Shown here: in pieces, positions 1 through 64,000 of the stretch
How the letters are laid out: each line of letters starts with the position of its first letter
Position numbering within the stretch: position 1 is the stretch's first letter
Assembly: GCA_022393335.1 (NCBI GenBank)
Contig: JAJEKB010020941.1
Span: forward strand, 1-64,000
From: Macrotrachela quadricornifera
Taxonomy: Eukaryota; Rotifera; Eurotatoria; Philodinida; Philodinidae
DNA length: 64,000 bases
Direction of reading: 5' to 3'
The notes under the pieces: generated by a model
Databases searched by the model: none
What the model was told of the DNA's origin: nothing
The model's input: the letters and a program-made list of their open reading frames with translations, nothing else
Position numbers and translations under genes: made by a program

Positions 1-929
1 CAATAATTATATCGATAAGAGAGTGTAGAAATGAATGATGGGCAAGACGTCACTCGATACCTAAGAGAAAAGAAAAGGGAATAATTATCTAACAAGCAAC
101 ACGTATATATGCTTATCTCAAATAAACAAAGAAGATAAGAAATTAAAAATGCACTAATATTAATCTTCTTTATTACCGCGCATCATTTTCGTTTGCGAAA
201 TAGCTTTCGTGATGTGTAAACTTCTTGTGTAGGATCATTATATGAAGTCATTACATCTTTTCGAGATGTACAAGTAAATTCATCAGCTTTATCAAAATCC
301 TTTCAGGATTTACGGTAAGCGGAACATGTTTAACTTGTCCAGATGATGATGAAAAGTTTTCAATTATGCTGGTAAGTCTTATGCATTTTACAATAGTTTT
401 TAGCAGAATTGATCAAATTTACCGTGATTTTGAGACTAGAAAACGTAATATTTCACTTGCACTTTTCAAAGAAGATATTAAGTTCAAATCGTGTATTTCA
501 ACTACGTACACTGGTCTCCTACCAATAAATAGTGATAGTATGACTGAATATTTAAAATTTATTTTCGGAGAAAGTCGAGCCTCGACAGTGTTGAATTTCT
601 GTAAAGTGGCTACAAGGTCCGCACTTTCTTCTAATAAAAGAACCCTCAATCAATCCAATGTACGGTTCTGAACAAGCTACTTCCAATCTCTTCCGTTGCT
701 CTCTACAGTACTGAGTTTTTGGACGGCGATGTTGTCAGAAAAGATTTAATCTGAGTGGCAATTTTAGCTTTCTACTGGGATAGAACGAAAAAAGCTTGTC
801 ATCCGAGCTCCGTTGGAACTAAAATGTGAAATTCACATATTCAAAAAAGCGTAATTCTTTTGAAAACGTACCACAATTACATTGACTTTCTTCAAATTGA
901 ATGAAATTTTCGGAGTTTGTACAACTTGT
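1..929. other. Gene-free stretch at window start
   Basis: I see no supportable gene here. An open frame of 101 codons at 366-671 on the plus strand, and its shadow on the minus strand, show no domain, signal peptide or compositional feature, and the apparent splice signals near 228-390 (for example GTAAGC at 317 and GTAAGT at 372) do not join frames without a stop. It could be the edge of a gene lying outside the window, but nothing here decides that. Confidence 0.3.
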
Positions 930-2045
930 AAACATAAGCATGGCTAAAGACTTAAAAAGTTTTAAAAACCATGCGAAGGTGTCCGAATAGGGGATACAAT
1001 TTGGGATCTTCCAGCCAAAATTCGATTTCTAGAAATTCCCCATTTTAAATGATAGAAAGCTGAAATTTTTAAAATAGATACTATTCAATGAGATGATCAT
1101 ATTATGAAGCGGAATTTTTTGCCCGACGTTTTCTTTGTATCAAAAAACTAGTCACAAAAATTGACTTTTTTGGATTTTTGGAAGCTAAATTTCTCTGACA
1201 AGAAACAAGCTTTAGTTAACGATTTCATATACATTAGAACCATATTTGAAAATACTATTCAGTTATAAAACTTGGAAGAATTTTAGATGGAAGATAACTG
1301 CCAAGATACGTAGTCTAGGAGGCCAACTTTAATTTCGCCTTAATTTGAGGCCAGTCCACTGGAAAAATGTAAGATTCTGATGAGAAGAGCAATATATATT
1401 CAGTCTACTTACATAGAAGTAACAAATAAATGATATTTTAACAGTGCTCCGACGTTTTTAGAATCGACTGATTTTTTAGTGGTATTTCTGCAGCGATATT
1501 TATAGAATTTTCAAACTCATTGGATATTGACGGGAGCATGTTTTCGTTATAGTCTATGCCAAGGCAATCTCAAACACAAAGTTCTTTCCTAGTGAGAATC
1601 CTTTATTTTTCCAGTAGGCTGCCCTCAAATTAAGGTAAAAGTGAAGATCGGTCCCCTAGAACTCCCTGTCTTGGCCGTTAGCTTCCATTTTAAATTCCTC
1701 GAAGTCTCATAACTGAATAGTACTTTCAAAGATGATTCTAATGTATATGAAATCGTTAATTAAAGCTTGTTTCTTGTCAGAGAAATTTGGCTTCCAAAAA
1801 GCCGCAAAAGTCAATTTTTGTGACTAGCTTTTTGATACAAAGAAAACATCGGACGAAAAAAATTCCGCTTAATAAAAAGATCATCTTATTGAATCGTATC
1901 TACTCGAAGAGTTTCAGCTTTGTATCATTTAAAATAGAGACATTTCAGAAATTCAATTTTGTCTGGAAGGCTCCACGTTTTATCTTCCATTCAGATCCCT
2001 TCGCAGGGTTTTTAAAATTTTTTGAAGCTTCAGCCATGTTTATCT
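930..2045. mobile_element. Foldback / long-TIR MITE, ~1.1 kb
   Basis: The segment around 930-1390 is repeated in inverted orientation at about 1600-2045. For example AAGCATGGCTAAAG near 937 answers the reverse complement of CTTCAGCCATGTTT near 2028, and TTTCTCTGACAAGAAAC at about 1190 answers GTTTCTTGTCAGAGAAA at about 1770. Arms are roughly 450 bp, diverged by small indels, around a spacer of about 200 bp that is unique. No transposase frame is present, so this is a non-autonomous foldback element. The 86-codon frame at 1787-2047 lies inside the right arm and is not a gene. Exact ends and target duplication could not be fixed. Confidence 0.8.
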
Positions 2046-3228
2046 GATATATGTGAAAGTTTTCAATTAATATCAATGACACTTCATCATGCTTAATCTT
2101 ATTCTTCTGTTTTAATTCTCATTTTGGATAATCCATACTCATTCATTATTCAGCAATGTCGTACTCAACTTTAGGTAAAATGAGTGTGATAAGTTTCTTG
2201 TTCGTGTATTAATGAAAATCAAGCACTGTTCGGTTCCTATGAGTTATTGGCATAGCCGACGTAGACACTGCTGGTTGTGCACACTTTCGCTGGACATTTT
2301 TGTCGAAAAAAAACGACGCATTTGCATGACATCTACTTAAGTGCATTTATTTTCATTTGCGTAGAATGAGTATGATGAAGAATCGAAAACTGATGTAGTT
2401 TCTTGAGTGTCAACACAATCGTTTTTTTTCGAACTTTCACATCAAAAAGAAATAGAAAAGAGTCAATACTCAGGTGAAGCGAAGCAGCGTATATGTTGAT
2501 AACGATGTGATGGTGTTGTGAGAGCTATTACAAAAGCATGTAGTCTGAAATATTGTTGGGCATAGTAACGGATAAAATGCTAATGAAAGATATGTGCAAA
2601 GAAATAAAGTACAGATAATGACAACTGAATAGACTCCACATCATATGAATTGTTTCAGCTGAAATTTTCTGAAATGAATCATTCTTACGAAGAATGCTTA
2701 TGATAACAATTTCTGTCCAATACCTTTTACTAGATCGAACTTCACTTTTTCTAGCCCATTAATCATATATCATTGGATATTTGAATTTGCGGCAAATTCA
2801 TTTAAAATAAAAAATAAGAATTTGAAGAAAATACTGTGATAGAGGTATAGAGCTTCAGAAAGCCTTTTCGGTACTGATCGTAACAGTTCAAATATCTCTA
2901 ATACATTTAACGTCTCAATACATCTAACACTCCTGTACTTCTCATACTGCTGTACCACTACATCTCTAATATCTCCATACCTCTAAAAGTTATGGTCTCA
3001 TAAAATAGTTAATATATTATGCGCTCCTAAATATTTTAGGCCATCGAAATTGCGTTAGTATTACGAAATACTCTTTTTGTTCTGAATTTCGCCGAGCTCT
3101 ACACTGTCATTTGAGCCTCATCGCTACTACTCTTGCAATCTTTTATTGTCCACACAAAAATAAGTCTGAGAGTAGCACAAATCATAAGAATTTATTGTGA
3201 CATACGATAAAAAGTGAGTTTATACAAA
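2046..3228. other. Gene-free stretch with a short pyrimidine-rich degenerate repeat
   Basis: No gene is supported. Between about 2890 and 2990 there is a degenerate run of units resembling ATCTCTAATAC/ATACCTCTAAAA with a spacing of roughly 18-20 bp; it is too decayed to name. The rest is unremarkable AT-rich sequence. Confidence 0.35.
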
Positions 3229-3730
3229 TTAAGCTTCACGCCAGCATAGATGGTTATTGGGGAATCTTGCATCAATGAATACATATATACAGGACCAACG
3301 GGGATCAGATAGTCTTCCACATTCCGACCAGATGAGTTCAATGTTAGACGTCAATGGAAGGCAAAAGGCATTATCCGACCACCAATAAGTTCCGATACTG
3401 ACTTGTTCAACAATATTGGTGCATTTAAGATTTGTACGGCACTGATCAAAATGCCATCGCCAAGTCAGATCAATATCTCGATTCGAACACACATAATTTG
3501 CTTGTGATGTACCGGTGTCATACATTCGAACACACCACCAACCACTCATCGGATAACCACTATTGTAGACAAATTGCAGACCGTTTTTTTCCACTCAAAA
3601 ATACATTTTTGGTGTTGTTACCTTCTATGAATGTTGCTGTCTCGAAACCACTGTTCGGTCGCAATACTGTCAGTGAACTAATTACTGTTGTTAGACAGAT
3701 CAGAAGAAGCAATGTCTGAAAGAGAGTCAT
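3229..3730 (-). pseudogene. Small secreted cysteine-rich protein, one apparent frameshift
   Basis: Reading leftward from the ATG at 3730, the first codons give a classic signal peptide (MTLFQTLLLLICLTTVIS) followed by a mature start near LTVLRPNSGF. The frame then meets a run of seven A residues at about 3586-3592; dropping one A would join it to the 121-codon frame that ends with TAA at 3229. The joined product would be about 159 residues with eight cysteines in the mature part (in WWC, YVC, DQC, LKC, AFC, SEC, WSC, HLC contexts) and many tryptophans, so a disulfide-bonded secreted protein is likely. A 28-nt intron (GTAAC..GAG) would also restore frame but is implausibly short. A TATA-like box lies 31 bp upstream. 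I do not recognise the family. It may be a gene with a homopolymer sequencing error or a recent pseudogene. Confidence 0.55.
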
Positions 3731-3760
3731 CGTGTTATAGTGAATATCTGATTCGCGGCA

Positions 3761-3768
3761 TATTTATA
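3761..3768 (-). promoter_or_regulatory. TATA box candidate for the secreted protein gene
   Basis: The minus strand reads TATAAATA, 31 bp upstream of the ATG at 3730. The spacing would imply a very short 5' leader. This is a motif match only. Confidence 0.4.
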
Positions 3769-4789
3769 ATCGGAATTATCCATCGCAATACTTCCATTTA
3801 TTGCGCATATAAATTTCATTTATTTTCTCTCAATATTGACAAAGAAGGATTGTTTTATAGTACTTTTTATCGTAGATATGCGCTATTTACTCAGGAAGTA
3901 ATTCCGCACAAAAAAATCAAAAACGACGAAATAATAACGATCTATTTCTTAATATAGAAAATTGATCTCAATAACAAATAGACTTATCCGCAACAAAGTC
4001 GAACAAACAGCGAAAGCATCTTCCACAGTTCAAGGACAGCTCTAGTTGGAATCCAGTCTAGCACCACGCGATTAGAAAATAAACAGAGCTTGTTTATTTA
4101 TAGTGGTGTGTAAAGATCAGGACCTATATGACATATATCATGAATCATACACGCTCCACCAGTTATATAAATGACGTATGCAATAAAGTAAAGAAAACAA
4201 CTCGATGACGTACTCTACTAATGATATCTCTCTGGCGGAAATAAATGACACACCTTGTTTTTTCGATTATTCCCCTCTACCATTGTTATTCAATCTTACA
4301 TTTATATTACAGATAGATCTTTGATAACTTGACTTACTCTGAAAATTTCAGCTTTATACGATGAGAATTTGTTGAGAAAAATACAAATATGTTTCATGCA
4401 CTCATGTAGCTATGTAAAGAAAATTCTATGTTCTTGCTAAAATTGTGTTTTGTGTACTTAAAAGGTGAGTACACTCTTGAATCGGTCAGTGTGTCCGGCT
4501 GTTTACACGATAACTATTCACAATTACATTCAATTGATCTGAATTTTTGTGCACAGACTTGTCTCATTAATATCTCGATCGAGTTCAAAGATGAGAATGA
4601 TCTGTCAAGAAATGACTGAGTTATCGAAAAAACTGTCATTATTTACCAGACCATCCCTGAGGAGGGTACAGAGATTTATTCAAAAAAAATTTTTTTTCTC
4701 ACAATTATTCCAAACATATATGAATCGACTCAGTTTTTCACGCTGATTTCGAATATGATATTAGTTTTGAATCAAATCGTAGTTTTTAA

Positions 4790-4983
4790 AGTGAAAGTTG
4801 CCTACACAGGGTCCGAAAATATACAAAATCTGCATCCTAATGCTAGTGTGCCTAAATATGTCTCTGGTGACTTGCGGTTTTGGACCGTTCTAGTTGAATG
4901 GTTTTGGGGCTACTAAAAAGAATTATCAAATGGAACAAAATCCGAGTTGGATAGCTATTTACATTGAGGGATTATTATGAAAA
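4790..4983. repeat. Dispersed repeat, copy 1 (second copy at 10355-10555)
   Basis: This segment is similar along its length to 10355-10555 in the same orientation: both contain ACAGGGTCC, CTGCATCCT/CTGTATCCT, GGTGAC..GCAGTTTT/GCGGTTTT, CTACTAAAAAGA, AGCTATTTACATTG and GATTATTATGAAAA. Divergence is considerable. The similarity stops where the Helitron-type end CTAGCTATACC begins at 4984. I do not know the parent element. Confidence 0.65.
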
Positions 4984-5140
4984 CTAGCTATACCCCGTGC
5001 AAATTGCATGGTTTTTTCGGTTGTGGACGAAATATGATTATCGCGTGTTGTGTAATTTAAGAGACGTGCACAAAATTCCATTAAAATTACCCAGGAAACA
5101 CCACGAGAAGGTGGGCTTGACTTGTCGTGTATATACCATA
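4984..5140 (-). mobile_element. Helitron-type 3' terminus, copy 1
   Basis: On the minus strand the sequence ends in a hairpin (CCATGCAATTTGCACGG, one G-T pair), then GGTATAG, then CTAG, followed by T. A short stable hairpin 7-12 nt before a terminal CTRR, inserted before T, is the known 3' end of Helitrons. The same 150 bp recurs at 40835-40985, where similarity begins at the same CTAG, so CTAG is a real element boundary. No Rep/helicase frame is nearby, so the copy is non-autonomous or truncated. The opposite end could not be found. Confidence 0.5.
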
Positions 5141-6230
5141 GGCCAATATTAGACTTCGACTATCATCCATATGAAACATAGGGTTGTTCGGGCCATATCA
5201 AGGACACATCTTGATGACCCCTAAATAGCCCGAACATATCCATGGTTCATGGGAATAATAGCAGAGAAAAATGCTTGCTGAAATCTGATTGGTCGAAAAT
5301 ATTGATCAATGGGGGAGGGACCAGACGTAACATTCGACATTATATATATATATATATAGATTATAAACTCATGCTAATTAAGTCAAAGCGTGGTAGAAGG
5401 TGTTGAGGATTATCTTGAAAAGTTAAAAGAGCTTCATAATGAGTATTGTTGTAATAAGTACAAAATCCTTATTTATTTATAAATAAATTTACCGTTTTCT
5501 GAAGAAAATAAACAAAAACTAAAGAAAGTCAAAGCAAGAATTATTATGTATAGTGAATAGTTTTTCTAATCAATAGTAATTTACAGACTCAGAACTTACC
5601 TAGACTAGATCAACTTAAAATTTTCAGATCCGGACCTGACGAGCTCTAGTCTACACATTCTTGGATAACTCATCTGCCTTATTCACTTTTCGAAGTAGAC
5701 ATAACTCTCGGATTTAAATCTGTGGTTTCCGCATTTATTTCTTATATTAATAATATCAAACTTTGACGCTTATATTAGACTTTTCCACCTTCGTTTCCAC
5801 TGTTACCAACGTTTGAGGATAGATTCATTCGCCAAACGCTTAAATGAGATGTATAGAAGTGGATTCATTCATTAAAGATTGATATTATTGAAAATAAAAA
5901 AAATCAATTTCAAGCAGAAAATAGCAAATTTCCTTTACACAACTACATGAGTGCATGAGATATAATTGTACTTTTCTCAACAAATTCCCATCGTATCAGG
6001 CTGAAATTTTCAGAGTAAGTCAAGTTATCAAAGATCTATCTGTGATGTAAATATGAGACCGAACGACTATGGTAGAGAGGAATAATCAAAAAATAAGGTG
6101 TCATTTATTTTTGCCAGGGGGTACTTACTAGTTCTACAAACTCGGAAAGTTTCATTCGGTTTTAAGAAGGCCAATGTAGTTGTAGTAGGTTTTCGAAAGA
6201 ATAACCCACAAGCCGGAGGCTATTTTACTG

Positions 6231-7541
6231 TAGGGATCGGCGGTTCCAAAAAAAATGGAACCGAGAACCGAATTTGAAACATTATTTTAGATGTCTTTGG
6301 AACCGGAACCGGTTTTCTCAAGTTTTTCAAAACCGGAACCGGAACCGGCTTTTTTCCATATGGTTATTAACCACAGAGGTGCAAAATCTTTCTCGGGTGT
6401 CCCCGCGTGGAGAAGGAGATTTTGAGAAAAAAGCTGTTCGAAAAGAAAATCTCATTCTCTTCATAACTAACTGTTACAGCATATAATTTATTCTTTTGAG
6501 ATTTTTACTTTACAGATTTGCTCTATTTTTGATCTTCCCAAGAACAAATACATTACTGCCGAAATATAATTTCTTCGTTATTCTTTTTTCCAGTTTTTTT
6601 CTACATCTTTTTATTGCTTGCTGAACTAGCCCATGGCTAAAGAAATCAATAGTAGGAATTTATCGAACATGAATAATTTCATTATGTGCTAGTTGTTTAT
6701 TTTATGTCGAATAACGTTGGTCTATAAGCGGCGGAAAAAATATCTTGAAGAAATTTTTCGAAAAATTTGGAGAGGGAGACAATTTTTGATTTTTTGGAAA
6801 CTTCTATATCTCTGACTAATTTCATCCTGTTTTTATTGATATATGTTCTAAAGAGTAATAGTAATGTAATAAAACGTTCCATTTGTTGAAAAAATGGAGG
6901 ATCTCTGGAAATCAACTGATCAGTTTTTCGCCGTTTCTGTACCCTTTCTCTCAGAGCTTTAGTTTTACACAAAACGGAGTAGAACAGCTGAAACATCATT
7001 TTTCCGAACCACCTTCAAGTTAAAAGAAAAAACTAATCCAATATTATCTTCAGATTCAATTGAGAGTCGGAAACAACTGATAGCAACAGCTTCAGCAAAA
7101 AGATTCAAACAGGTTGAACAGGACAACATGTGTATATATGATGATAATGATGTTACTCAAGGAGATAAAAAAGGGTGTCATTGACTCATTTCATCAGACG
7201 GTTGTAGCTAAACAATCATGTCTTGTACATATAGTATTGTTAAAAATTTTCTTACTGTTTTACTTTCACTTACACTTTTGAACAGTCTTTTTCTAATAAA
7301 TATTAATTTCATTTAAACTGAACAACTAGGGAACCAAAGCTTCCCGAATTAAACTACATTTTCTTTCATTTTTCTAGTGATTTAATGGCTGCGGTTCCAT
7401 GAAATATTTTACGAAGGAACCGGAAACGGTGTTTTTTCTATTCCTGCTAACCGGAACCGGTTTTTTTACAATTTTAGGAACCGGAACCGAACCGAACCAG
7501 AACCGGCGGTTCCGGTTCTTTTTTGGAACGGCCGATCCCTA
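6231..7541. mobile_element. hAT-family DNA transposon remnant, 1311 bp
   Basis: The left end is TAGGGATCGGCGGTTCC and the inverted right end is TAGGGATCGGCCGTTCC (16 of 17 match). They are flanked by 8-bp copies TTTTACTG and TTTTACAG, the 8-bp target duplication typical of hAT elements. Both subterminal regions carry many copies of GGAACCGGAACCGG in the two orientations, the usual hAT transposase binding arrays. The interior shows only short frames (70 codons at 6274-6486, 100 codons at 6697-6999 on minus) with no recognisable transposase motif, so the element looks non-autonomous or thoroughly decayed. Confidence 0.8.
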
Positions 7542-8349
7542 TTTTACAGTAACTTTTTAAATGTTATTATTAGTTTTATAGATACACGTTTGCAACGAAA
7601 CTTTAGGTGAACTACAAGGATTGAAAATCATAACAACTTATTATACCGCATCTGTCTGTAATAAAGAGTTGTCTATATTGGGAAGGATGAGGAGCCCTAA
7701 AAACTTCGACTTGAAACTTACACTTATTATTTTCTCCGAAAAACATACGTGAGTTCCACTAAATATAGGTGGACCATGGTCTCATCACCATTCACCATGT
7801 GGAAACACTTCGTACAATCCTTTTAAATCAAATCAAGAAATGATCAGAAATTTAGATAAATGTTATCAATTCGTATTTTGATTTTGCTATACTGTTGAGA
7901 TGTTTGGCAGAACCTTACGGAAATCGAGAAGCTGTATACGCATTATTTATCAGTTTAGGAATCAAATGGTTATTTTTGTGAAATTTCTGAAAAAAGAATG
8001 TTTTTTCCTATGAAGCAGGCCGATTGATTTGGATATCAACACATGAATGTTTTTTTCTATTTCTTGTGTCAACGCACAGTTCTCTGTCTAAAGGAAATCC
8101 AGTGTATAGTGACGTCTTAATGAGAGTTCATGGAAGTATATCAAAAAATTATTTACTTTTTTTCTTCATATGATGAAGTAAGGAACTGATGCATCCTAAA
8201 AACCTATTTTCTCTTCGAAAGTTCTGTTGTATCAACCTTTGAGAAGCCCCACAATATATATCGCTCTATTGGATGCACTCTCACTGGAATATTGACAAAT
8301 TAATTATGTCAGTCAAGTCTTTTTTCAGATCATACATTATATAAATTCA
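7542..8349. other. Intergenic region upstream of the RING-TRAF gene
   Basis: No gene is seen. Immediately before the start codon at 8350 lies TTTTTTCAG at about 8321-8329, which would serve as a 3' splice site for an intron in the 5' leader, and ATTATATAAA at about 8336, a possible TATA-like run. Neither can be confirmed from sequence alone. Confidence 0.3.
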
Positions 8350-9090
8350 ATGACAACTACCATCAATTACGAGTATACTAATGAAGCATCCATTGATCCC
8401 GAGCTCATATGTATGATTTGTAAAACGCCGTTCGATGATCCAATGTGTACTCCATGTGATCATACATTTTGTCGTAAATGCATCACAGAATGGATTGATA
8501 CGAGTAATGCAGGATGTCCTACGTGTCGTCTTCAGCTAGCATCGCCAGCGAGTTTTGCACAAGCCAGTCGTACTGTGCGCAATATGTTGGATCGTCTTCC
8601 AGTTAAGTGCGCGCTTTGTAAACAAGGAAAAATTCAGAGAAGCAACTTCGCTGAGCATATTAGCAAAAAATGTTCCAAGGTTGAAGTTTCTTGTCCATCG
8701 GCGGATATCCAATGTCCATGGAAGGGACCACGAGACCAACTGAATAAGCATGCAGCAATATGTATTTTTCAGCCTTTTCGTTCGACACTTAATGGTCTGA
8801 TGACTAAGAGCCAACAGCTGGAACATCAAATAAAGCAACAAGAAACTCAAATGAAACAACAAGACGCTCAAATAAAGCAACAAGAAGCACAAATAAAGAA
8901 ACAAGAAGCACAATTTAAACAACAAGAAGCTCAAATAAAGCAGCTAAATGGCCAAATAATAAGTTCCGTAGATCGATTATCCAGTAAGTAAATAAGAGCT
9001 CTTTGACATTTACTTTTACTTTAGAATAGGTCAACATTATGTGTTTAAAATGTTTCAGTAAACTTAGCAGTGAGAATAGCTCCTTTTTAA
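8350..9090 (+). CDS. RING finger / TRAF-type zinc finger / coiled-coil protein
   Basis: A C3HC4 RING occupies residues 21-59 (C21, C24, C36, H38, C41, C44, C56, C59; CMIC, CDHTFCRKC, CPTC). Two TRAF/SIAH-like zinc fingers follow (C87, C90, H103, C108; C115, C122, H134, C138). Residues about 154-205 form a coiled coil built of seven-residue repeats of the type KQQEAQI, copied about six times. RING proteins of this kind are E3 ubiquitin ligases acting in the cytosol, with zinc fingers and coil for oligomerisation and partner binding; the MATH/TRAF-C domain of true TRAFs is absent. The uninterrupted frame stops at 8991 (213 aa), but GTAAGT at 8984 is a consensus donor and TTTCAG at 9053-9058 an acceptor: removing this 75-nt intron gives the alternative end INLAVRIAPF with a stop at 9088-9090. 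Both ends are short, so function should not change. Confidence 0.8.
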
Positions 9091-10354
9091 TCGGCATTTT
9101 TGGACAGACCATTTTTATAGATTTTTCGTGTCAACTTCAGCATTGCCACGAAGTCTTGAAAACTGAAATGTCTCATGATCCTTTTTATATTCGACATACA
9201 ACATGTAGGAAACTTTTTAGATTCAGAGAAAAGAAATGCGGATTTTTTTTAAAAGTATATTGTACAATTTTTGGTTCGTGATAAGTTTCACACAGTAGAA
9301 CATTGACGGCGTTTTATAAAGTTGTTTGAAGATAAACGTATTATACAGGAGAATTTTTCAAAATAGATGATTTACTCTCAAGCATTGTGTATTTAAGGTT
9401 GATCTTTGTCAAAAAGATGACTTGATTATATCAGACAAAGTTTTGTTAAGTTCGATTGAGTCAATGAAACTGTGTAGAAAATAGAGTGAAAATAAATAAT
9501 CCACTGGAGTTCTGTGATCTTAAAAATACTTTTACAACATTAACATACAAAACAGAGTATTGGACTGACGAACAACATTGAAATATTCATCAAGAAGAAA
9601 ATACCTTTTATAATTGAATGAAATTCATAGATATAACCAAAATTTGGATTAATCTGGAATTTTGACTAGACACAAGCAGAGGCAAGTGTTCTAATTCTGA
9701 AACCTGACTCTGAAAAACATTGAATTTTCTCTTATTGAAAATGAAGTAGTTCTAATGTATTTTCATGCTTCAATGTGAATATGCACGAATAGATAGAATA
9801 ACAAATCAATGAATAAATGAAAACAAAAAATTTATTAAAAATTTATATTTTATTTTTTTTAATTTATTGTACATACGAAACAGTTGAAAAATGGCTGCGA
9901 AACTTTTAACCGAAAAGGAATTAAAAAACTTCTACATAAAAATCATGAATTTATAAGATTTGCTTAAAAAATAATTAATCAGCCTTGTATAGCCAAGGAA
10001 CTCTAAGTGTTGCAAATCAGACCACTATTACGTCGAATTAGTCAAACAGTAAGCAATCAAAAAAACGAAAAATCTGTCTAACTTTTGAACAGACAAATGC
10101 GTGTAGAAGCCTCGTATATTAGAACTATCTACCTGCAAAAAGTTTTAATGTTCTCAAATCTCATTGGGCGAGAGTTAGATTGTGAAAATATCTAATTGGC
10201 TGAAATTTTGGCCTCGAAAAACAATGCAAAGTAATGGCTTGTATATTTTATATGATCTTCTCTCTCTTCATCTCAAAAGATCATGTATATGTAATAGAGG
10301 AGTTTAAAATTCGGGAGAATTTATATGATACTACTTTTGAAATAAATCGGAGTT
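9091..10354. other. Gene-free AT-rich stretch
   Basis: I see no gene, hairpin of note or recognisable repeat in this stretch. Runs such as AATTTATTAAAAATTTATATT near 9830 are simple AT-rich sequence. Confidence 0.35.
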
Positions 10355-10555
10355 TTTTAATTGAAACTTGCATAAACAGGGTCCCAACAATGCACTAAAT
10401 CTGTATCCTGAGGCCAATAGGACTAAATGTCTCGGGTGACCAGCAGTTTTGGGTACTTCGTGATGCATGGTTTTGTCGCTACTAAAAAGAGTTTTCAAAT
10501 GAAAAAATCCGACATTCGACAGCTATTTACATTGGTAGATTATTATGAAAAAAGC
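10355..10555. repeat. Dispersed repeat, copy 2 (first copy at 4790-4983)
   Basis: Direct, diverged copy of 4790-4983; see shared blocks such as ACAGGGTCC, CTACTAAAAAGA, AGCTATTTACATTG and GATTATTATGAAAA. Here the copy is not followed by the Helitron-type CTAG end, showing that the two repeats are independent units. Confidence 0.65.
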
Positions 10556-12173
10556 TTTCAGCGCAATCCTACGAGATTAAACATGTGAAACACGATGAAA
10601 CTTGTTATACTGCGATAAATGGAATCAGTAGCATACATCGTTTTTTGGAAATATGATATACTTCTATAGTCAGTATGAATTCCAAATAAAGGATAGATAT
10701 TAAAAACTTTATCCTGTCTGTTAAATAGCATAGAACATATACAAGATAGTAATAAAAGCAATGACCTAAAAGGAGTGAATTTGAAAATAATCTTTAAACT
10801 AAACATGTTGCATTGCATGGATATTGATCGAAGGATCACGATTTATGTTCGAGAAGCATAAATTCATGGTGAACCATATCACGATCTGAATTTGAAATGG
10901 TTTCCATTTTACATATGAGACATGCTTTAATCATCATTCTTGCTATGTTTTGACTCTAATAACAAGTTTACTGCAGAGTACCTGAAAATCTTGTCCTTTT
11001 CTATAATAAATTTAATATATATTTAGAGAGAGACGTTTGCTACGTTACGTATAAAATGTGCAAAGATTTTTTCTGAGATGATACGATGAATAGAATTCAC
11101 CCGAATTTGTACATTTCTATCAAAGTATTTAGTAAATAAATACTGTTATAATTCTTTTGCCTGTCGGTCACAATCTGTGACGGTCCGTAATGACTTCTAC
11201 TCGATGACCTTTGACCCATGTCTGTCACGTGTGTGATGTGCTGTTGCTAGGGTCGTCTGTCACGTCTGTGGGGGAGGCGAGGAGATGGGTCCAAAATTTC
11301 TAGTCTTAAACACTTCAACGCTTTGTTTTAGATCCTGTTTCACAATAATGATGTCTCTGTGTATCATTTATCTCTAATAGATCCATAAGGTTACATATAA
11401 CCATAATCTCGCTAGATCCAAGCCCAAATTCATTCTTAAATAACTAATCCTACCCACCGTTCTAATCTAAGCACGAATCTGAACTCGATTTCTATGATTC
11501 CTAAATATATTCAATCACTGTGAGAGTTGAGTCAGTGATCATTAGATAGGATCACCTACAGTGTCGTGGATGCTGTCTTGGCTCCCCAGATGTTTTTATT
11601 CTTATAATTTAGTGAGAAAAGATGTGTCGTTAATGAGATCTATGTCTTGTAGAAAACCAATCCTAGGATATGGTGCACCAGGTGAGTAAAATCCGAGATC
11701 CCACTGTACCGGAGTGTAATATTTCTTCAAATTTCCTCAGTTTTAGACTTCTAGTACTTCTTTTATCTCATAACTTATTCAATTAAGTAAAATGAATTTG
11801 TAGACTTAACTGTTATCTGTCCAATTGAGATTTTGCAGAGCTCAAATGGCCAATCCATTGACGAGATAAGGTCAAAATGCTGATCATAGACTTTTGATAG
11901 GTAGTGTTTTCAATAGTTCGATCGAAATGAATTTTTCGTGAATTATTTTTACTTTTTGAAGTACACATAAGGCTCAGGTTTAAATCCGAGGTTTTCACAT
12001 TTACTTGTATTAAACTGGTTTTTTTGATATAAGACTGATTCTGATAAGAAAATCTATTTATTCCCCGTTAGTTAGATTTTATGCATATGTATATATAGTA
12101 GTTATCGGATGATCATTATAAACTCAATTTTGATTATATTTCTTAATGTAAGTAAATAGTCGAGTGGTGCAAC
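10556..12173. other. Gene-free stretch with a GC-rich, LTR-like block
   Basis: No gene is supported. At about 11155-11300 the base composition changes sharply: repeated TGTCACGT/CTGTGACGG motifs and a purine run GTGGGGGAGGCGAGGAGATGGG. This block of about 140 bp is unlike its surroundings and could be part of an old LTR or a promoter, but I found no paired LTR, no TG..CA ends with a target duplication and no primer-binding site. A direct AG-rich tract is all that can be stated. Confidence 0.25.
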
Positions 12174-12521
12174 TAGGCATGCACCGAATCCAAATTCAAG
12201 TTCGAGGTTCGGGATCGAACGGTCAACATTCGGGTTCGGATGCTATCGAACCAATTTAGATAGTGTTGAGTATATATGTAGTCGTCTTAGAGATTTTTGA
12301 ACATTGTAAAAATTTTTCAAGGATGTTCATGGGTCTTTAGCTTTTGGATAACTGTTTCCATTGTTTGTAGGCCTTTCATAGCTAACCATGAAATCATCTC
12401 TTTTGCCATACGATTATATCTTTTATAAAGTCGCTCAAAAATAACTGAACTCAGTACCGAATCCGAATCCGAACGTATCAGATCGAACTTGAACCGAACG
12501 TTCGAGTTTGGTGCATGTCTA
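12174..12521. mobile_element. hAT-like MITE, 348 bp
   Basis: Left end TAGGCATGCACCGAA (12174-12188) and inverted right end TAGACATGCACCAAA (12507-12521) match at 12 of 15 positions, and both subterminal regions carry GAATCCGAAT/TTCGGTTC-type repeats in opposite orientation. GCACCGAA-type ends with such subterminal motifs are common in hAT MITEs. I could not see a matching 8-bp duplication, so the exact ends are uncertain. There is no coding capacity. Confidence 0.6.
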
Positions 12522-12785
12522 CGGGTAGTAGATCGTCTTATAAAAAAAAGTAGGAGTGTTTGAATCTTATCTCTGAAAAAAAAAATTTATGCGTGTCCAT
12601 GCATGTTCACAATATGTACTTTATTTTTAGATTCTTATAATATTGTCATGGATGTCCTCGTCAGGGAAAATACAAAGCATGTAGATGCGAAAACATTCAT
12701 AGATGCTCTCGCGAATATCGAAAACTGTGTAACACGTTCACACACATCCTGTATCATAATGATGCATGTATGTACACGTAACGAT

Positions 12786-12836
12786 CAGGGGTTGGACAGT
12801 TGTTTAGTTCCAAAGAACTGAACTGTCCAATCCCTA
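12786..12836. mobile_element. 51-bp hAT-type micro-MITE with perfect 8-bp duplication
   Basis: A near-palindrome (AGGGGTTGGACAGTT ... AACTGTCCAATCCCT) is flanked exactly by GTAACGAT at 12778-12785 and again at 12837-12844. The perfect 8-bp repeat and CAGGG/CCCTA ends are those of an hAT insertion, reduced to little more than its two termini. The 72-codon frame at 12603-12821 runs into it and is not a conserved gene. Confidence 0.7.
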
Positions 12837-12844
12837 GTAACGAT

Positions 12845-13889
12845 AATACTGCATTTACATGCATTTTTTAGACTTTTACGTTTGACTAGGTAGTAGAATG
12901 AATTATGATAGTTTATTAAAATAAGCTCATTCTTTATATCTCAAGTATTTGGATACAGTTAAAATAATATTTATAATGGCGGATATAGAAAACTGAGAAA
13001 CTTTCCAATTTATAGTATTTGACTGACGTTAAATCTAACGAATTTAGGTAATGTTAAATTTTTGTTTTAAAAAATGTAGGCATTGATTTACATCCAGATT
13101 TAGTTTTTTCAGTGATAGATTTTTATTGTAGATCGTTTACACACAAAATTAAAAGATCAAATGTCAATGTATCAAAAAAAGCCATGTGAAAATGACTCAT
13201 TTTCTTCGTAATTTGCTTTTCTAGATAGTTAAACGTTTTTTCTCTAGTTGATTAAAATAGTCAAACACATATCTGATGATTACCTTTCATTTATCACCAG
13301 TTCTTTATATGCATTTGCCATTTAAAATTATTGCTTTTGACTTTGCTACTCTTTTGAACAGAACCATGATGATAATCATACATTTGTTTTGATGTAGCAG
13401 TTCTTCAAAATTTTCATTGCTCTTGTAAAATAGAAGGAAAATAAATAAATAGAATATTTGTCGTTAATATTATTCCTTTTTGTCGATCTGTCAGTGTATG
13501 AATATTATACATAGAAATTAAGATAAATGCTACATGATATAGTTGAATAAGTTTCTGATAGTGATTGTACGAGTTTGACGAAATTACTACTTACATAATA
13601 TCCAATTAACTCTTTTCTCAAAAACATCTGATAGACAAATGAAACTTTTGTAATGTTTGTATATTTATCGCAATTGTGAGTGACAATTTTCTAAAAGAAA
13701 TCTTGTTGTTGGATTACACATAATTATTGAATCGAATTGTCTTAATAGTCGTCCACTTAGATGACATATTAAGTCTGACTAATAATAATAATCATTTTCT
13801 TTCAAAGTAAACAGTATAAAAGAACATACATTTTATTCATTTGTTCATCTATACAGATTTCCCTCTGATATATAATCCATCTCAAGCTT
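12845..13889. other. Gene-free AT-rich stretch
   Basis: No gene, hairpin or repeat could be supported here; the sequence is AT-rich and passes into the tandem array at about 13890. Confidence 0.35.
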
Positions 13890-14710
13890 ATATGCCATCA
13901 AAAGTCAAATAATTGAACAGATCTATCTTAACGACTATCAATTAGTGATATCACATTCAGTAATGTGACTATCGAAAAATTTTTCTTCTTTTAATGAAGA
14001 AAATAATTGAATAAAAAGTTCATCATGATAATCCATTTTCAATATGATGTTTGATCATGTAATTATCTGACAAACTTTTGTCTGACGGAAGGCAAACAAT
14101 TGAATAGAAATTTCGTCATGAAAATTCATTAATGATGTGATATATGAGTATGTGATTATCTGAAAGTTGTTTGTCTGTCAATGGATAAAATAAATGGACA
14201 GAACTTTTTTTATGATAATCTATTAGTGATATAATGCTTGAGTATGAGAATATTTGAAAACTTTTTATCTGTTAATGAATAAACTAATAGAATAAAACTT
14301 TTATTATGATAATTCACTGTGACATGATATTTGCTCATGAGATTATATGAAAACTTTTTCATCTATCAATAGACAAAATAATTTAACAGAATTTTGCTAA
14401 TAATAATACATTTGTGATATGATATTTGATGATGTGATTATTTAAAATTCTTTCATAGATCAGTGGATAATATAAAGAAACTGAATTTTGATTATGATGA
14501 TTTACTTATGATGCGAATTTTATCGTATGATTATCAGATTATATTTTATATGATAATGGATAGAATAATTGAATAGAATCTTGATAATAATGATCTATTT
14601 ATAATATGATGTTTAATCATAAAAATATCAGAAAATTCTTTATATGATAAAGAAGAAAATAATTAAATAGTATATTGGTTATAATAATTCAACTATTCTA
14701 TCAATGTTGA
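13890..14710. repeat. Degenerate ~94-bp tandem repeat array, left part
   Basis: About eight to nine units can be lined up by eye. Each follows the pattern ATGATAATCCATT, then GATATGATGTTTGATCATG, a variant of GATTATCTGAAAA, CTTTTTATCTGTCAATGG and ATAAAATAATTGAACAGAA. One unit counted directly is 94 bp. Units differ at many positions, so the array is old. The same unit in the same orientation continues at 20375-21420 beyond the LINE. Confidence 0.75.
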
Positions 14711-14990
14711 TAATTTCATTATATGAGAAAAATTTTTCTTAAGATGAATGATGTTAATGAATGTTATTCTTATGAAACAAATTCATTTTTAATGACATCT
14801 AAGAATACATAATCGTCTTGTAAATTTCCTTTAATATTAGAGAATAGTTAAATAATAATATTATTAGCATTATTCTTTTTTTTCGAATTTGTTATTTAAT
14901 AAATAACAATTTTGAATGTTTCAATGGAAAATACAAAGTTAACTGAATAATATATTGATAAAAATTGTTCATTCACTCCCCTCCCAACAC

Positions 14991-15035
14991 ACGTAGTGAA
15001 TGGTCGATTTTTTTTTCGTTCTATTCTCACTACGT
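14991..15035 (+). promoter_or_regulatory. Inverted repeat in LINE 5' leader
   Basis: ACGTAGTGA at 14991-14999 pairs perfectly with TCACTACGT at 15027-15035, able to form a 9-bp stem in the leader RNA. It lies between the two C-rich blocks of the leader. A role in promoter activity or translation is possible but only inferred. Confidence 0.35.
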
Positions 15036-15134
15036 ATGTAAAGTCACCCCCCCTCCCCAACAATTAATTAATATAAAAATTAAAAACGAACATTAAAATC
15101 GATTGAAATCGATAACATTATTATATCATATACT

Positions 15135-17078
15135 ATGTCCTATTCATATTATGACAATATGCAAACAAGTGAAAAAGACAAGCTGGCTAATGGAGATGAA
15201 CTTAAGAAATTAATTGAAGATTATCGATCCAAGAATCAAGAACAATTTTCTCCTGATATTATTACATTGACGCCTAAACGACGATATGATGATACAGAAA
15301 ATGAGGTGCAAGAAGAAGAAAATGATAATTTTCAAGTTGTACGCAAAAAACACCCGAAAAGAACAAGTTCTTCATTTAATCCTGTATTACAAAATTATGA
15401 AAATATATCAAACCAAGTTTCTTCAGGAGGTCATCAAGGACAGAATGTTAATGTGAAAAGCACATCGAACCAAGTTATAATCGAAGGTCATCAAGAACGA
15501 ATTTCTAATGAAAAAAGAAAGAATACAGGACGAAATAAAATTGTATTTAATTCATCATCACAAAATGGAAAAAGAATGACTGAACGGATACGAAAAGAAC
15601 AAGAGAAAGATCCAGAAATAAATCCTCATCAACAATCAAAGAATACAATTACACAACATGCATTACATTATGCGGTCGCACATCAACTCCCCCCAATAAA
15701 AATTATTTGTCAACCTGAAGTGAAAAATCATCTTGAAGGCACGAAATTAATAAAAGCACTCCTCTCTCATATTCAAGAAGATTTCTGTAAACTAAACAAA
15801 TCTTATAATAGACCTATCGGTTTCGATACCTGGTATATCGACAAACATGGAACAATATTATGCTTCACAAAAGAAATTGAATTATTTGTATATTTATGGG
15901 ATACTACACATTATCCAGATCAACTACTAAATATGAAAATTACTCCAGTACCACCTATTCATTTGCCTTCTCAGCATTCAATTATTTTTAAATTAGTACC
16001 TAATACAATATCAATTGATGAGATGGTTGAAGCTGTAGCTGATATCTGTCAATCAAAATTTTTGTTGGAAGAAATGAAAGGTTCAATGACAAACAAATCT
16101 AGGCACATCCGACTTGATCTAACATCTAAAGAAGAAGTAAAGAAAATATTGAATAATGGTGTTTTTCCAATAGATGGTCAATTATTAGAAGTTACTGAAT
16201 TTTTAACTCCACCACAAGTACTTATATGCTCACGTTGTAATTGTCCTGGTCATGTGAAAAAGGACTGTACATGTTCTTTTGATAGATGCAGACGTTGTGG
16301 TATGAATAAAACACAAGGTGAACATAAACAATGTATTATAAAATGTCATCATTGTGGAGGTGACCACCTATCTACTGATTATCGTTGCTCAATTATTAGG
16401 AACTTTCGAGGTGATTTAATTGAAGAACTGAAAAAAAGACCTGAGCTATTACCACAAAATGCACAAATATTTATACCTATTCAGTTCAGAAAGGGTGGTA
16501 AAAATGTGATAAATGGCACAGGTGTAAATGCAACGATTATACCAACACCACTTTATAGTTCCCATGTTTGGCCAGCTCTTAATCAATCAGCACCATCACA
16601 AGAAAATGGACCAAAACCTATGGTACATAACCATTTATTACACGAAATCAACTTGTTACGAAACGATTATGAAAAATTAAAATTAGAATTTGATCGACGA
16701 GAAAAGGAAATGTTAATGAAACAAGAAAACTACAAAACAAAACTAGGTGCAATGATGAATCTTCTGGTGTTACAAAACAACCAACAAAATGATTGTATTA
16801 CAAAGGTTTACACTGTAGTAAATGAATTAGTACCCATAATTACTCATTCACTTAAAGCAGTGCACATATTTGTAGAAAAAATTGTTAATGGTAATAATGA
16901 TCTACCCTTGAAGAATGAATATAATAACTTTCAATCTGCTATTGAACAAAATCTTTCTATGCTCAATGATCGCAATGATCTTGTTATTGAACATCAACGG
17001 GCAACATCATTACTCATCGAGAAAACAAATGAATTATTTTGTCAAGGTATAGGACTATTGTCTCTGAATGAACACTAA
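15135..17078 (+). CDS. LINE ORF1 protein, Gag-like with zinc knuckles
   Basis: A 647-residue RNA-binding protein expected to coat the LINE transcript. The N-terminal 180 residues are charged and low in complexity (many E, K, N, Q), with two copies of a motif like SNQVxxxGHQ near residues 90-120. Three zinc knuckles lie at about residues 365-425: CSRCNCPGHVKKDC, CRRCGMNKTQGEHKQC and CHHCGGDHLSTDYRC. Residues about 500-545 (NLLRNDYEKLKLEFDRREKE) form a coiled coil, suited to multimerisation. The start is the first ATG after the leader. Its stop overlaps ORF2 by 11 nt, so ORF2 is probably reached by reinitiation or frameshift. Confidence 0.9.
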   Translation: MSYSYYDNMQTSEKDKLANGDELKKLIEDYRSKNQEQFSPDIITLTPKRRYDDTENEVQEEENDNFQVVRKKHPKRTSSSFNPVLQNYENISNQVSSGGHQGQNVNVKSTSNQVIIEGHQERISNEKRKNTGRNKIVFNSSSQNGKRMTERIRKEQEKDPEINPHQQSKNTITQHALHYAVAHQLPPIKIICQPEVKNHLEGTKLIKALLSHIQEDFCKLNKSYNRPIGFDTWYIDKHGTILCFTKEIELFVYLWDTTHYPDQLLNMKITPVPPIHLPSQHSIIFKLVPNTISIDEMVEAVADICQSKFLLEEMKGSMTNKSRHIRLDLTSKEEVKKILNNGVFPIDGQLLEVTEFLTPPQVLICSRCNCPGHVKKDCTCSFDRCRRCGMNKTQGEHKQCIIKCHHCGGDHLSTDYRCSIIRNFRGDLIEELKKRPELLPQNAQIFIPIQFRKGGKNVINGTGVNATIIPTPLYSSHVWPALNQSAPSQENGPKPMVHNHLLHEINLLRNDYEKLKLEFDRREKEMLMKQENYKTKLGAMMNLLVLQNNQQNDCITKVYTVVNELVPIITHSLKAVHIFVEKIVNGNNDLPLKNEYNNFQSAIEQNLSMLNDRNDLVIEHQRATSLLIEKTNELFCQGIGLLSLNEH

Positions 17079-20055
17079 AGTTTTTCATTACCACCCGTCG
17101 TTTAAACCCTTATCTGTTCTTGACACTTTTATTGGAACGTCCCAAGAAAAGAAGCTATTAAAGGACATTTTAGTAGAATGGAATATGCGTGTTTCTCTAT
17201 CACATATGTGTAAGAAATGGAAAAAAGAACGTCCCACTCATAAATCTCAAAATCTAATAGCTCTAGTTTACAACATACAAGGATTAAATACCCACTCAAC
17301 AGATATTGATATTTTGCTGAACAACTACCAGCCGCATGTATGTGTATTATCCGGTGTCGGAGCAGCTGTTAGGAAACTTCCTACTTTTCCTGGTTATACA
17401 GGTGTAGCCCAAATTGGTAGTAACTCTTTTGGTGGAGTTGCTATCCTATACAATAATTCGTTAAAATGTCAGGTGATTGAAAGAGATATAAACTTCTTAG
17501 TAATAGAAACAAGCATAGCAGGAGTGCAAATAAAGATTGGTGCAGTGTATGTACCCCCTCATTCGTTACCACCATTTCATCTATTTTCAAAATATAAAAA
17601 CAATCCTTTTGTCTTTTTTGGCGACTATAATGCCAAACACACGTCTTGGAATTGTCCAAAAAATAACACAGCCGGTAATGAGTTATTTAATTGGTTGGAG
17701 CAATCAGGAGTAGAAATTATTCATCCCACTAGGGCGACATCACGTAAATCAGAAGCTATAATAGACTTCGGTATTATACATGATGCAAATGGATGGCACG
17801 CAGAAGTAATAGATGAAGGCACATCAGATCATAAACCAGTACTTTTTCAATCACCCTACTGTGTAGACGACGGATCTATGTTCCGAAAAACAAACTGGAA
17901 CATTTTTTCCTATTTCCTATCAGTTGTATTTGAATACTGGAATTCATTAGTATATAATTTCGATATAAATACTTTTATTGAACTCTTTTCTCTATTTTTA
18001 TCGGCCTTGTGGGATCGTTGTAGTGTTTATGAACGAGTAAATAATTTTAGACCACCATGGCCACCATCACTGGTTCTATTAGCACGAGAAGTTAATAGAT
18101 GTCGAAGGCGCTATCGACGAACACGATGCACGCTACATCTCGAAACATTCCTGACTATGAAAAGAATATTGACGTTGAAAAGATATGAGATTCTGAATCA
18201 GAAACGCGAAAGCAATTTAAAGTGGATAAACAATAAGCATAATATCTGGAAATATGTTCAGCCTATCTTCCATACCTTTTCACCACCTTTCCGTGGACTT
18301 AGTATGGATAAGGACAATAAAGAAAGGAACCCAGAAAAAATTGTTGAACTACTTGCGGAGTATTATGAAAAACACTTTGAAACACCACAATATGATATTT
18401 CGAACCCCACTCATATACATGCCGTAAATATATATGGGGAAATAGCAAATATACCTAACCTGCCACTAGAAAAGATCAAAATCGAGGAGGTGTTAAAAGA
18501 ATGGAAAAACTTTCGTCCAAAAAAATCTACAGATAGCGCAAACACGTCAGCATTTTTACTTAAGAAGCTTCCCCCACAATATATAGGTACTATTACCGTT
18601 TTGTTTAATCGATGCGCAGAAAAAGGAGATTTTTTTCAAATGGCAAAACATGCCAAAATAATTTGTTTATCTAAGGAAGGACTATTCCCTACAGTAAATA
18701 AGTTACGACCTATTTCTCTATTACCAAATATAGGGAAATGGTTTGAACGTATAATTCATCATAGACTAATAACATGGTGCTATGAAAATAATATATATAT
18801 TGATGAACAAAGTGGATTTACAGCAGGAAGAAGGCTTCAAACGAGAATATTAGCGTTATTAGAAGACCTGAGATTAACAGTTGCTGCCTGTAATCGACCG
18901 GCCTTAGTTCTCTTCGTGGATTTTCTTAGCGCATTTGACAGGATGTGGTATCCATCCCTAATATCAACGTTAAAATCACTAGGACTACCAACCCCCTTAC
19001 TCAAATGGATATATAACTGGCTACAAAAACGTACTTTCTGTATACACTTCGGCGAAGCGCAGTCACGTATTATCCCCATGCATGTCGGAGCTCCCCAGGG
19101 CTCTGTCATGGCAGCCACCTTATTTCGTCTTCACGTACATTTTCTACCATCCTTTTTTTTCTCGTTGACATCACATATGTTTGCTGATGATTTTGCTATA
19201 CAAATTTCCGGTGATCTAGAAAAACGCTTCTCTCGAAATATTACTGAACTAGAGATACGAGCCAAAATAGCTCTTGAACAACTAAGGAAATTTGCGGAAA
19301 ATAATATTCTTCCAGTTAACACAAATAAGACAAAAGCTCTTCTAGTACATAATGTAGTTGCACCACTAAGACCTAAACTAGAATATAAAGGTCAACCAAT
19401 ACAATACGTAAACACATTCAAATATCTAGGAGTAACAATCTCCACTAAGCTTGGTTGGGGCAGTTACATTACCGATAGGATTAGAAAAATAAGACAAGTC
19501 TATAACGGTATGAGAAATCTTTATCGCAATATACCGAAACAAGAAATTAAATCTAGGAAAAAAATTTTCTCTGCTTTTGCTATGCCACATTTTATTTGGT
19601 TATTTCCGACGTGGTTCTTGTTTACAGAGAAACAAAGGAGATACATTGAACATGTATACTGCTCGGGAATAAAATGTGTTTATGAACTGTATAATTGGGA
19701 TGATGAGACCGTATTGATTTTGAGTCGCGAAAGATCACTCCTCGATCATGTCTTTTGCTACTGGCAAAAATTCAATAAGCATCTAGAATCCGCACCGGAT
19801 GCACTATGCCTCCAACAGAGCTGGACAATATATAAAACCCTATTGTCACCGGATCGCAGCTGGTTGAAAAATTCAGGATTTAATCGCCGTAGTAAATTTC
19901 TAAATAGATTAATAAAGCGAGCTGAACACACCTTAAACGATTGGTATGCATTCGAACAAATACATAGAGAACAATTAAATTATTACTCTACTAACACAAG
20001 ATTTATAAATATATTTATATATAAATTCTTTCTAAACGCTAGATATATTGAATAA
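17068..20055 (+). CDS. LINE ORF2: APE endonuclease-reverse transcriptase
   Basis: 995 residues without interruption. An apurinic-endonuclease-like domain spans about residues 62-260 (YNIQGL at 68-73, FGDYNAKH at 184-191, SDHKPV at 253-258). The reverse transcriptase spans about 500-760: LRPISLLPNIGKWFERII, QSGFTAGR, motif A FVDFLSAFD (D618 and D624), GAPQGS at 674-679, and FADD at 705-708 with both catalytic aspartates, then FKYLGVTI. The endonuclease nicks the target and RT copies the RNA in place (target-primed reverse transcription). One oddity: the glutamate expected after the conserved strand (usually ..L.ETH) is glycine here (VCVLSGVGA, G96). The start at 17068 overlaps ORF1. Confidence 0.92.
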   Translation: MNTKVFHYHPSFKPLSVLDTFIGTSQEKKLLKDILVEWNMRVSLSHMCKKWKKERPTHKSQNLIALVYNIQGLNTHSTDIDILLNNYQPHVCVLSGVGAAVRKLPTFPGYTGVAQIGSNSFGGVAILYNNSLKCQVIERDINFLVIETSIAGVQIKIGAVYVPPHSLPPFHLFSKYKNNPFVFFGDYNAKHTSWNCPKNNTAGNELFNWLEQSGVEIIHPTRATSRKSEAIIDFGIIHDANGWHAEVIDEGTSDHKPVLFQSPYCVDDGSMFRKTNWNIFSYFLSVVFEYWNSLVYNFDINTFIELFSLFLSALWDRCSVYERVNNFRPPWPPSLVLLAREVNRCRRRYRRTRCTLHLETFLTMKRILTLKRYEILNQKRESNLKWINNKHNIWKYVQPIFHTFSPPFRGLSMDKDNKERNPEKIVELLAEYYEKHFETPQYDISNPTHIHAVNIYGEIANIPNLPLEKIKIEEVLKEWKNFRPKKSTDSANTSAFLLKKLPPQYIGTITVLFNRCAEKGDFFQMAKHAKIICLSKEGLFPTVNKLRPISLLPNIGKWFERIIHHRLITWCYENNIYIDEQSGFTAGRRLQTRILALLEDLRLTVAACNRPALVLFVDFLSAFDRMWYPSLISTLKSLGLPTPLLKWIYNWLQKRTFCIHFGEAQSRIIPMHVGAPQGSVMAATLFRLHVHFLPSFFFSLTSHMFADDFAIQISGDLEKRFSRNITELEIRAKIALEQLRKFAENNILPVNTNKTKALLVHNVVAPLRPKLEYKGQPIQYVNTFKYLGVTISTKLGWGSYITDRIRKIRQVYNGMRNLYRNIPKQEIKSRKKIFSAFAMPHFIWLFPTWFLFTEKQRRYIEHVYCSGIKCVYELYNWDDETVLILSRERSLLDHVFCYWQKFNKHLESAPDALCLQQSWTIYKTLLSPDRSWLKNSGFNRRSKFLNRLIKRAEHTLNDWYAFEQIHREQLNYYSTNTRFINIFIYKFFLNARYIE

Positions 20056-20374
20056 CTAATTTGTCCTTCAATTGCTTCTTTTCCTTTTTCACTACTTAGG
20101 TAACCCCTCTTTTTTCTTATCTTTTCTCTCATGGGAGGTTATTATTTATTTATTTTCTGGAACAAAGCCAGCAACATAAGAAGTATTTTTCCCCCTTTTT
20201 TTGTTGTCCGTCGTTCATTTTTTCTTCTATTGTTAACTATGTGAACCACCTAATGGCACAATAAATATATATGTTAAAAAAAAAAAAAATTGTTCATCCA
20301 ATCGATGAATTTGTATTTCTTTACAAACACAATAGGTTTGTCTCAACATCCATTATATCTTCGAACAATGTTGT

Positions 20375-21420
20375 ATTAATGATACTAAATCATTTTCAAT
20401 ATGATGTTTGATCATGCGATTAGATAAAGATCTTTTATCTGTTAAAAGACAAAATAATTAAACGAAATCTTATTTATGATAATTTATGTATAATGTAATA
20501 TTTAATTATATGATTATATGAAAATTTTTCATCTGTTAGTAGAGAAAATAATTGATTGAAATCTTGCTTATGATAGTTCATATATGATATGATGTTTAGT
20601 TATGAGAATATCTAAAAATCTTTTCTCTGTTAATAGACAACATATTTGAGTTGAATCTTCGTTCTAATAATTCATTTTAAATATGAAGTTTTATTATATG
20701 ATTATATGAAATTGTTTTACCCATCAGTGTACAAAATAATTGAACAGAATCTTGGTTATGATAAGTGATTTTTGATATGATATTTGATCATGAAAATATT
20801 TCAAAATCTTTATCTATTAAAGAAGAAAATAATTGAACAGAATCTTGCTTATAATAATTGATTTATGATATGATGTTTAATAATGAAAGTATCTGTAAAT
20901 ATTTTATTTTTAAGGGTAGAAAATAATTGAATAAAACCTTCTTTATGACAATCAATTTGTGATGTGATGTTTAATTATAAGAATATATGAAAATATTTTA
21001 TCTATGAGTGAACAGAGTAATTGAATAGAACATTGTTCATATTAATCCATTTGTAATGTGATATTTGATTATGTAATCATCTCAAAGTCTTTTATCTGTA
21101 AATGAGAAAAATAATTGATTAGCATCTTGTTTATGATAATCCATCAGTGTTGTGATATTTGGTCATCTGACTATATGAAAATCCTTTATTTGTCAACGGA
21201 CAAAATACTTGAACAGAATTTTGGTAATGATAATCTATTGTTGACGTGACACTTGATGATATGCCTATTTGTAAAGTTTTTATATATCAATGAACAAAAG
21301 AATTGGACAGAATTTTGCTAATGACACTCCATATATAATACGATATTTGATCATATGTTTATTTCAACATCCTTTTTCTCAAAAGATCAAATACTTGAAA
21401 GAAGGATTCGTTGTGATCGT
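20375..21420. repeat. Degenerate ~94-bp tandem repeat array, right part
   Basis: About eleven diverged units of the same ~94-bp repeat found at 13890-14710, in the same orientation: TATGATAATTCAT, GATATGATGTTTAATCATG, TATCTGAAAATCTTTTATCTG, and AAAATAATTGAACAGAATCTTG recur in order. Together with the left part it makes some twenty units, split by the LINE and about 350 bp of non-repeat flank. Confidence 0.75.
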
Positions 21421-23037
21421 CTGTTTATCGTTTGATTTTTCGTTATAATGTACGTTCAAATTGTGATTTATTATCTTAAAGATGATGGAATAGAACTTTT
21501 GTTATGATTGATCAATTATGATAGAGCATATCAGTAACGAATAAAGTCGTTAAATCGAATCCAAAAGAATGCAATAATGGAACCATGGTCTGATTAGTAT
21601 CATTCAGATGTTACATGATGACTCTTAGTGTAGATTTACAGTCATACTATGATTTGATATTAAGTTAATATTAAAATTAGATTTTTGTCGTAGCAATACT
21701 ATTATTTATGTATGCTATCTATAAAAGCTGTTACATTCACACTGAATAATAGGAATCGAAAGTATACGAACAGAATGTAGGAATACAAATCACGTCTAAG
21801 GTGATTTGTGCTTTTAGTCTTAACGAAGCACTTCAATGATTGATTCTTCAAATATATAAATAAGGATACTGTTTCAATTATTCACCAGAAATACGATTAT
21901 TGATAATATTAATAATACAATAATGTGATTATAATGGGAGTTGGTACCTGAATTCTTTTGCATGATAAATATTCAATATCTATAGAAAGATATATATCGT
22001 TTAGAGTGAAAAGCGTTTATTTGTTGGGCAAATATATTGGAACAAATTATGAAACATAAATCTGTGGAATTTACTAAACTTCAGTATCTAACCAAGAAAG
22101 AGCAACTGACAATGAAAATTTGTTTGATTAATTTAATATTTTTGATCTTTTTTGATTTTACTTTGGATACGTTAATACTATAGATTGAAATAATAAACAT
22201 GGCTTTTTACGGCTTACTTATATGATATTATAGAACAGTGACGGATTCACACATATAGTACTATAATCTAAGTTTTCTAATGTTTAATAGCGAAGTTAAA
22301 GATTAAGATTGATTAATTCGAAGAGATATAACCACGATCCAGAAATTAGAAAATCAAAGAATTCGACGTTATCACAACAATTACTCATATTATCGACTTT
22401 CTAAGGCAGAGAAATTCAAGAAATTTTCTTGGATTTTCAGATTCTGGATCGTGGTTACTGCTGATATGAGAGACCTTTTGTACTCAACATGCTGAAGAAG
22501 TTTCTGCGCATAAGAAAAAGAATTGATCTAATGAAATAAATTAAAATGTTGCTTTTCGACATGAACATTCCTTTTATGAGACTTCAGTAGAAGGTAGTTT
22601 GTTTTAGTTCAATTTACTAGTATTTTGACTCAGACGTGTATGTACCTATTGGTGTTGTATCTAAAAGCATAGTATGAGTGCAAGAAGTTATTCTGACATG
22701 TATTCCCAGTAGAGTGGACAAAATTTTAATACATTGTTTTCTTACTTCGTTGACATATAGAAAATTTCGTTATATATCAAAAGATAAGAAATTTCAAAAT
22801 CTGCAAAGCTAATGACTGTTTTCTTCAAAAAAGTTTTTCTTTTCAATTGAAAATTTCAGAAATGTAGGCATACTTAATCGTTCAACTGTGACGGATAAGA
22901 AAAGAAAAAAAACGAAAATATTTTAAATAAAAGTTACCTCAAAATTCCAATTATTTCACGAAGCTCTTTACCAAAATTCGGCATCTGTGGACGTAGCTCA
23001 GAGCTAAGATTTATATTCAACGGCATTATAATAAATC
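21421..23037. other. Gene-free stretch with hairpins
   Basis: No gene is seen. A perfect small hairpin ACAAATCAC..GTGATTTGT lies near 21785-21810. A larger inverted repeat is listed separately at 22329-22460. The remainder is AT-rich without recognisable structure. Confidence 0.35.
22329..22461. repeat. Inverted repeat, possible short MITE
   Basis: AACCACGATCCAGAAATTAGAAAATC at the left end is answered by GATTTTCAGATTCTGGATCGTGGTT at the right end (about 26-nt arms, few mismatches) around about 80 bp. No target duplication is evident. Confidence 0.5.
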
Positions 23038-23961
23038 TCTTTAAGGGGGGCCCCCCCCTCAGAAAAATGTTTTTTTCGAAAATAACTCAATATTGAATTT
23101 TTAGTTTAGGAAGATGCGCCGAAATTTCCTCTTTCAGAATATGTATGGTTTTTCGAAAAATGGCTAGGTTTCAAAAGACTTATCAAAAAAAATTTCTACC
23201 CTACTACTCTGTTTTCCTAGAAATTTTTATGGTTCTCACGTTTTGAAAAACTGCTTGTTGTTCCATATAACCGCATTGCATATAACATTTTTTTATATCA
23301 AGTATGATAGATGGCGTTAGCTTATTCGCTTGTTACGCGCTTTCAAAAAGTCCATTGACATATATTGAAAATATACCATGTAAACATGCTTTTCGGGATT
23401 TGGCTGTAAAAATCCATTTCTAAAACTTCTTTTGCGTTTTTCTCAAAATCAATTTTTTTGACCATACCGTTTACGCGGGCAAGGATTTCTCAATAACGAC
23501 TCAATAAAGAAAGGATAATTTTTTTTTGTTGAATAGAGGACAGTTAGGGCTAGATCCTCACGTTCTCCGATTTTTGAATTTCTCTTTTGCTGAAATAAAA
23601 AACTTAGATATATCATTTTGATGAGCGCTTTGAATTTGAACATTTTGCGACAAAGTGTTTTTAAAAATCAAACAAAGGGAAATTCGAAAATCAGAGATCG
23701 TGAGGATCTGGCCCTAAGGCCACTCTACAATTTAAAAACCACCCCGACATGATTAGCTAATATTTTTATATCGAAAACCTTGCCCGCGTGAAGGGTACTT
23801 TTGACCAATAAATTGACTGTAACTCATTCGTTTCTCAGAGATTTGAGGAGATATTTTAACCACAGTCTCCTCTAGCCAAGACTAACATTCTCTGAAATTT
23901 TCGTTGAAATCGGATGAGAAATAACAAAGTTCGGTGGTGAGGGGGGGGCCCCCCTTAAAGA
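23038..23961. mobile_element. MITE with self-palindromic G6C8 terminal repeats, 924 bp
   Basis: A perfect 24-bp terminal inverted repeat, TCTTTAAGGGGGGCCCCCCC plus CTCA, lies at 23038-23061 and inverted at 23938-23961. Each end is itself a G/C palindrome. Inside there is further inverted pairing: GGGCTAGATCCTCACG..CTCCGATTTTTGAATT near 23547 with AATTCGAAAATC..CGTGAGGATCTGGCCC near 23680-23717, and ACGCGGGCAAGG near 23472 with CCTTGCCCGCGT near 23779. So the whole element folds about a centre at about 23630. There is no coding capacity. Confidence 0.8.
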
Positions 23962-25070
23962 ATAGGTCCAGTTTTTGAAAATGTGGTCTGCAAAGTGATC
24001 TGAAAAACATAGACAAGTATTAGTTGGACGTACTTTTCTCATAAAAATTAGCAACAAGAATATTGACAAGGTCATAGAAGTATAGGGCACAAAATTCTGC
24101 TTACTTGTGCTCAATAATTTACTGTAATCATCGTCTTTCATGAGCAATGGGTTATACCAATCAATACATGACAGTAGAAAATAGGAAATTACACTTAGAC
24201 AATTACGTAGGTGTTCATCTTTGAAATTTTGAGTTTATATGAAAAATTTTCGAAAAACAAAGTCATCAGTTTTCTAGAGGTTGCAATTCTTTACCTTTTC
24301 ATACAAAAAAAATTTTATCTGTCAAAGAAGTAGGAAAAATGCATTGACGTTTTGTCCAGTTTATTATGATACATCCGTTCCTGTTATAATATGTTTGGCT
24401 CATGTTACAATTGCAAAATCATTTAGCAGGACATTACCATATATGTTGTCTGACCTTTTAATATTCATCAAGTGATGCATTGACACAATAACAATATCAT
24501 TCTATCCAGAAATGAGAAAAAGGTTTTATTATGACCTATAATTCTCACAGATTTTAATCGACATGTTTAAAATATTGCATCTTCATTTAGTGTTACTCTA
24601 ATCTTCGATTCATACAAACATAGAATCACAATCGACAACAGCGATGTCTACAGGCTTATGAAAGAACGCTAAACCAAGTGTTACCAAAAAATTTCACAAG
24701 TTACTTCTTGTCTGACTTGAATCAGGTAACTTTTCTCCTCATATCTTACCGAAAGATGAATAATTCCATCTTCTATAGTTCATAAAATAGGAAAATTTCT
24801 CCTTGATACAAGTACACATAAACAAAGTCAACCTTCAAAATGTTTGATTTTCAAACGAAATCATAGATTACAATGATATTATTTTCTATAAAACTCAACA
24901 AACTGCTAAAACCAACCATACTGTTATAAACTCTTATAAAAATATCTTAGACAACATAGCTGCCTCTATTTAATAATATCAATGGCTGTCTCGATCATGT
25001 TTATTAATGCATAAGCGCTCTCCATCGTACATTCGACGAGTAATACTTGTGAAAACCCCAATTGTATAGA
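23962..25070. other. Gene-free stretch
   Basis: Nothing supportable was found. Short frames at 23872-24147 (minus) and 24281-24475 (plus) show no domain, signal or splice support. Confidence 0.35.
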
Positions 25071-25180
25071 TCTTGATGACCAACAGATACTCCTACTGTA
25101 TAAAAGTTGACGATCTATGGATAAGCCTATTATATAGGATTTGAGGCCTTACAGATACACCTACCATAGAGAATGTAAAT
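25071..25180. repeat. Short patch of the ~40-bp minisatellite family
   Basis: Two to three degenerate units of the type GATGACCAACAGATACTCCTACTGTATAAAAG and TTTGAGGCCTTACAGATACACC. The theme (TTGAGG-CCTA..GATA/GTA-CTCCT-..-TATA) matches the larger arrays at 30440-30690 and 50850-51180. Confidence 0.45.
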
Positions 25181-25312
25181 GCTTGGAGTAGTTCTAAATA
25201 CCACATCTCTCTGACACGTGTGAAAATCAGATAGAACTGTCGCAAGTTTATTTCAGGCAATGTTTTCTTTTTTTATCTTTGGCCTTCAGACGAACAAGCC
25301 AACCCTTGTTTT

Positions 25313-25801
25313 TTATCGTATCACTCTCTGCTCAGCGGAAGCACAAATCATCACAGAATTTTCTTTACAAAACCCGTCTTTTACTGAAAGAAAAATTATT
25401 TGGGAATTTTGAAAAACTGATAATGCCATTCGGTTCCCCGATTCCGAAAACCTTAGGACGAATGTTCCGAGTCTACTTTTTTTGAAGCTATGATTGTGTA
25501 ATCTGTTTGTGTAATAAAATGTTTTTTTTCGCTTTGATCCTAATCCAGACAAACCAACAAACGAATAAACACATTTTTTTTTCGCATAACCTTTCCTACA
25601 GTCAAGGGAATATATCAAGTATATTGCGTGTAGTTCTCGATGTGGACGTGATAAGATGGCGGTTGGGTGCAGCTTACATATAAGCTTTTGGTTCTCAAAC
25701 CGAGGAAAATCAATAGAAAATTTCTTTATCACGCTTCCACAGCAACGTAAAAGACGTTGAAGGACATCAACAAGAAGATTTAGATATTCTAAAGAGCTCA
25801 T
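25313..25801 (-). CDS. Unrecognised open frame, 162 codons
   Basis: This frame opens with an ATG at 25801 (MSSLEYLNLLVDVLQRLLRC) and runs to 25313. No domain is recognised; the first twenty residues recall loosely the LP.E.L..I hydrophobic pattern that begins F-box domains, but the rest does not continue it and is low in alternating hydrophobic pattern, with a poorly biased middle (KKKC, KRKKTFYY). A donor-like GTAAGC lies at about 25679, but splicing to the nearby acceptor at about 25600 produces an immediate stop. It is probably either a relic or chance. Confidence 0.2.
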   Translation of the reverse strand: MSSLEYLNLLVDVLQRLLRCCGSVIKKFSIDFPRFENQKLICKLHPTAILSRPHRELHAIYLIYSLDCRKGYAKKKCVYSFVGLSGLGSKRKKTFYYTNRLHNHSFKKSRLGTFVLRFSESGNRMALSVFQNSQIIFLSVKDGFCKENSVMICASAEQRVIR

Positions 25802-27053
25802 TTTCTAATTATTGGTGCATACGAACGATTATATAATAAGTATCAAGGACTGGCTAATGAAAAGTTTTTATTCGGACACAATTTTATTTTTTATGTTACT
25901 CTATTTAAATGAAGCATGATGATTCTTCAGATGAAATATTTATATATAAACATTACAGATTTCGAATTGATTTTAAAGTATATAGTTAATATGCTTGATC
26001 ATCGCGCAGTAAGGCTGAATTTCTTTAATTTCATTTCTTTATTTCTGATGTAAGTGTAACTTTTTAAAAAAATCCGACTATGTTAAACTGTAGCGTGCAG
26101 TTTAATTCTTAATCTAAGCCCTTCCTAATCTTTTGTGCACACAAAACATCTAACAAATCTTTAAAAAAAATCGATAGAAAACAGCAAATTCTTTTTCGAG
26201 AAACACGCTTAATTAGTTTTTCTTAGTGTTCGAAACTCGATGTTTTTTCTGCGTAAATCTTAAAGAGTAAACGTCTGAATGCATATTTTGGCCATATTCT
26301 TCATTGTCATTATCCTACAAAAGTCTATAAAGCATTTGAATACCTCAAATTTTTAATTTTGTATTGCTTTGAGACATTTTTAAAGAACTTTCTACTAGGC
26401 CCTATGTAAAATCCTTAACATCCATAATAAAATCGATATGTCACAGTGGGTTCGAAAGTAGAAATGTTGGGCGATTCTACTATCTATAAAATTCGAAGAT
26501 CCAAGGTTGAAACAAAACTGAGATTTTTTGAGTGGGGAATGAGCTCTCATAATGCCGATTCGAACATATATTTAGTATTGCATAAAATTAGGATACAAAA
26601 TATTTTTCGAACTTTTTCAGTAGACAAGCTTTTTTCTTAGTTATAAGATTGATCAGATCCATTCTATTTGGAATGAATGGATCCGTCTGCGTACTAGTTT
26701 AGATCTTAAAAGTGACGTAAGTATATTGTTGATGACTTGGCAATGACCTTTTTTGACCAACGACAGCCATACATAAATACTATCAAATAACGTTCAACAA
26801 GAATCGATTCACTTGATGCTATACTAATGAAGTAAAAATATATCTATACGTGGGTCTATGGGGTCAGGAGCACGAATATGAGTATAAATATTGTGAATGC
26901 TTGAAAATTCCAGAATATATTTATTATTTCAGTGTCAGTAAAATTCTAAAAACTTCTTTTTAAAGATTCTAGAAGGCTAGTTATCTAATTTGATGCAAGT
27001 CTTCTGATATAGTTCTCAGTTTCAATGAATTAGTATTGATGCTATCGTACATA
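25802..27053. other. Gene-free stretch downstream of the intermediate filament gene
   Basis: No gene or repeat could be supported. The short frame at 26446-26640 has no recognisable content. Confidence 0.35.
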
Positions 27054-28993
27054 TTATGCCCAATCATTCTCAGCCGTCTGTATGCATAATACAGCTTCAT
27101 CACCATTTTCATCAAGTAGTTGAGTTTCGATATTTTCACCAATACCTAAACAATGGTAGAAAAGAATAATAAGTAAAATAGTTTATTATAATGACATACC
27201 AATTGAAAATATATTGCTCATGACACACATCTCATAATAGGATGTTTCATTTGAATATTTTTCGGTTTCTTCATAACCTTGTTTCGAATAAACTCTATAT
27301 TCAGTGCCTGACTTGAGTTGAAGATCATAGGGTAGTCTATATCGAAATGTTTCTCTTGAATCAACACGTCGTATCAGCAGCCATCTCGAAATGTTAATAA
27401 ATGCACACGCCGATGTATTTATTATAGCGATGTATCTTCCATCGAGAGCACATCCTTTTAAAAAAAAGAGGGAATGTATTAATCAAACTGTTTCATCTTC
27501 TCTATTTTAATCTGATCCTTACCGAGGCTGATAGATCCTTGACAGTGAAGTGTTTCCAGGTATGTTCGTTTTTTCATAACTGTAGTTTCGATCGTTTTCT
27601 GTATTTCAGTTTCACCCAATATATGTCGATAAATAATGATTTCATTCTCCAAGCTGATTTTTCTGGAAATATTGTATAAAAAGAATATAAAACTTTGTTT
27701 CAACTAAGAGCAAAATTTTTTACTTTCGTTGCATTTCTTCAGTACTAACTACCATTTCCATGATACTTTCATGTAAGAAATCTAATTCCTGCGATTGAGC
27801 TTCGAATTGATCTCTCTGTTGAATTTGAATGGTATTTAGATTGGATTCCAATTGAGCTTCAAGAAAGAAAACAAAACATTTTGTTTCCAACAAAGAATCA
27901 ATAGTTGATGATAGTTGTATAACATTTTACTCACAGTATAATGTTTCCGATTTCGTTAGAGTTTCTTGTTCGTATGAATATTTTCTCTGAACTTGTTCAT
28001 AGTCACTCTGAATTACTACCATAGCCTTTTCTTGTTTTCCTTGAACATTTTGTTGACAATCTTCTAGTTGCTTTAATTCAGTTTGTATTTCTTTGCTCTT
28101 CTTTTCATAATAAGCGATTGTTCCTTGATCAATTGCTGCATATAATATTCCGAAATCATGACGTATTTTCTTAATAATGTGTTCCCAGTCATGTTTCCAA
28201 TCAGACATATCCACTGCAAAAAAGTCGCTTTTACTAAAAGTAAAAGAAACATTTTATTTATGCACAAAAGAAAACTTGTGATGTATATTCAATGCAATTC
28301 ATACGAATATAAAGTTTGAGAAAACTCAGTTTGATATTTCACCAGTTGCATACTGAATTTCAATTCCTTTGCTTGTTTTTTCAAAACAGTCAAATCTTTG
28401 GCCAGTGTCATATATTGATGCATTGTCTTTCTACACATTGTACGCTCATTTGCAACTTCTTCTTCCAATGCAACATACTTTTTATGAAACTCAGTAAGAT
28501 TAGCAGCAGATTCTTTCAATTCTTGCTGTAATTTCTCAATAGATCGTTGTTCAAACTGAGCCACTTGGTTATAGACTTGACTTTCCATTTCAAAATATTC
28601 GCGTTCCGATTCGTAGCTAACTGTATCATAGTTGAGTCTTCTAACATCAGCGTACATATGATTAATTTCGACACTTTGTTTACTAGTAGTATTCATAATG
28701 AATGCTTGTCGCCGTAATTCAGCCACTTTTAACATATATTTTGCATTTTGTGATTCCAATTGTTGCACGCGATCAACCATATAACGAAACTTTTTGTTCA
28801 AATCTGTTAGCGAACATTTTTCGCGTTGATGGTCTGTGCTTAAAACCGTTTCCAACTCTTCAATTTTGGCCAATGTTGGTGATACATAATCAAATTGACA
28901 ACATGGAATTCCGTGTATAAAACGGTATGCAATGATTGAATTAGGTCCTTCAGCTTTTTCCTCTTCCATAATGTCATGTGAATCCGAAGACAT
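27054..28993 (-). CDS. Intermediate filament protein with lamin-tail domain, six exons
   Basis: Exons on the minus strand: 28993-28305, 28233-27935, 27856-27724, 27662-27523, 27454-27200, 27145-27054. All five introns are 54-78 nt with GT..AG ends, and phases join to 535 codons. The head is about 57 residues. Rod coil 1A starts near residue 58 (LNKKFRYMVDRVQQLESQN), the L12/coil-2 start reads VDMSDWKHDWEHIIKKIRHDF, and the rod ends at about residue 393 with SLENEIIIYRHILGETE, the counterpart of the TYRKLLEGEE motif. Residues about 420-505 form a lamin-tail Ig fold (CALDGRYIAIINTS, WLLIRRVD, LKSGTEYRVYS). It ends ENDWA without a CaaX box, and only KKR hints at a nuclear signal, so a cytoplasmic filament of the protostome type, which keeps a lamin tail, is most likely; a CaaX-less lamin is the alternative. 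Such proteins self-assemble as coiled-coil dimers into filaments. Confidence 0.85.
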
Positions 28994-29718
28994 TTTTATT
29001 CTAAAAATGTGCTAATATAGAAGAAATATCTGAAGAAATGCTAATAATTTGCCAATGATCTCTCCTCTTCCCAATATAAATCTTCTTTGGTGATGAAATA
29101 GAAAGCATTAAAAGAAAGGCTGAGAATTTTGAATAAATTCTCAAAGACGACGAAGAAAACGCCGAAAGAAAAACAGATTGACCTGGGTGACTACGGTAAG
29201 ATAAACTATTCGTAAGGGGGAAAAGCAGCTTCTGGTGGGTCCTAGGAGCCATCAAAATCGATCAGAATTAGAGAAAGCCGATTTCCCAAGAGTATTGTCT
29301 CTGTATAAAGCTGGATCAGAAGTTTTCAAGGTCGAAAAATCCATATCTATAGACATATGTGGCATAGCGGTATACCTCCGTACTACAATATAAGTATAAA
29401 GGTTGGCCCGAAGTTTTGACCTGATTTATATAATAAATTTTTCTATGTTAAAACATTCAGTGCAAAATTTGGTGTGGTTCCTGAAAATGGCACTCAAAAA
29501 AGTTTAAGTCGGTTGACTTCTTTTTACAAAGTATAGAAAGGAAGGTATAGTCTTAGAAATTTTAATATCAATTAGAAAAACTAGAAAGTATCATAAGAAA
29601 AAAATAGTGAACTAAGTCCGACGTAAATATTTATCTTATGATGTATTCACTTTTAATTTATTGTATAGCGTGGAACCATGGGAGGCCAATCACTTTTTTC
29701 TTGTAATTAGGTAGGTAG
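28994..29718. other. Upstream region of the intermediate filament gene
   Basis: No gene is supported; this probably holds the promoter of the minus-strand filament gene. The 84-codon frame at 29001-29255 has no domain. No clear TATA or initiator could be chosen. Confidence 0.3.
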
Positions 29719-30172
29719 TTGATAGAAAATAGGTTTGGCCGAGAAAAACTTCTAAGAAGTACTTGACGTCCAGAAGGTTCAAGCTGCTACCTCGGAACAT
29801 TTATGATTGAGTAGATCACCTCAGTCGCTCGAATATTTCGAGTTCATACTTTAGGCACAGCAAGGCGGATACTAGACTAGCTAAAACTCCAAAAGATTTC
29901 TGCTTTCAATGGATTGTTATAGACCTATGACATCCTTAAGCACAACCATTTTTATACAATCAAAATAAAAGCACATTTTTCACAGTACATGCATACATTT
30001 CGTCTTGCTTAAGAAGGTCATACTTCAGTAACAATTCATTGAAAGCACAAATCCTTTGGAGGCTTTGCTAGTCTAGTATCATCATCATAGTTGTTTCGAG
30101 ATAGCAGCTTAGATCTTCTGCATGTCAAATACTACTTAGGAATTTTTTTCGATAAAATCTATTTTCTTTCGA
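29719..30172. mobile_element. Foldback MITE, ~450 bp
   Basis: Arms of about 200 bp: 29719-29946 and 30003-30172 inverted. Paired stretches include AAGCTGCTACCTCG with CGAGATAGCAGCTT, GATACTAGACTAGC with GCTAGTCTAGTATC, and TGCTTTCAATGGATTGTTA with TAACAATTCATTGAAAGCA. The loop is about 55 bp. No coding sequence. Confidence 0.75.
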
Positions 30173-30439
30173 TTATCCACATAACTGTAAGAGAAGATTT
30201 GATTAAAAAAAATTCTCCCAATAATGGCTAGCTTTCCATTCGAATCAGAACTTCTGATCAAACCTTAACCGATACATCGCAATAATCCTTATATCCCAAA
30301 AAAGCATTACGCTTTATACTACAATATACATTATACTTCAGAATGTCATTTTCCTGTTAAAAATAAATAAATTTACATTAAATTGTTCTGCCGATTTGAG
30401 TATGTATCATTTTCCAAGTGCTATCTGAGGTGGTTTCAG

Positions 30440-30690
30440 GTTACTCTTAGGCCCTCAGCAAATATTATACAGGAGCACCCCTAGGACCTCAAGCGCTATT
30501 GTAGAGGGATATTCATAGATCCTTAAGCCTTATTATACAAGACTATCCATGGGATCTGAAGTCCTATTATATAGAGGTATCGATAGGTTCGCAAGGACCA
30601 TTTTGCCACTATCCTTATATTATAAGACTTGAGGTCCTATGAGTACTCCTGTATAATGGGACTTGTGAGTATCCATACATAAGTAGAGAT
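30440..30690. repeat. Degenerate ~40-bp minisatellite array
   Basis: About six units of the type CTTGAGGTCCTATGAGTACTCCTGTATAATGGG are seen, for example CCCTAGGACCTCAAGCGCTATTGTAGAGG, GATCCTTAAGCCTTATTATACAAGAC, and GATCTGAAGTCCTATTATATAGAGG. Spacing is near 40 bp and divergence high. Members of the same family lie at 25071-25180 and 50850-51180. Confidence 0.6.
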
Positions 30691-31769
30691 TAACTCTAAA
30701 AAGCCTATGAAAGATAGTCCTTGGGAAGTTATAAACACTGAAAGAGATACAATAATTTAATTTAATTTAATTAATGGGGAAAAACAAACAAGTTAAATTA
30801 AAATAAATATAAATTGACATTCCTAGTTATACCACTATTGCTATACTTCAGTACTTCTTGTATTTGCCCCAAAATCTAATTCCGTATTATATCCATACAA
30901 AATATTCCTACTTTTTCTCCATACCAGTCATTCCTTCACTGGTAGTTGTTTCCTTACGTTTTTTTCTTTTCTGTTACATCATTCCCCACTTCTTTTTCAA
31001 TGACCTTTATTTTATCTGTAAACAAGTTCGCGTATTTCAATAGCATGGAGTTTCTTCAAAGTGTTTCCAGGTTAAGGATCTCGATCTGTCTATCTATTGG
31101 ATGAGTTTCTAATAGTGCATGCATATACTAATAGACTATTCTCTTTAAGAATAGCCAACCTATATTATTTTAATTTCATTACAATTATATTAAAAGTCTC
31201 TTTTGTAGTCTTTAGAAATAACAGAAATACTGTACCTCAGAAGCTTCCTATCAAACGTACATTGATGAATATTTTAGTACCATGAGAAAGTAGCAGGAAT
31301 CAAATATTACTATTGTGATGGATCTTTTACTTAGATGTACCGAATATAACGAATCATACACGTTTCTTGTCTCTTATTGTCTTATAAGACAAGGGTGATC
31401 TATTCAATATGATAGAGAAATTAAAGTAGCCTTTCATCTCTGAACGATACTAGCAGATGTATATTCGTGAGTATCTTAGTATTATTATAGAAAAAGAAGA
31501 TCGAAGCACGGTTCATTTCTATACAATCTTTTATCTTTATATCGGAATTCTAACATATCATACAAGTGGAGTATTTATTGGATTTGAAAATAAGCTCTAA
31601 GAACTTTAGATTCAAGATAAATTTGAGTATATTTTAAATTAAGGTAAACCTGCCACGTTATTTCCTATCATATAAAGTCATGAAAGTGGAAGTAGTTCTT
31701 GCTTTTTCTTTTCTTGTTTTTATCCTATTTTACTGTTTAAGGAAATAATTACTGATTAATGACTGTTTG
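30691..31769. other. Gene-free stretch
   Basis: No gene could be supported; short frames at 30858-31043 and 31097-31285 lack domains. TTTAATTTAATTTAATTAATGG near 30750 is a small ATTTA microsatellite-like run. Confidence 0.35.
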
Positions 31770-32447
31770 TAAAGTGACGGGAAAAAGTTTAAGGCATCTT
31801 TTGTTTTTTTGATCATTCTCATCAAAGACTAAGTATTGTGGCCATTCAACTACTGATGTCGATAGCTCTCAGAAAGACCTACAAACTTACTATATTAGAT
31901 AGATTAACAACGAATTAATTCATTTTTTTTTGAGGGAAAAAAATTTAAGGCACTGTTTGATAATTTCTCTTTACCCAACGAAAACAGACAAGACAGAATA
32001 TACTTAACAAAGAAATAGCCAAGTTGAAATGGAACATACTTGACTAGGCTCCAAAAAGTTCGGATCTTAATCCGGTGGAAATGCTACGGTCCGTTATGGA
32101 TAAAAAGTTGGCTTCCAAACCGATTTATTCGAAAACAGCACTCGTCGATCATCTTAAGGAAGAATGGAACAATATCGATAAAGATTTACACACCAAACGG
32201 ATCGAATCAATGCCAGATAAAATCCAAAGATACAGATCTCGAAAAATGCCTTAAACTTTTTTCCGCTGAACAGAAATTATTTCCCTAAAAAAAAATTAAT
32301 GAATTCGCTGTTAATCTGTCTAATATATTAGGTTTGTAGGTCTTTCCGAGATCTATCGAAATCAGTAGTTGGATGACCATATTACTTAGATTTTGATGAA
32401 AATTATCAAAAACTAAAAGATGTCTTAAATTTTTTTTCCGCCATTTA
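31770..32447 (+). mobile_element. Tc1/mariner element, internally deleted
   Basis: Flanked by the TA dinucleotide, with long inverted terminal repeats of about 190 bp (31772-31960 against 32260-32445). Paired blocks: GTTTAAGGCATCTTTT with AAAAGATGTCTTAAAT, ACTACTGATGTCGATAG with its complement near 32360, and AGACCTACAAACTTA..ATATTAGATAGATTAAC with its complement near 32310-32340. Terminal sequences are AAGTGACGGGAAAAAG and AATGGCGGAAAAAAAA. Only the C-terminal part of a transposase remains between the repeats (separate entry). At about 31940 and 32265 a second, inner copy of the TIR-like GGGAAAAAAATTTAAGGC is visible. Confidence 0.85.
32030..32254 (+). pseudogene. Tc1/mariner transposase C-terminal fragment
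   Basis: The frame contains SSDLNPVEMLRSVMDKKL, the Tc1 family signature (usually SPDLNPIE..W), including the third catalytic acidic residue of the DDE/D triad, then LKEEWNNI and the terminal MPDKIQRYR, ending with TAA at 32252-32254. Upstream in the same frame WNILD*APKSS shows a TAG in place of the conserved tryptophan, and everything N-terminal of that is missing. The protein would have been a cut-and-paste transposase; it is dead. This frame is not in the reading frame of the longest local open frame, so it is easily missed. Confidence 0.85.
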
Positions 32448-34034
32448 GTACTATTTATCAGAATGAGGAATGCATAGCTTTATTTAGCTGAAATTAATTT
32501 AAAAAAAAAACACTAATTAGACGAATTCACTCTAAACTTAATATCTATTGTTTAATGATTCAATAATATTTGACAAAAAATATTAAAATAAATTCACTTA
32601 ATTAAGGTTTTCCACAACGTAAAGTTAAATAGAATGGTTCACGCGGATCGGACAATCTTTCACATTTTCATACCTACCTTTGTCAGGTTTATTCGTGCAA
32701 TGAATACTGTTATTATTATATTAAAAACCACAAGTAATATACTATTTATTTCTATGCGCCAATCAATTTTTTTCTCCGACTATGGCTTGCTTATCACTAT
32801 CCATGTCAATATCACTTATCGAAATCTGATTACTTTTTCTGCACAGATGTACTAATCAGATTTTGTTTTGTGCTGTAATCAGCATGATACAGACTTGAGG
32901 ATTTTAGATAAAAAAAAAATTCACCTACATTCTGTTAAAAGATAAGTAGCTGCTATTTAGTTTTATGCATTCTCTTATTTGAATAAATATTGAATAAAGC
33001 CTTGAAATAATTGTTTGTCGTGAACAAACTTTGAGTGGTGAGGAGTTTTTTATGAGTACGGTGTGCGAACAAGTTGGTTTTTTTACCGCACATATTTTGA
33101 GAATGAGTGAGATTTTTTATTTTATCAGCAATACAGAATTTATCGCAAAAATTAAAATTTACCTGTATGGTTAATTTTGGACGAAAACTTTCCCTCACTG
33201 TAAAAAGATCCTGTAGAATTTAGTGACCACCTCTGAATCGAATAGACAAATATACTGTCTTGTAGAGCTGAGAAAGACGCATCAAATAGTATATAGAAAC
33301 TTATGTTTTGGTTGAATTTTGGATAAACTCCAGCGAATTTACTATTAGTGGAGTATTATTCCAAATTGTGACTAATGACTCATTAATATGATCCTTAGTA
33401 TCGATTGAAGAAAAATATGATTTTTGATAGATATCATGTCATATCTATCAAATATTTGATAATGATAGATCTAAATGTATCGAGTCGCGTCAGTCATCGA
33501 AGAGATGATCAGACGTCAAACTTTGTCAGAAATTTCATATAAAATAGGGCTACAAAACGCACTAATGAAGGACTTTTCAAAATGTTAGCGAAGTATTCAA
33601 AACTGCCACGCATTGATAACTGCTCTCTAAGTTTTTCATCAAACTTTTCTTTTTTTTTTCTAAGACATCTTATTTTTTATAATACGATGTCTTAGATCAT
33701 GCCCTCCTTTTTATATCTAATATCATACTCATGTTCAGCGATCAAAACTATATCAAATAAGACTACTTTCTAATATTCTGACATGTCATTTATTCATAAA
33801 ACAGAGTATCTTTTTGAAAACTCATTATGGTAGACCGATTGAAGGCTTATTTAAATTATGATCTATCTTTATTTTCTTCTTATTATTTACAGAATGGGCG
33901 TGTAAAATAACAAACATTATTATGAATGTGTGACCAGTCCTTCTACGATGTATATATATCCAGATCATTGATTAAAGAAAAAGAAGGATGAGTGAATACA
34001 TAGGAAACGTACCATGATATAAACGACCATCTCG
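32448..34034. other. Gene-free stretch with two perfect hairpins
   Basis: No gene is seen. TTTGATAGATAT (33423-33434) pairs perfectly with ATATCTATCAAA (33441-33452) across a 6-nt loop, and CTAAGACATC (33660-33669) with GATGTCTTAG (33686-33695). These may be ends of small MITEs. Short frames at 32634-32855 and 32953-33198 have no recognisable content. Confidence 0.4.
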
Positions 34035-35352
34035 GAATCGGCTGAAACTTGCAGAGCTTATAGAGCTCAACGAGTTGATAATTTTGGTATAAAATAATCC
34101 TAGATTTCCATGTGGTTTAGCTAAAAACGGACCAAAATTCAGTTATATAGATTTAGCATAGAATATGCTAAGACTGGGAAAAGTTGGTTGTTTTAGAGAA
34201 TATTCCGAGAACATTTTCTTTCGTAATTTATAACCAGGAAACAATAATCTATATATATATTCTTATAGCTTATGTTCATCTTCGCATAGCGAACTTTTTA
34301 ATGGCAAGACAATACGTTGACCACTACAAAATCTTTGTCTTGCAATATGAAGCGTCTGCCGAATTGAGGTGAATAATGGCATAGTAGATTTTATAGCTTA
34401 TCGCTTGCTCAACCTATTGGTATTATAAACTTTTCGCTTGGTTCTGATTTTCGTCTACTAGAGAGGCTGAATGTTTATCTACCGATGTTATATGACAGAT
34501 TTGTGAGAATAACTCGATGAAATTATCTGAAAATTTCAAAGATTCCTATCGAAAAAATGCTTAACTACATTGCTGAGATAAAAGTAAACAAAAGCTTTCG
34601 ATAAAACTATAGAAGCCTTTAAGATTTGCACATTCTTATAAAAAAGTATCCAAACAAATTTCATCGAAGTGAAATCGACAAATTTGAACATTGAACAGTG
34701 TAGCTATTCTTTTGACAGATTACAACTGTGAGATGATATGAAAGAAAACGAAATTGTTTCTAATATCTAACAGACTCTTTCCTCTGTTAGTTAACACCTA
34801 TTTTGATTGAAATTTTCAGATAATTTCATCGAGTTATTCTCTCAAATCTGTCATATAACATCGGTAGATAAACATTCAGCCTCTCTTATAGACGAAAATT
34901 AGAATAAGGCGAAAAGTCTTATAATACCATAAGAGAGAACAAGCGACGCGCTACAAAATCAACTATACCACCATTCATCCAAATTCAGCAGAGGCGTCCT
35001 ATTGCGAGACAAAGATTTTGTAATGGTCAATCTATTGTCTTGCCATTAAACAGTTCGCTTAGCGGAACTAAACTATTTGATATATACGTGGTTCGATAGA
35101 GCTGAACATAATCTATCAGAATATATATATATAGATTGTTGTTTCTTGGTTATAAATTACGAAAGAAAATATTTTCGGAATATTCTCTTAAAAAAACCAA
35201 GATTTTCCAGTTTTAGCATATTTTATGCTAAATTTATATAAATGAATTTTGATCCGTTTTTAGCTAAACTACATAGAAATCTAGGATTATTTTATACCAA
35301 AATGACCAGCTCGTTCAGCTTTACAAACCCTGAAAATTTCAGCCAATTCTGA
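34035..35352. mobile_element. Foldback MITE with ~510-540-bp arms
   Basis: The arm at 34035-34540 is repeated inverted at 34808-35352 with high similarity for over 500 bp: GGTATAAAATAATCCTAGATTTC, AGAATATTCCGA, TCTTTCGTAATTTATAACCA, ATGGCAAGACAATA and TGAATGTTTATCTACCGATG all recur as complements. The loop is about 265 bp. It would form an exceptionally long hairpin. No coding capacity; the 62-codon frame at 34184-34372 lies within an arm. Confidence 0.85.
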
Positions 35353-35887
35353 AGTGTACACACCAAACCACTTTGCCTGATGCCCGTTGTCAAGGAAATA
35401 ATGTCCATTCCAACTATGATGAAATTTTGCTTTCTATCATTCTTTGCTTCCGTATAAAAAGTGGCACAATGTGATTTTTCTCTTTTTCATTTATGCAACT
35501 GTTCATAAAAATAAGTTAGATCCAACAAAAAAAGGTACTTTGAAATAGGGAAATATACGTCGCTTTAGACATACCATTAATAATCAGCGCACCATCTATA
35601 ACAACTTTCATCGTACACAAATTATTGCCATTCTATTTTCAAAGAAATACAAAAATTCAAACTATACAAAACGCTAAATTCTTACGATCAAGCATATTTG
35701 ATATTTTCTTTCAGGATGAACAGTAATAGAAAAATCATAAATGGATAACAAAATTTATATGAAACTGTTTTATTTCGGAGTATATTGTTCAAACGATATA
35801 CAACAAGTATATAGCTGAGAAAAATATTGCCATCAGTCTTTGTTTATTAAAATATTCATTTAAAATTTTTGATCGAACAATTCAGTT
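35353..35887. other. Downstream flank of the 912-aa membrane protein gene
   Basis: No gene is seen; this is the 3' flank of the minus-strand gene ending at 35888, with no unambiguous poly(A) signal chosen. Confidence 0.3.
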
Positions 35888-38800
35888 TTAGCAGTGAGTT
35901 TCAATCTGATCATTCTTATTTTTGCCATGATATTCTACCATATGTATAGGTGATTGTGGTACATGTTTATGTGTAATGTGATTTGTATCGATTGCCACAG
36001 AATTGTTATTTAATAGATTGTTTGTTGTTTTGTTAGAAAAACGTTTTTGTATTAAAAGAAATACTGGAAAAATCAATAGTTTAAATAAAAGAAAAATAAG
36101 ACCGAATAAATCCATACATAACACTAAAATTGAATAATATGTAATATAATAATATTTCGTAAGTCAAAAATTTTCTTCGATTCACATGTTTCAATTTTTC
36201 TTTTACACTTCTAAACAAATCTTTTTTGATTAATTCGATTTTATAATATCAAATCTAATCTAAAAAATTTCGATTGTGAATTTTGATCAACCGATTTATC
36301 CACTACTATAATAGAGAAACATAGGCTAACATTCTAGATATATTATTTTTTCCATGTCCTAAAAAATAATGGTTGGCACATAATGAATGAACACATTTCC
36401 GTTTCATTTTTCCACCTTATGATAAGAAAACAATATATATTACAAGATGCAGTGTGAAAAGCTCTACAATCTACATTAGAGACTTGCGGACCCAAGTTTG
36501 ATCTGAACCCGGGACAGACTATAGATGAAGGTATAAGATTTCAGATCTTTATTGTTCACTCTAAAAGAATAGTCAGTGCACAATCATTTTTTGTTCATTT
36601 TCTTAGTACTAATATTATCTATATCCGTAGATTATTACAAACCGGATCCTCAAGTCAACCATTTGAAATCTCATAATCAACGCAGACAGCACTATATTTT
36701 CCTATTATAATAGTGGATAAATCGTTTGATTACATCTCAAAATTTTTTATGTTGTCAAATGCTAAATTGACATCTTCTATTTTATATGTTAATTATAGTT
36801 GGTAACATCTTACTTGCGAAAAGAATCGTGTTGAATACAATTTCATATATTCGTGCAATTGGTTCTTGAGTATTCTTCATATAAAATTCTGATTCAGTTA
36901 TATCGATCACTAAAGTCATTTTTGTATGTAAATAACGATAAAATTCTCCTTTCTGTGAAAATAGTACATCATCTGTTAAAGTATTTATAGTAAGTGTAGG
37001 TAACCAAAGACTTGTATATGTAACATCATCAAGCAATGCCATGTTAGCTGTTCGATTAATCATTTTAGTCATTTTCATATTTATTGTTGGATTAGATGTT
37101 AAAGTTTCATTTTGACTAAATAAAACTTGACAATAATTCATTTGTTGAACTGTATATTTGCCTTTATTAATAGTTGTAGATGGAGATGAGAAACAAATAC
37201 GAATTCCACCAACAAAATTTGGACCAATTAAATCAAATTGAATTGTAAGAATATGTTGTGGGAGAATAATAGAAGTATAAACTATACTATTATTAACATG
37301 ACAATTAAAATCTTTTAATGGAATACTTAATCCATGACCTCGATTTTGTTGAATTGTTAAATTTTTACATGTAAAAGCTGTACTAATAAATTGAATAAAT
37401 AAAGTTATAATCTGTTGATCAAGTAAATTAAATATTGGTTTTTCTTCTTCATGTTTATGCATTGAGAGTAATTGTAAAGAACTCGTAAATTTTGAATTGA
37501 ATAATATATTATTACAAGAAACTTTCATTCGTTCATTTGTTGTTGTCTGTTCAAATGGATAAAGATAAGAAAATGAAATACTAAATTTACATGCAAATGT
37601 AATGAGAACTAATAAAGAAAATGATATAAGTCCACCTAACCAAAATTGTCCATCATTAATTAAATCAATTTGTGTAAAAAATTTTTTAAATATTTCTCCA
37701 TGTTTAGATTTTGAACGATGTAAACAAAATTTAATTAATAAAAATATAATTATAGTTAAACATGACCAAAATACTGGTGAAATTAAAAGACAATGTTGAG
37801 TTGCATCAGGAACTTTTAAAATATTATAAAGAAGTAAATCATTAAATTGTGTTGATTTAGGTGATTCCAAATATGGTTCTGCTTGATCATAACTTGTCAT
37901 TTGTGTTAGATTGATTTCATTCAAAGCACCAACAAAACATAAAGATGTATTTGTATTCGAACATTTTTCGCATATCTTTCCTGAATTACCATTATTTTTC
38001 GAATGTAATGGACAAATTATACAAGGTCCAACACTTGTTTTATTTTGATAAGTACCTGGAATACAAGATTTTGAACGATAAATTATGATGTTTGGACTAA
38101 TTGACTTGTCAATTAGACTAGTAGAATAACCTGGCGAACTTCCACGTAAAATAAGAGCACGAGATGGATTAAGAACAAGACCGAGATTTTGTGAGTTCCA
38201 TGATACAAGATTTAATATACGATAAGGTTGGGATAACTGATTCAATAACTCGATTGGTTGTTGATTATTTGGAAAGACGAAAATTGGTTTTATATTTATT
38301 TCTTTATCACAAAAATTATAAACCTGCAAAATATAAATTCAATTATGATCAAAATCAGATCTCTTTAACCGTAGTAGTCTTAAAGTGCATCATTTTTGAC
38401 TCGTACTCAAAAAAAAGGGCTCGATATCAGCTAATATCATCGATCGATTTGCGTATTCTTCTATTTCCACAACGTCATCAATGCACTCGTTTACATTGGA
38501 CAACAACCTAATCAACAACGACAAAAATAGGTCGGTACCAATATTGTTTTAGACTTGATAAAGAACTTTAAACGAAGATAATTATTTTTACAGGAACATT
38601 ACATAAACATAAACGAGAAATTCCTAGTGAGTTCCAGTCAAATAAAATTCGCGAAGTTAGTTCACCCATTTTTGCTTTTAAAGATTACTTAACGTTAGTT
38701 TCATTTGTTCCCAAACAAAATGAATCATTTTAATTACTATCTTCGAAACATCATGATAATCTCATCGACAAGAAAAGCGGAAAACCCAATATTATTCTCG

Positions 38801-40160
38801 AGTACAATAAAACAAAAAGAGATATTGATACTTTGGATGAAATGTACCATAAATGTATCGTCAAAAGAGGCACAAGACGATGGTCACTTTGCATTTTTTA
38901 CGAAATGATTGATATTACTAGTATAAACGCATTGATCATGTGGAATCAAAATAAAAGATATAAACGTCACTATCAAGACGGATACAAAAGTAAAATAATA
39001 ATATATTATACCAGTAAAGTGCAAAAAAGATTTTGAACTACTAGGCTTAATTGTGTATAATATGAATGATTGCCAATATTTTCTATAGTATTCATATCTT
39101 TGAGCGAGAATCCTTCTGATGTTATCAGAAAAATTTGATAATTGATCTATTTAATTACTATACTTGCCTGTACTTGAGACAAAGACCAAGGCAAGGTTGG
39201 CATTGAATGAGCAAGTACAGCATAAGTATTATCATCTAACATAGCAACTGATTTTCCAAATAATATACCTTCTTGTGATGAAACATGAGTTTTAATAATC
39301 ACTGGTGCTTCTGATTTATTTTGAGCAGACAAAATAATAACCGTATCCAATTGTGGAATTCCGATAATAATCATATTTGATTCTTCATGTAAAGAAATTG
39401 ATAACATTGTATATTGTCTTTGATCATCCAAATCATATGTAGAAAAAGATTCTCTAGAAATTTTTATCATTTTCGATGGTATTAAAATCGATGAATTCGA
39501 CAAACTGCCACTATACAAGTAGGCAAATACTTCGGCTTCTGTTACACGATAAGCAAGTAAAAAGAAACGATAATCTTTGGTAATAACAAGTCCTTGAGCA
39601 AGAATGAAACTATCTTGATCCCACAGTTTAATGTTACTTAATTCTACACTAGTGTTTGAATTTATATCTAAACAAAGTGTATCAGTCAACTGCACGACAT
39701 ATACATATGTTCCATGTGGATCTATACCAAGAGCTAAAGTTTTTAACTCATATGTTGATGGTAATGGCCTCCATAGAATAGACTCTAGATATATATATCC
39801 AGAATTATCTATGTGAATTACTGTCAAAGATAGATTATTATCTATATCTTCACCTATTACTGCGAGTACTGATAAACTACTATTTTGTATAGAATTTATA
39901 ACAATTTTATAGATATAAGCAAGAGATATAGGCAAGTTGAAATGTTTGTAGGTATAAATTGTGGTACGTCCATTAGATGACCATGAATCTACGAAAATTG
40001 TTAATTGTCGAAGATGATTCTCTACAAAAACGACATGATGTTGATTTATTGCCAAATATGTTCCAAATGCATAATCATCATTTTGTTCGAATGATTGTTG
40101 TTTTACTTCATAAATGTTTATATATATCAGCAAAAAGTAGAAGAAATAATACATTTTCAT
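35888..40160 (-). CDS. Secreted/membrane protein with Cys-rich ephrin-receptor-like motif, three exons
   Basis: Exons on minus: 40160-39168, 38323-36814, 36123-35888, joining in phase to 912 codons. Intron 1 (844 nt) begins CAG|GCAAGT and ends TTTTGCAG, a GC-AG intron; intron 2 (690 nt) begins GTAAGAT and ends TTTTAG. The N-terminus is a signal peptide (MKMYYFFYFLLIYINIYEV). Residues to about 330 look like repeated beta-strand blades (LSVLAVIGEDIDN, YVYVVQLTDT, ..IIIGIPQLDTVIILS), possibly a propeller. Residues about 418-460 carry CIPGTY..GPCIICP..GKICEKC, the spacing of ephrin-receptor-like/GCC repeats. Membrane segments follow near 510-531 and 558-577 and in exon 3 (FGLIFLLFKLLIFPVFLLI); between them lies a long, N-glycosylation-rich segment. 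It is probably a cell-surface protein; I do not recognise a named family. Two separate genes are the alternative, but matching phases and the missing start in exon 2 argue against it. Confidence 0.7.
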
Positions 40161-40834
40161 ATTTATTGATTATTTTTAATCTATATAAAAATAATACATA
40201 GTTTTATTCATTTGGACTGTTATTACTTGTACAAATAAGCATACAATGAACGCAATCTCGTCCCCGATGGTCTTGAGTTCGATTATGCACATAAGTTCAA
40301 CAACATTAATCTTTATCGTAGGATATAAACGTATGAATTGATTTTGAAGATATTTATATAATATAAATTTAACTCTTTTAGATTCAGCACGAGTTATTTA
40401 TCAAAATACGTACAGCTTTCGGTTAGAAGAACAAATGTGCCATAAAACTATACTAACTAGATTTATGGAAAGGAAAATATCTTACTTTATCTTTTTGAGC
40501 TGACTAATTCAATCCATAAAATAAATGTCTTTGCAAAAGTTTTTCATTATTTCAAACGCAAATGATAAGAAAATATAAATGCATCATTTATATTAATTAT
40601 TATAAACGTGATAAATGATGACTCTGCTGTAAAATTAAAAAAATAATAATATTTTTTTTCTCCATTTGTCGTCTACTGTACGTGCCATAAATTATAGCTT
40701 TATTGTAAAGCTAAAAAAAACTAATAATTTTTTTTTCTCTATTTATCATCTATTTTAAATATTATAAATGATGACTTTCCTGACAGCTTAAAAAGTAATA
40801 AAGACTGTTTTATTTCATTAATCAATGTTATAAA
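40161..40834. other. Upstream flank of the 912-aa gene
   Basis: No gene is seen. At about 40610-40800 there are three related AT-rich units (ATAAATGATGACT..GTAAAATTAAAAA..CTCCATTTGTCGTCTACTG and similar) spaced roughly 80-90 bp, a small degenerate tandem repeat. Confidence 0.35.
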
Positions 40835-40985
40835 CTAGCTATACCCTGTGCAAATTGCACGGTTTTTTCGGTCTTGAGCGAAGTATGATTATCATATGTT
40901 GTGTAATTAACGAGAAGTGTACAGAGGCTCGTTACCATTACCCAGGAAACATTACGAGAAGATAAGCTTGACTTGTTTTCCACTA
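40835..40985 (-). mobile_element. Helitron-type 3' terminus, copy 2
   Basis: Diverged copy of 4984-5140. On the minus strand it ends with a hairpin (CCGTGCAATTTGCAC with partner CAGGG), then GTATAG, CTAG, then T. Similarity to copy 1 begins exactly at CTAG and runs through CATTACCCAGGAAACA to CTTGACTTG. Confidence 0.5.
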
Positions 40986-41159
40986 TATAAAATATTTACA
41001 AGACTTCAGAAAACATCACATTCTTGATTCTGTTTGGTTTCTGGTTTTGTTTTTAATTAATGATTTGTACGCGAATAGATGTAGGGGAGTGCACTCGTGA
41101 AAAGGTAACGTAAAATTGATCGTGATTGAATACTAACTGGGACAGCAGCAGTCCTAACC

Positions 41160-41385
41160 AACAAATAACGTGCGTCGTTTTGTCTCACGTAACCCTCAAC
41201 TGTGAAAGAGATAATAAAGTTATATATATTAAATCAAAATAAATTATATCTCAAACAATTTTACAAAAAAGATTTAGTATTTTTTACGAATGTAACGATT
41301 TTATCAAACATATATGACTTTATTATGTCTTCCACAATCGACGGTTAAGTGAGACGAAACGATGAACGTTACTTATTTACTTAGT
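41160..41385. repeat. Inverted repeat, possible short foldback element
   Basis: AAATAACGTGCGTCGTTTTGTCTCACG..ATAATAAAGTTATATAT at 41160-41235 recurs inverted at 41308-41385 with about 80% identity (CGTTTCGTCTCACTTAACCG on the complement). The arms are about 70 bp and the loop about 70 bp. Confidence 0.6.
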
Positions 41386-41894
41386 TAATTTGGATACAAA
41401 AGAAAAACAATTATTTCCAGAAAGTGTTCAGAAAAGCTTAAGTTATTTTTGATAACTTTCAGAATCGTCATCTATTGGTAGATGGACGATCCTTCTTTCC
41501 GACATATTGTTGTTATTGGACAGTTGTTCTTTTCCTTTTTTTTCTCTTTCTCTCCTGGCTATTCAGTTGTTGTCGTTATTTTCTTTTATGAACATGTTGT
41601 TGTTTTCTCTGGGAACAGGTTGTTTTTTTGTTTTCTTTCTTGATAGGAAGAATAAAGTTCTTCGTGGTTCTTCACCTCATCATCGTTCCCTCCTTTCATT
41701 CCGAAGACAGATCCTAACAATAACGACAATCCTTTTCGAAACTTAACAATTTTTGTTATGAATTCGTTTTGCAGTTAATGTTCGTTTTCGCTATATAACG
41801 GGTCTATAATATCTTCTTTCATATCATTTAGCCCGATACCCCTAAAAACCTTACCTATTGAAAATTTACATAAACAACAAAATGGCTATGGCTA

Positions 41895-42057
41895 GCAGCG
41901 TACCCAGAAAAAAATAGGGGAATTCAATCCCCAAATTTTCCCAGTTTTATGTAAAAAGCATCACTTTTCAACACTCAGAAATTTTTACAAGACAGAGGGG
42001 CTGAGACATATACAGGGGGATCAGCATCTCTTAGCCCTGTGCTAGTTTCGCCACTAT
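41895..42057. mobile_element. Possible hAT-type MITE
   Basis: The left end CAGCGTACCCAGAA and the inverted right end TGGCGAAACTAGCACAGG have the look of the CAGTGGCG..CTAG termini of some hAT elements, enclosing about 160 bp with several G/C-rich runs (ATAGGGGAATTCAATCCCC, AGAGGGGCTGAG). The ends match only weakly and no target duplication is clear. Confidence 0.3.
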
Positions 42058-43997
42058 CTATTACCAATTGTATTTCTAGTACTTATTTTAATTGTTTAAA
42101 AATTATTTTGTGTGGACAACACACTACCTGCTAATTGGCATGGTTTTTCATCCTTTTGATACACAATCACAGAGGTAACCATATTCGACCAAAAAGAGAT
42201 AAATGTGTTAGGGTATTTGGCTCTAAAGACTAGCTAGTACAAATCTACCAAAGGAAAACATTATTATGATAATCAGATTTAAGCTTAATTATGCCAGAAT
42301 AACTCCAATTAGCCTCAACGGTGCTTAATTACCATTAATGATACAGATGAACGGCTAGTCGCTTATCAGTACCCCTCCGGATCGTCAATCACGGCTAGCT
42401 GTCTTTCTGTGCAGCCCTACCATTTCATTTTTTCTAATTTTTTGTTTAACATCCATCCCCTTCCCATTTATCTTTCGGTTTCTCCGAATTAACGTTCGAT
42501 TGCCGAAAACACTCTAATTGGGCAACGTTCTTTACACATGCCAATATCAAATTTCTGATTGCTTAAACATTCAGCCTAGAAAAGTTTCATTAGTCGACAG
42601 TCCAACACCAAAAACCCCTACTTGCCCGGACCCCTCAGTTGAATAAATCTGAGGTTAAAAAACTGATCAGTCGAGAACCCAAAATCAAACGAATGAGATT
42701 GGACGAAAATAGGCCATGGAACAGTTTGATTGGTCAAAAATCCGAGGTCGAAAGAATGTGATTGGTCGAGAAGCCACCGCCATAATCCCTAATTGGCTGG
42801 CTTTAAGACTTGAGAAAATGTATTTTGTAGTCGAACGTTTTTCTACCTTTGATTTAGGACAAACAAATACGCACACAAACTTTGTAGCTTTTTTTCGTAT
42901 GACCCTCCCTTCAATCGAGAGAGTAAAGAAAAAAAAAATGATATTTCACTATATTATCAATTATGAGAAGCCACTAATGCTATCTATTCCTCTTTTTCCT
43001 CTAGCATGATGTCACGACATCTTTCGCACGCGTGACTAAAAAGAGAAAAACATCTGCTATGCATTGAGCGTGTGACAACATATGTCATGACGCCAGGCGT
43101 ATATAGGCCGTACGTATTGAATAGGGTTGAAAAATCACCCTCAAAAATTATTATTGCAACACAACACAATAAGAAACAGAACGATTAAGTTTGCTCGTTT
43201 GTCGAGCATGTGTCTGGTAACTGATACGTTATTATTTTTTTTCTTTTCTTCAATACTCAAAGACAGTAAGACAACTCATTTTTCTATCGTTCTTGCATAC
43301 ATATAAAACTCAAAGAATTGTTTCGAATTTTTAGTTACTGAAGTTTTCAACTATTCGAATATTGAAAGTTGAGGGTGAGGGTGAGGGTGAGGATGACTGG
43401 ATGAAGAGTGAAACTGAGAGCGTGGGGGATGAAGACAGTGAGGTGTTGATAACTACTCACAAAGCAACACTGTGGAAGATAATTTAAAGTTCATATAAGA
43501 TGTGTTATGATCTGGGCATTGCTTATTCCTATTCGTCACAGTGCGAAAATTGAAATCGTTAACGCGAGCTGCATTTCGCCCAAGCCGTACTCCTAGAATG
43601 CTCGAATAATTGAAAACTCGAAGAGAATTTCAAAATTGGAAACAAATTAATGATTTTTACATTACTATAAATACATTTTCTAGTTTTTTGTCTAGATCAC
43701 TGCATTGTGTAGTGGACAGAAAATTTTCTCCAAATAAGTTTTTTTGCTTTTTATTTCGAACACCGAATTGTTACTATAGAGCAGAAATTTTTATTTCAAA
43801 TATTTATTTTTTTCTTTTCTTCAGATCAGATTCAATAGAAAAACGACTACACACTAAGTTAAAATGTGTCATATATACTGTATTTTACGACACATTAAAG
43901 TGCGACAGGAAGAGCTCACTGCGACACTTTGCTTCTAGCGGACCCACGGCATATTTTTGAGCACGTGGAGATTTTTTTGCAAAAATCGGATTATTAA
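42058..43997. other. Gene-free stretch with CCAAT-like repeats and a GAGGGT run
   Basis: No gene is supported. Between about 42545 and 42800 the motif TGATTGGTC/GATTGGAC or TAATTGGCTGG recurs at about 30-bp steps, each followed by GAAAATCCGAGGTC-like text: a short degenerate repeat rich in inverted CCAAT boxes. At 43369-43393 GAGGGT is repeated four times in tandem (G-rich strand plus). Short frames at 42716-43009 and 43610-43960 lack domains. Confidence 0.35.
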
Positions 43998-44551
43998 CCC
44001 TTTCGCGCCGTCATTGTTTAGCGAAAAATATGTTTCGGTTTTTTCAAGAAAGTCTTTATTATGGTTGGTGGAAAATTGCGCGTCAAAAAGTCACAGCGGT
44101 CTGCTTCATTGCCCCAAAACTTAGCACTGAATAGTCTTCGCCAGATCCGGAGTCATGAATTTTTTAAAGAAATGCACGCCACTGTAGAAAATGCTCGATC
44201 CTGCGAAGTGTTTTAGTCCTGTATCCATCCAAATGCTTTCTTTTCCAAAGGAGGATATTGTATGAACATCCTGGGCTCCATTGTTTTGTATTATAATTGT
44301 TATTAGAAGCATTTCGCTATATTGATAGACTTACTTTATGTGAAGACTCTTGAGAGAGAACAAAAGATACTTGAAGTTTCGCACTAAAAGTATATCTTTC
44401 TTATAAAACTTCCGACACCCAAAATCTCTCTCGTTATAGTAGAAGAAGCTCCTTAGCCACAAGTACCGAATATCGCTTCGAGCATCATTTGATATTTGTA
44501 TCTAAGAAAAAACGGTACCGTCCCGTATATGGAACACTCGGCGCGAAAGGG
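43998..44551. mobile_element. piggyBac-type MITE, 554 bp
   Basis: A perfect 13-bp terminal inverted repeat, CCCTTTCGCGCCG, is flanked on both sides by TTAA (43994-43997 and 44552-44555). TTAA duplication and CCC.. ends define the piggyBac superfamily. The interior shows no transposase, only a 63-codon frame on minus (44121-44312). The perfect ends suggest a comparatively young insertion. Confidence 0.85.
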
Positions 44552-44555
44552 TTAA

Positions 44556-45196
44556 TACTTTTTCAGTTTAATTCGGATTAATGGTATCTTATTTTGTATC
44601 TGAAGACAATCAGATCGTAAGATCTGACTGTTCTGAAATTCTCAAATTTCGACAGAGCCACTCCGAGTCAGTCAATTCTTGGCCAGCTAGCGACCTCTTA
44701 AGAAATTCTCGAATAATAAATGGTCGCGAAATATCTGAAAAAAAAGATATATGAATATGTATCAATTTAGCACATTGAATCGACTCATGTAGCTTCATGG
44801 GCGAAACAAAACGGTGAATGAACAGGTGACATATACTACGCCACATAAAGAATGCGACACATTCGTACATATATTAATTCGACATATTTTATTTTAGTAT
44901 GTAGACACTTCCCTTTTGTTCTTACTTTTTTTCAAACAATTTCTGCTGCTAGATCTGAATGTGATAAGTGGATGCGAATTCCACTACGGCAATACTCATA
45001 ATCGTTGAATCAAAAATACTGTTAAAAGCCATAAGTTCCTCGTTCGTACATTCTACGCTCAATTCTTTTCTGTATTAATATATCGAATAAGTAACTTTGT
45101 TCTGTGCTTGAGCTATGTTCTTCTTGCTATTATGCCGAGGTGTTCTTGTTTTCTAGATTCAGTATCAACATTTTTATACGCCATCCATCCGTCTAT
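44556..45196. other. Upstream flank of the RING-MIT gene
   Basis: No gene is seen. The frame at 44610-44870 (minus) has no recognisable content. The region just before 45197 probably contains the promoter of the RING-MIT gene, but I could not pick out a TATA box. Confidence 0.3.
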
Positions 45197-46984
45197 ATGG
45201 CCGCAAAGAACGTAAACTCCATCGAAAGCCTAATCAGTTGTACGATTTGTCTTGAATATTTTGATGATCCACGCATATTGCCCTGTTCGCATACTTATTG
45301 TTTTAAATGTATTCGACGAATGGCCTCTCACAATAACGATCAGTTCGAGTGTCCACTACGTGATGGAACTAAAATTCGAAAAGAACAAATTGATTCACTG
45401 CCTCTGAACAGAGTTGTACGTGACATCATCGAGCAGTTAGGTAAATGAATTGACTGATTTAATTAACGAACCTTTCCTAAATTTCACATTTATCCAGACT
45501 AGCAGTCATCTAATCTGCTAATGACGTGTGTGAGCATAGAGTATAACTCACTTTCATCAAATGAAGATTATCAGGTGCATCAGGAGCTTCTTCAGATTAG
45601 AGATACATCAATTCCGATCGGAATCGAATGGGTATAATAACAATCCAAACACTCAAAACCCATGTGACATTGCGCATTTATTAGATCCATTGTTGTAAGA
45701 GGCGTCAAATAACTATTTGTTTCGCTAACCATAAAAACCAAAGTGGATATGACTCGAACTTTTCCAAGAATCATCTATTTCGTCGATTTTCGATTCATCC
45801 AAGTCAGGGAAGATCAACTCTGAAGAATAAATCGTCGAAAAATTCTGAAACTTTCAGAGCAGATAGATCTCGTGCATTATATCAAAATTTGCGGTAGACT
45901 TGAGCTTGCGTAAAACTTCCTCCATAAGATAAAGAGACTGCAAGTACGAAAAATGACCTGAAGTTTGTCCACCTTTTCTCCGAGACAGTTCGACCGGTTG
46001 AACTGAAAACTTTTTTATGGTTGTATTCTTCGTTCCGGAGAGTCAAAATACTAGAAGCCCTGTGACAAAGCATCCTTTTTCGTTGTAGCGAAATCTACTG
46101 AAAAATCATTATAGCAATATTTTTTCAAAAAAAAACATGCACTCTGATTTGTTCCAAGTTACTACAAAAAAAATGTTCAGCTCAATTGGTTGACGAATTT
46201 CGGAGACAAAGGGGACAAACTTCAATTTTTCTCTTTGAAAGTTGAATTTGAAAAAAACGAAGCACGAAATCACGTTTTTTGAGTTTTAGCATAGTTTCTT
46301 AGTTTTTCTCGTTTATCAATGCTGAACGAGAGGCTTTCTATTCTCAAAATATGCTCAGTAGTTGAGGGGCACTTCACTTTGTATACCCACTATAAAAAGT
46401 CAAAAAAGAAAAGGTGGAAATATTGAGTCGAAAAGGGATGGAGTATCCCTAACATCAAGCCCAACACGAATATTCATTGAATCTCTCTTCCATTCCAGGA
46501 TCGCAAAATGCTTCTCTCGATGCTACCGGTACACAAAAAATAAGCACTGTGACTACAGGAAATGAAGTTTCAGCGACAACAAGTGACATTCCAAATCCTT
46601 CAAATGACTATATTCAGGTGCAATATCATATTCCAGCAACATTTATATTCGGTTGCTTTACTAGTACTATACTTTCTTCTTCTCTTAGAAAGGTATTCAA
46701 TTCGCTGAGCAAGCTACACAAGAAGATAAGGCGCAGAATTATGAAGCTGCTGCACAACATTATATGACAGCAGCTAATTGGCTCCTGCAAGCGATGAAAT
46801 GTCAGTATTTGAAGTGACTGTTTTCGACAAAGAAATTAAAATGTGAATGTATTTAGACGGTGCGATGTGTTCTCAAATGAAACAAGTGTTACGACCAAAA
46901 ATCGATGCTTATGTCAGACGAGCAGAAGAGATCAAAGAAGTAATAATGGGTCGGTCATCTAGCCTCACTTTTTCAAGTGAATAA
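45197..46984 (+). CDS. RING finger-MIT domain protein, four exons
   Basis: Exons 45197-45440, 46499-46617, 46689-46800 and 46857-46984 join in phase to 200 codons (introns 1058, 71 and 56 nt, all GT-AG: GTAAAT..CCAG, GTGCAA..TTAG, GTCAGT..TTAG). Residues 15-56 are a TRIM-like RING: C15, C18, C30, H32, C35, C38, C52; the eighth ligand position holds R55, with D56 next to it (ECPLRDG). Residues about 83-121 are a Ser/Thr-rich linker. Residues about 122-188 form a three-helix MIT domain of the VPS4 type (FAEQATQEDKAQNYEAAAQHY, then KIDAYVRRAEEIKEVI). MIT domains bind tails of ESCRT-III proteins and RING domains recruit E2 enzymes, so a ubiquitin ligase aimed at endosomal/ESCRT sites is inferred. 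The ATG at 45197 is preferred over one at 45104 in the same frame because the RING follows closely. The first intron carries a foldback repeat. Confidence 0.75.
45870..46235. mobile_element. Foldback MITE inside intron 1 of the RING-MIT gene
   Basis: The stretch at about 45870-46070, with TGAAGTTTGTCCACC..TCTCCGAGACAGTTCGACC, recurs inverted at about 46100-46235 (GGTTGACGAATTTCGGAGACAAAGGGGACAAACTTCA). Similarity is moderate and extends to ATTTCGCTACAACG. It explains why this intron is over 1 kb while its neighbours are under 80 nt. Confidence 0.55.
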
Positions 46985-47406
46985 CTCACTCGATAGAGAA
47001 CATTTTTCTACGTGCATTCTCCAGTTTTGACATTCTTTCAATGTACCTAATTGAAGTTTTTAATGGACGCAAGGCTAATTTTTTAGTCAAATGCCGTTCC
47101 CGGATGTAGCTGGTGTATGACTGTTTTCGAGCATGAAGTGAATGCTATTGTTTCCTCGATTTTCCAATGTCTAGATTAAATAGAGACTTTTTTTTACACA
47201 CGAGCTGTTGCCGAAATTGGGTAGGAAAGCCTTCATTGAATGAAATGTGAAATTGGTGATATGGACTTTTTCTGAACACGTTTCGACTCCCTGTTTGTTT
47301 GAAAATATGATCGAATCAGGAACAATTTCATGCTCAAAAGCGAGCTGTGAGTACAGAAGTTAGATGTAACTACATGCATTCTTGTAATGAGTTGTTTGGT
47401 TATTAA
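46985..47406. other. Gap between RING-MIT gene and piggyBac element
   Basis: No gene is seen. The TTAA target of the downstream piggyBac element is at 47403-47406. The frame at 47233-47523 (minus) straddles that boundary and is not a gene. Confidence 0.35.
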
Positions 47407-49466
47407 TACATTCACCACGATGGGTTCCACTGGTGGGACCCGCTCGGTTTTCACAAGAAATTTAATGGAAAAACAGTTTCTGTCTCTTTGTTGTTCAATG
47501 GAAAACAGAAAGGAGTGTGTCATCTAGTCCGTCCTGCCGCTGTTTCAGTTATGTATTACAAAGGATGATGTTTTTCATTAAAGCAGTCCAGACAAAAAAA
47601 GGATCACAATCAGAATAGAAAGTTTTTTATTTTTTTTGCTATTGCATTACTTGCTTCTCTTGATTGTTGTTGGCGGATTTTATCATAGCAACCAACACAA
47701 CGCCTTCGAATATAATGACCATGTCCTTCTTTTTCTGCTAGCTTGTGATCGGCGAGTTTACATTTTCCTTGGTCAGTTTTTTTCTGTCTCACACCCAGCT
47801 TCAGCTTCTCGAACGGCATACCAAGTGGTAAAGATTGGACAAGACTTTCTCAAAACTGTAAAATGGTAGTTTTGTTTGCAGCGGAGTGTTCCCTGTATAT
47901 CAAATAGCTATTCACTATTGCTGTACCAAAAACCAATTCAAATGCCACCTTTCGATATCACTTTATTGACTGTTTGAGACATGTGTAATAGGCTGATAGC
48001 TGATCAGACAAATCAGTAACTTATCTTCCTTCATTATAATCTAGCACTACTTGTGACTTCATGATAAGCTCATTTTGACTAACTGATACTTCCAGTATTC
48101 ACCACAGTTGCTAAATGCGATGGCTTTGTAGATATCATCAAAACATCCTTCTTGTCTTTTCATTTGATCAACTTTACGCCGTCTTTATTCTGTAGTCCAT
48201 AAACTTCCCCGCGTTCAAGTTTTTTCTGAACAACTTCGCTTCCTGATCCGACACGATTACTTCTCAGTGTTCCAATAAGATACGTATCATGTTTTAACAA
48301 GCGCTTCGCATGAGAAATGCTGATGAAGAAGTTGTCAGCTATGATAGTTCGATAGCATTCGTCAAGACCATCCAATAAATTCATTACCACTGTTTGAGTA
48401 TACCCAAGACCTGCCGTGGAATCTTGTTAGTCAGTATAGATCACGAAATTCCAAGTGTATCTATTCGTAGTCGCTAGCCTGTACATCTTCACGTCATACT
48501 GATGTGCTTTACCACGAATATATTGTTGAACAAAAGCCTCCCTCGTCAGGGTATCATAGTTTCGTCGATAATCACAACGGAATCTAGAATATATACTGAC
48601 GAAAACTTGGCTCTCAATAAGTCCAAGATTGGTTGCAACTTGAACAGCCTATCTTGACTCGAATCTTTGTTATCGTTATTCGAAAAATGCCAAAACTTGA
48701 GGTGCAATTCGAAACTCTCTCGGCATAGCATTTCGAATAATCTTCGATCCGTACAATTGACTGCTGCTCCAGTAATGGTTCAGCTGCGGCATTTATACCA
48801 ACCCTATCTCGATTATGATCCCAAAGAACTTGAGCATGTCCTCATCAGTGGTTGGTTTCCATTCACGATATTTGGACCATTTGCTAATCTCATAGGCTTG
48901 CAAGTATTGCTTCGCATACTGATTAGATTCACCAACCATAAGGCTAATAATATCGTCTGTGATGAAATGTCAATAGCAATCGATAGGGTTGATTGTGTTA
49001 TGTTCTGAAGTAGAAATTACTTCATCGACGAATTCATGATTTTCCATGAGTTCTGCATCCGATTCTGATTCTATTTCGTACCAACCGTTTGAATTCACCT
49101 CGTCAACAGTCATTTCTTCGTCGGAATTTTCAGATTCAAGATGCATTTCATCAAAATCATCACCAAAGAGCTTACTCCACTTAGTGAGGTGGCGCTTTCT
49201 TCTGTATCAATTTCTTCAAATGACATGTGACCTTTCTATTTCGAAACTTGGAACGCTTTTATACATCACATAACAAAGATAAGAATATGGAGGAAGTTTC
49301 TGAAAATTTCCTTATGACTCATTATGAGATGATATAAAGAGAAGAACAATGAATAATCTGTGGAAGATAATGAAAAGGTCACTAAGTGCATTTATCTGAA
49401 GTTAACTCTTGAGAGATATGGATATTTCAAAGATTTTTCCAAGAAAACTGAATCGTGGTGAATATG
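47407..49466 (-). mobile_element. piggyBac element, complete ends, dead transposase
   Basis: The left end TACATTCACCACGATG and the inverted right end CATATTCACCACGATT are flanked by TTAA at 47403-47406 and 49467-49470. The minus strand carries a transposase relic (separate entry). Near the left end GGTTCCACTGGTGGGACCC is a small palindrome as found in piggyBac subterminal sequence. Length 2060 bp matches an autonomous piggyBac. Confidence 0.85.
47524..49226 (-). pseudogene. piggyBac transposase pseudogene
   Basis: Reading leftward from the ATG at 49226 (acidic MSFEEIDTEES) the family landmarks appear in order: MLCRESFELHLKFWHFSNND (about 48731), DRLFKLQPILDLL, then VVIIDETMIP with the first catalytic aspartate, an in-frame TGA just after DETMIP, YIRGKAH-like and RYTWNFVIYTD followed by TAA, then MNLLDGL..YRTIIADNFF with a further catalytic aspartate, GTLRSNRVG, and the C-terminal RRRCVGCYDKIRQ Cys-rich domain. 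The C-terminal cysteine frame is broken by a frameshift at about 47625. The enzyme would cut and paste at TTAA; at least two stops and frame breaks make it non-functional. Confidence 0.85.
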
Positions 49467-49470
49467 TTAA

Positions 49471-49860
49471 GGTACATTCCATCAAAATTGTCATCCAGAG
49501 AACTCACTTCACCGAGTGAGCTAGCACTATCTTCTGCATCCATTTGTTCCAACGACATGTGAGTTATTCCAAAACTTCAGTCGTCTTTATATACAAAACA
49601 ATAGAGAGCAGAGAGTAAGGGAGAAAAAGCTGGAAACTTCCTTCTTTTCTCGTGCATACTTTATATAATATGAAAAAGAACAAAAAAAATAATCTGAGCG
49701 ATTGTTTAGTTCGGCAGAAAAAGATGCTCATTATGTAGTGATATAAAGAAGAGAATAATAAATAATCGGTAGAAGATAACGAAAAGCTCATTAAGTGTAT
49801 ATATTAAAAGTTAACTGTCCATGACACTGAACATCTCGAAAAAATTTTCTAAGTAATGCA
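49471..49860 (-). mobile_element. Truncated second piggyBac copy
   Basis: This stretch resembles 49140-49460 in the same orientation: an ATG at 49558 gives MSLEQMDAEDSASSLGEVSS against MSFEEIDTEESATSLSGVSS of the adjacent element, and downstream text (GATATAAAGAAGAGAATAATAAATAATCGGTAGAAGATAACGAAAAG) matches the sequence near 49330-49380. It breaks off exactly at the TTAA at 49467, so the complete element probably inserted into it. Confidence 0.65.
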
Positions 49861-51925
49861 ATGACCGTCATCAAGTAAAAGCCCATTTGCGTTCCTTCGT
49901 CGTTTATGTTATCAACTTCTTCATTACTCTAATTCATTCATACAATGTTCTCTTCGAGAAAATAATGACCTTAACCAAAAAGAATCGACACACCAACGGA
50001 AATTATGGCAAAGAAATATTATTCTTATATGATAGCTGCAGTTTTCTTTTGATATTTTTCATACATTTTCCATGATACAATAACCATATATATCCTGAGC
50101 GGGCAATAATCGATGTTCATTAGGCAACCATCTTTGTGCAGCAAATGATACATACATAGATTCTATTTTGAAAGTTATTGATTTGAACACATTTATATTT
50201 ATACATCTTTTATAATGGATCGATTCGGCTGATCATCTTAGGCTAACTGCAGCTATTTTTTACACACTAGTTGAATCTGGTCTCTACAACTCTCAAATGT
50301 CCACTGAAATGCCGATAATATAACCACTATGGGTGATATCTACGCTCGAGCTTCGTTCCCAATTCATTTCTACTGAAAAAAAGTCCAATGTGAAATTTTT
50401 TTTTCTATAATCAAGATTAAACATGATGTTTCTTTAGTACTGTAACGTATACGCAACTCTATTTATATAGTATACTCCGACAACATCATGTACAAACTTA
50501 ACTACAGCGAAAAACGCCGATCCAAACTGATTTCATTCGATCAATAATGTAGACACAAAAATTCATCTTAGGAATCGAAATAACCAAAACAAATAAATTC
50601 TTTGTGACCTCGAAAACGTTATACGAGTCATCCCACGACAGACTAAAAAACAATGTAAGTGGCATCGATCGAAAAGGACCAAAAAGTCCTTCATTATACA
50701 TTCTAACAACTATCTTGCACGGAAACACACCGTTATTTGCAACGTTATCATCCAGATTATAGTCAAGAAAACAGCAATTAGAACATAAAATCAATTTTAT
50801 AATGTAGCCCAAGAGATCACATACGTCCCCCATAGTATACTACTTCAAGATCTACTGGCGTGGCCATCATACTGAAGATTAGTACCCGTGAGCACCCTCA
50901 TACTATACACCTAATACAGCCATTGAGACACTACGGCTACCTCTCTACATCATCGTTTCAGACCCTGTTGATACACGCCTAATATACTTTTTCAAGACTT
51001 ATTGATACTCTCGTAGACTACCCTATGAGGATCTATGGGAAACCCCATAACATACCACTTGAGGACTTATGCGTATCCTCATGATATACTCTTTGAGGGC
51101 CTACGCCGTAGCTCCATGACACAGCGCTTGAACAGCTGAGAGCTCTTGCATAACACCTGCAAAAGATTATTGGATGATCTGTGAATGGACCCCTAAAAAC
51201 GAAACAAAGATATCGACGGTATCCTAAGATAAAGCCAAGAAATTGTAGAGACTCCTGTTAATAGTCGTCAGAAGGTAATAGAAGCTTGCTTAGGGAAGGG
51301 TTATGAGGTTATTATAGGCGATAGCTGCTTGTGGTTCATGTAAAACATTGAGTTAACTTTGTCAATTGCATGGGTTTTGGGTATTTTCTACATGTTGAGC
51401 AAGATGAGACTCGGTTTTTGATGGTCTACAAGAAAGTGAATTTTGCTGAATTCCGATTGGTTGAGCGGACAAGCTTTTTTATTTTCTGGCGCAATACCTT
51501 TTCTTCAGAAAAGAGAATAACAACAGAAAAATTGTCTAAAACGATGCGGACAATGCCATTTCGACAGCTTGAATACCTGTCAATATTTTAAATGAACTGA
51601 AGTGATTGTATCAGTTCCGTTTTTTGAACTGAAATGGAGCTATCACATACCTAGCATTTATACTAGAATAAACAATATACGACAGATCAGTGAATTAACT
51701 CGGCATTTCTTTACTTATTGTTATCAAAGAGGTATGCACCGTATATATTCTAAACTGTTTCAGCTAGATTAAATGCTAAAAAACAAAAATTCAGATACAG
51801 AAACTTATTAGTTTTTTTTTGGTTGCGAGATAGATCAGTAAATGTTTCTAATTTCAATAAAACAAATAGGTAAAAGAAGATGCGTGATGTTTAGTTGTTA
51901 ATTATTCTAAAATTACATTGTTAAG
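49861..51925. other. Gene-poor stretch between piggyBac and the glycosyltransferase
   Basis: No gene is supported. A 111-codon minus frame at 50498-50833 (starting MGDVCDLLGYIIKLIL) shows no domain, splice signal or signal peptide, and I regard it as unproven. The minisatellite at 50850-51180 lies here. Confidence 0.3.
50850..51180. repeat. Degenerate ~40-bp minisatellite array, largest patch
   Basis: About seven to eight degenerate units: TACCACTTGAGGACTTATGCGTATCC, TACTCTTTGAGGGCCTACGCCGTAGC, TACCCTATGAGGATCTATGGGAAACC, TACTTTTTCAAGACTTATTGATACTC. They match the motif of the array at 30440-30690. Unit length is about 38-45 bp. Confidence 0.65.
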
Positions 51926-51926
51926 T

Positions 51927-53597
51927 TTATTTGAGTCGTCCGACACAATTAAACGCCAATGCAAGAAAGATAGTTGCAAGAGGAATAAAGTATATAGGAA
52001 TTAGGTAAACTTCATTTTTCACAGCTACGTATGACATAACAAGCACATATATACCCATCACAAAGTTTCGCCTGCTAAATTGAAAAGAGGTAACTTTTCG
52101 AGCTGTCGGTTGATTCATTTGTCGGAACAGATCAATTATCATATATGTAATGAATGAGAAACAATGTAAACACCTTTTTTTTATATTTTTGATTATGTAA
52201 GCTATCGATTTGTATTCAGTCTGATTTGATTCCGTACATGGTATTTCCATTGGTTTATTCAGTGTGTTAATATTGTAATTTTCATGTCCAACTCTTAATG
52301 GTACGATCCACTGTTTTGAAGAATTGTCTTTCAACAGTCCAGATACGAATGCACAGGTATAATGTATAGACATCATATTTACAAATAAAATGAATGGTAG
52401 CAATAAATGAATTCCATCAGGTGTAAATACAATGGCAAGGAGGTTATACAGTATTGACATAAAAATACCAGCGATGATAGATGGTGCTCTAATCATTGGT
52501 AACCACATGCTTGCAGGTATATACACAAATAACCAGGCAACATTAAATGATCGAATCAGGTTTTGAAATAGATGAATTATACAATCTAGTTTTTTCAGTG
52601 CAGAAATATGTTTTGATCGAATAATTTCGCCGAACATTTTTATAGCTACTTGTGTATGACCACTTGTCCATCGATGCTGTTGTGAAAGATAGGAAAATAC
52701 TGTTGGAGGAAGTTCATTAAGAGATTCAACATTAGTCAAGTATACTGCCCTCCAACCTCTTACATAGGTTCGAACTGACAAGTCTATATCTTCAACAAGT
52801 GTATCAGTCTGCCATCCACCAGCTTGTTCAATGGCCGACGCTCGCCAAACACCACCGGAACCATTGAAAGTGAAAAATAACGACGCACGACATCTACCAT
52901 CTTGCTCGCATTTATGATGAAAATTGAGTACAATTTCTTGCATACGCGCTAATAATGAGTCTTTAGCATTAGTAAATGTCCATCGAGTTTGTACATAAGC
53001 CACATTTGATTGACTCATTAGAATAGGCAATGTTCTTTGCAAACAATCTTTAGCTGGTAAATAGTCTGCATCGAATATAGCGATGTATTCAGCACTAGAA
53101 ATGAATTTCATACCATGGATAAGATTTCCTGCTTTGAAACCTGATCGATCGGTTCGTCGAAAAACATCTATCTGGACTCCTCGATCGATCCAACTTTGAA
53201 CACATTTGTCAATAACCGTTTTTATATGCTCCTCAGTGGAGTCGTCTAGTACTTGAATGAAAAGACGATTTCTCGGCCAATCTAAGTTGCAGGCACATTC
53301 GATGACGGATTCACAACATTCGATTTCATTCATCATTGGCAGCTGAACAGCGACCAACGGATAATCAAGGTCAGTTACTGATGATGGTAAAACATCTTTC
53401 ATTGTTGGTTGAACGGGAGCTGGTAAAAATAGTCGATAACAGACAAGAATAATACGCTCAATGAAACAAAATGTGTAGACAACAGTAAATGCAATATTAA
53501 TAATTGCAAAAATTAATGTTAATGTATATTCAATATCGACATATTCCAAAATTGTCGATGTCTGTTTGGAAATATCGATTGATGCTACTGGAGGCAT
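51927..53597 (-). CDS. GT2 family glycosyltransferase, CslA/mannan synthase-like
   Basis: An intronless 556-residue membrane enzyme. A signal-anchor/TM lies at about 25-55. The processive GT2 motifs are all present: VLDDSTEEH (D118, D119) for nucleotide-sugar binding, FDADY (D176-D178), VEDIDLS with the catalytic-base aspartate (E269, D270), and QQHRW at 306-310. Three or more C-terminal TM segments (about 345-410 and 505-550) would form the polymer channel. This layout belongs to the cellulose synthase-like A/glucomannan 4-beta-mannosyltransferase group, which makes beta-1,4-linked mannans or related polysaccharide from GDP-sugars in the Golgi or plasma membrane. Such enzymes are found in plants, fungi and bacteria and are not typical of animals, so horizontal origin is inferred. 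Substrate cannot be settled here. AATAAA on the minus strand overlaps the stop codon. Confidence 0.88.
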   Translation of the reverse strand: MPPVASIDISKQTSTILEYVDIEYTLTLIFAIINIAFTVVYTFCFIERIILVCYRLFLPAPVQPTMKDVLPSSVTDLDYPLVAVQLPMMNEIECCESVIECACNLDWPRNRLFIQVLDDSTEEHIKTVIDKCVQSWIDRGVQIDVFRRTDRSGFKAGNLIHGMKFISSAEYIAIFDADYLPAKDCLQRTLPILMSQSNVAYVQTRWTFTNAKDSLLARMQEIVLNFHHKCEQDGRCRASLFFTFNGSGGVWRASAIEQAGGWQTDTLVEDIDLSVRTYVRGWRAVYLTNVESLNELPPTVFSYLSQQHRWTSGHTQVAIKMFGEIIRSKHISALKKLDCIIHLFQNLIRSFNVAWLFVYIPASMWLPMIRAPSIIAGIFMSILYNLLAIVFTPDGIHLLLPFILFVNMMSIHYTCAFVSGLLKDNSSKQWIVPLRVGHENYNINTLNKPMEIPCTESNQTEYKSIAYIIKNIKKRCLHCFSFITYMIIDLFRQMNQPTARKVTSFQFSRRNFVMGIYVLVMSYVAVKNEVYLIPIYFIPLATIFLALAFNCVGRLK

Positions 53598-55052
53598 ATC
53601 TTATTTACGTACGAATTATAATCGACAAATTATTATCTAAAATCAAGTCAGGTGTAGATCAATGCGCACAAATATGTCTGCAAGAACAATAGTACCATAT
53701 TTTACTGATATCTTGTTAAAATCACATCTTTTAGATGTGGTTTATAGATCTTAGATACATATATATACTCATTCGTTCAATCTGCTCTTAAAATTTGAGA
53801 AGGAAATGATGTAGAGTTCCAGTCAATGTAACATCTAAAGTATAAGTCATTTAAATGATAAATTCATGAAACTTTAGTAGCTACCGCGACTTAATTTTTA
53901 GGGATTCATCAGGATTTAAAGATACTTAGACATTTTGAAATAATTTTCTATTAAATCCTAGGGGAGAAATATATTCAAAAAAAAGATTCGGCAGCTCCTT
54001 CTATATTAACTTATCTTTGTTCAGATAAAGTTTAACACCGGTTTTGTTTTGTTGTAGACAGTAATAATTAACATTGACGATAGTTGTGCACTAGCAGTAC
54101 AAATTTAACGAAATATTGTATGGTAATATTATGTTGTTAGTGATTAGAATGAATACAAGCTTCGTATTTATAAGTAATAATGTATACTTTTCTTTCTTTT
54201 TATTTTTTATTTTTATATATAATACTCAACAACCCTACCTGTGTATTGTGATTGCTAAGCACATTAATAGCGCCTTTGCTATAGATTAGCACATGTTTAT
54301 CTCTTAAATGAAATGTATAAACTCCGTCGATATTCATGTGACTATCTATTTTAAACCAATACATCGCACTCATAGGTAATTACAACCCATTGGCCTCAGT
54401 AGAAACTCGTTGAAAACTAAAGTTATAGCAACGTAGATGAAGGAAAGTGTACAGTAGAGGTCCAAACAGAGTGCTAGGCCTACCTATTATATTTTTGATA
54501 ATTTAAAAAAAAATTTTATTTTTGATCAACAAAGGTAGTTATTGATGAATATATTTAAGAATGTGTCGCTAAAGGATGAAAAATAATTTAATTCGTATTG
54601 ATTGGATAGATTTATGACTAATTAATAATAGCGATCACATGACATTATTCACTGATCACTATTTATATTATTTCTACGTTTTACTGAATTAACTCGGAAT
54701 AATTTAATGACTATTTTTGTTATTTTTAGATAAATATTTTCTTAATCTTTGTACTTCATCGACTAAAATTTCTACAGTAAATTGATTAATCTTGAATTTT
54801 ATCGATTAATATTTATATTAAGTCAAATGATTGAAACAATATATTGTTATAAAAAATTATCAAAATTTATTTTTCCTACTAAACGAGCAGAAAATGATAC
54901 TTATCAACGAATAATTAATTTTGCAAGTTGTTTCAATTTGATGATGATGAGAGCACAAAGTATTTGCTGAGACATATGTGTCCAAAAAAAAGTTATCGTT
55001 CGAAAATAATCAAAATCCGATAGATAAATTCACCGTCACTTTAATTAACTGT
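53598..55052. other. Gene-free stretch upstream of the glycosyltransferase
   Basis: No gene is supported. The start of the glycosyltransferase on minus lies at 53597; no clear TATA could be chosen. The 62-codon frame at 54782-54970 lies just before the hAT relic and could be part of the same decayed transposon. Confidence 0.3.
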
Positions 55053-55325
55053 ACAAGATCGTACAACAATTCGAGATGAAATAACAAAATGGATATGCTT
55101 ATCAATCTGCCCATTTGCTATTGTTTATAATCTAGAATCAAAAAACAGCTTTAAAAAAATTTGTTAAAATTTGTGAATTATTTAATGTGTTTAGATTCAA
55201 ATGATTGTTTCCCTGTTTTTAAGTAAAAAATATCATAGATCAATTGATATTGAAGATATGCTTATAATACCAATAACAATTTATAATCACGTTAATCGAT
55301 TTGCTGGATATTACAGGTTCTCACT
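55053..55325 (+). pseudogene. Probable hAT transposase relic
   Basis: The frame from about 55062 reads TTIRDEITKWICLSICPFAI then VYNLESKNSF, recalling the hAT transposase segment that ends ..I..WI....PF.IVE..GF, and after a frameshift and stop EDMLIIPITIYNHVNRFAGYY recalls the LLP...TV...V..LA segment that follows it in hAT enzymes. No DDE residues or terminal repeats are visible and frames are broken, so this is an old fragment. The family call is a by-eye resemblance only. Confidence 0.35.
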
Positions 55326-57134
55326 AGAACCTACATTAACGAGCTGATAAAAACATGATATAATAAAAGGAAGAATATTTGGTTCTAACTGCTTGCTATT
55401 TTACTTATACACATACTTGTTGATCTATTCCCTATCAAAATTTCTAGATTCAAATTGACTAAATAGATATTTGGCTTCTTCAATTTTCTTAGTTTTACAT
55501 TCTTGCCGCTAAGAAATTCATAGAGTACAGAGTTCTGATCTTGTGAGAAGGCTCGAAGATACCATAGAACAGAACACTACTATTTCAACTGCAGTGATAG
55601 TTTTCTTTTCCTACGTTATTCATTCTTTCTCTATCATTATTAAGGTGTCTCGAAAATTTCGTTAGTCTCTTGCTGTGAGCTCAATATTTTTTGTTTTCTC
55701 CTTATCGATTTGCTTGAGCGAGCATCATCAATATTGAGTCGAATCGTATTCTATTCGCCATCATTTCTTCTATCCCCACGTGCTTGTTTTTACTCGTACT
55801 AAACAATACTGTATCAATACGGGTGTGCGTATTTTCGATTTTACTCTTATATCAACTGTATTTAATGAAAGCCATTTTATATAAATCATCCACATTTTGG
55901 CTTTTTCCGTCTGATCGTCAGAATTCGCTGTTTTTTTCATTTTCAATTGTATTGCTTAGGTTGTAGAGATTATTCTGCCGCAATTTTTATTATTAACACT
56001 TTTTTCATGTTTTCAAGAAAAGATTTTAAGTAATGAAAAAATAATTCGAAAAATGAGCATTTATTATGCCTCATCCGTTAGATTTTTCATCGATATTGCG
56101 AGTCTCGTAAGGATGATTTAAAAGCTCATGTTAATATATACTACCTTACCATACGTATGTCTTCAGCTCGGTTCCTTACTTTTTTTTCTTGTCGATTGCA
56201 AGATTTATCTGAATTTGCAATGTTTTCTCAATTATATTCACAACCTTTTTGAACGTGAAATTTATTTTTTCTAATGAAGTATTCGATTATTGATCACATT
56301 ACTTTCAATTAGAAAATGTCGATATACTATCAAAACACTTGTTTTATATTCTCTTAATTTTTCTTTTCTTTCGGATCGGCTTGTTTTAATTTTCGAAAGC
56401 TTATGTCTTCTAAAATTGAGCACATCATGATAAGTAAGTCGTTGATCATCTATCTACTAGGAGGATTTTACGATTTACTTTCTATTGTAGAAAATCATCT
56501 TAGAAAAGATATTCCTTTCACTCGATATTGTTTATCTATTCTTTAACTCTTCGACTTCTAGTTGGTAATTAAACATTGCCAAAATTCGAACTAAATGCCG
56601 CCAGATATCTCAGCCTATCTAAAAATCTACATGTCAAATGTTTTATAAATTTTTGTTTGTATTCACATACGAGTAAATATCTTTACAAAGAACACTTATA
56701 ACTCTCAAATTATAAGCGATTAAAACCTAGGAGTGTTCAAAAATTGTAGATTTCAATTCACACTATTGATTCCACTATTTAGAAATTAAAATTCTTCATC
56801 CACCAAGGAATTTTAGCCTTCTAGAGTTTGCATTCAAAGATTTATCATGGAATACATTATTTGAAGGCTCATTTATTTCATAGTAATACGTGCCTTGCTG
56901 TACTTTAACTATTTTTCTTCGAATATATTTGCTCGTTATAGACTCATACGTCGGTAGTCAGAAGTAAGAGAATAACGTTTTTCCCTATATGAGAATTTAA
57001 ATATTCAAATGATGACCGAATGAAAACGATTTTTAATAGGAAAGAGAATCTCGTTTAGGAAGATTCTGTTTAACCTTTTAGAGTGAAACCACTACTACTA
57101 ATTCAAATAATAATTTCTTACGATAATTATAGTT
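55326..57134. other. Gene-free stretch upstream of the acyltransferase
   Basis: I see no gene or recognisable repeat. The 60-codon frame at 55784-55966 has no content. The acyltransferase promoter presumably lies in the right part of this region. Confidence 0.35.
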
Positions 57135-59162
57135 ATGGGGAATAATCTCGTCGACAAATATAAACATGTTGCTTTGCCATTCTTACCAATTTCTACTGAT
57201 GATGAGAAGTACAGACCAGATATTGATGGCTTACGTGCCATTGCTGTCCTCTCAGTGGTAATATTTCATGCTTTTCCAAAGCAGCTTCCAGGTGGATTTG
57301 TTGGAGTAGATATATTTTTCGTCATCTCTGGTTATTTGATGACTTCGATAATTTCCAATGAACTCGATGGAGGCTCGTTTACTTTTAGTTCATTCTACGC
57401 CCGCCGGATAAAAAGAATCTTTCCATCATTGATTGTAGTTTTAGTTGCTTGCTACATAGCTGGTTATCACTTGTTACTGCCTGCAGAACTGAAAAATTTA
57501 GGTGCTCATACGGTGGCTGGATCGGTTTTTTCGTCGAACTTCTTCTCGAGTATGCAACTAGGATATTTTGATCAAACCTCAAATTCTGAACCTTTACTTC
57601 ATTTATGGTCTCTTGGTATCGAGGAGCAATTCTATATAGTCTGGCCATTGCTATTGTATGGAATTTGGGAACTGAAAATAAACCCTTTCACTTTAACAAC
57701 TTTACTGACAGTCTTCTCTTTTACAATAAATATCTATAAAGTAAATACACAAAGAAATCAAACTTTTTACTCGTCAATAGCTCGTGCTTGGGAACTACTG
57801 ATAGGAGCAATATTAATCTTTATGGCCAAACATATGAAATATTATTGTCAGAATGTAAATATGCGATTAAATACTTGTTTCAACACTGTGTTGTCCAGTG
57901 AAACATCTAATAGAGATGTAGACGTATTAGGCATGATAATGTCGATCATTGGAAGTCTTTTGATTATCTCGCCAATGTTTATTCTTACAAAAACCTTCGC
58001 ATTTCCAGGATGGTGGGCAGTCGCTCCAACAATGGGTACCGCATTTCTAATATCAGCTGGTCCAACAGTTTGGATCAATAAAAACATCCTTTCTGTACGC
58101 TTTCTGGTCGAAATAGGACTAATTAGCTATCCCCTCTACCTTTGGCATTGGCCATTGCTTGTATATACATCTCTTTATATTGGAGATGATATGTCTGACT
58201 TCAAACGTGTTCCCGTTATCATTCTGAGTTTCATCGTTGCTTTAGCTACATACAACTTTATTGAGAAAACATTTCGCTTTGGACAGTTTCCTAAAGAAAA
58301 ACTCATTTCATTATGTATTATGATGTTCATTATTGGTTGTGTCGGCTGTTTCACTTATCTATCTAATGGATTATTATATCGACTCCCTCTATCTATGCGA
58401 AATATTATAAAATACAATAATAAATGGTCTATTGAGGAAACACAGTTTTACAGAGCTGGTACATGTCTTCGTAATGAAAGACAAAATTATATGCAATTCG
58501 ATAATTGTGTGGACAACATAGAGAAGCCCACTTCGACTGCAGTACTACTATGGGGTGACTCACATGCCGCGCAGTTACGTTCAGGAATCGTAGCTGCAAA
58601 GCCTGATTTTCGTATAACTCAACTCACTGCGTCTATATGTCCACCAATTATTGGATATTCGATATACAAGGCACCATTTTGCACTGAAACCAACAACTAC
58701 ATATCTAAACGAATTGCATATGAAAAGCCAAATACTGTTATATTGGCAGCGAATTGGCCCGAGTATGACTGGAAACAGTTAGCGAATACCATAATATTCC
58801 TGAGAAATATGACCGTGAAACAAATCTATCTAGTTGGTCCTGATCCACATTGGAAAAACGGATTGCCCAGAACACTTTACTCATATTATATGCGTTATAA
58901 GCCACTTCAGATACCTGCTCGTATGGATACTGGATATTTTAATTACATAGCTGATTTAGATAAAGAGATGGAAGCCTTCGCTGTAACGATGAAAATTAAC
59001 TACATTTCTTTGCACAAGATTTTGTGCAATTCGGATGGTTGTTTAGTGAAAATTGGAGAGAATATCGATACGCTGACCTCGTTTGATGGTTCCCATTTAA
59101 CTGTTGCTGGATCAACTTTTGTTGTAGATCACTTTCCAAAAAATCTTCTACATGTTACGTAA
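57135..59162 (+). CDS. OafA-like acyltransferase with C-terminal SGNH domain
   Basis: An intronless 675-residue protein. Residues 27-410 form an acyltransferase-3 membrane domain: RPDIDGLRAIAVL leading to H45 (VVIFHAFP), FVGVDIFFVISGYL at 55-68, FYARRIKRIFP, SLGIEEQFYIVWP, then about ten hydrophobic helices (ISYPLYLWHWPLL). Residues about 465-670 are an SGNH hydrolase-like domain with GDSH (S476) and the terminal D..H pair in FDGSHLT (D651, H654). In bacteria the same fusion adds O-acetyl groups to lipopolysaccharide or peptidoglycan: the membrane part passes acetyl from acetyl-CoA across the membrane and the SGNH domain transfers it. The full domain order and absence of introns point to bacterial origin; the animal nrf-6 group of acyltransferases lacks the SGNH fusion. 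Substrate in a host animal is unknown. The ATG at 57135 is the first in frame. Confidence 0.9.
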   Translation: MGNNLVDKYKHVALPFLPISTDDEKYRPDIDGLRAIAVLSVVIFHAFPKQLPGGFVGVDIFFVISGYLMTSIISNELDGGSFTFSSFYARRIKRIFPSLIVVLVACYIAGYHLLLPAELKNLGAHTVAGSVFSSNFFSSMQLGYFDQTSNSEPLLHLWSLGIEEQFYIVWPLLLYGIWELKINPFTLTTLLTVFSFTINIYKVNTQRNQTFYSSIARAWELLIGAILIFMAKHMKYYCQNVNMRLNTCFNTVLSSETSNRDVDVLGMIMSIIGSLLIISPMFILTKTFAFPGWWAVAPTMGTAFLISAGPTVWINKNILSVRFLVEIGLISYPLYLWHWPLLVYTSLYIGDDMSDFKRVPVIILSFIVALATYNFIEKTFRFGQFPKEKLISLCIMMFIIGCVGCFTYLSNGLLYRLPLSMRNIIKYNNKWSIEETQFYRAGTCLRNERQNYMQFDNCVDNIEKPTSTAVLLWGDSHAAQLRSGIVAAKPDFRITQLTASICPPIIGYSIYKAPFCTETNNYISKRIAYEKPNTVILAANWPEYDWKQLANTIIFLRNMTVKQIYLVGPDPHWKNGLPRTLYSYYMRYKPLQIPARMDTGYFNYIADLDKEMEAFAVTMKINYISLHKILCNSDGCLVKIGENIDTLTSFDGSHLTVAGSTFVVDHFPKNLLHVT

Positions 59163-60256
59163 GAGAGACATTCGACTATGAAATTTTACTTGAAGCTGAT
59201 TTCCGGGTATGAACTATTGAATATACTTTCATTTAAATAAAATTGGGACTATTATATATACAGTTGTTCAGAAAGGCTGTGCAACTCATATTATATAAAA
59301 CACGAAATAGAGAAGTTATTATCTCATTATTTCACATTGCGTAAGTTACAAGAACTTTCCAAACAAATTGATGTTATAAATAAAATTCGTGCTTCTAATA
59401 AGAACAGAGTTTTTAGTCATCCATGTTACGTCATTGATATCTACGAGAATTCGAGCAAACAAGTTCAAAGTTTTTGACTGCGTAAGTGAACATCGGCTCT
59501 ATCAGCTAATGAAACACAAATTCGAAAATGTTGAAAAATAAAAAAAAGTTATAAACGATAAAGTGAAGACGGTGACAACATTCTTCCTAAGTGCAGTGCC
59601 TTTCAGTAAGAACCCCAATGCAAAAGATGTTTCAAATTAGAACGGTCCCGCATAAATGCATGGGAAATAGATGGGACTCAGAAATTGAGTCGTATCTCTG
59701 TAAAAACTGCAAAACTGAGCGAAGTAATCGCTAAAAAGTTATTTGTTACATCTTCCTTTATCATATACTAAGGATCAGCTCGCTATATTACTCCAGTAAC
59801 AAGATACAATCTTGAAATGAATTGATTACAAAGAAAAAAAACTCATACATATACGTTTATACATGAAACATATTTCAAGAAAGTAATGATTTGCATGTGA
59901 AGACAAAACATTCTGACGTTGTTAAATGAAACGTTTATCAATGATTGATATGGAATGGCTAGAATCACAGGCATGATTATGGTTGCTATAAAAACTATAA
60001 AATAGAAGATATAAATTGGCCATAGCCATCTATTCTTAAAACACATTAATCTTAATGAACAGTTACAATTTTACTTCAGACTTTTTTTTAATATTCATTG
60101 TAGTTGTTGAAGTGAATGACTATCACTTATCCTAAATATAGTATGCAGAATGCATCTCGAAATCGTATCTATATTCCCGGATAATCAAAAAATAATGTTT
60201 CGTTGATGGATCTATTCTAATGTTCGTTTCAAAATATAGTACACTTCACTGCTTTT
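59163..60256. other. Gene-free stretch downstream of the acyltransferase
   Basis: No gene is supported. ATTTAAATAAAATTG at about 59231-59245 contains AATAAA and would serve as the poly(A) signal of the acyltransferase gene. The 67-codon frame at 59843-60046 (minus) is hydrophobic but has no other support. Confidence 0.35.
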
Positions 60257-60836
60257 TGAATAATTCAAGAATGCAGCGAACTAAAGATCTGGGATTTCCA
60301 CTAATCGATAGAGAAGAAATTAACCCATGTTTTTCCTTGATAATGTGTAAGACGGAATCCTTTTAAAGCTGATCAACTTCAAAAAATATGCAAAAAAATT
60401 CATGAGAATGACCTTCCATCTAGCTGAAATTTCGATTTTGATCTTCGACTCAGAAAGAGCGACTTCAGATGTACAATTCAAGATACAATGTAACTGGCTC
60501 TCTTATTATACTTTGACGGTAAGTAAACAGAATTATATATTTGCATGCGCAAATATCGACTTTTTATCATAGTAGCTTGGTATTTCGGTGAAAATATCAT
60601 GAAAAGTAAAAAAGCATATTCTATCTTGAATCGTACATCCGAAGTTCCTCTATTTAAATCATAGGTCAAGATTAAAATTTTATCTAAATGGCAGGTCATT
60701 CTCATGCGTTCTTTTGCACAGTTTTAAAAGGGTTTCATCTTACACATTATCAAGGAAAAAGATGCCCCAACTTCTTCTCTATCGATTGGTGAATACTGCA
60801 GATCTCTAGCTCATTGAGTTCTTGAATTATTTAATA
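60257..60836. mobile_element. Foldback MITE, ~580 bp
   Basis: The arm at 60257-60490 recurs inverted at about 60615-60836: GAATAATTCAAGAA, CTAATCGATAGAGAAGAA, TTTTTCCTTGATAATGTGTAAGA, CATGAGAATGACCT and GATGTACAATTCAAGATA all have complements on the right. The loop is about 125 bp. No coding sequence. Confidence 0.8.
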
Positions 60837-62138
60837 CACCCTGTCACTGACCTTTATTCTTTAGAAAAATAAATGAAGTATCTTTCTCACTGTACAAAGT
60901 TAAAATGAGCAAGAGTGCTTACGACATCTTCTTTTATACCCCCCATGCGTCAGTACGAACTACGATGACTGCGTCACAGTTGTCAAAAAAGTGATGACAT
61001 CGGATACCACATTTTCCTCATTTTTTGTAGTCCTTTATAAAAAATTGAGAAGAGTTGTACATTCTTATTGATAATATCCACTAAGGTTCTTGTAGAATAG
61101 AGCACTTTAAAGTTTTTTCTCAGAGACGCACTCATATATGTTCCATTATTGATCTAAAAATGTGCCTATAATAAACTATCTATCATCAAAAATGAATCTT
61201 AAAACAAATAAATGTAGACGAGAAGTTTAAGTTAATCATTGTCTATAATTGTTGAATCACGTTCATATTATAGTCGTGACATCTATACGGGAAGCAAATA
61301 TTTTTTTTCGACTATCAAATCTTGATATGTAAAAAAACTGCACAGAAATTGTCCTTGACCCTCATTTTATACAAATTTTCGAATATTTTTCTACTTAGTT
61401 CATATTTCATACTGACTTAGTAGAATTTGTGTTCAAACACGATGTATTGGTCTAACATATTGACAATCTTTGAAAAAATTGTATCTAGCGTCATAATTGC
61501 CGCAAAATCTTATTTAATCATCGATCTTCTTGCAAAATACGATGAACAGCGATTCTACGCTGTTTTTTTTTCAAAATTGCCAGTATCGTAACGATTTTCG
61601 CAATATGAGAATATTTGTCAATATTTTGTTTTATTTTTTCACGAGATAAATATTGTGTCATTCGAAATGTAAATTTTTGTTGACATTCAGAATGACACAT
61701 ATCATGAGTATTTACCTTCTTTTTCTTTTCAAACTAAAATAGATTTTGACGCAATTTTCAAAGTTTTACCCATTACGCAATTGACGTGTTTGTTCTTTTT
61801 AAGTAATAACGTCACTTGTGTATTTTATGATTCATATGAAAGATTTACGATAATTTCTTTGATTTATCTACATGGGAAATAATTCATTGAGTATTTTCCA
61901 TTTAAACTATATATAACATTGAATAACTAACTGAATACATTAAACGTAAAAAAAATCTACAATACATTACAACTTGCTTATCAATTACAATACATTTTCG
62001 ATTAAATACTTTCGTTTTTATTTCGGGTGAGTATATGATAAAAAGAACAAAATAACTAAAAATAATCTTGCAGTAGACAAGCAATAGTATTTTTGTTTTT
62101 TGCTTTCTGTCATAGTACTTGAATTTTTCTTCTAGATT
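60837..62138. other. Gene-free stretch upstream of the F-box gene
   Basis: No gene is seen. Small frames at 61518-61700 and 61902-62177 on the minus strand have no recognisable content. TTTTTCTTCTAG at about 62126-62137 abuts the F-box start and could be a 3' splice site of a leader intron. Confidence 0.35.
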
Positions 62139-63917
62139 ATGTCTAATATAACAACAATATTGAATCAAATGAAACAACAGTTAACAATGAATGACACATA
62201 CGATAGTGAATTAATTACAAACATTGAAAATTTACCAAATGAATTATTCTATGAAATTTTTGATTATCTTTATGATGATGCATATGAAACATTTTCAAAT
62301 CTAAATATTCGTTTTCAACAACTTCTTATTTCATATCCATGCTTAACATTCAATCTTTCATCTAATTATGAATCAGATCTTGAACAACGTTATAAACATT
62401 CAATTATACCAAATAAACATAAAATTGTTTCACTTCGTTTATCAAATATGTTAATATTTCAACAATTTTGGAATTTAGTTATTATTGATTCATCATTTAT
62501 TCGTCTTGAATCATTTAGTCTTCAAGGAATTAAATCAGATAAACTTATGAATATTCTTAATGATTTACATTTATTACCATGTCTTTTTTCATTAAGTATT
62601 TATCTTGATGATCATATCGAAGATCTTAATAATGTTTATCAATTAATTCTATCTTTACCCCAATTAAAATATAATAAACTTTCATCAAGATTAAAAATAA
62701 AATCAATTTCATTACCTTATATTGATAATAATCAACAATTTAGTAGTATTAAACATTTGATTATCAATCATGATTGTAATGTCAATCAATTATCTGCTAT
62801 ACTTTCATATACACCACAAATTTCTCATATCAATTGTAGAAATTTGTTAAGATCAAATATAAATATCGAAAAAGACGAACAAATTCTATTACCTTATTTG
62901 AAACATTTCTCAATTGGTAAATGTTATTTAATGTTTAATGAATTTGAAATATTTATTAAAAAAATATCTTCACAATTAAAAATATTAAAAATTATTATTG
63001 CATCTAACAATCCAACATATCTTGATGCTAATCAATGGAAAGAATTAATTTCACAACATCTTATTTATTTACAAGAATTTTATTTTGAATATCATCAAAG
63101 AATTCTTTCGAGTTCTCATCATATATTACTCAGTCAATTTACTACATCTTTTTGGATTGAACGACAATGGATATTTGAACTTGAAATTGATATGGGTGAA
63201 AATCATAATACTGAAATTATTTATTCTATTCATCCATACAAATATACATTAGAAGAACAACGAAAAAATATTTTCTCTTGTAAACAAGATTCTATCAATA
63301 CAGTTCAACAGGAGAATGAAAATTCTTCTACGGAAATTTTTTCACCTGTTCAACTTAGTATTAATTATACGAGTAATATAAATCAATCTAATTCAACATT
63401 CTTCAACAATATTAGATCAATATTAACTACAGTACATATTACTCATTTAAATGTTAATTTTAGTATGGTATCTATAGATATATTTCTTAAAATCATCAAA
63501 TTTTTATCTAAACTTAATACATTGACAATATCATCTTGGTCAAAATCAAAAGATATATCTTTATCTGATGAAGGAAAACAAATTGTTTCTTCATTATCAA
63601 ATACAAATAAAATTCTACAAGTAAATCTTTGGCAAACAACTGATTTCAAACAAATTCAATTTATTATTAATCTTTGTCCTCATATAGAATATATTGAAAT
63701 CGATTGTATTAATTATAATGATATTTATTCACTTGTACAATTCATTTTTGATCAAAAATCTTTGTATATTAAATATCTTTCTTCATTATGTCTCTATGTT
63801 TCGAAATTAAATGATGAAATTATTCAAAATTTAAAAACAACAATTGATCTTATGAAACTAATTGATAATTATACAATTAAACATATACACGATAAAATTT
63901 ACTTACAATGGAAATAA
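62139..63917 (+). CDS. F-box protein with LRR-like repeats
   Basis: An intronless 592-residue protein. The F-box is at residues about 29-75 (IENLPNELFYEIFDYLYDDAY, then FSNLNIRFQQLL), the segment that binds SKP1 to join an SCF ubiquitin ligase. The rest shows an irregular leucine/isoleucine-rich pattern typical of degenerate leucine-rich repeats (LRLSNMLIFQQFW, LLPCLFSLSIYLDDH, LNTLTISSWSKS, LCPHIEYIEIDCINYND) that would recognise substrates. It is strongly biased to A/T codons and to N, I, K and S. AATAAA lies at about 63913 overlapping the stop and again at 63958. Its substrate is not predictable from sequence. Confidence 0.88.
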   Translation: MSNITTILNQMKQQLTMNDTYDSELITNIENLPNELFYEIFDYLYDDAYETFSNLNIRFQQLLISYPCLTFNLSSNYESDLEQRYKHSIIPNKHKIVSLRLSNMLIFQQFWNLVIIDSSFIRLESFSLQGIKSDKLMNILNDLHLLPCLFSLSIYLDDHIEDLNNVYQLILSLPQLKYNKLSSRLKIKSISLPYIDNNQQFSSIKHLIINHDCNVNQLSAILSYTPQISHINCRNLLRSNINIEKDEQILLPYLKHFSIGKCYLMFNEFEIFIKKISSQLKILKIIIASNNPTYLDANQWKELISQHLIYLQEFYFEYHQRILSSSHHILLSQFTTSFWIERQWIFELEIDMGENHNTEIIYSIHPYKYTLEEQRKNIFSCKQDSINTVQQENENSSTEIFSPVQLSINYTSNINQSNSTFFNNIRSILTTVHITHLNVNFSMVSIDIFLKIIKFLSKLNTLTISSWSKSKDISLSDEGKQIVSSLSNTNKILQVNLWQTTDFKQIQFIINLCPHIEYIEIDCINYNDIYSLVQFIFDQKSLYIKYLSSLCLYVSKLNDEIIQNLKTTIDLMKLIDNYTIKHIHDKIYLQWK

Positions 63918-64000
63918 AAAAAAACTTTTTTTGTATGTTCTTTTAGAAAAAATTCTCTAATAAACTTGAATGTGATTAGGTAGAAATGAATAATAGATTT
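63918..64000. terminator. 3' end signals of the F-box gene
   Basis: CTAATAAACTTGAATGTG at about 63957 gives a poly(A) signal followed by a GT-rich stretch, suitable for 3' end formation. Confidence 0.4.

Follow-up and report, generated by a model that had tools for sequence, protein, structure and literature searches.

Proteins that reach ESCRT-III through an MIT domain include ATPases, kinases, proteases and deubiquitinases. In a different kind of protein, TRIM5-CypA, a TRIM-type RING has been joined to a binding domain from a housekeeping gene by retrotransposition. Of the MIT proteins, VPS4 is described as binding CHMP1, CHMP2, CHMP6 and IST1 strongly (PMC7995964; see also PMC9477494), and AMSH and USP8 are described as MIT-bearing deubiquitinases (PMC5484354, PMC9477494). 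As far as consulted, a survey of the human MIT proteins names no ubiquitin ligase, and the phrase is absent from its main text (PMC9477494).

Here we analyze a locus in the bdelloid rotifer Macrotrachela quadricornifera at which a RING exon lies upstream of an MIT domain, within a window of 64,000 nucleotides (the whole stretch of DNA analyzed, positions 1 to 64,000 of contig JAJEKB010020941.1). We refer to the predicted gene and its product as RING-MIT.

Results

A predicted four-exon gene joins a RING to an MIT domain

The RING-MIT gene model has four exons on the forward strand, at 45197-45440, 46499-46617, 46689-46800 and 46857-46984 (244, 119, 112 and 128 bases), with introns in phases 1, 0 and 1 and a spliced product of 200 residues followed by TAA. 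When all exon boundaries were shifted by at most one base, a single set, this one, gave three GT..AG introns and no internal stop, so the exons, phases and protein length given in an earlier note on this DNA stand. The spliced frame of 603 bases contains no stop and no frameshift, and its splice sites are intact.

Exon 1 (45197..45440) holds the start codon and the RING module, residues 1-81 plus one base, and ends one residue past the C-terminal helix of the RING at a phase-1 donor, with GT at 45441. Intron 1 (45441..46498), which we placed by consensus, phase and open frame, is 1,058 bases long, compared with 46-62 bases for the introns of VPS4; an imperfect inverted repeat (45959-46016 / 46167-46224) lies within it. 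Four alternative AGs, at 46460, 46559, 46568 and 46574, would keep phase and frame for exon 2, but by eye the acceptor before 46499 has the best pyrimidine tract. Exon 2 (46499..46617) encodes a Ser/Thr-rich linker, and its 3' end, ...PSNDYIQ, matches the end of VPS4 coding exon 1. Then follow intron 2 (46618..46688; 71 bases, phase 0) at the position of VPS4 intron 1; exon 3 (46689..46800), which encodes the first part of the MIT domain and at 112 bases is as long as VPS4 exon 2; intron 3 (46801..46856; 56 bases, phase 1) at the position of VPS4 intron 2; and exon 4 (46857..46984), which encodes the last part of the MIT domain, a C-terminus of its own (MGRSSSLTFSSE) and the stop TAA. Introns 2 and 3 are supported beyond their consensus, since both recur, with identical phases, at these positions in the VPS4 of the same genome.

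The MIT frame has no Met from its upstream stop to the MIT domain, and exon 2 has no in-frame start. An intact MIT domain therefore needs an upstream exon, and the RING exon fits in phase, strand and frame. As an MIT domain under selection at the protein level (see below) must be translated, a frame without Met requires a first exon; this is our main argument for the fusion, and from it we infer that exon 1 is spliced to exon 2. Alternatively, two neighboring genes may be present, a RING-only gene ending just past 45440 and an MIT gene whose first exon lies in intron 1. Such an arrangement would account for the length of intron 1 and for the stop that a read-through RING protein meets two codons beyond the donor, and small RING-only proteins, perhaps truncated models, are predicted elsewhere. 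We nevertheless consider it improbable, as exon 2 lacks a start and has an acceptor that matches the phase of the RING donor, the RING exon ends directly after the helix, the two exons lie on the same strand about 1 kb apart, and a search, which was not systematic, identified no other first exon.

The MIT part derives from VPS4

The MIT domain comprises residues 120-186 (46612..46939, forward strand), spliced over exons 2-4. It matches Pfam PF04212 over the whole profile (1-66 of 66) with 4.9e-16 and 59 bits against a cut-off of 30; thus, the profile check that the earlier note had called for does find MIT. Its nearest solved chains by sequence are those of VPS4B and VPS4A (VPS4B chains, 52 bits), in keeping with the VPS4 type assigned to it before.

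In the same genome, the VPS4-1 gene lies on contig C1077, from which C1469 barely differs over the 601 bases compared. Coding exon 1 of this gene reads MSGQNDYIQ and ends in phase 0, and exon 2 is 112 bases long, ending in phase 1. Both introns are thus at the same places and in the same phases (0, 1) as in RING-MIT. In two exon stretches, RING-MIT is identical to this VPS4 at 81% of 37 residues and 62% of 29, and exon 4 tracks VPS4 exon 3 until roughly where the MIT domain ends and then continues into its own short C-terminus. The VPS4 start codon has no counterpart in linker exon 2. Searching the window with VPS4 (tblastn, E <=10) returned the two MIT exons and chance matches (E 0.14 and 0.51) and no remnant of the ATPase, and neither the AAA ATPase nor the Vps4 C-terminal domain was found in a Pfam search of the RING-MIT protein.

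A tree built from 26 MIT rows groups the MIT of RING-MIT with 16 VPS4-1-type rows (support 93/95; 94% of 200 bootstrap trees), 10 of which are named Adineta or Rotaria and one of which is the VPS4-1 of the same genome. Adineta and Rotaria also supply the named proteins closest to the same-genome VPS4. The genome's other VPS4 sequences, VPS4-2, VPS4-3 and a VPS4-4 fragment, fall away from the MIT of RING-MIT, whose branch is long (0.35) and which the clade places only as VPS4-1, without a finer position. The MIT trees used 18 of the 24 proteins found with a VPS4 query; P0025, P0028, P0029, P0030, P0034 and P0035 were left out, as was P0010. On this sequence evidence, the MIT part arose by duplication of the 5' end of a bdelloid VPS4, namely its first three coding exons with the introns kept. 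Since the VPS4 introns are kept, the duplication took place at the level of DNA.

The groove of the MIT domain agrees with the genome's own VPS4-1 at four positions; the fifth, corresponding to L12 of VPS4A, is F in RING-MIT and S in VPS4-1. In VPS4A, V13 and L64 are described as deciding MIM2 and MIM1 binding (PMC11218997), and these positions are A and V in both RING-MIT and the genome's own VPS4-1. Together with what the family is known to do, these VPS4-like groove residues suggest that the MIT of RING-MIT would bind ESCRT-III.

The MIT part is under selection

Compared with the same-genome VPS4-1 over 72 codons, the MIT part has a dN of 0.167 and a dS of 0.959. When its branch was polarized with VPS4-2 (66 codons), 17 of 34 changes were nonsynonymous against 79.6% expected (P 1.2e-4); with ambiguous sites dropped or moved, or with VPS4-3 as the outgroup, 12-13 of 23-24 were (P 0.003-0.0044). 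With counts this low the test is coarse: the control, VPS4-1's own branch, gives 8/11 nonsynonymous changes (P 0.40). We also simulated neutral change without polarization. If all 49 differences are placed on the MIT branch, 0 of 3000 runs have 18 or fewer amino acid changes, while 24 differences give 2142 of 3000 and 16 differences give 3000 of 3000. The simulation rejects neutrality only if all 49 differences fall on the MIT branch, so the polarized branch test carries the weight. By that test, coarse as it is at these counts, the MIT part is under purifying selection.

These results bear on whether the locus is a dying copy, that is, a VPS4 fragment behind an unused RING exon. Decay would fit the long MIT branch, the presence of a degenerate piggyBac transposase next to the gene, two RING changes at otherwise fixed columns and the unpolarized simulation, which does not reject neutrality once only half or a third of the differences are assigned to the branch. 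It would also fit the GC3 of RING-MIT, which is 0.308 compared with 0.128 in VPS4. As a possible sign of foreign origin, this GC3 compares with 0.27-0.32 in three of six other long frames in the window, two of these three being possible horizontal acquisitions themselves, and with 0.10-0.19 in the other three. Against decay, the spliced frame is open throughout with intact splice sites, and the branch test gives purifying selection. We therefore regard a dying copy as very improbable.

The degenerate piggyBac-type transposase lies at 47610-49206 on the reverse strand, with PF13843 in the broken frames 48160-48426 and 48546-48779 and its wider extent judged by eye. On the other side of the gene, at 43992-44557, is a MITE-like element of piggyBac type, whose 19-base inverted ends (..AACCCTTTCGCGCCG) are perfect and which carries TTAA at either end. 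The window also contains two long intronless frames: the one at 51930-53600 (reverse) encodes a family 2 glycosyltransferase, and that at 57135-59159 (forward) an acyltransferase-3 fused to SGNH, which is a bacterial-type architecture. Both frames are possible horizontal acquisitions. Further upstream, two long overlapping frames at 15084-20055 (forward) resemble, as judged by eye, ORF1 and ORF2 of a LINE-type retroelement, and one open frame at 8350-8988 (forward) has a RING, a TRAF-type zinc finger and a repetitive Gln/Lys-rich tail.

The RING belongs to a bdelloid-type family

The RING zinc finger (45239..45358, forward strand; residues 15-54) presents C15, C18, C30, H32, C35, C38 and C52, followed by P-L-R55-D56. 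Six RING families exceed their Pfam cut-offs in the RING-MIT protein, among them zf-RING_UBOX (1.2e-11, 44.9 bits, cut-off 25.2, residues 15-53). By sequence, the RING lies nearest to TRIM2, TRIM31 and TRIM56, which bears out its earlier description as TRIM-like. Neither a B-box nor TRIM_CC is among the 15 Pfam matches of the protein at E <=10.

Seven zinc ligands are canonical, and the position of the eighth Cys is taken by R55, with D56 next to it. Asp is known as ligand 8 in RBX1 and TRAF6, where the spacing is one residue less, and D56 may coordinate zinc here in place of the Cys. R55 and D56 stand at ligand 8 and at the usual basic linchpin, respectively. Of 29 columns that are invariant in ten relatives, the RING keeps 27, departing from them by L36F and G48D.

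If this RING only dimerises, RING-MIT may instead be a competitor of VPS4: a double MIT without an ATPase would take up ESCRT-III tails and slow VPS4 down. RetroCHMP3 is a truncated ESCRT-III duplicate. The parallel with such a truncated ESCRT duplicate (RetroCHMP3 appears in a title cited in PMC7618577) would speak for a competitor, as would the conserved MIT, the absence of the ATPase and of any remnant of it in the window, and a RING whose ligand 8 is non-canonical and whose basic linchpin is missing. The 27 invariant residues retained, in comparison with relatives some of which have B-boxes, argue that some RING function is kept, and we find it unlikely that competition is all that RING-MIT does.

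The replacement of the eighth zinc Cys by Arg-Asp (CPxRD) recurs in a bdelloid-type RING family made up of P0002, P0003, P0005-P0009 and P0036-P0039. RD is found at the zinc site in 8 of the 9 rows of one alignment (A1) and in 11/11 rows of another (A2); P0011, a RING with CPQC, is in A1 and was left out of A2, as was P0008. The partners of this RING vary. B-boxes lie behind it in P0003, P0037, P0038 and P0039, a TRIM coiled coil and a weak B-box in P0007, leucine-rich repeats (LRR) in P0036 (Rotaria sp. Silwood2) and SH3 in P0009 (Adineta steineri). P0002 (Adineta ricciae), P0005, P0006 and P0008 are small RING-only predicted proteins, which may be truncated gene models; the ends of some (e.g. 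P0006, ...KGECIFY) suggest read-through of a phase-1 donor. ANCHR-like_BBOX (PF22586) matches the B-box region of P0003, P0007 and P0037-P0039, above its cut-off in P0003 and P0039 only. VPS4 is described as being sequestered by ANCHR (PMC9477494).

RING-MIT is found once in the sequences searched

We searched the assembly (450 Mb, 5,695 contigs) for MIT domains and scored the best 150 of 580 candidates. Among these are two loci for VPS4-1 and one for RING-MIT, and no second copy of RING-MIT. Searching for the RING near other MIT domains (tblastn, E <=0.1), in 26 loci that cover 20 MIT matches with flanks of at least 1.5 kb where the contig allows (0.7 kb on one side in C4762), returned only RING-MIT's own locus.

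VPS4 forms a small family in this genome (C3816, C4141 and C4514; L009, L020 and L021), in which VPS4-1 is accompanied by a divergent VPS4-2 and by a VPS4-3 that matches along the whole protein. C4514 matches VPS4 residues 10-113 only, the second piece with gaps, and has no ATPase match in the 9 kb examined. The stops in the MIT matches on C4141 and C4514 carry no information on decay of these sister copies, as they fall beyond the MIT exon, where neighboring introns are read through.

Protein databases were searched for predicted proteins of limited length sharing exact words with the query. The whole query found ten proteins, eight with a RING and no MIT and two with an MIT and no RING. No RING occurs among the 24 proteins found with VPS4 residues 1-80, and no MIT among the five found with the RING of P0007 (P0007 itself included). 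Proteins found with the whole query or with VPS4 residues 1-80 include no orthologue of RING-MIT. The earlier note had known of no described protein with just this pair, and indeed none is among the database matches or, as far as consulted, in the human MIT survey (PMC9477494). In the literature searched, which leaves subscription papers mostly outside, 'RING-MIT' and 'MIT-RING' are absent as whole words, and no title or abstract opening deals with a bdelloid VPS4 or a RING-MIT fusion.

Discussion

Our data lead us to a reading, which we hold to be slightly on the probable side, in which RING-MIT is a chimeric bdelloid gene whose product acts as an adaptor-ligase on ESCRT-III. In this model, the duplicated 5' piece of VPS4 would have come to lie behind a first exon encoding the RING of a bdelloid TRIM-like family, the VPS4 piece would have lost its start codon and ATPase, and the RING exon would be spliced to the remainder. 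The RING would dimerise via the helices flanking the finger, as TRIM RINGs do, and the dimer would carry two MIT domains on Ser/Thr-rich linkers. If these bind the C-terminal tails of ESCRT-III as in VPS4, such a bivalent adaptor could bring E2~ubiquitin, or just the RING dimer, to ESCRT-III polymers, where it would sit at sites that VPS4 also binds. There, RING-MIT might act against AMSH and USP8 by ubiquitinating ESCRT-III or cargo, or might merely compete with VPS4. Several observations weigh against this reading: the length of intron 1, the R and D at ligand 8 and the linchpin, the two departures from invariant RING columns, the lack of a second copy among the scored MIT matches and of an orthologue among the database proteins, the long MIT branch and the coarseness of the branch test.

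A broader proposal, which we regard as possible rather than probable, is that bdelloids re-use one TRIM-type RING first exon, with CPxRD and probably a phase-1 donor, as a ligase cassette on B-box, LRR, SH3 and MIT partners. Here, the outcome would be a ubiquitin ligase that a captured VPS4 MIT directs to ESCRT-III and that might restrict membrane scission or enveloped parasites.

A natural RING-MIT, if truly a ligase of this kind, would be a ready tool for ubiquitinating ESCRT-III sites. The locus also lets one read how exon joining at the DNA level made a new gene, with the VPS4 donor, the introns and the trace of selection in one genome.

Compared with the VPS4 of the same genome (C1077/C1469), RING-MIT has the MIT sequence and introns in common; unlike VPS4, it lacks the AAA ATPase and the VPS4 start codon and has a RING in front. 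With the TRIM-like RING proteins of bdelloids (P0003, P0007, P0037-P0039) it shares the RING module and its CPxRD, whereas these proteins have a B-box and/or coiled coil after the RING and RING-MIT has a linker and an MIT instead. P0009 and P0036 are like RING-MIT in carrying this module on a non-TRIM partner, but the partner differs (SH3 and LRR versus MIT). As in TRIM5-CypA, a TRIM-type RING is combined with a binding domain from a housekeeping gene; unlike that retrotransposed fusion, RING-MIT keeps the VPS4 introns. Finally, AMSH and USP8 are ubiquitin enzymes placed on ESCRT-III by an MIT, as we propose for RING-MIT. They remove ubiquitin, whereas the enzyme part of RING-MIT is a RING and its MIT is C-terminal and derived from VPS4, so that RING-MIT, if a functional ligase, would supply the ligase-side counterpart to the MIT-bearing deubiquitinases.
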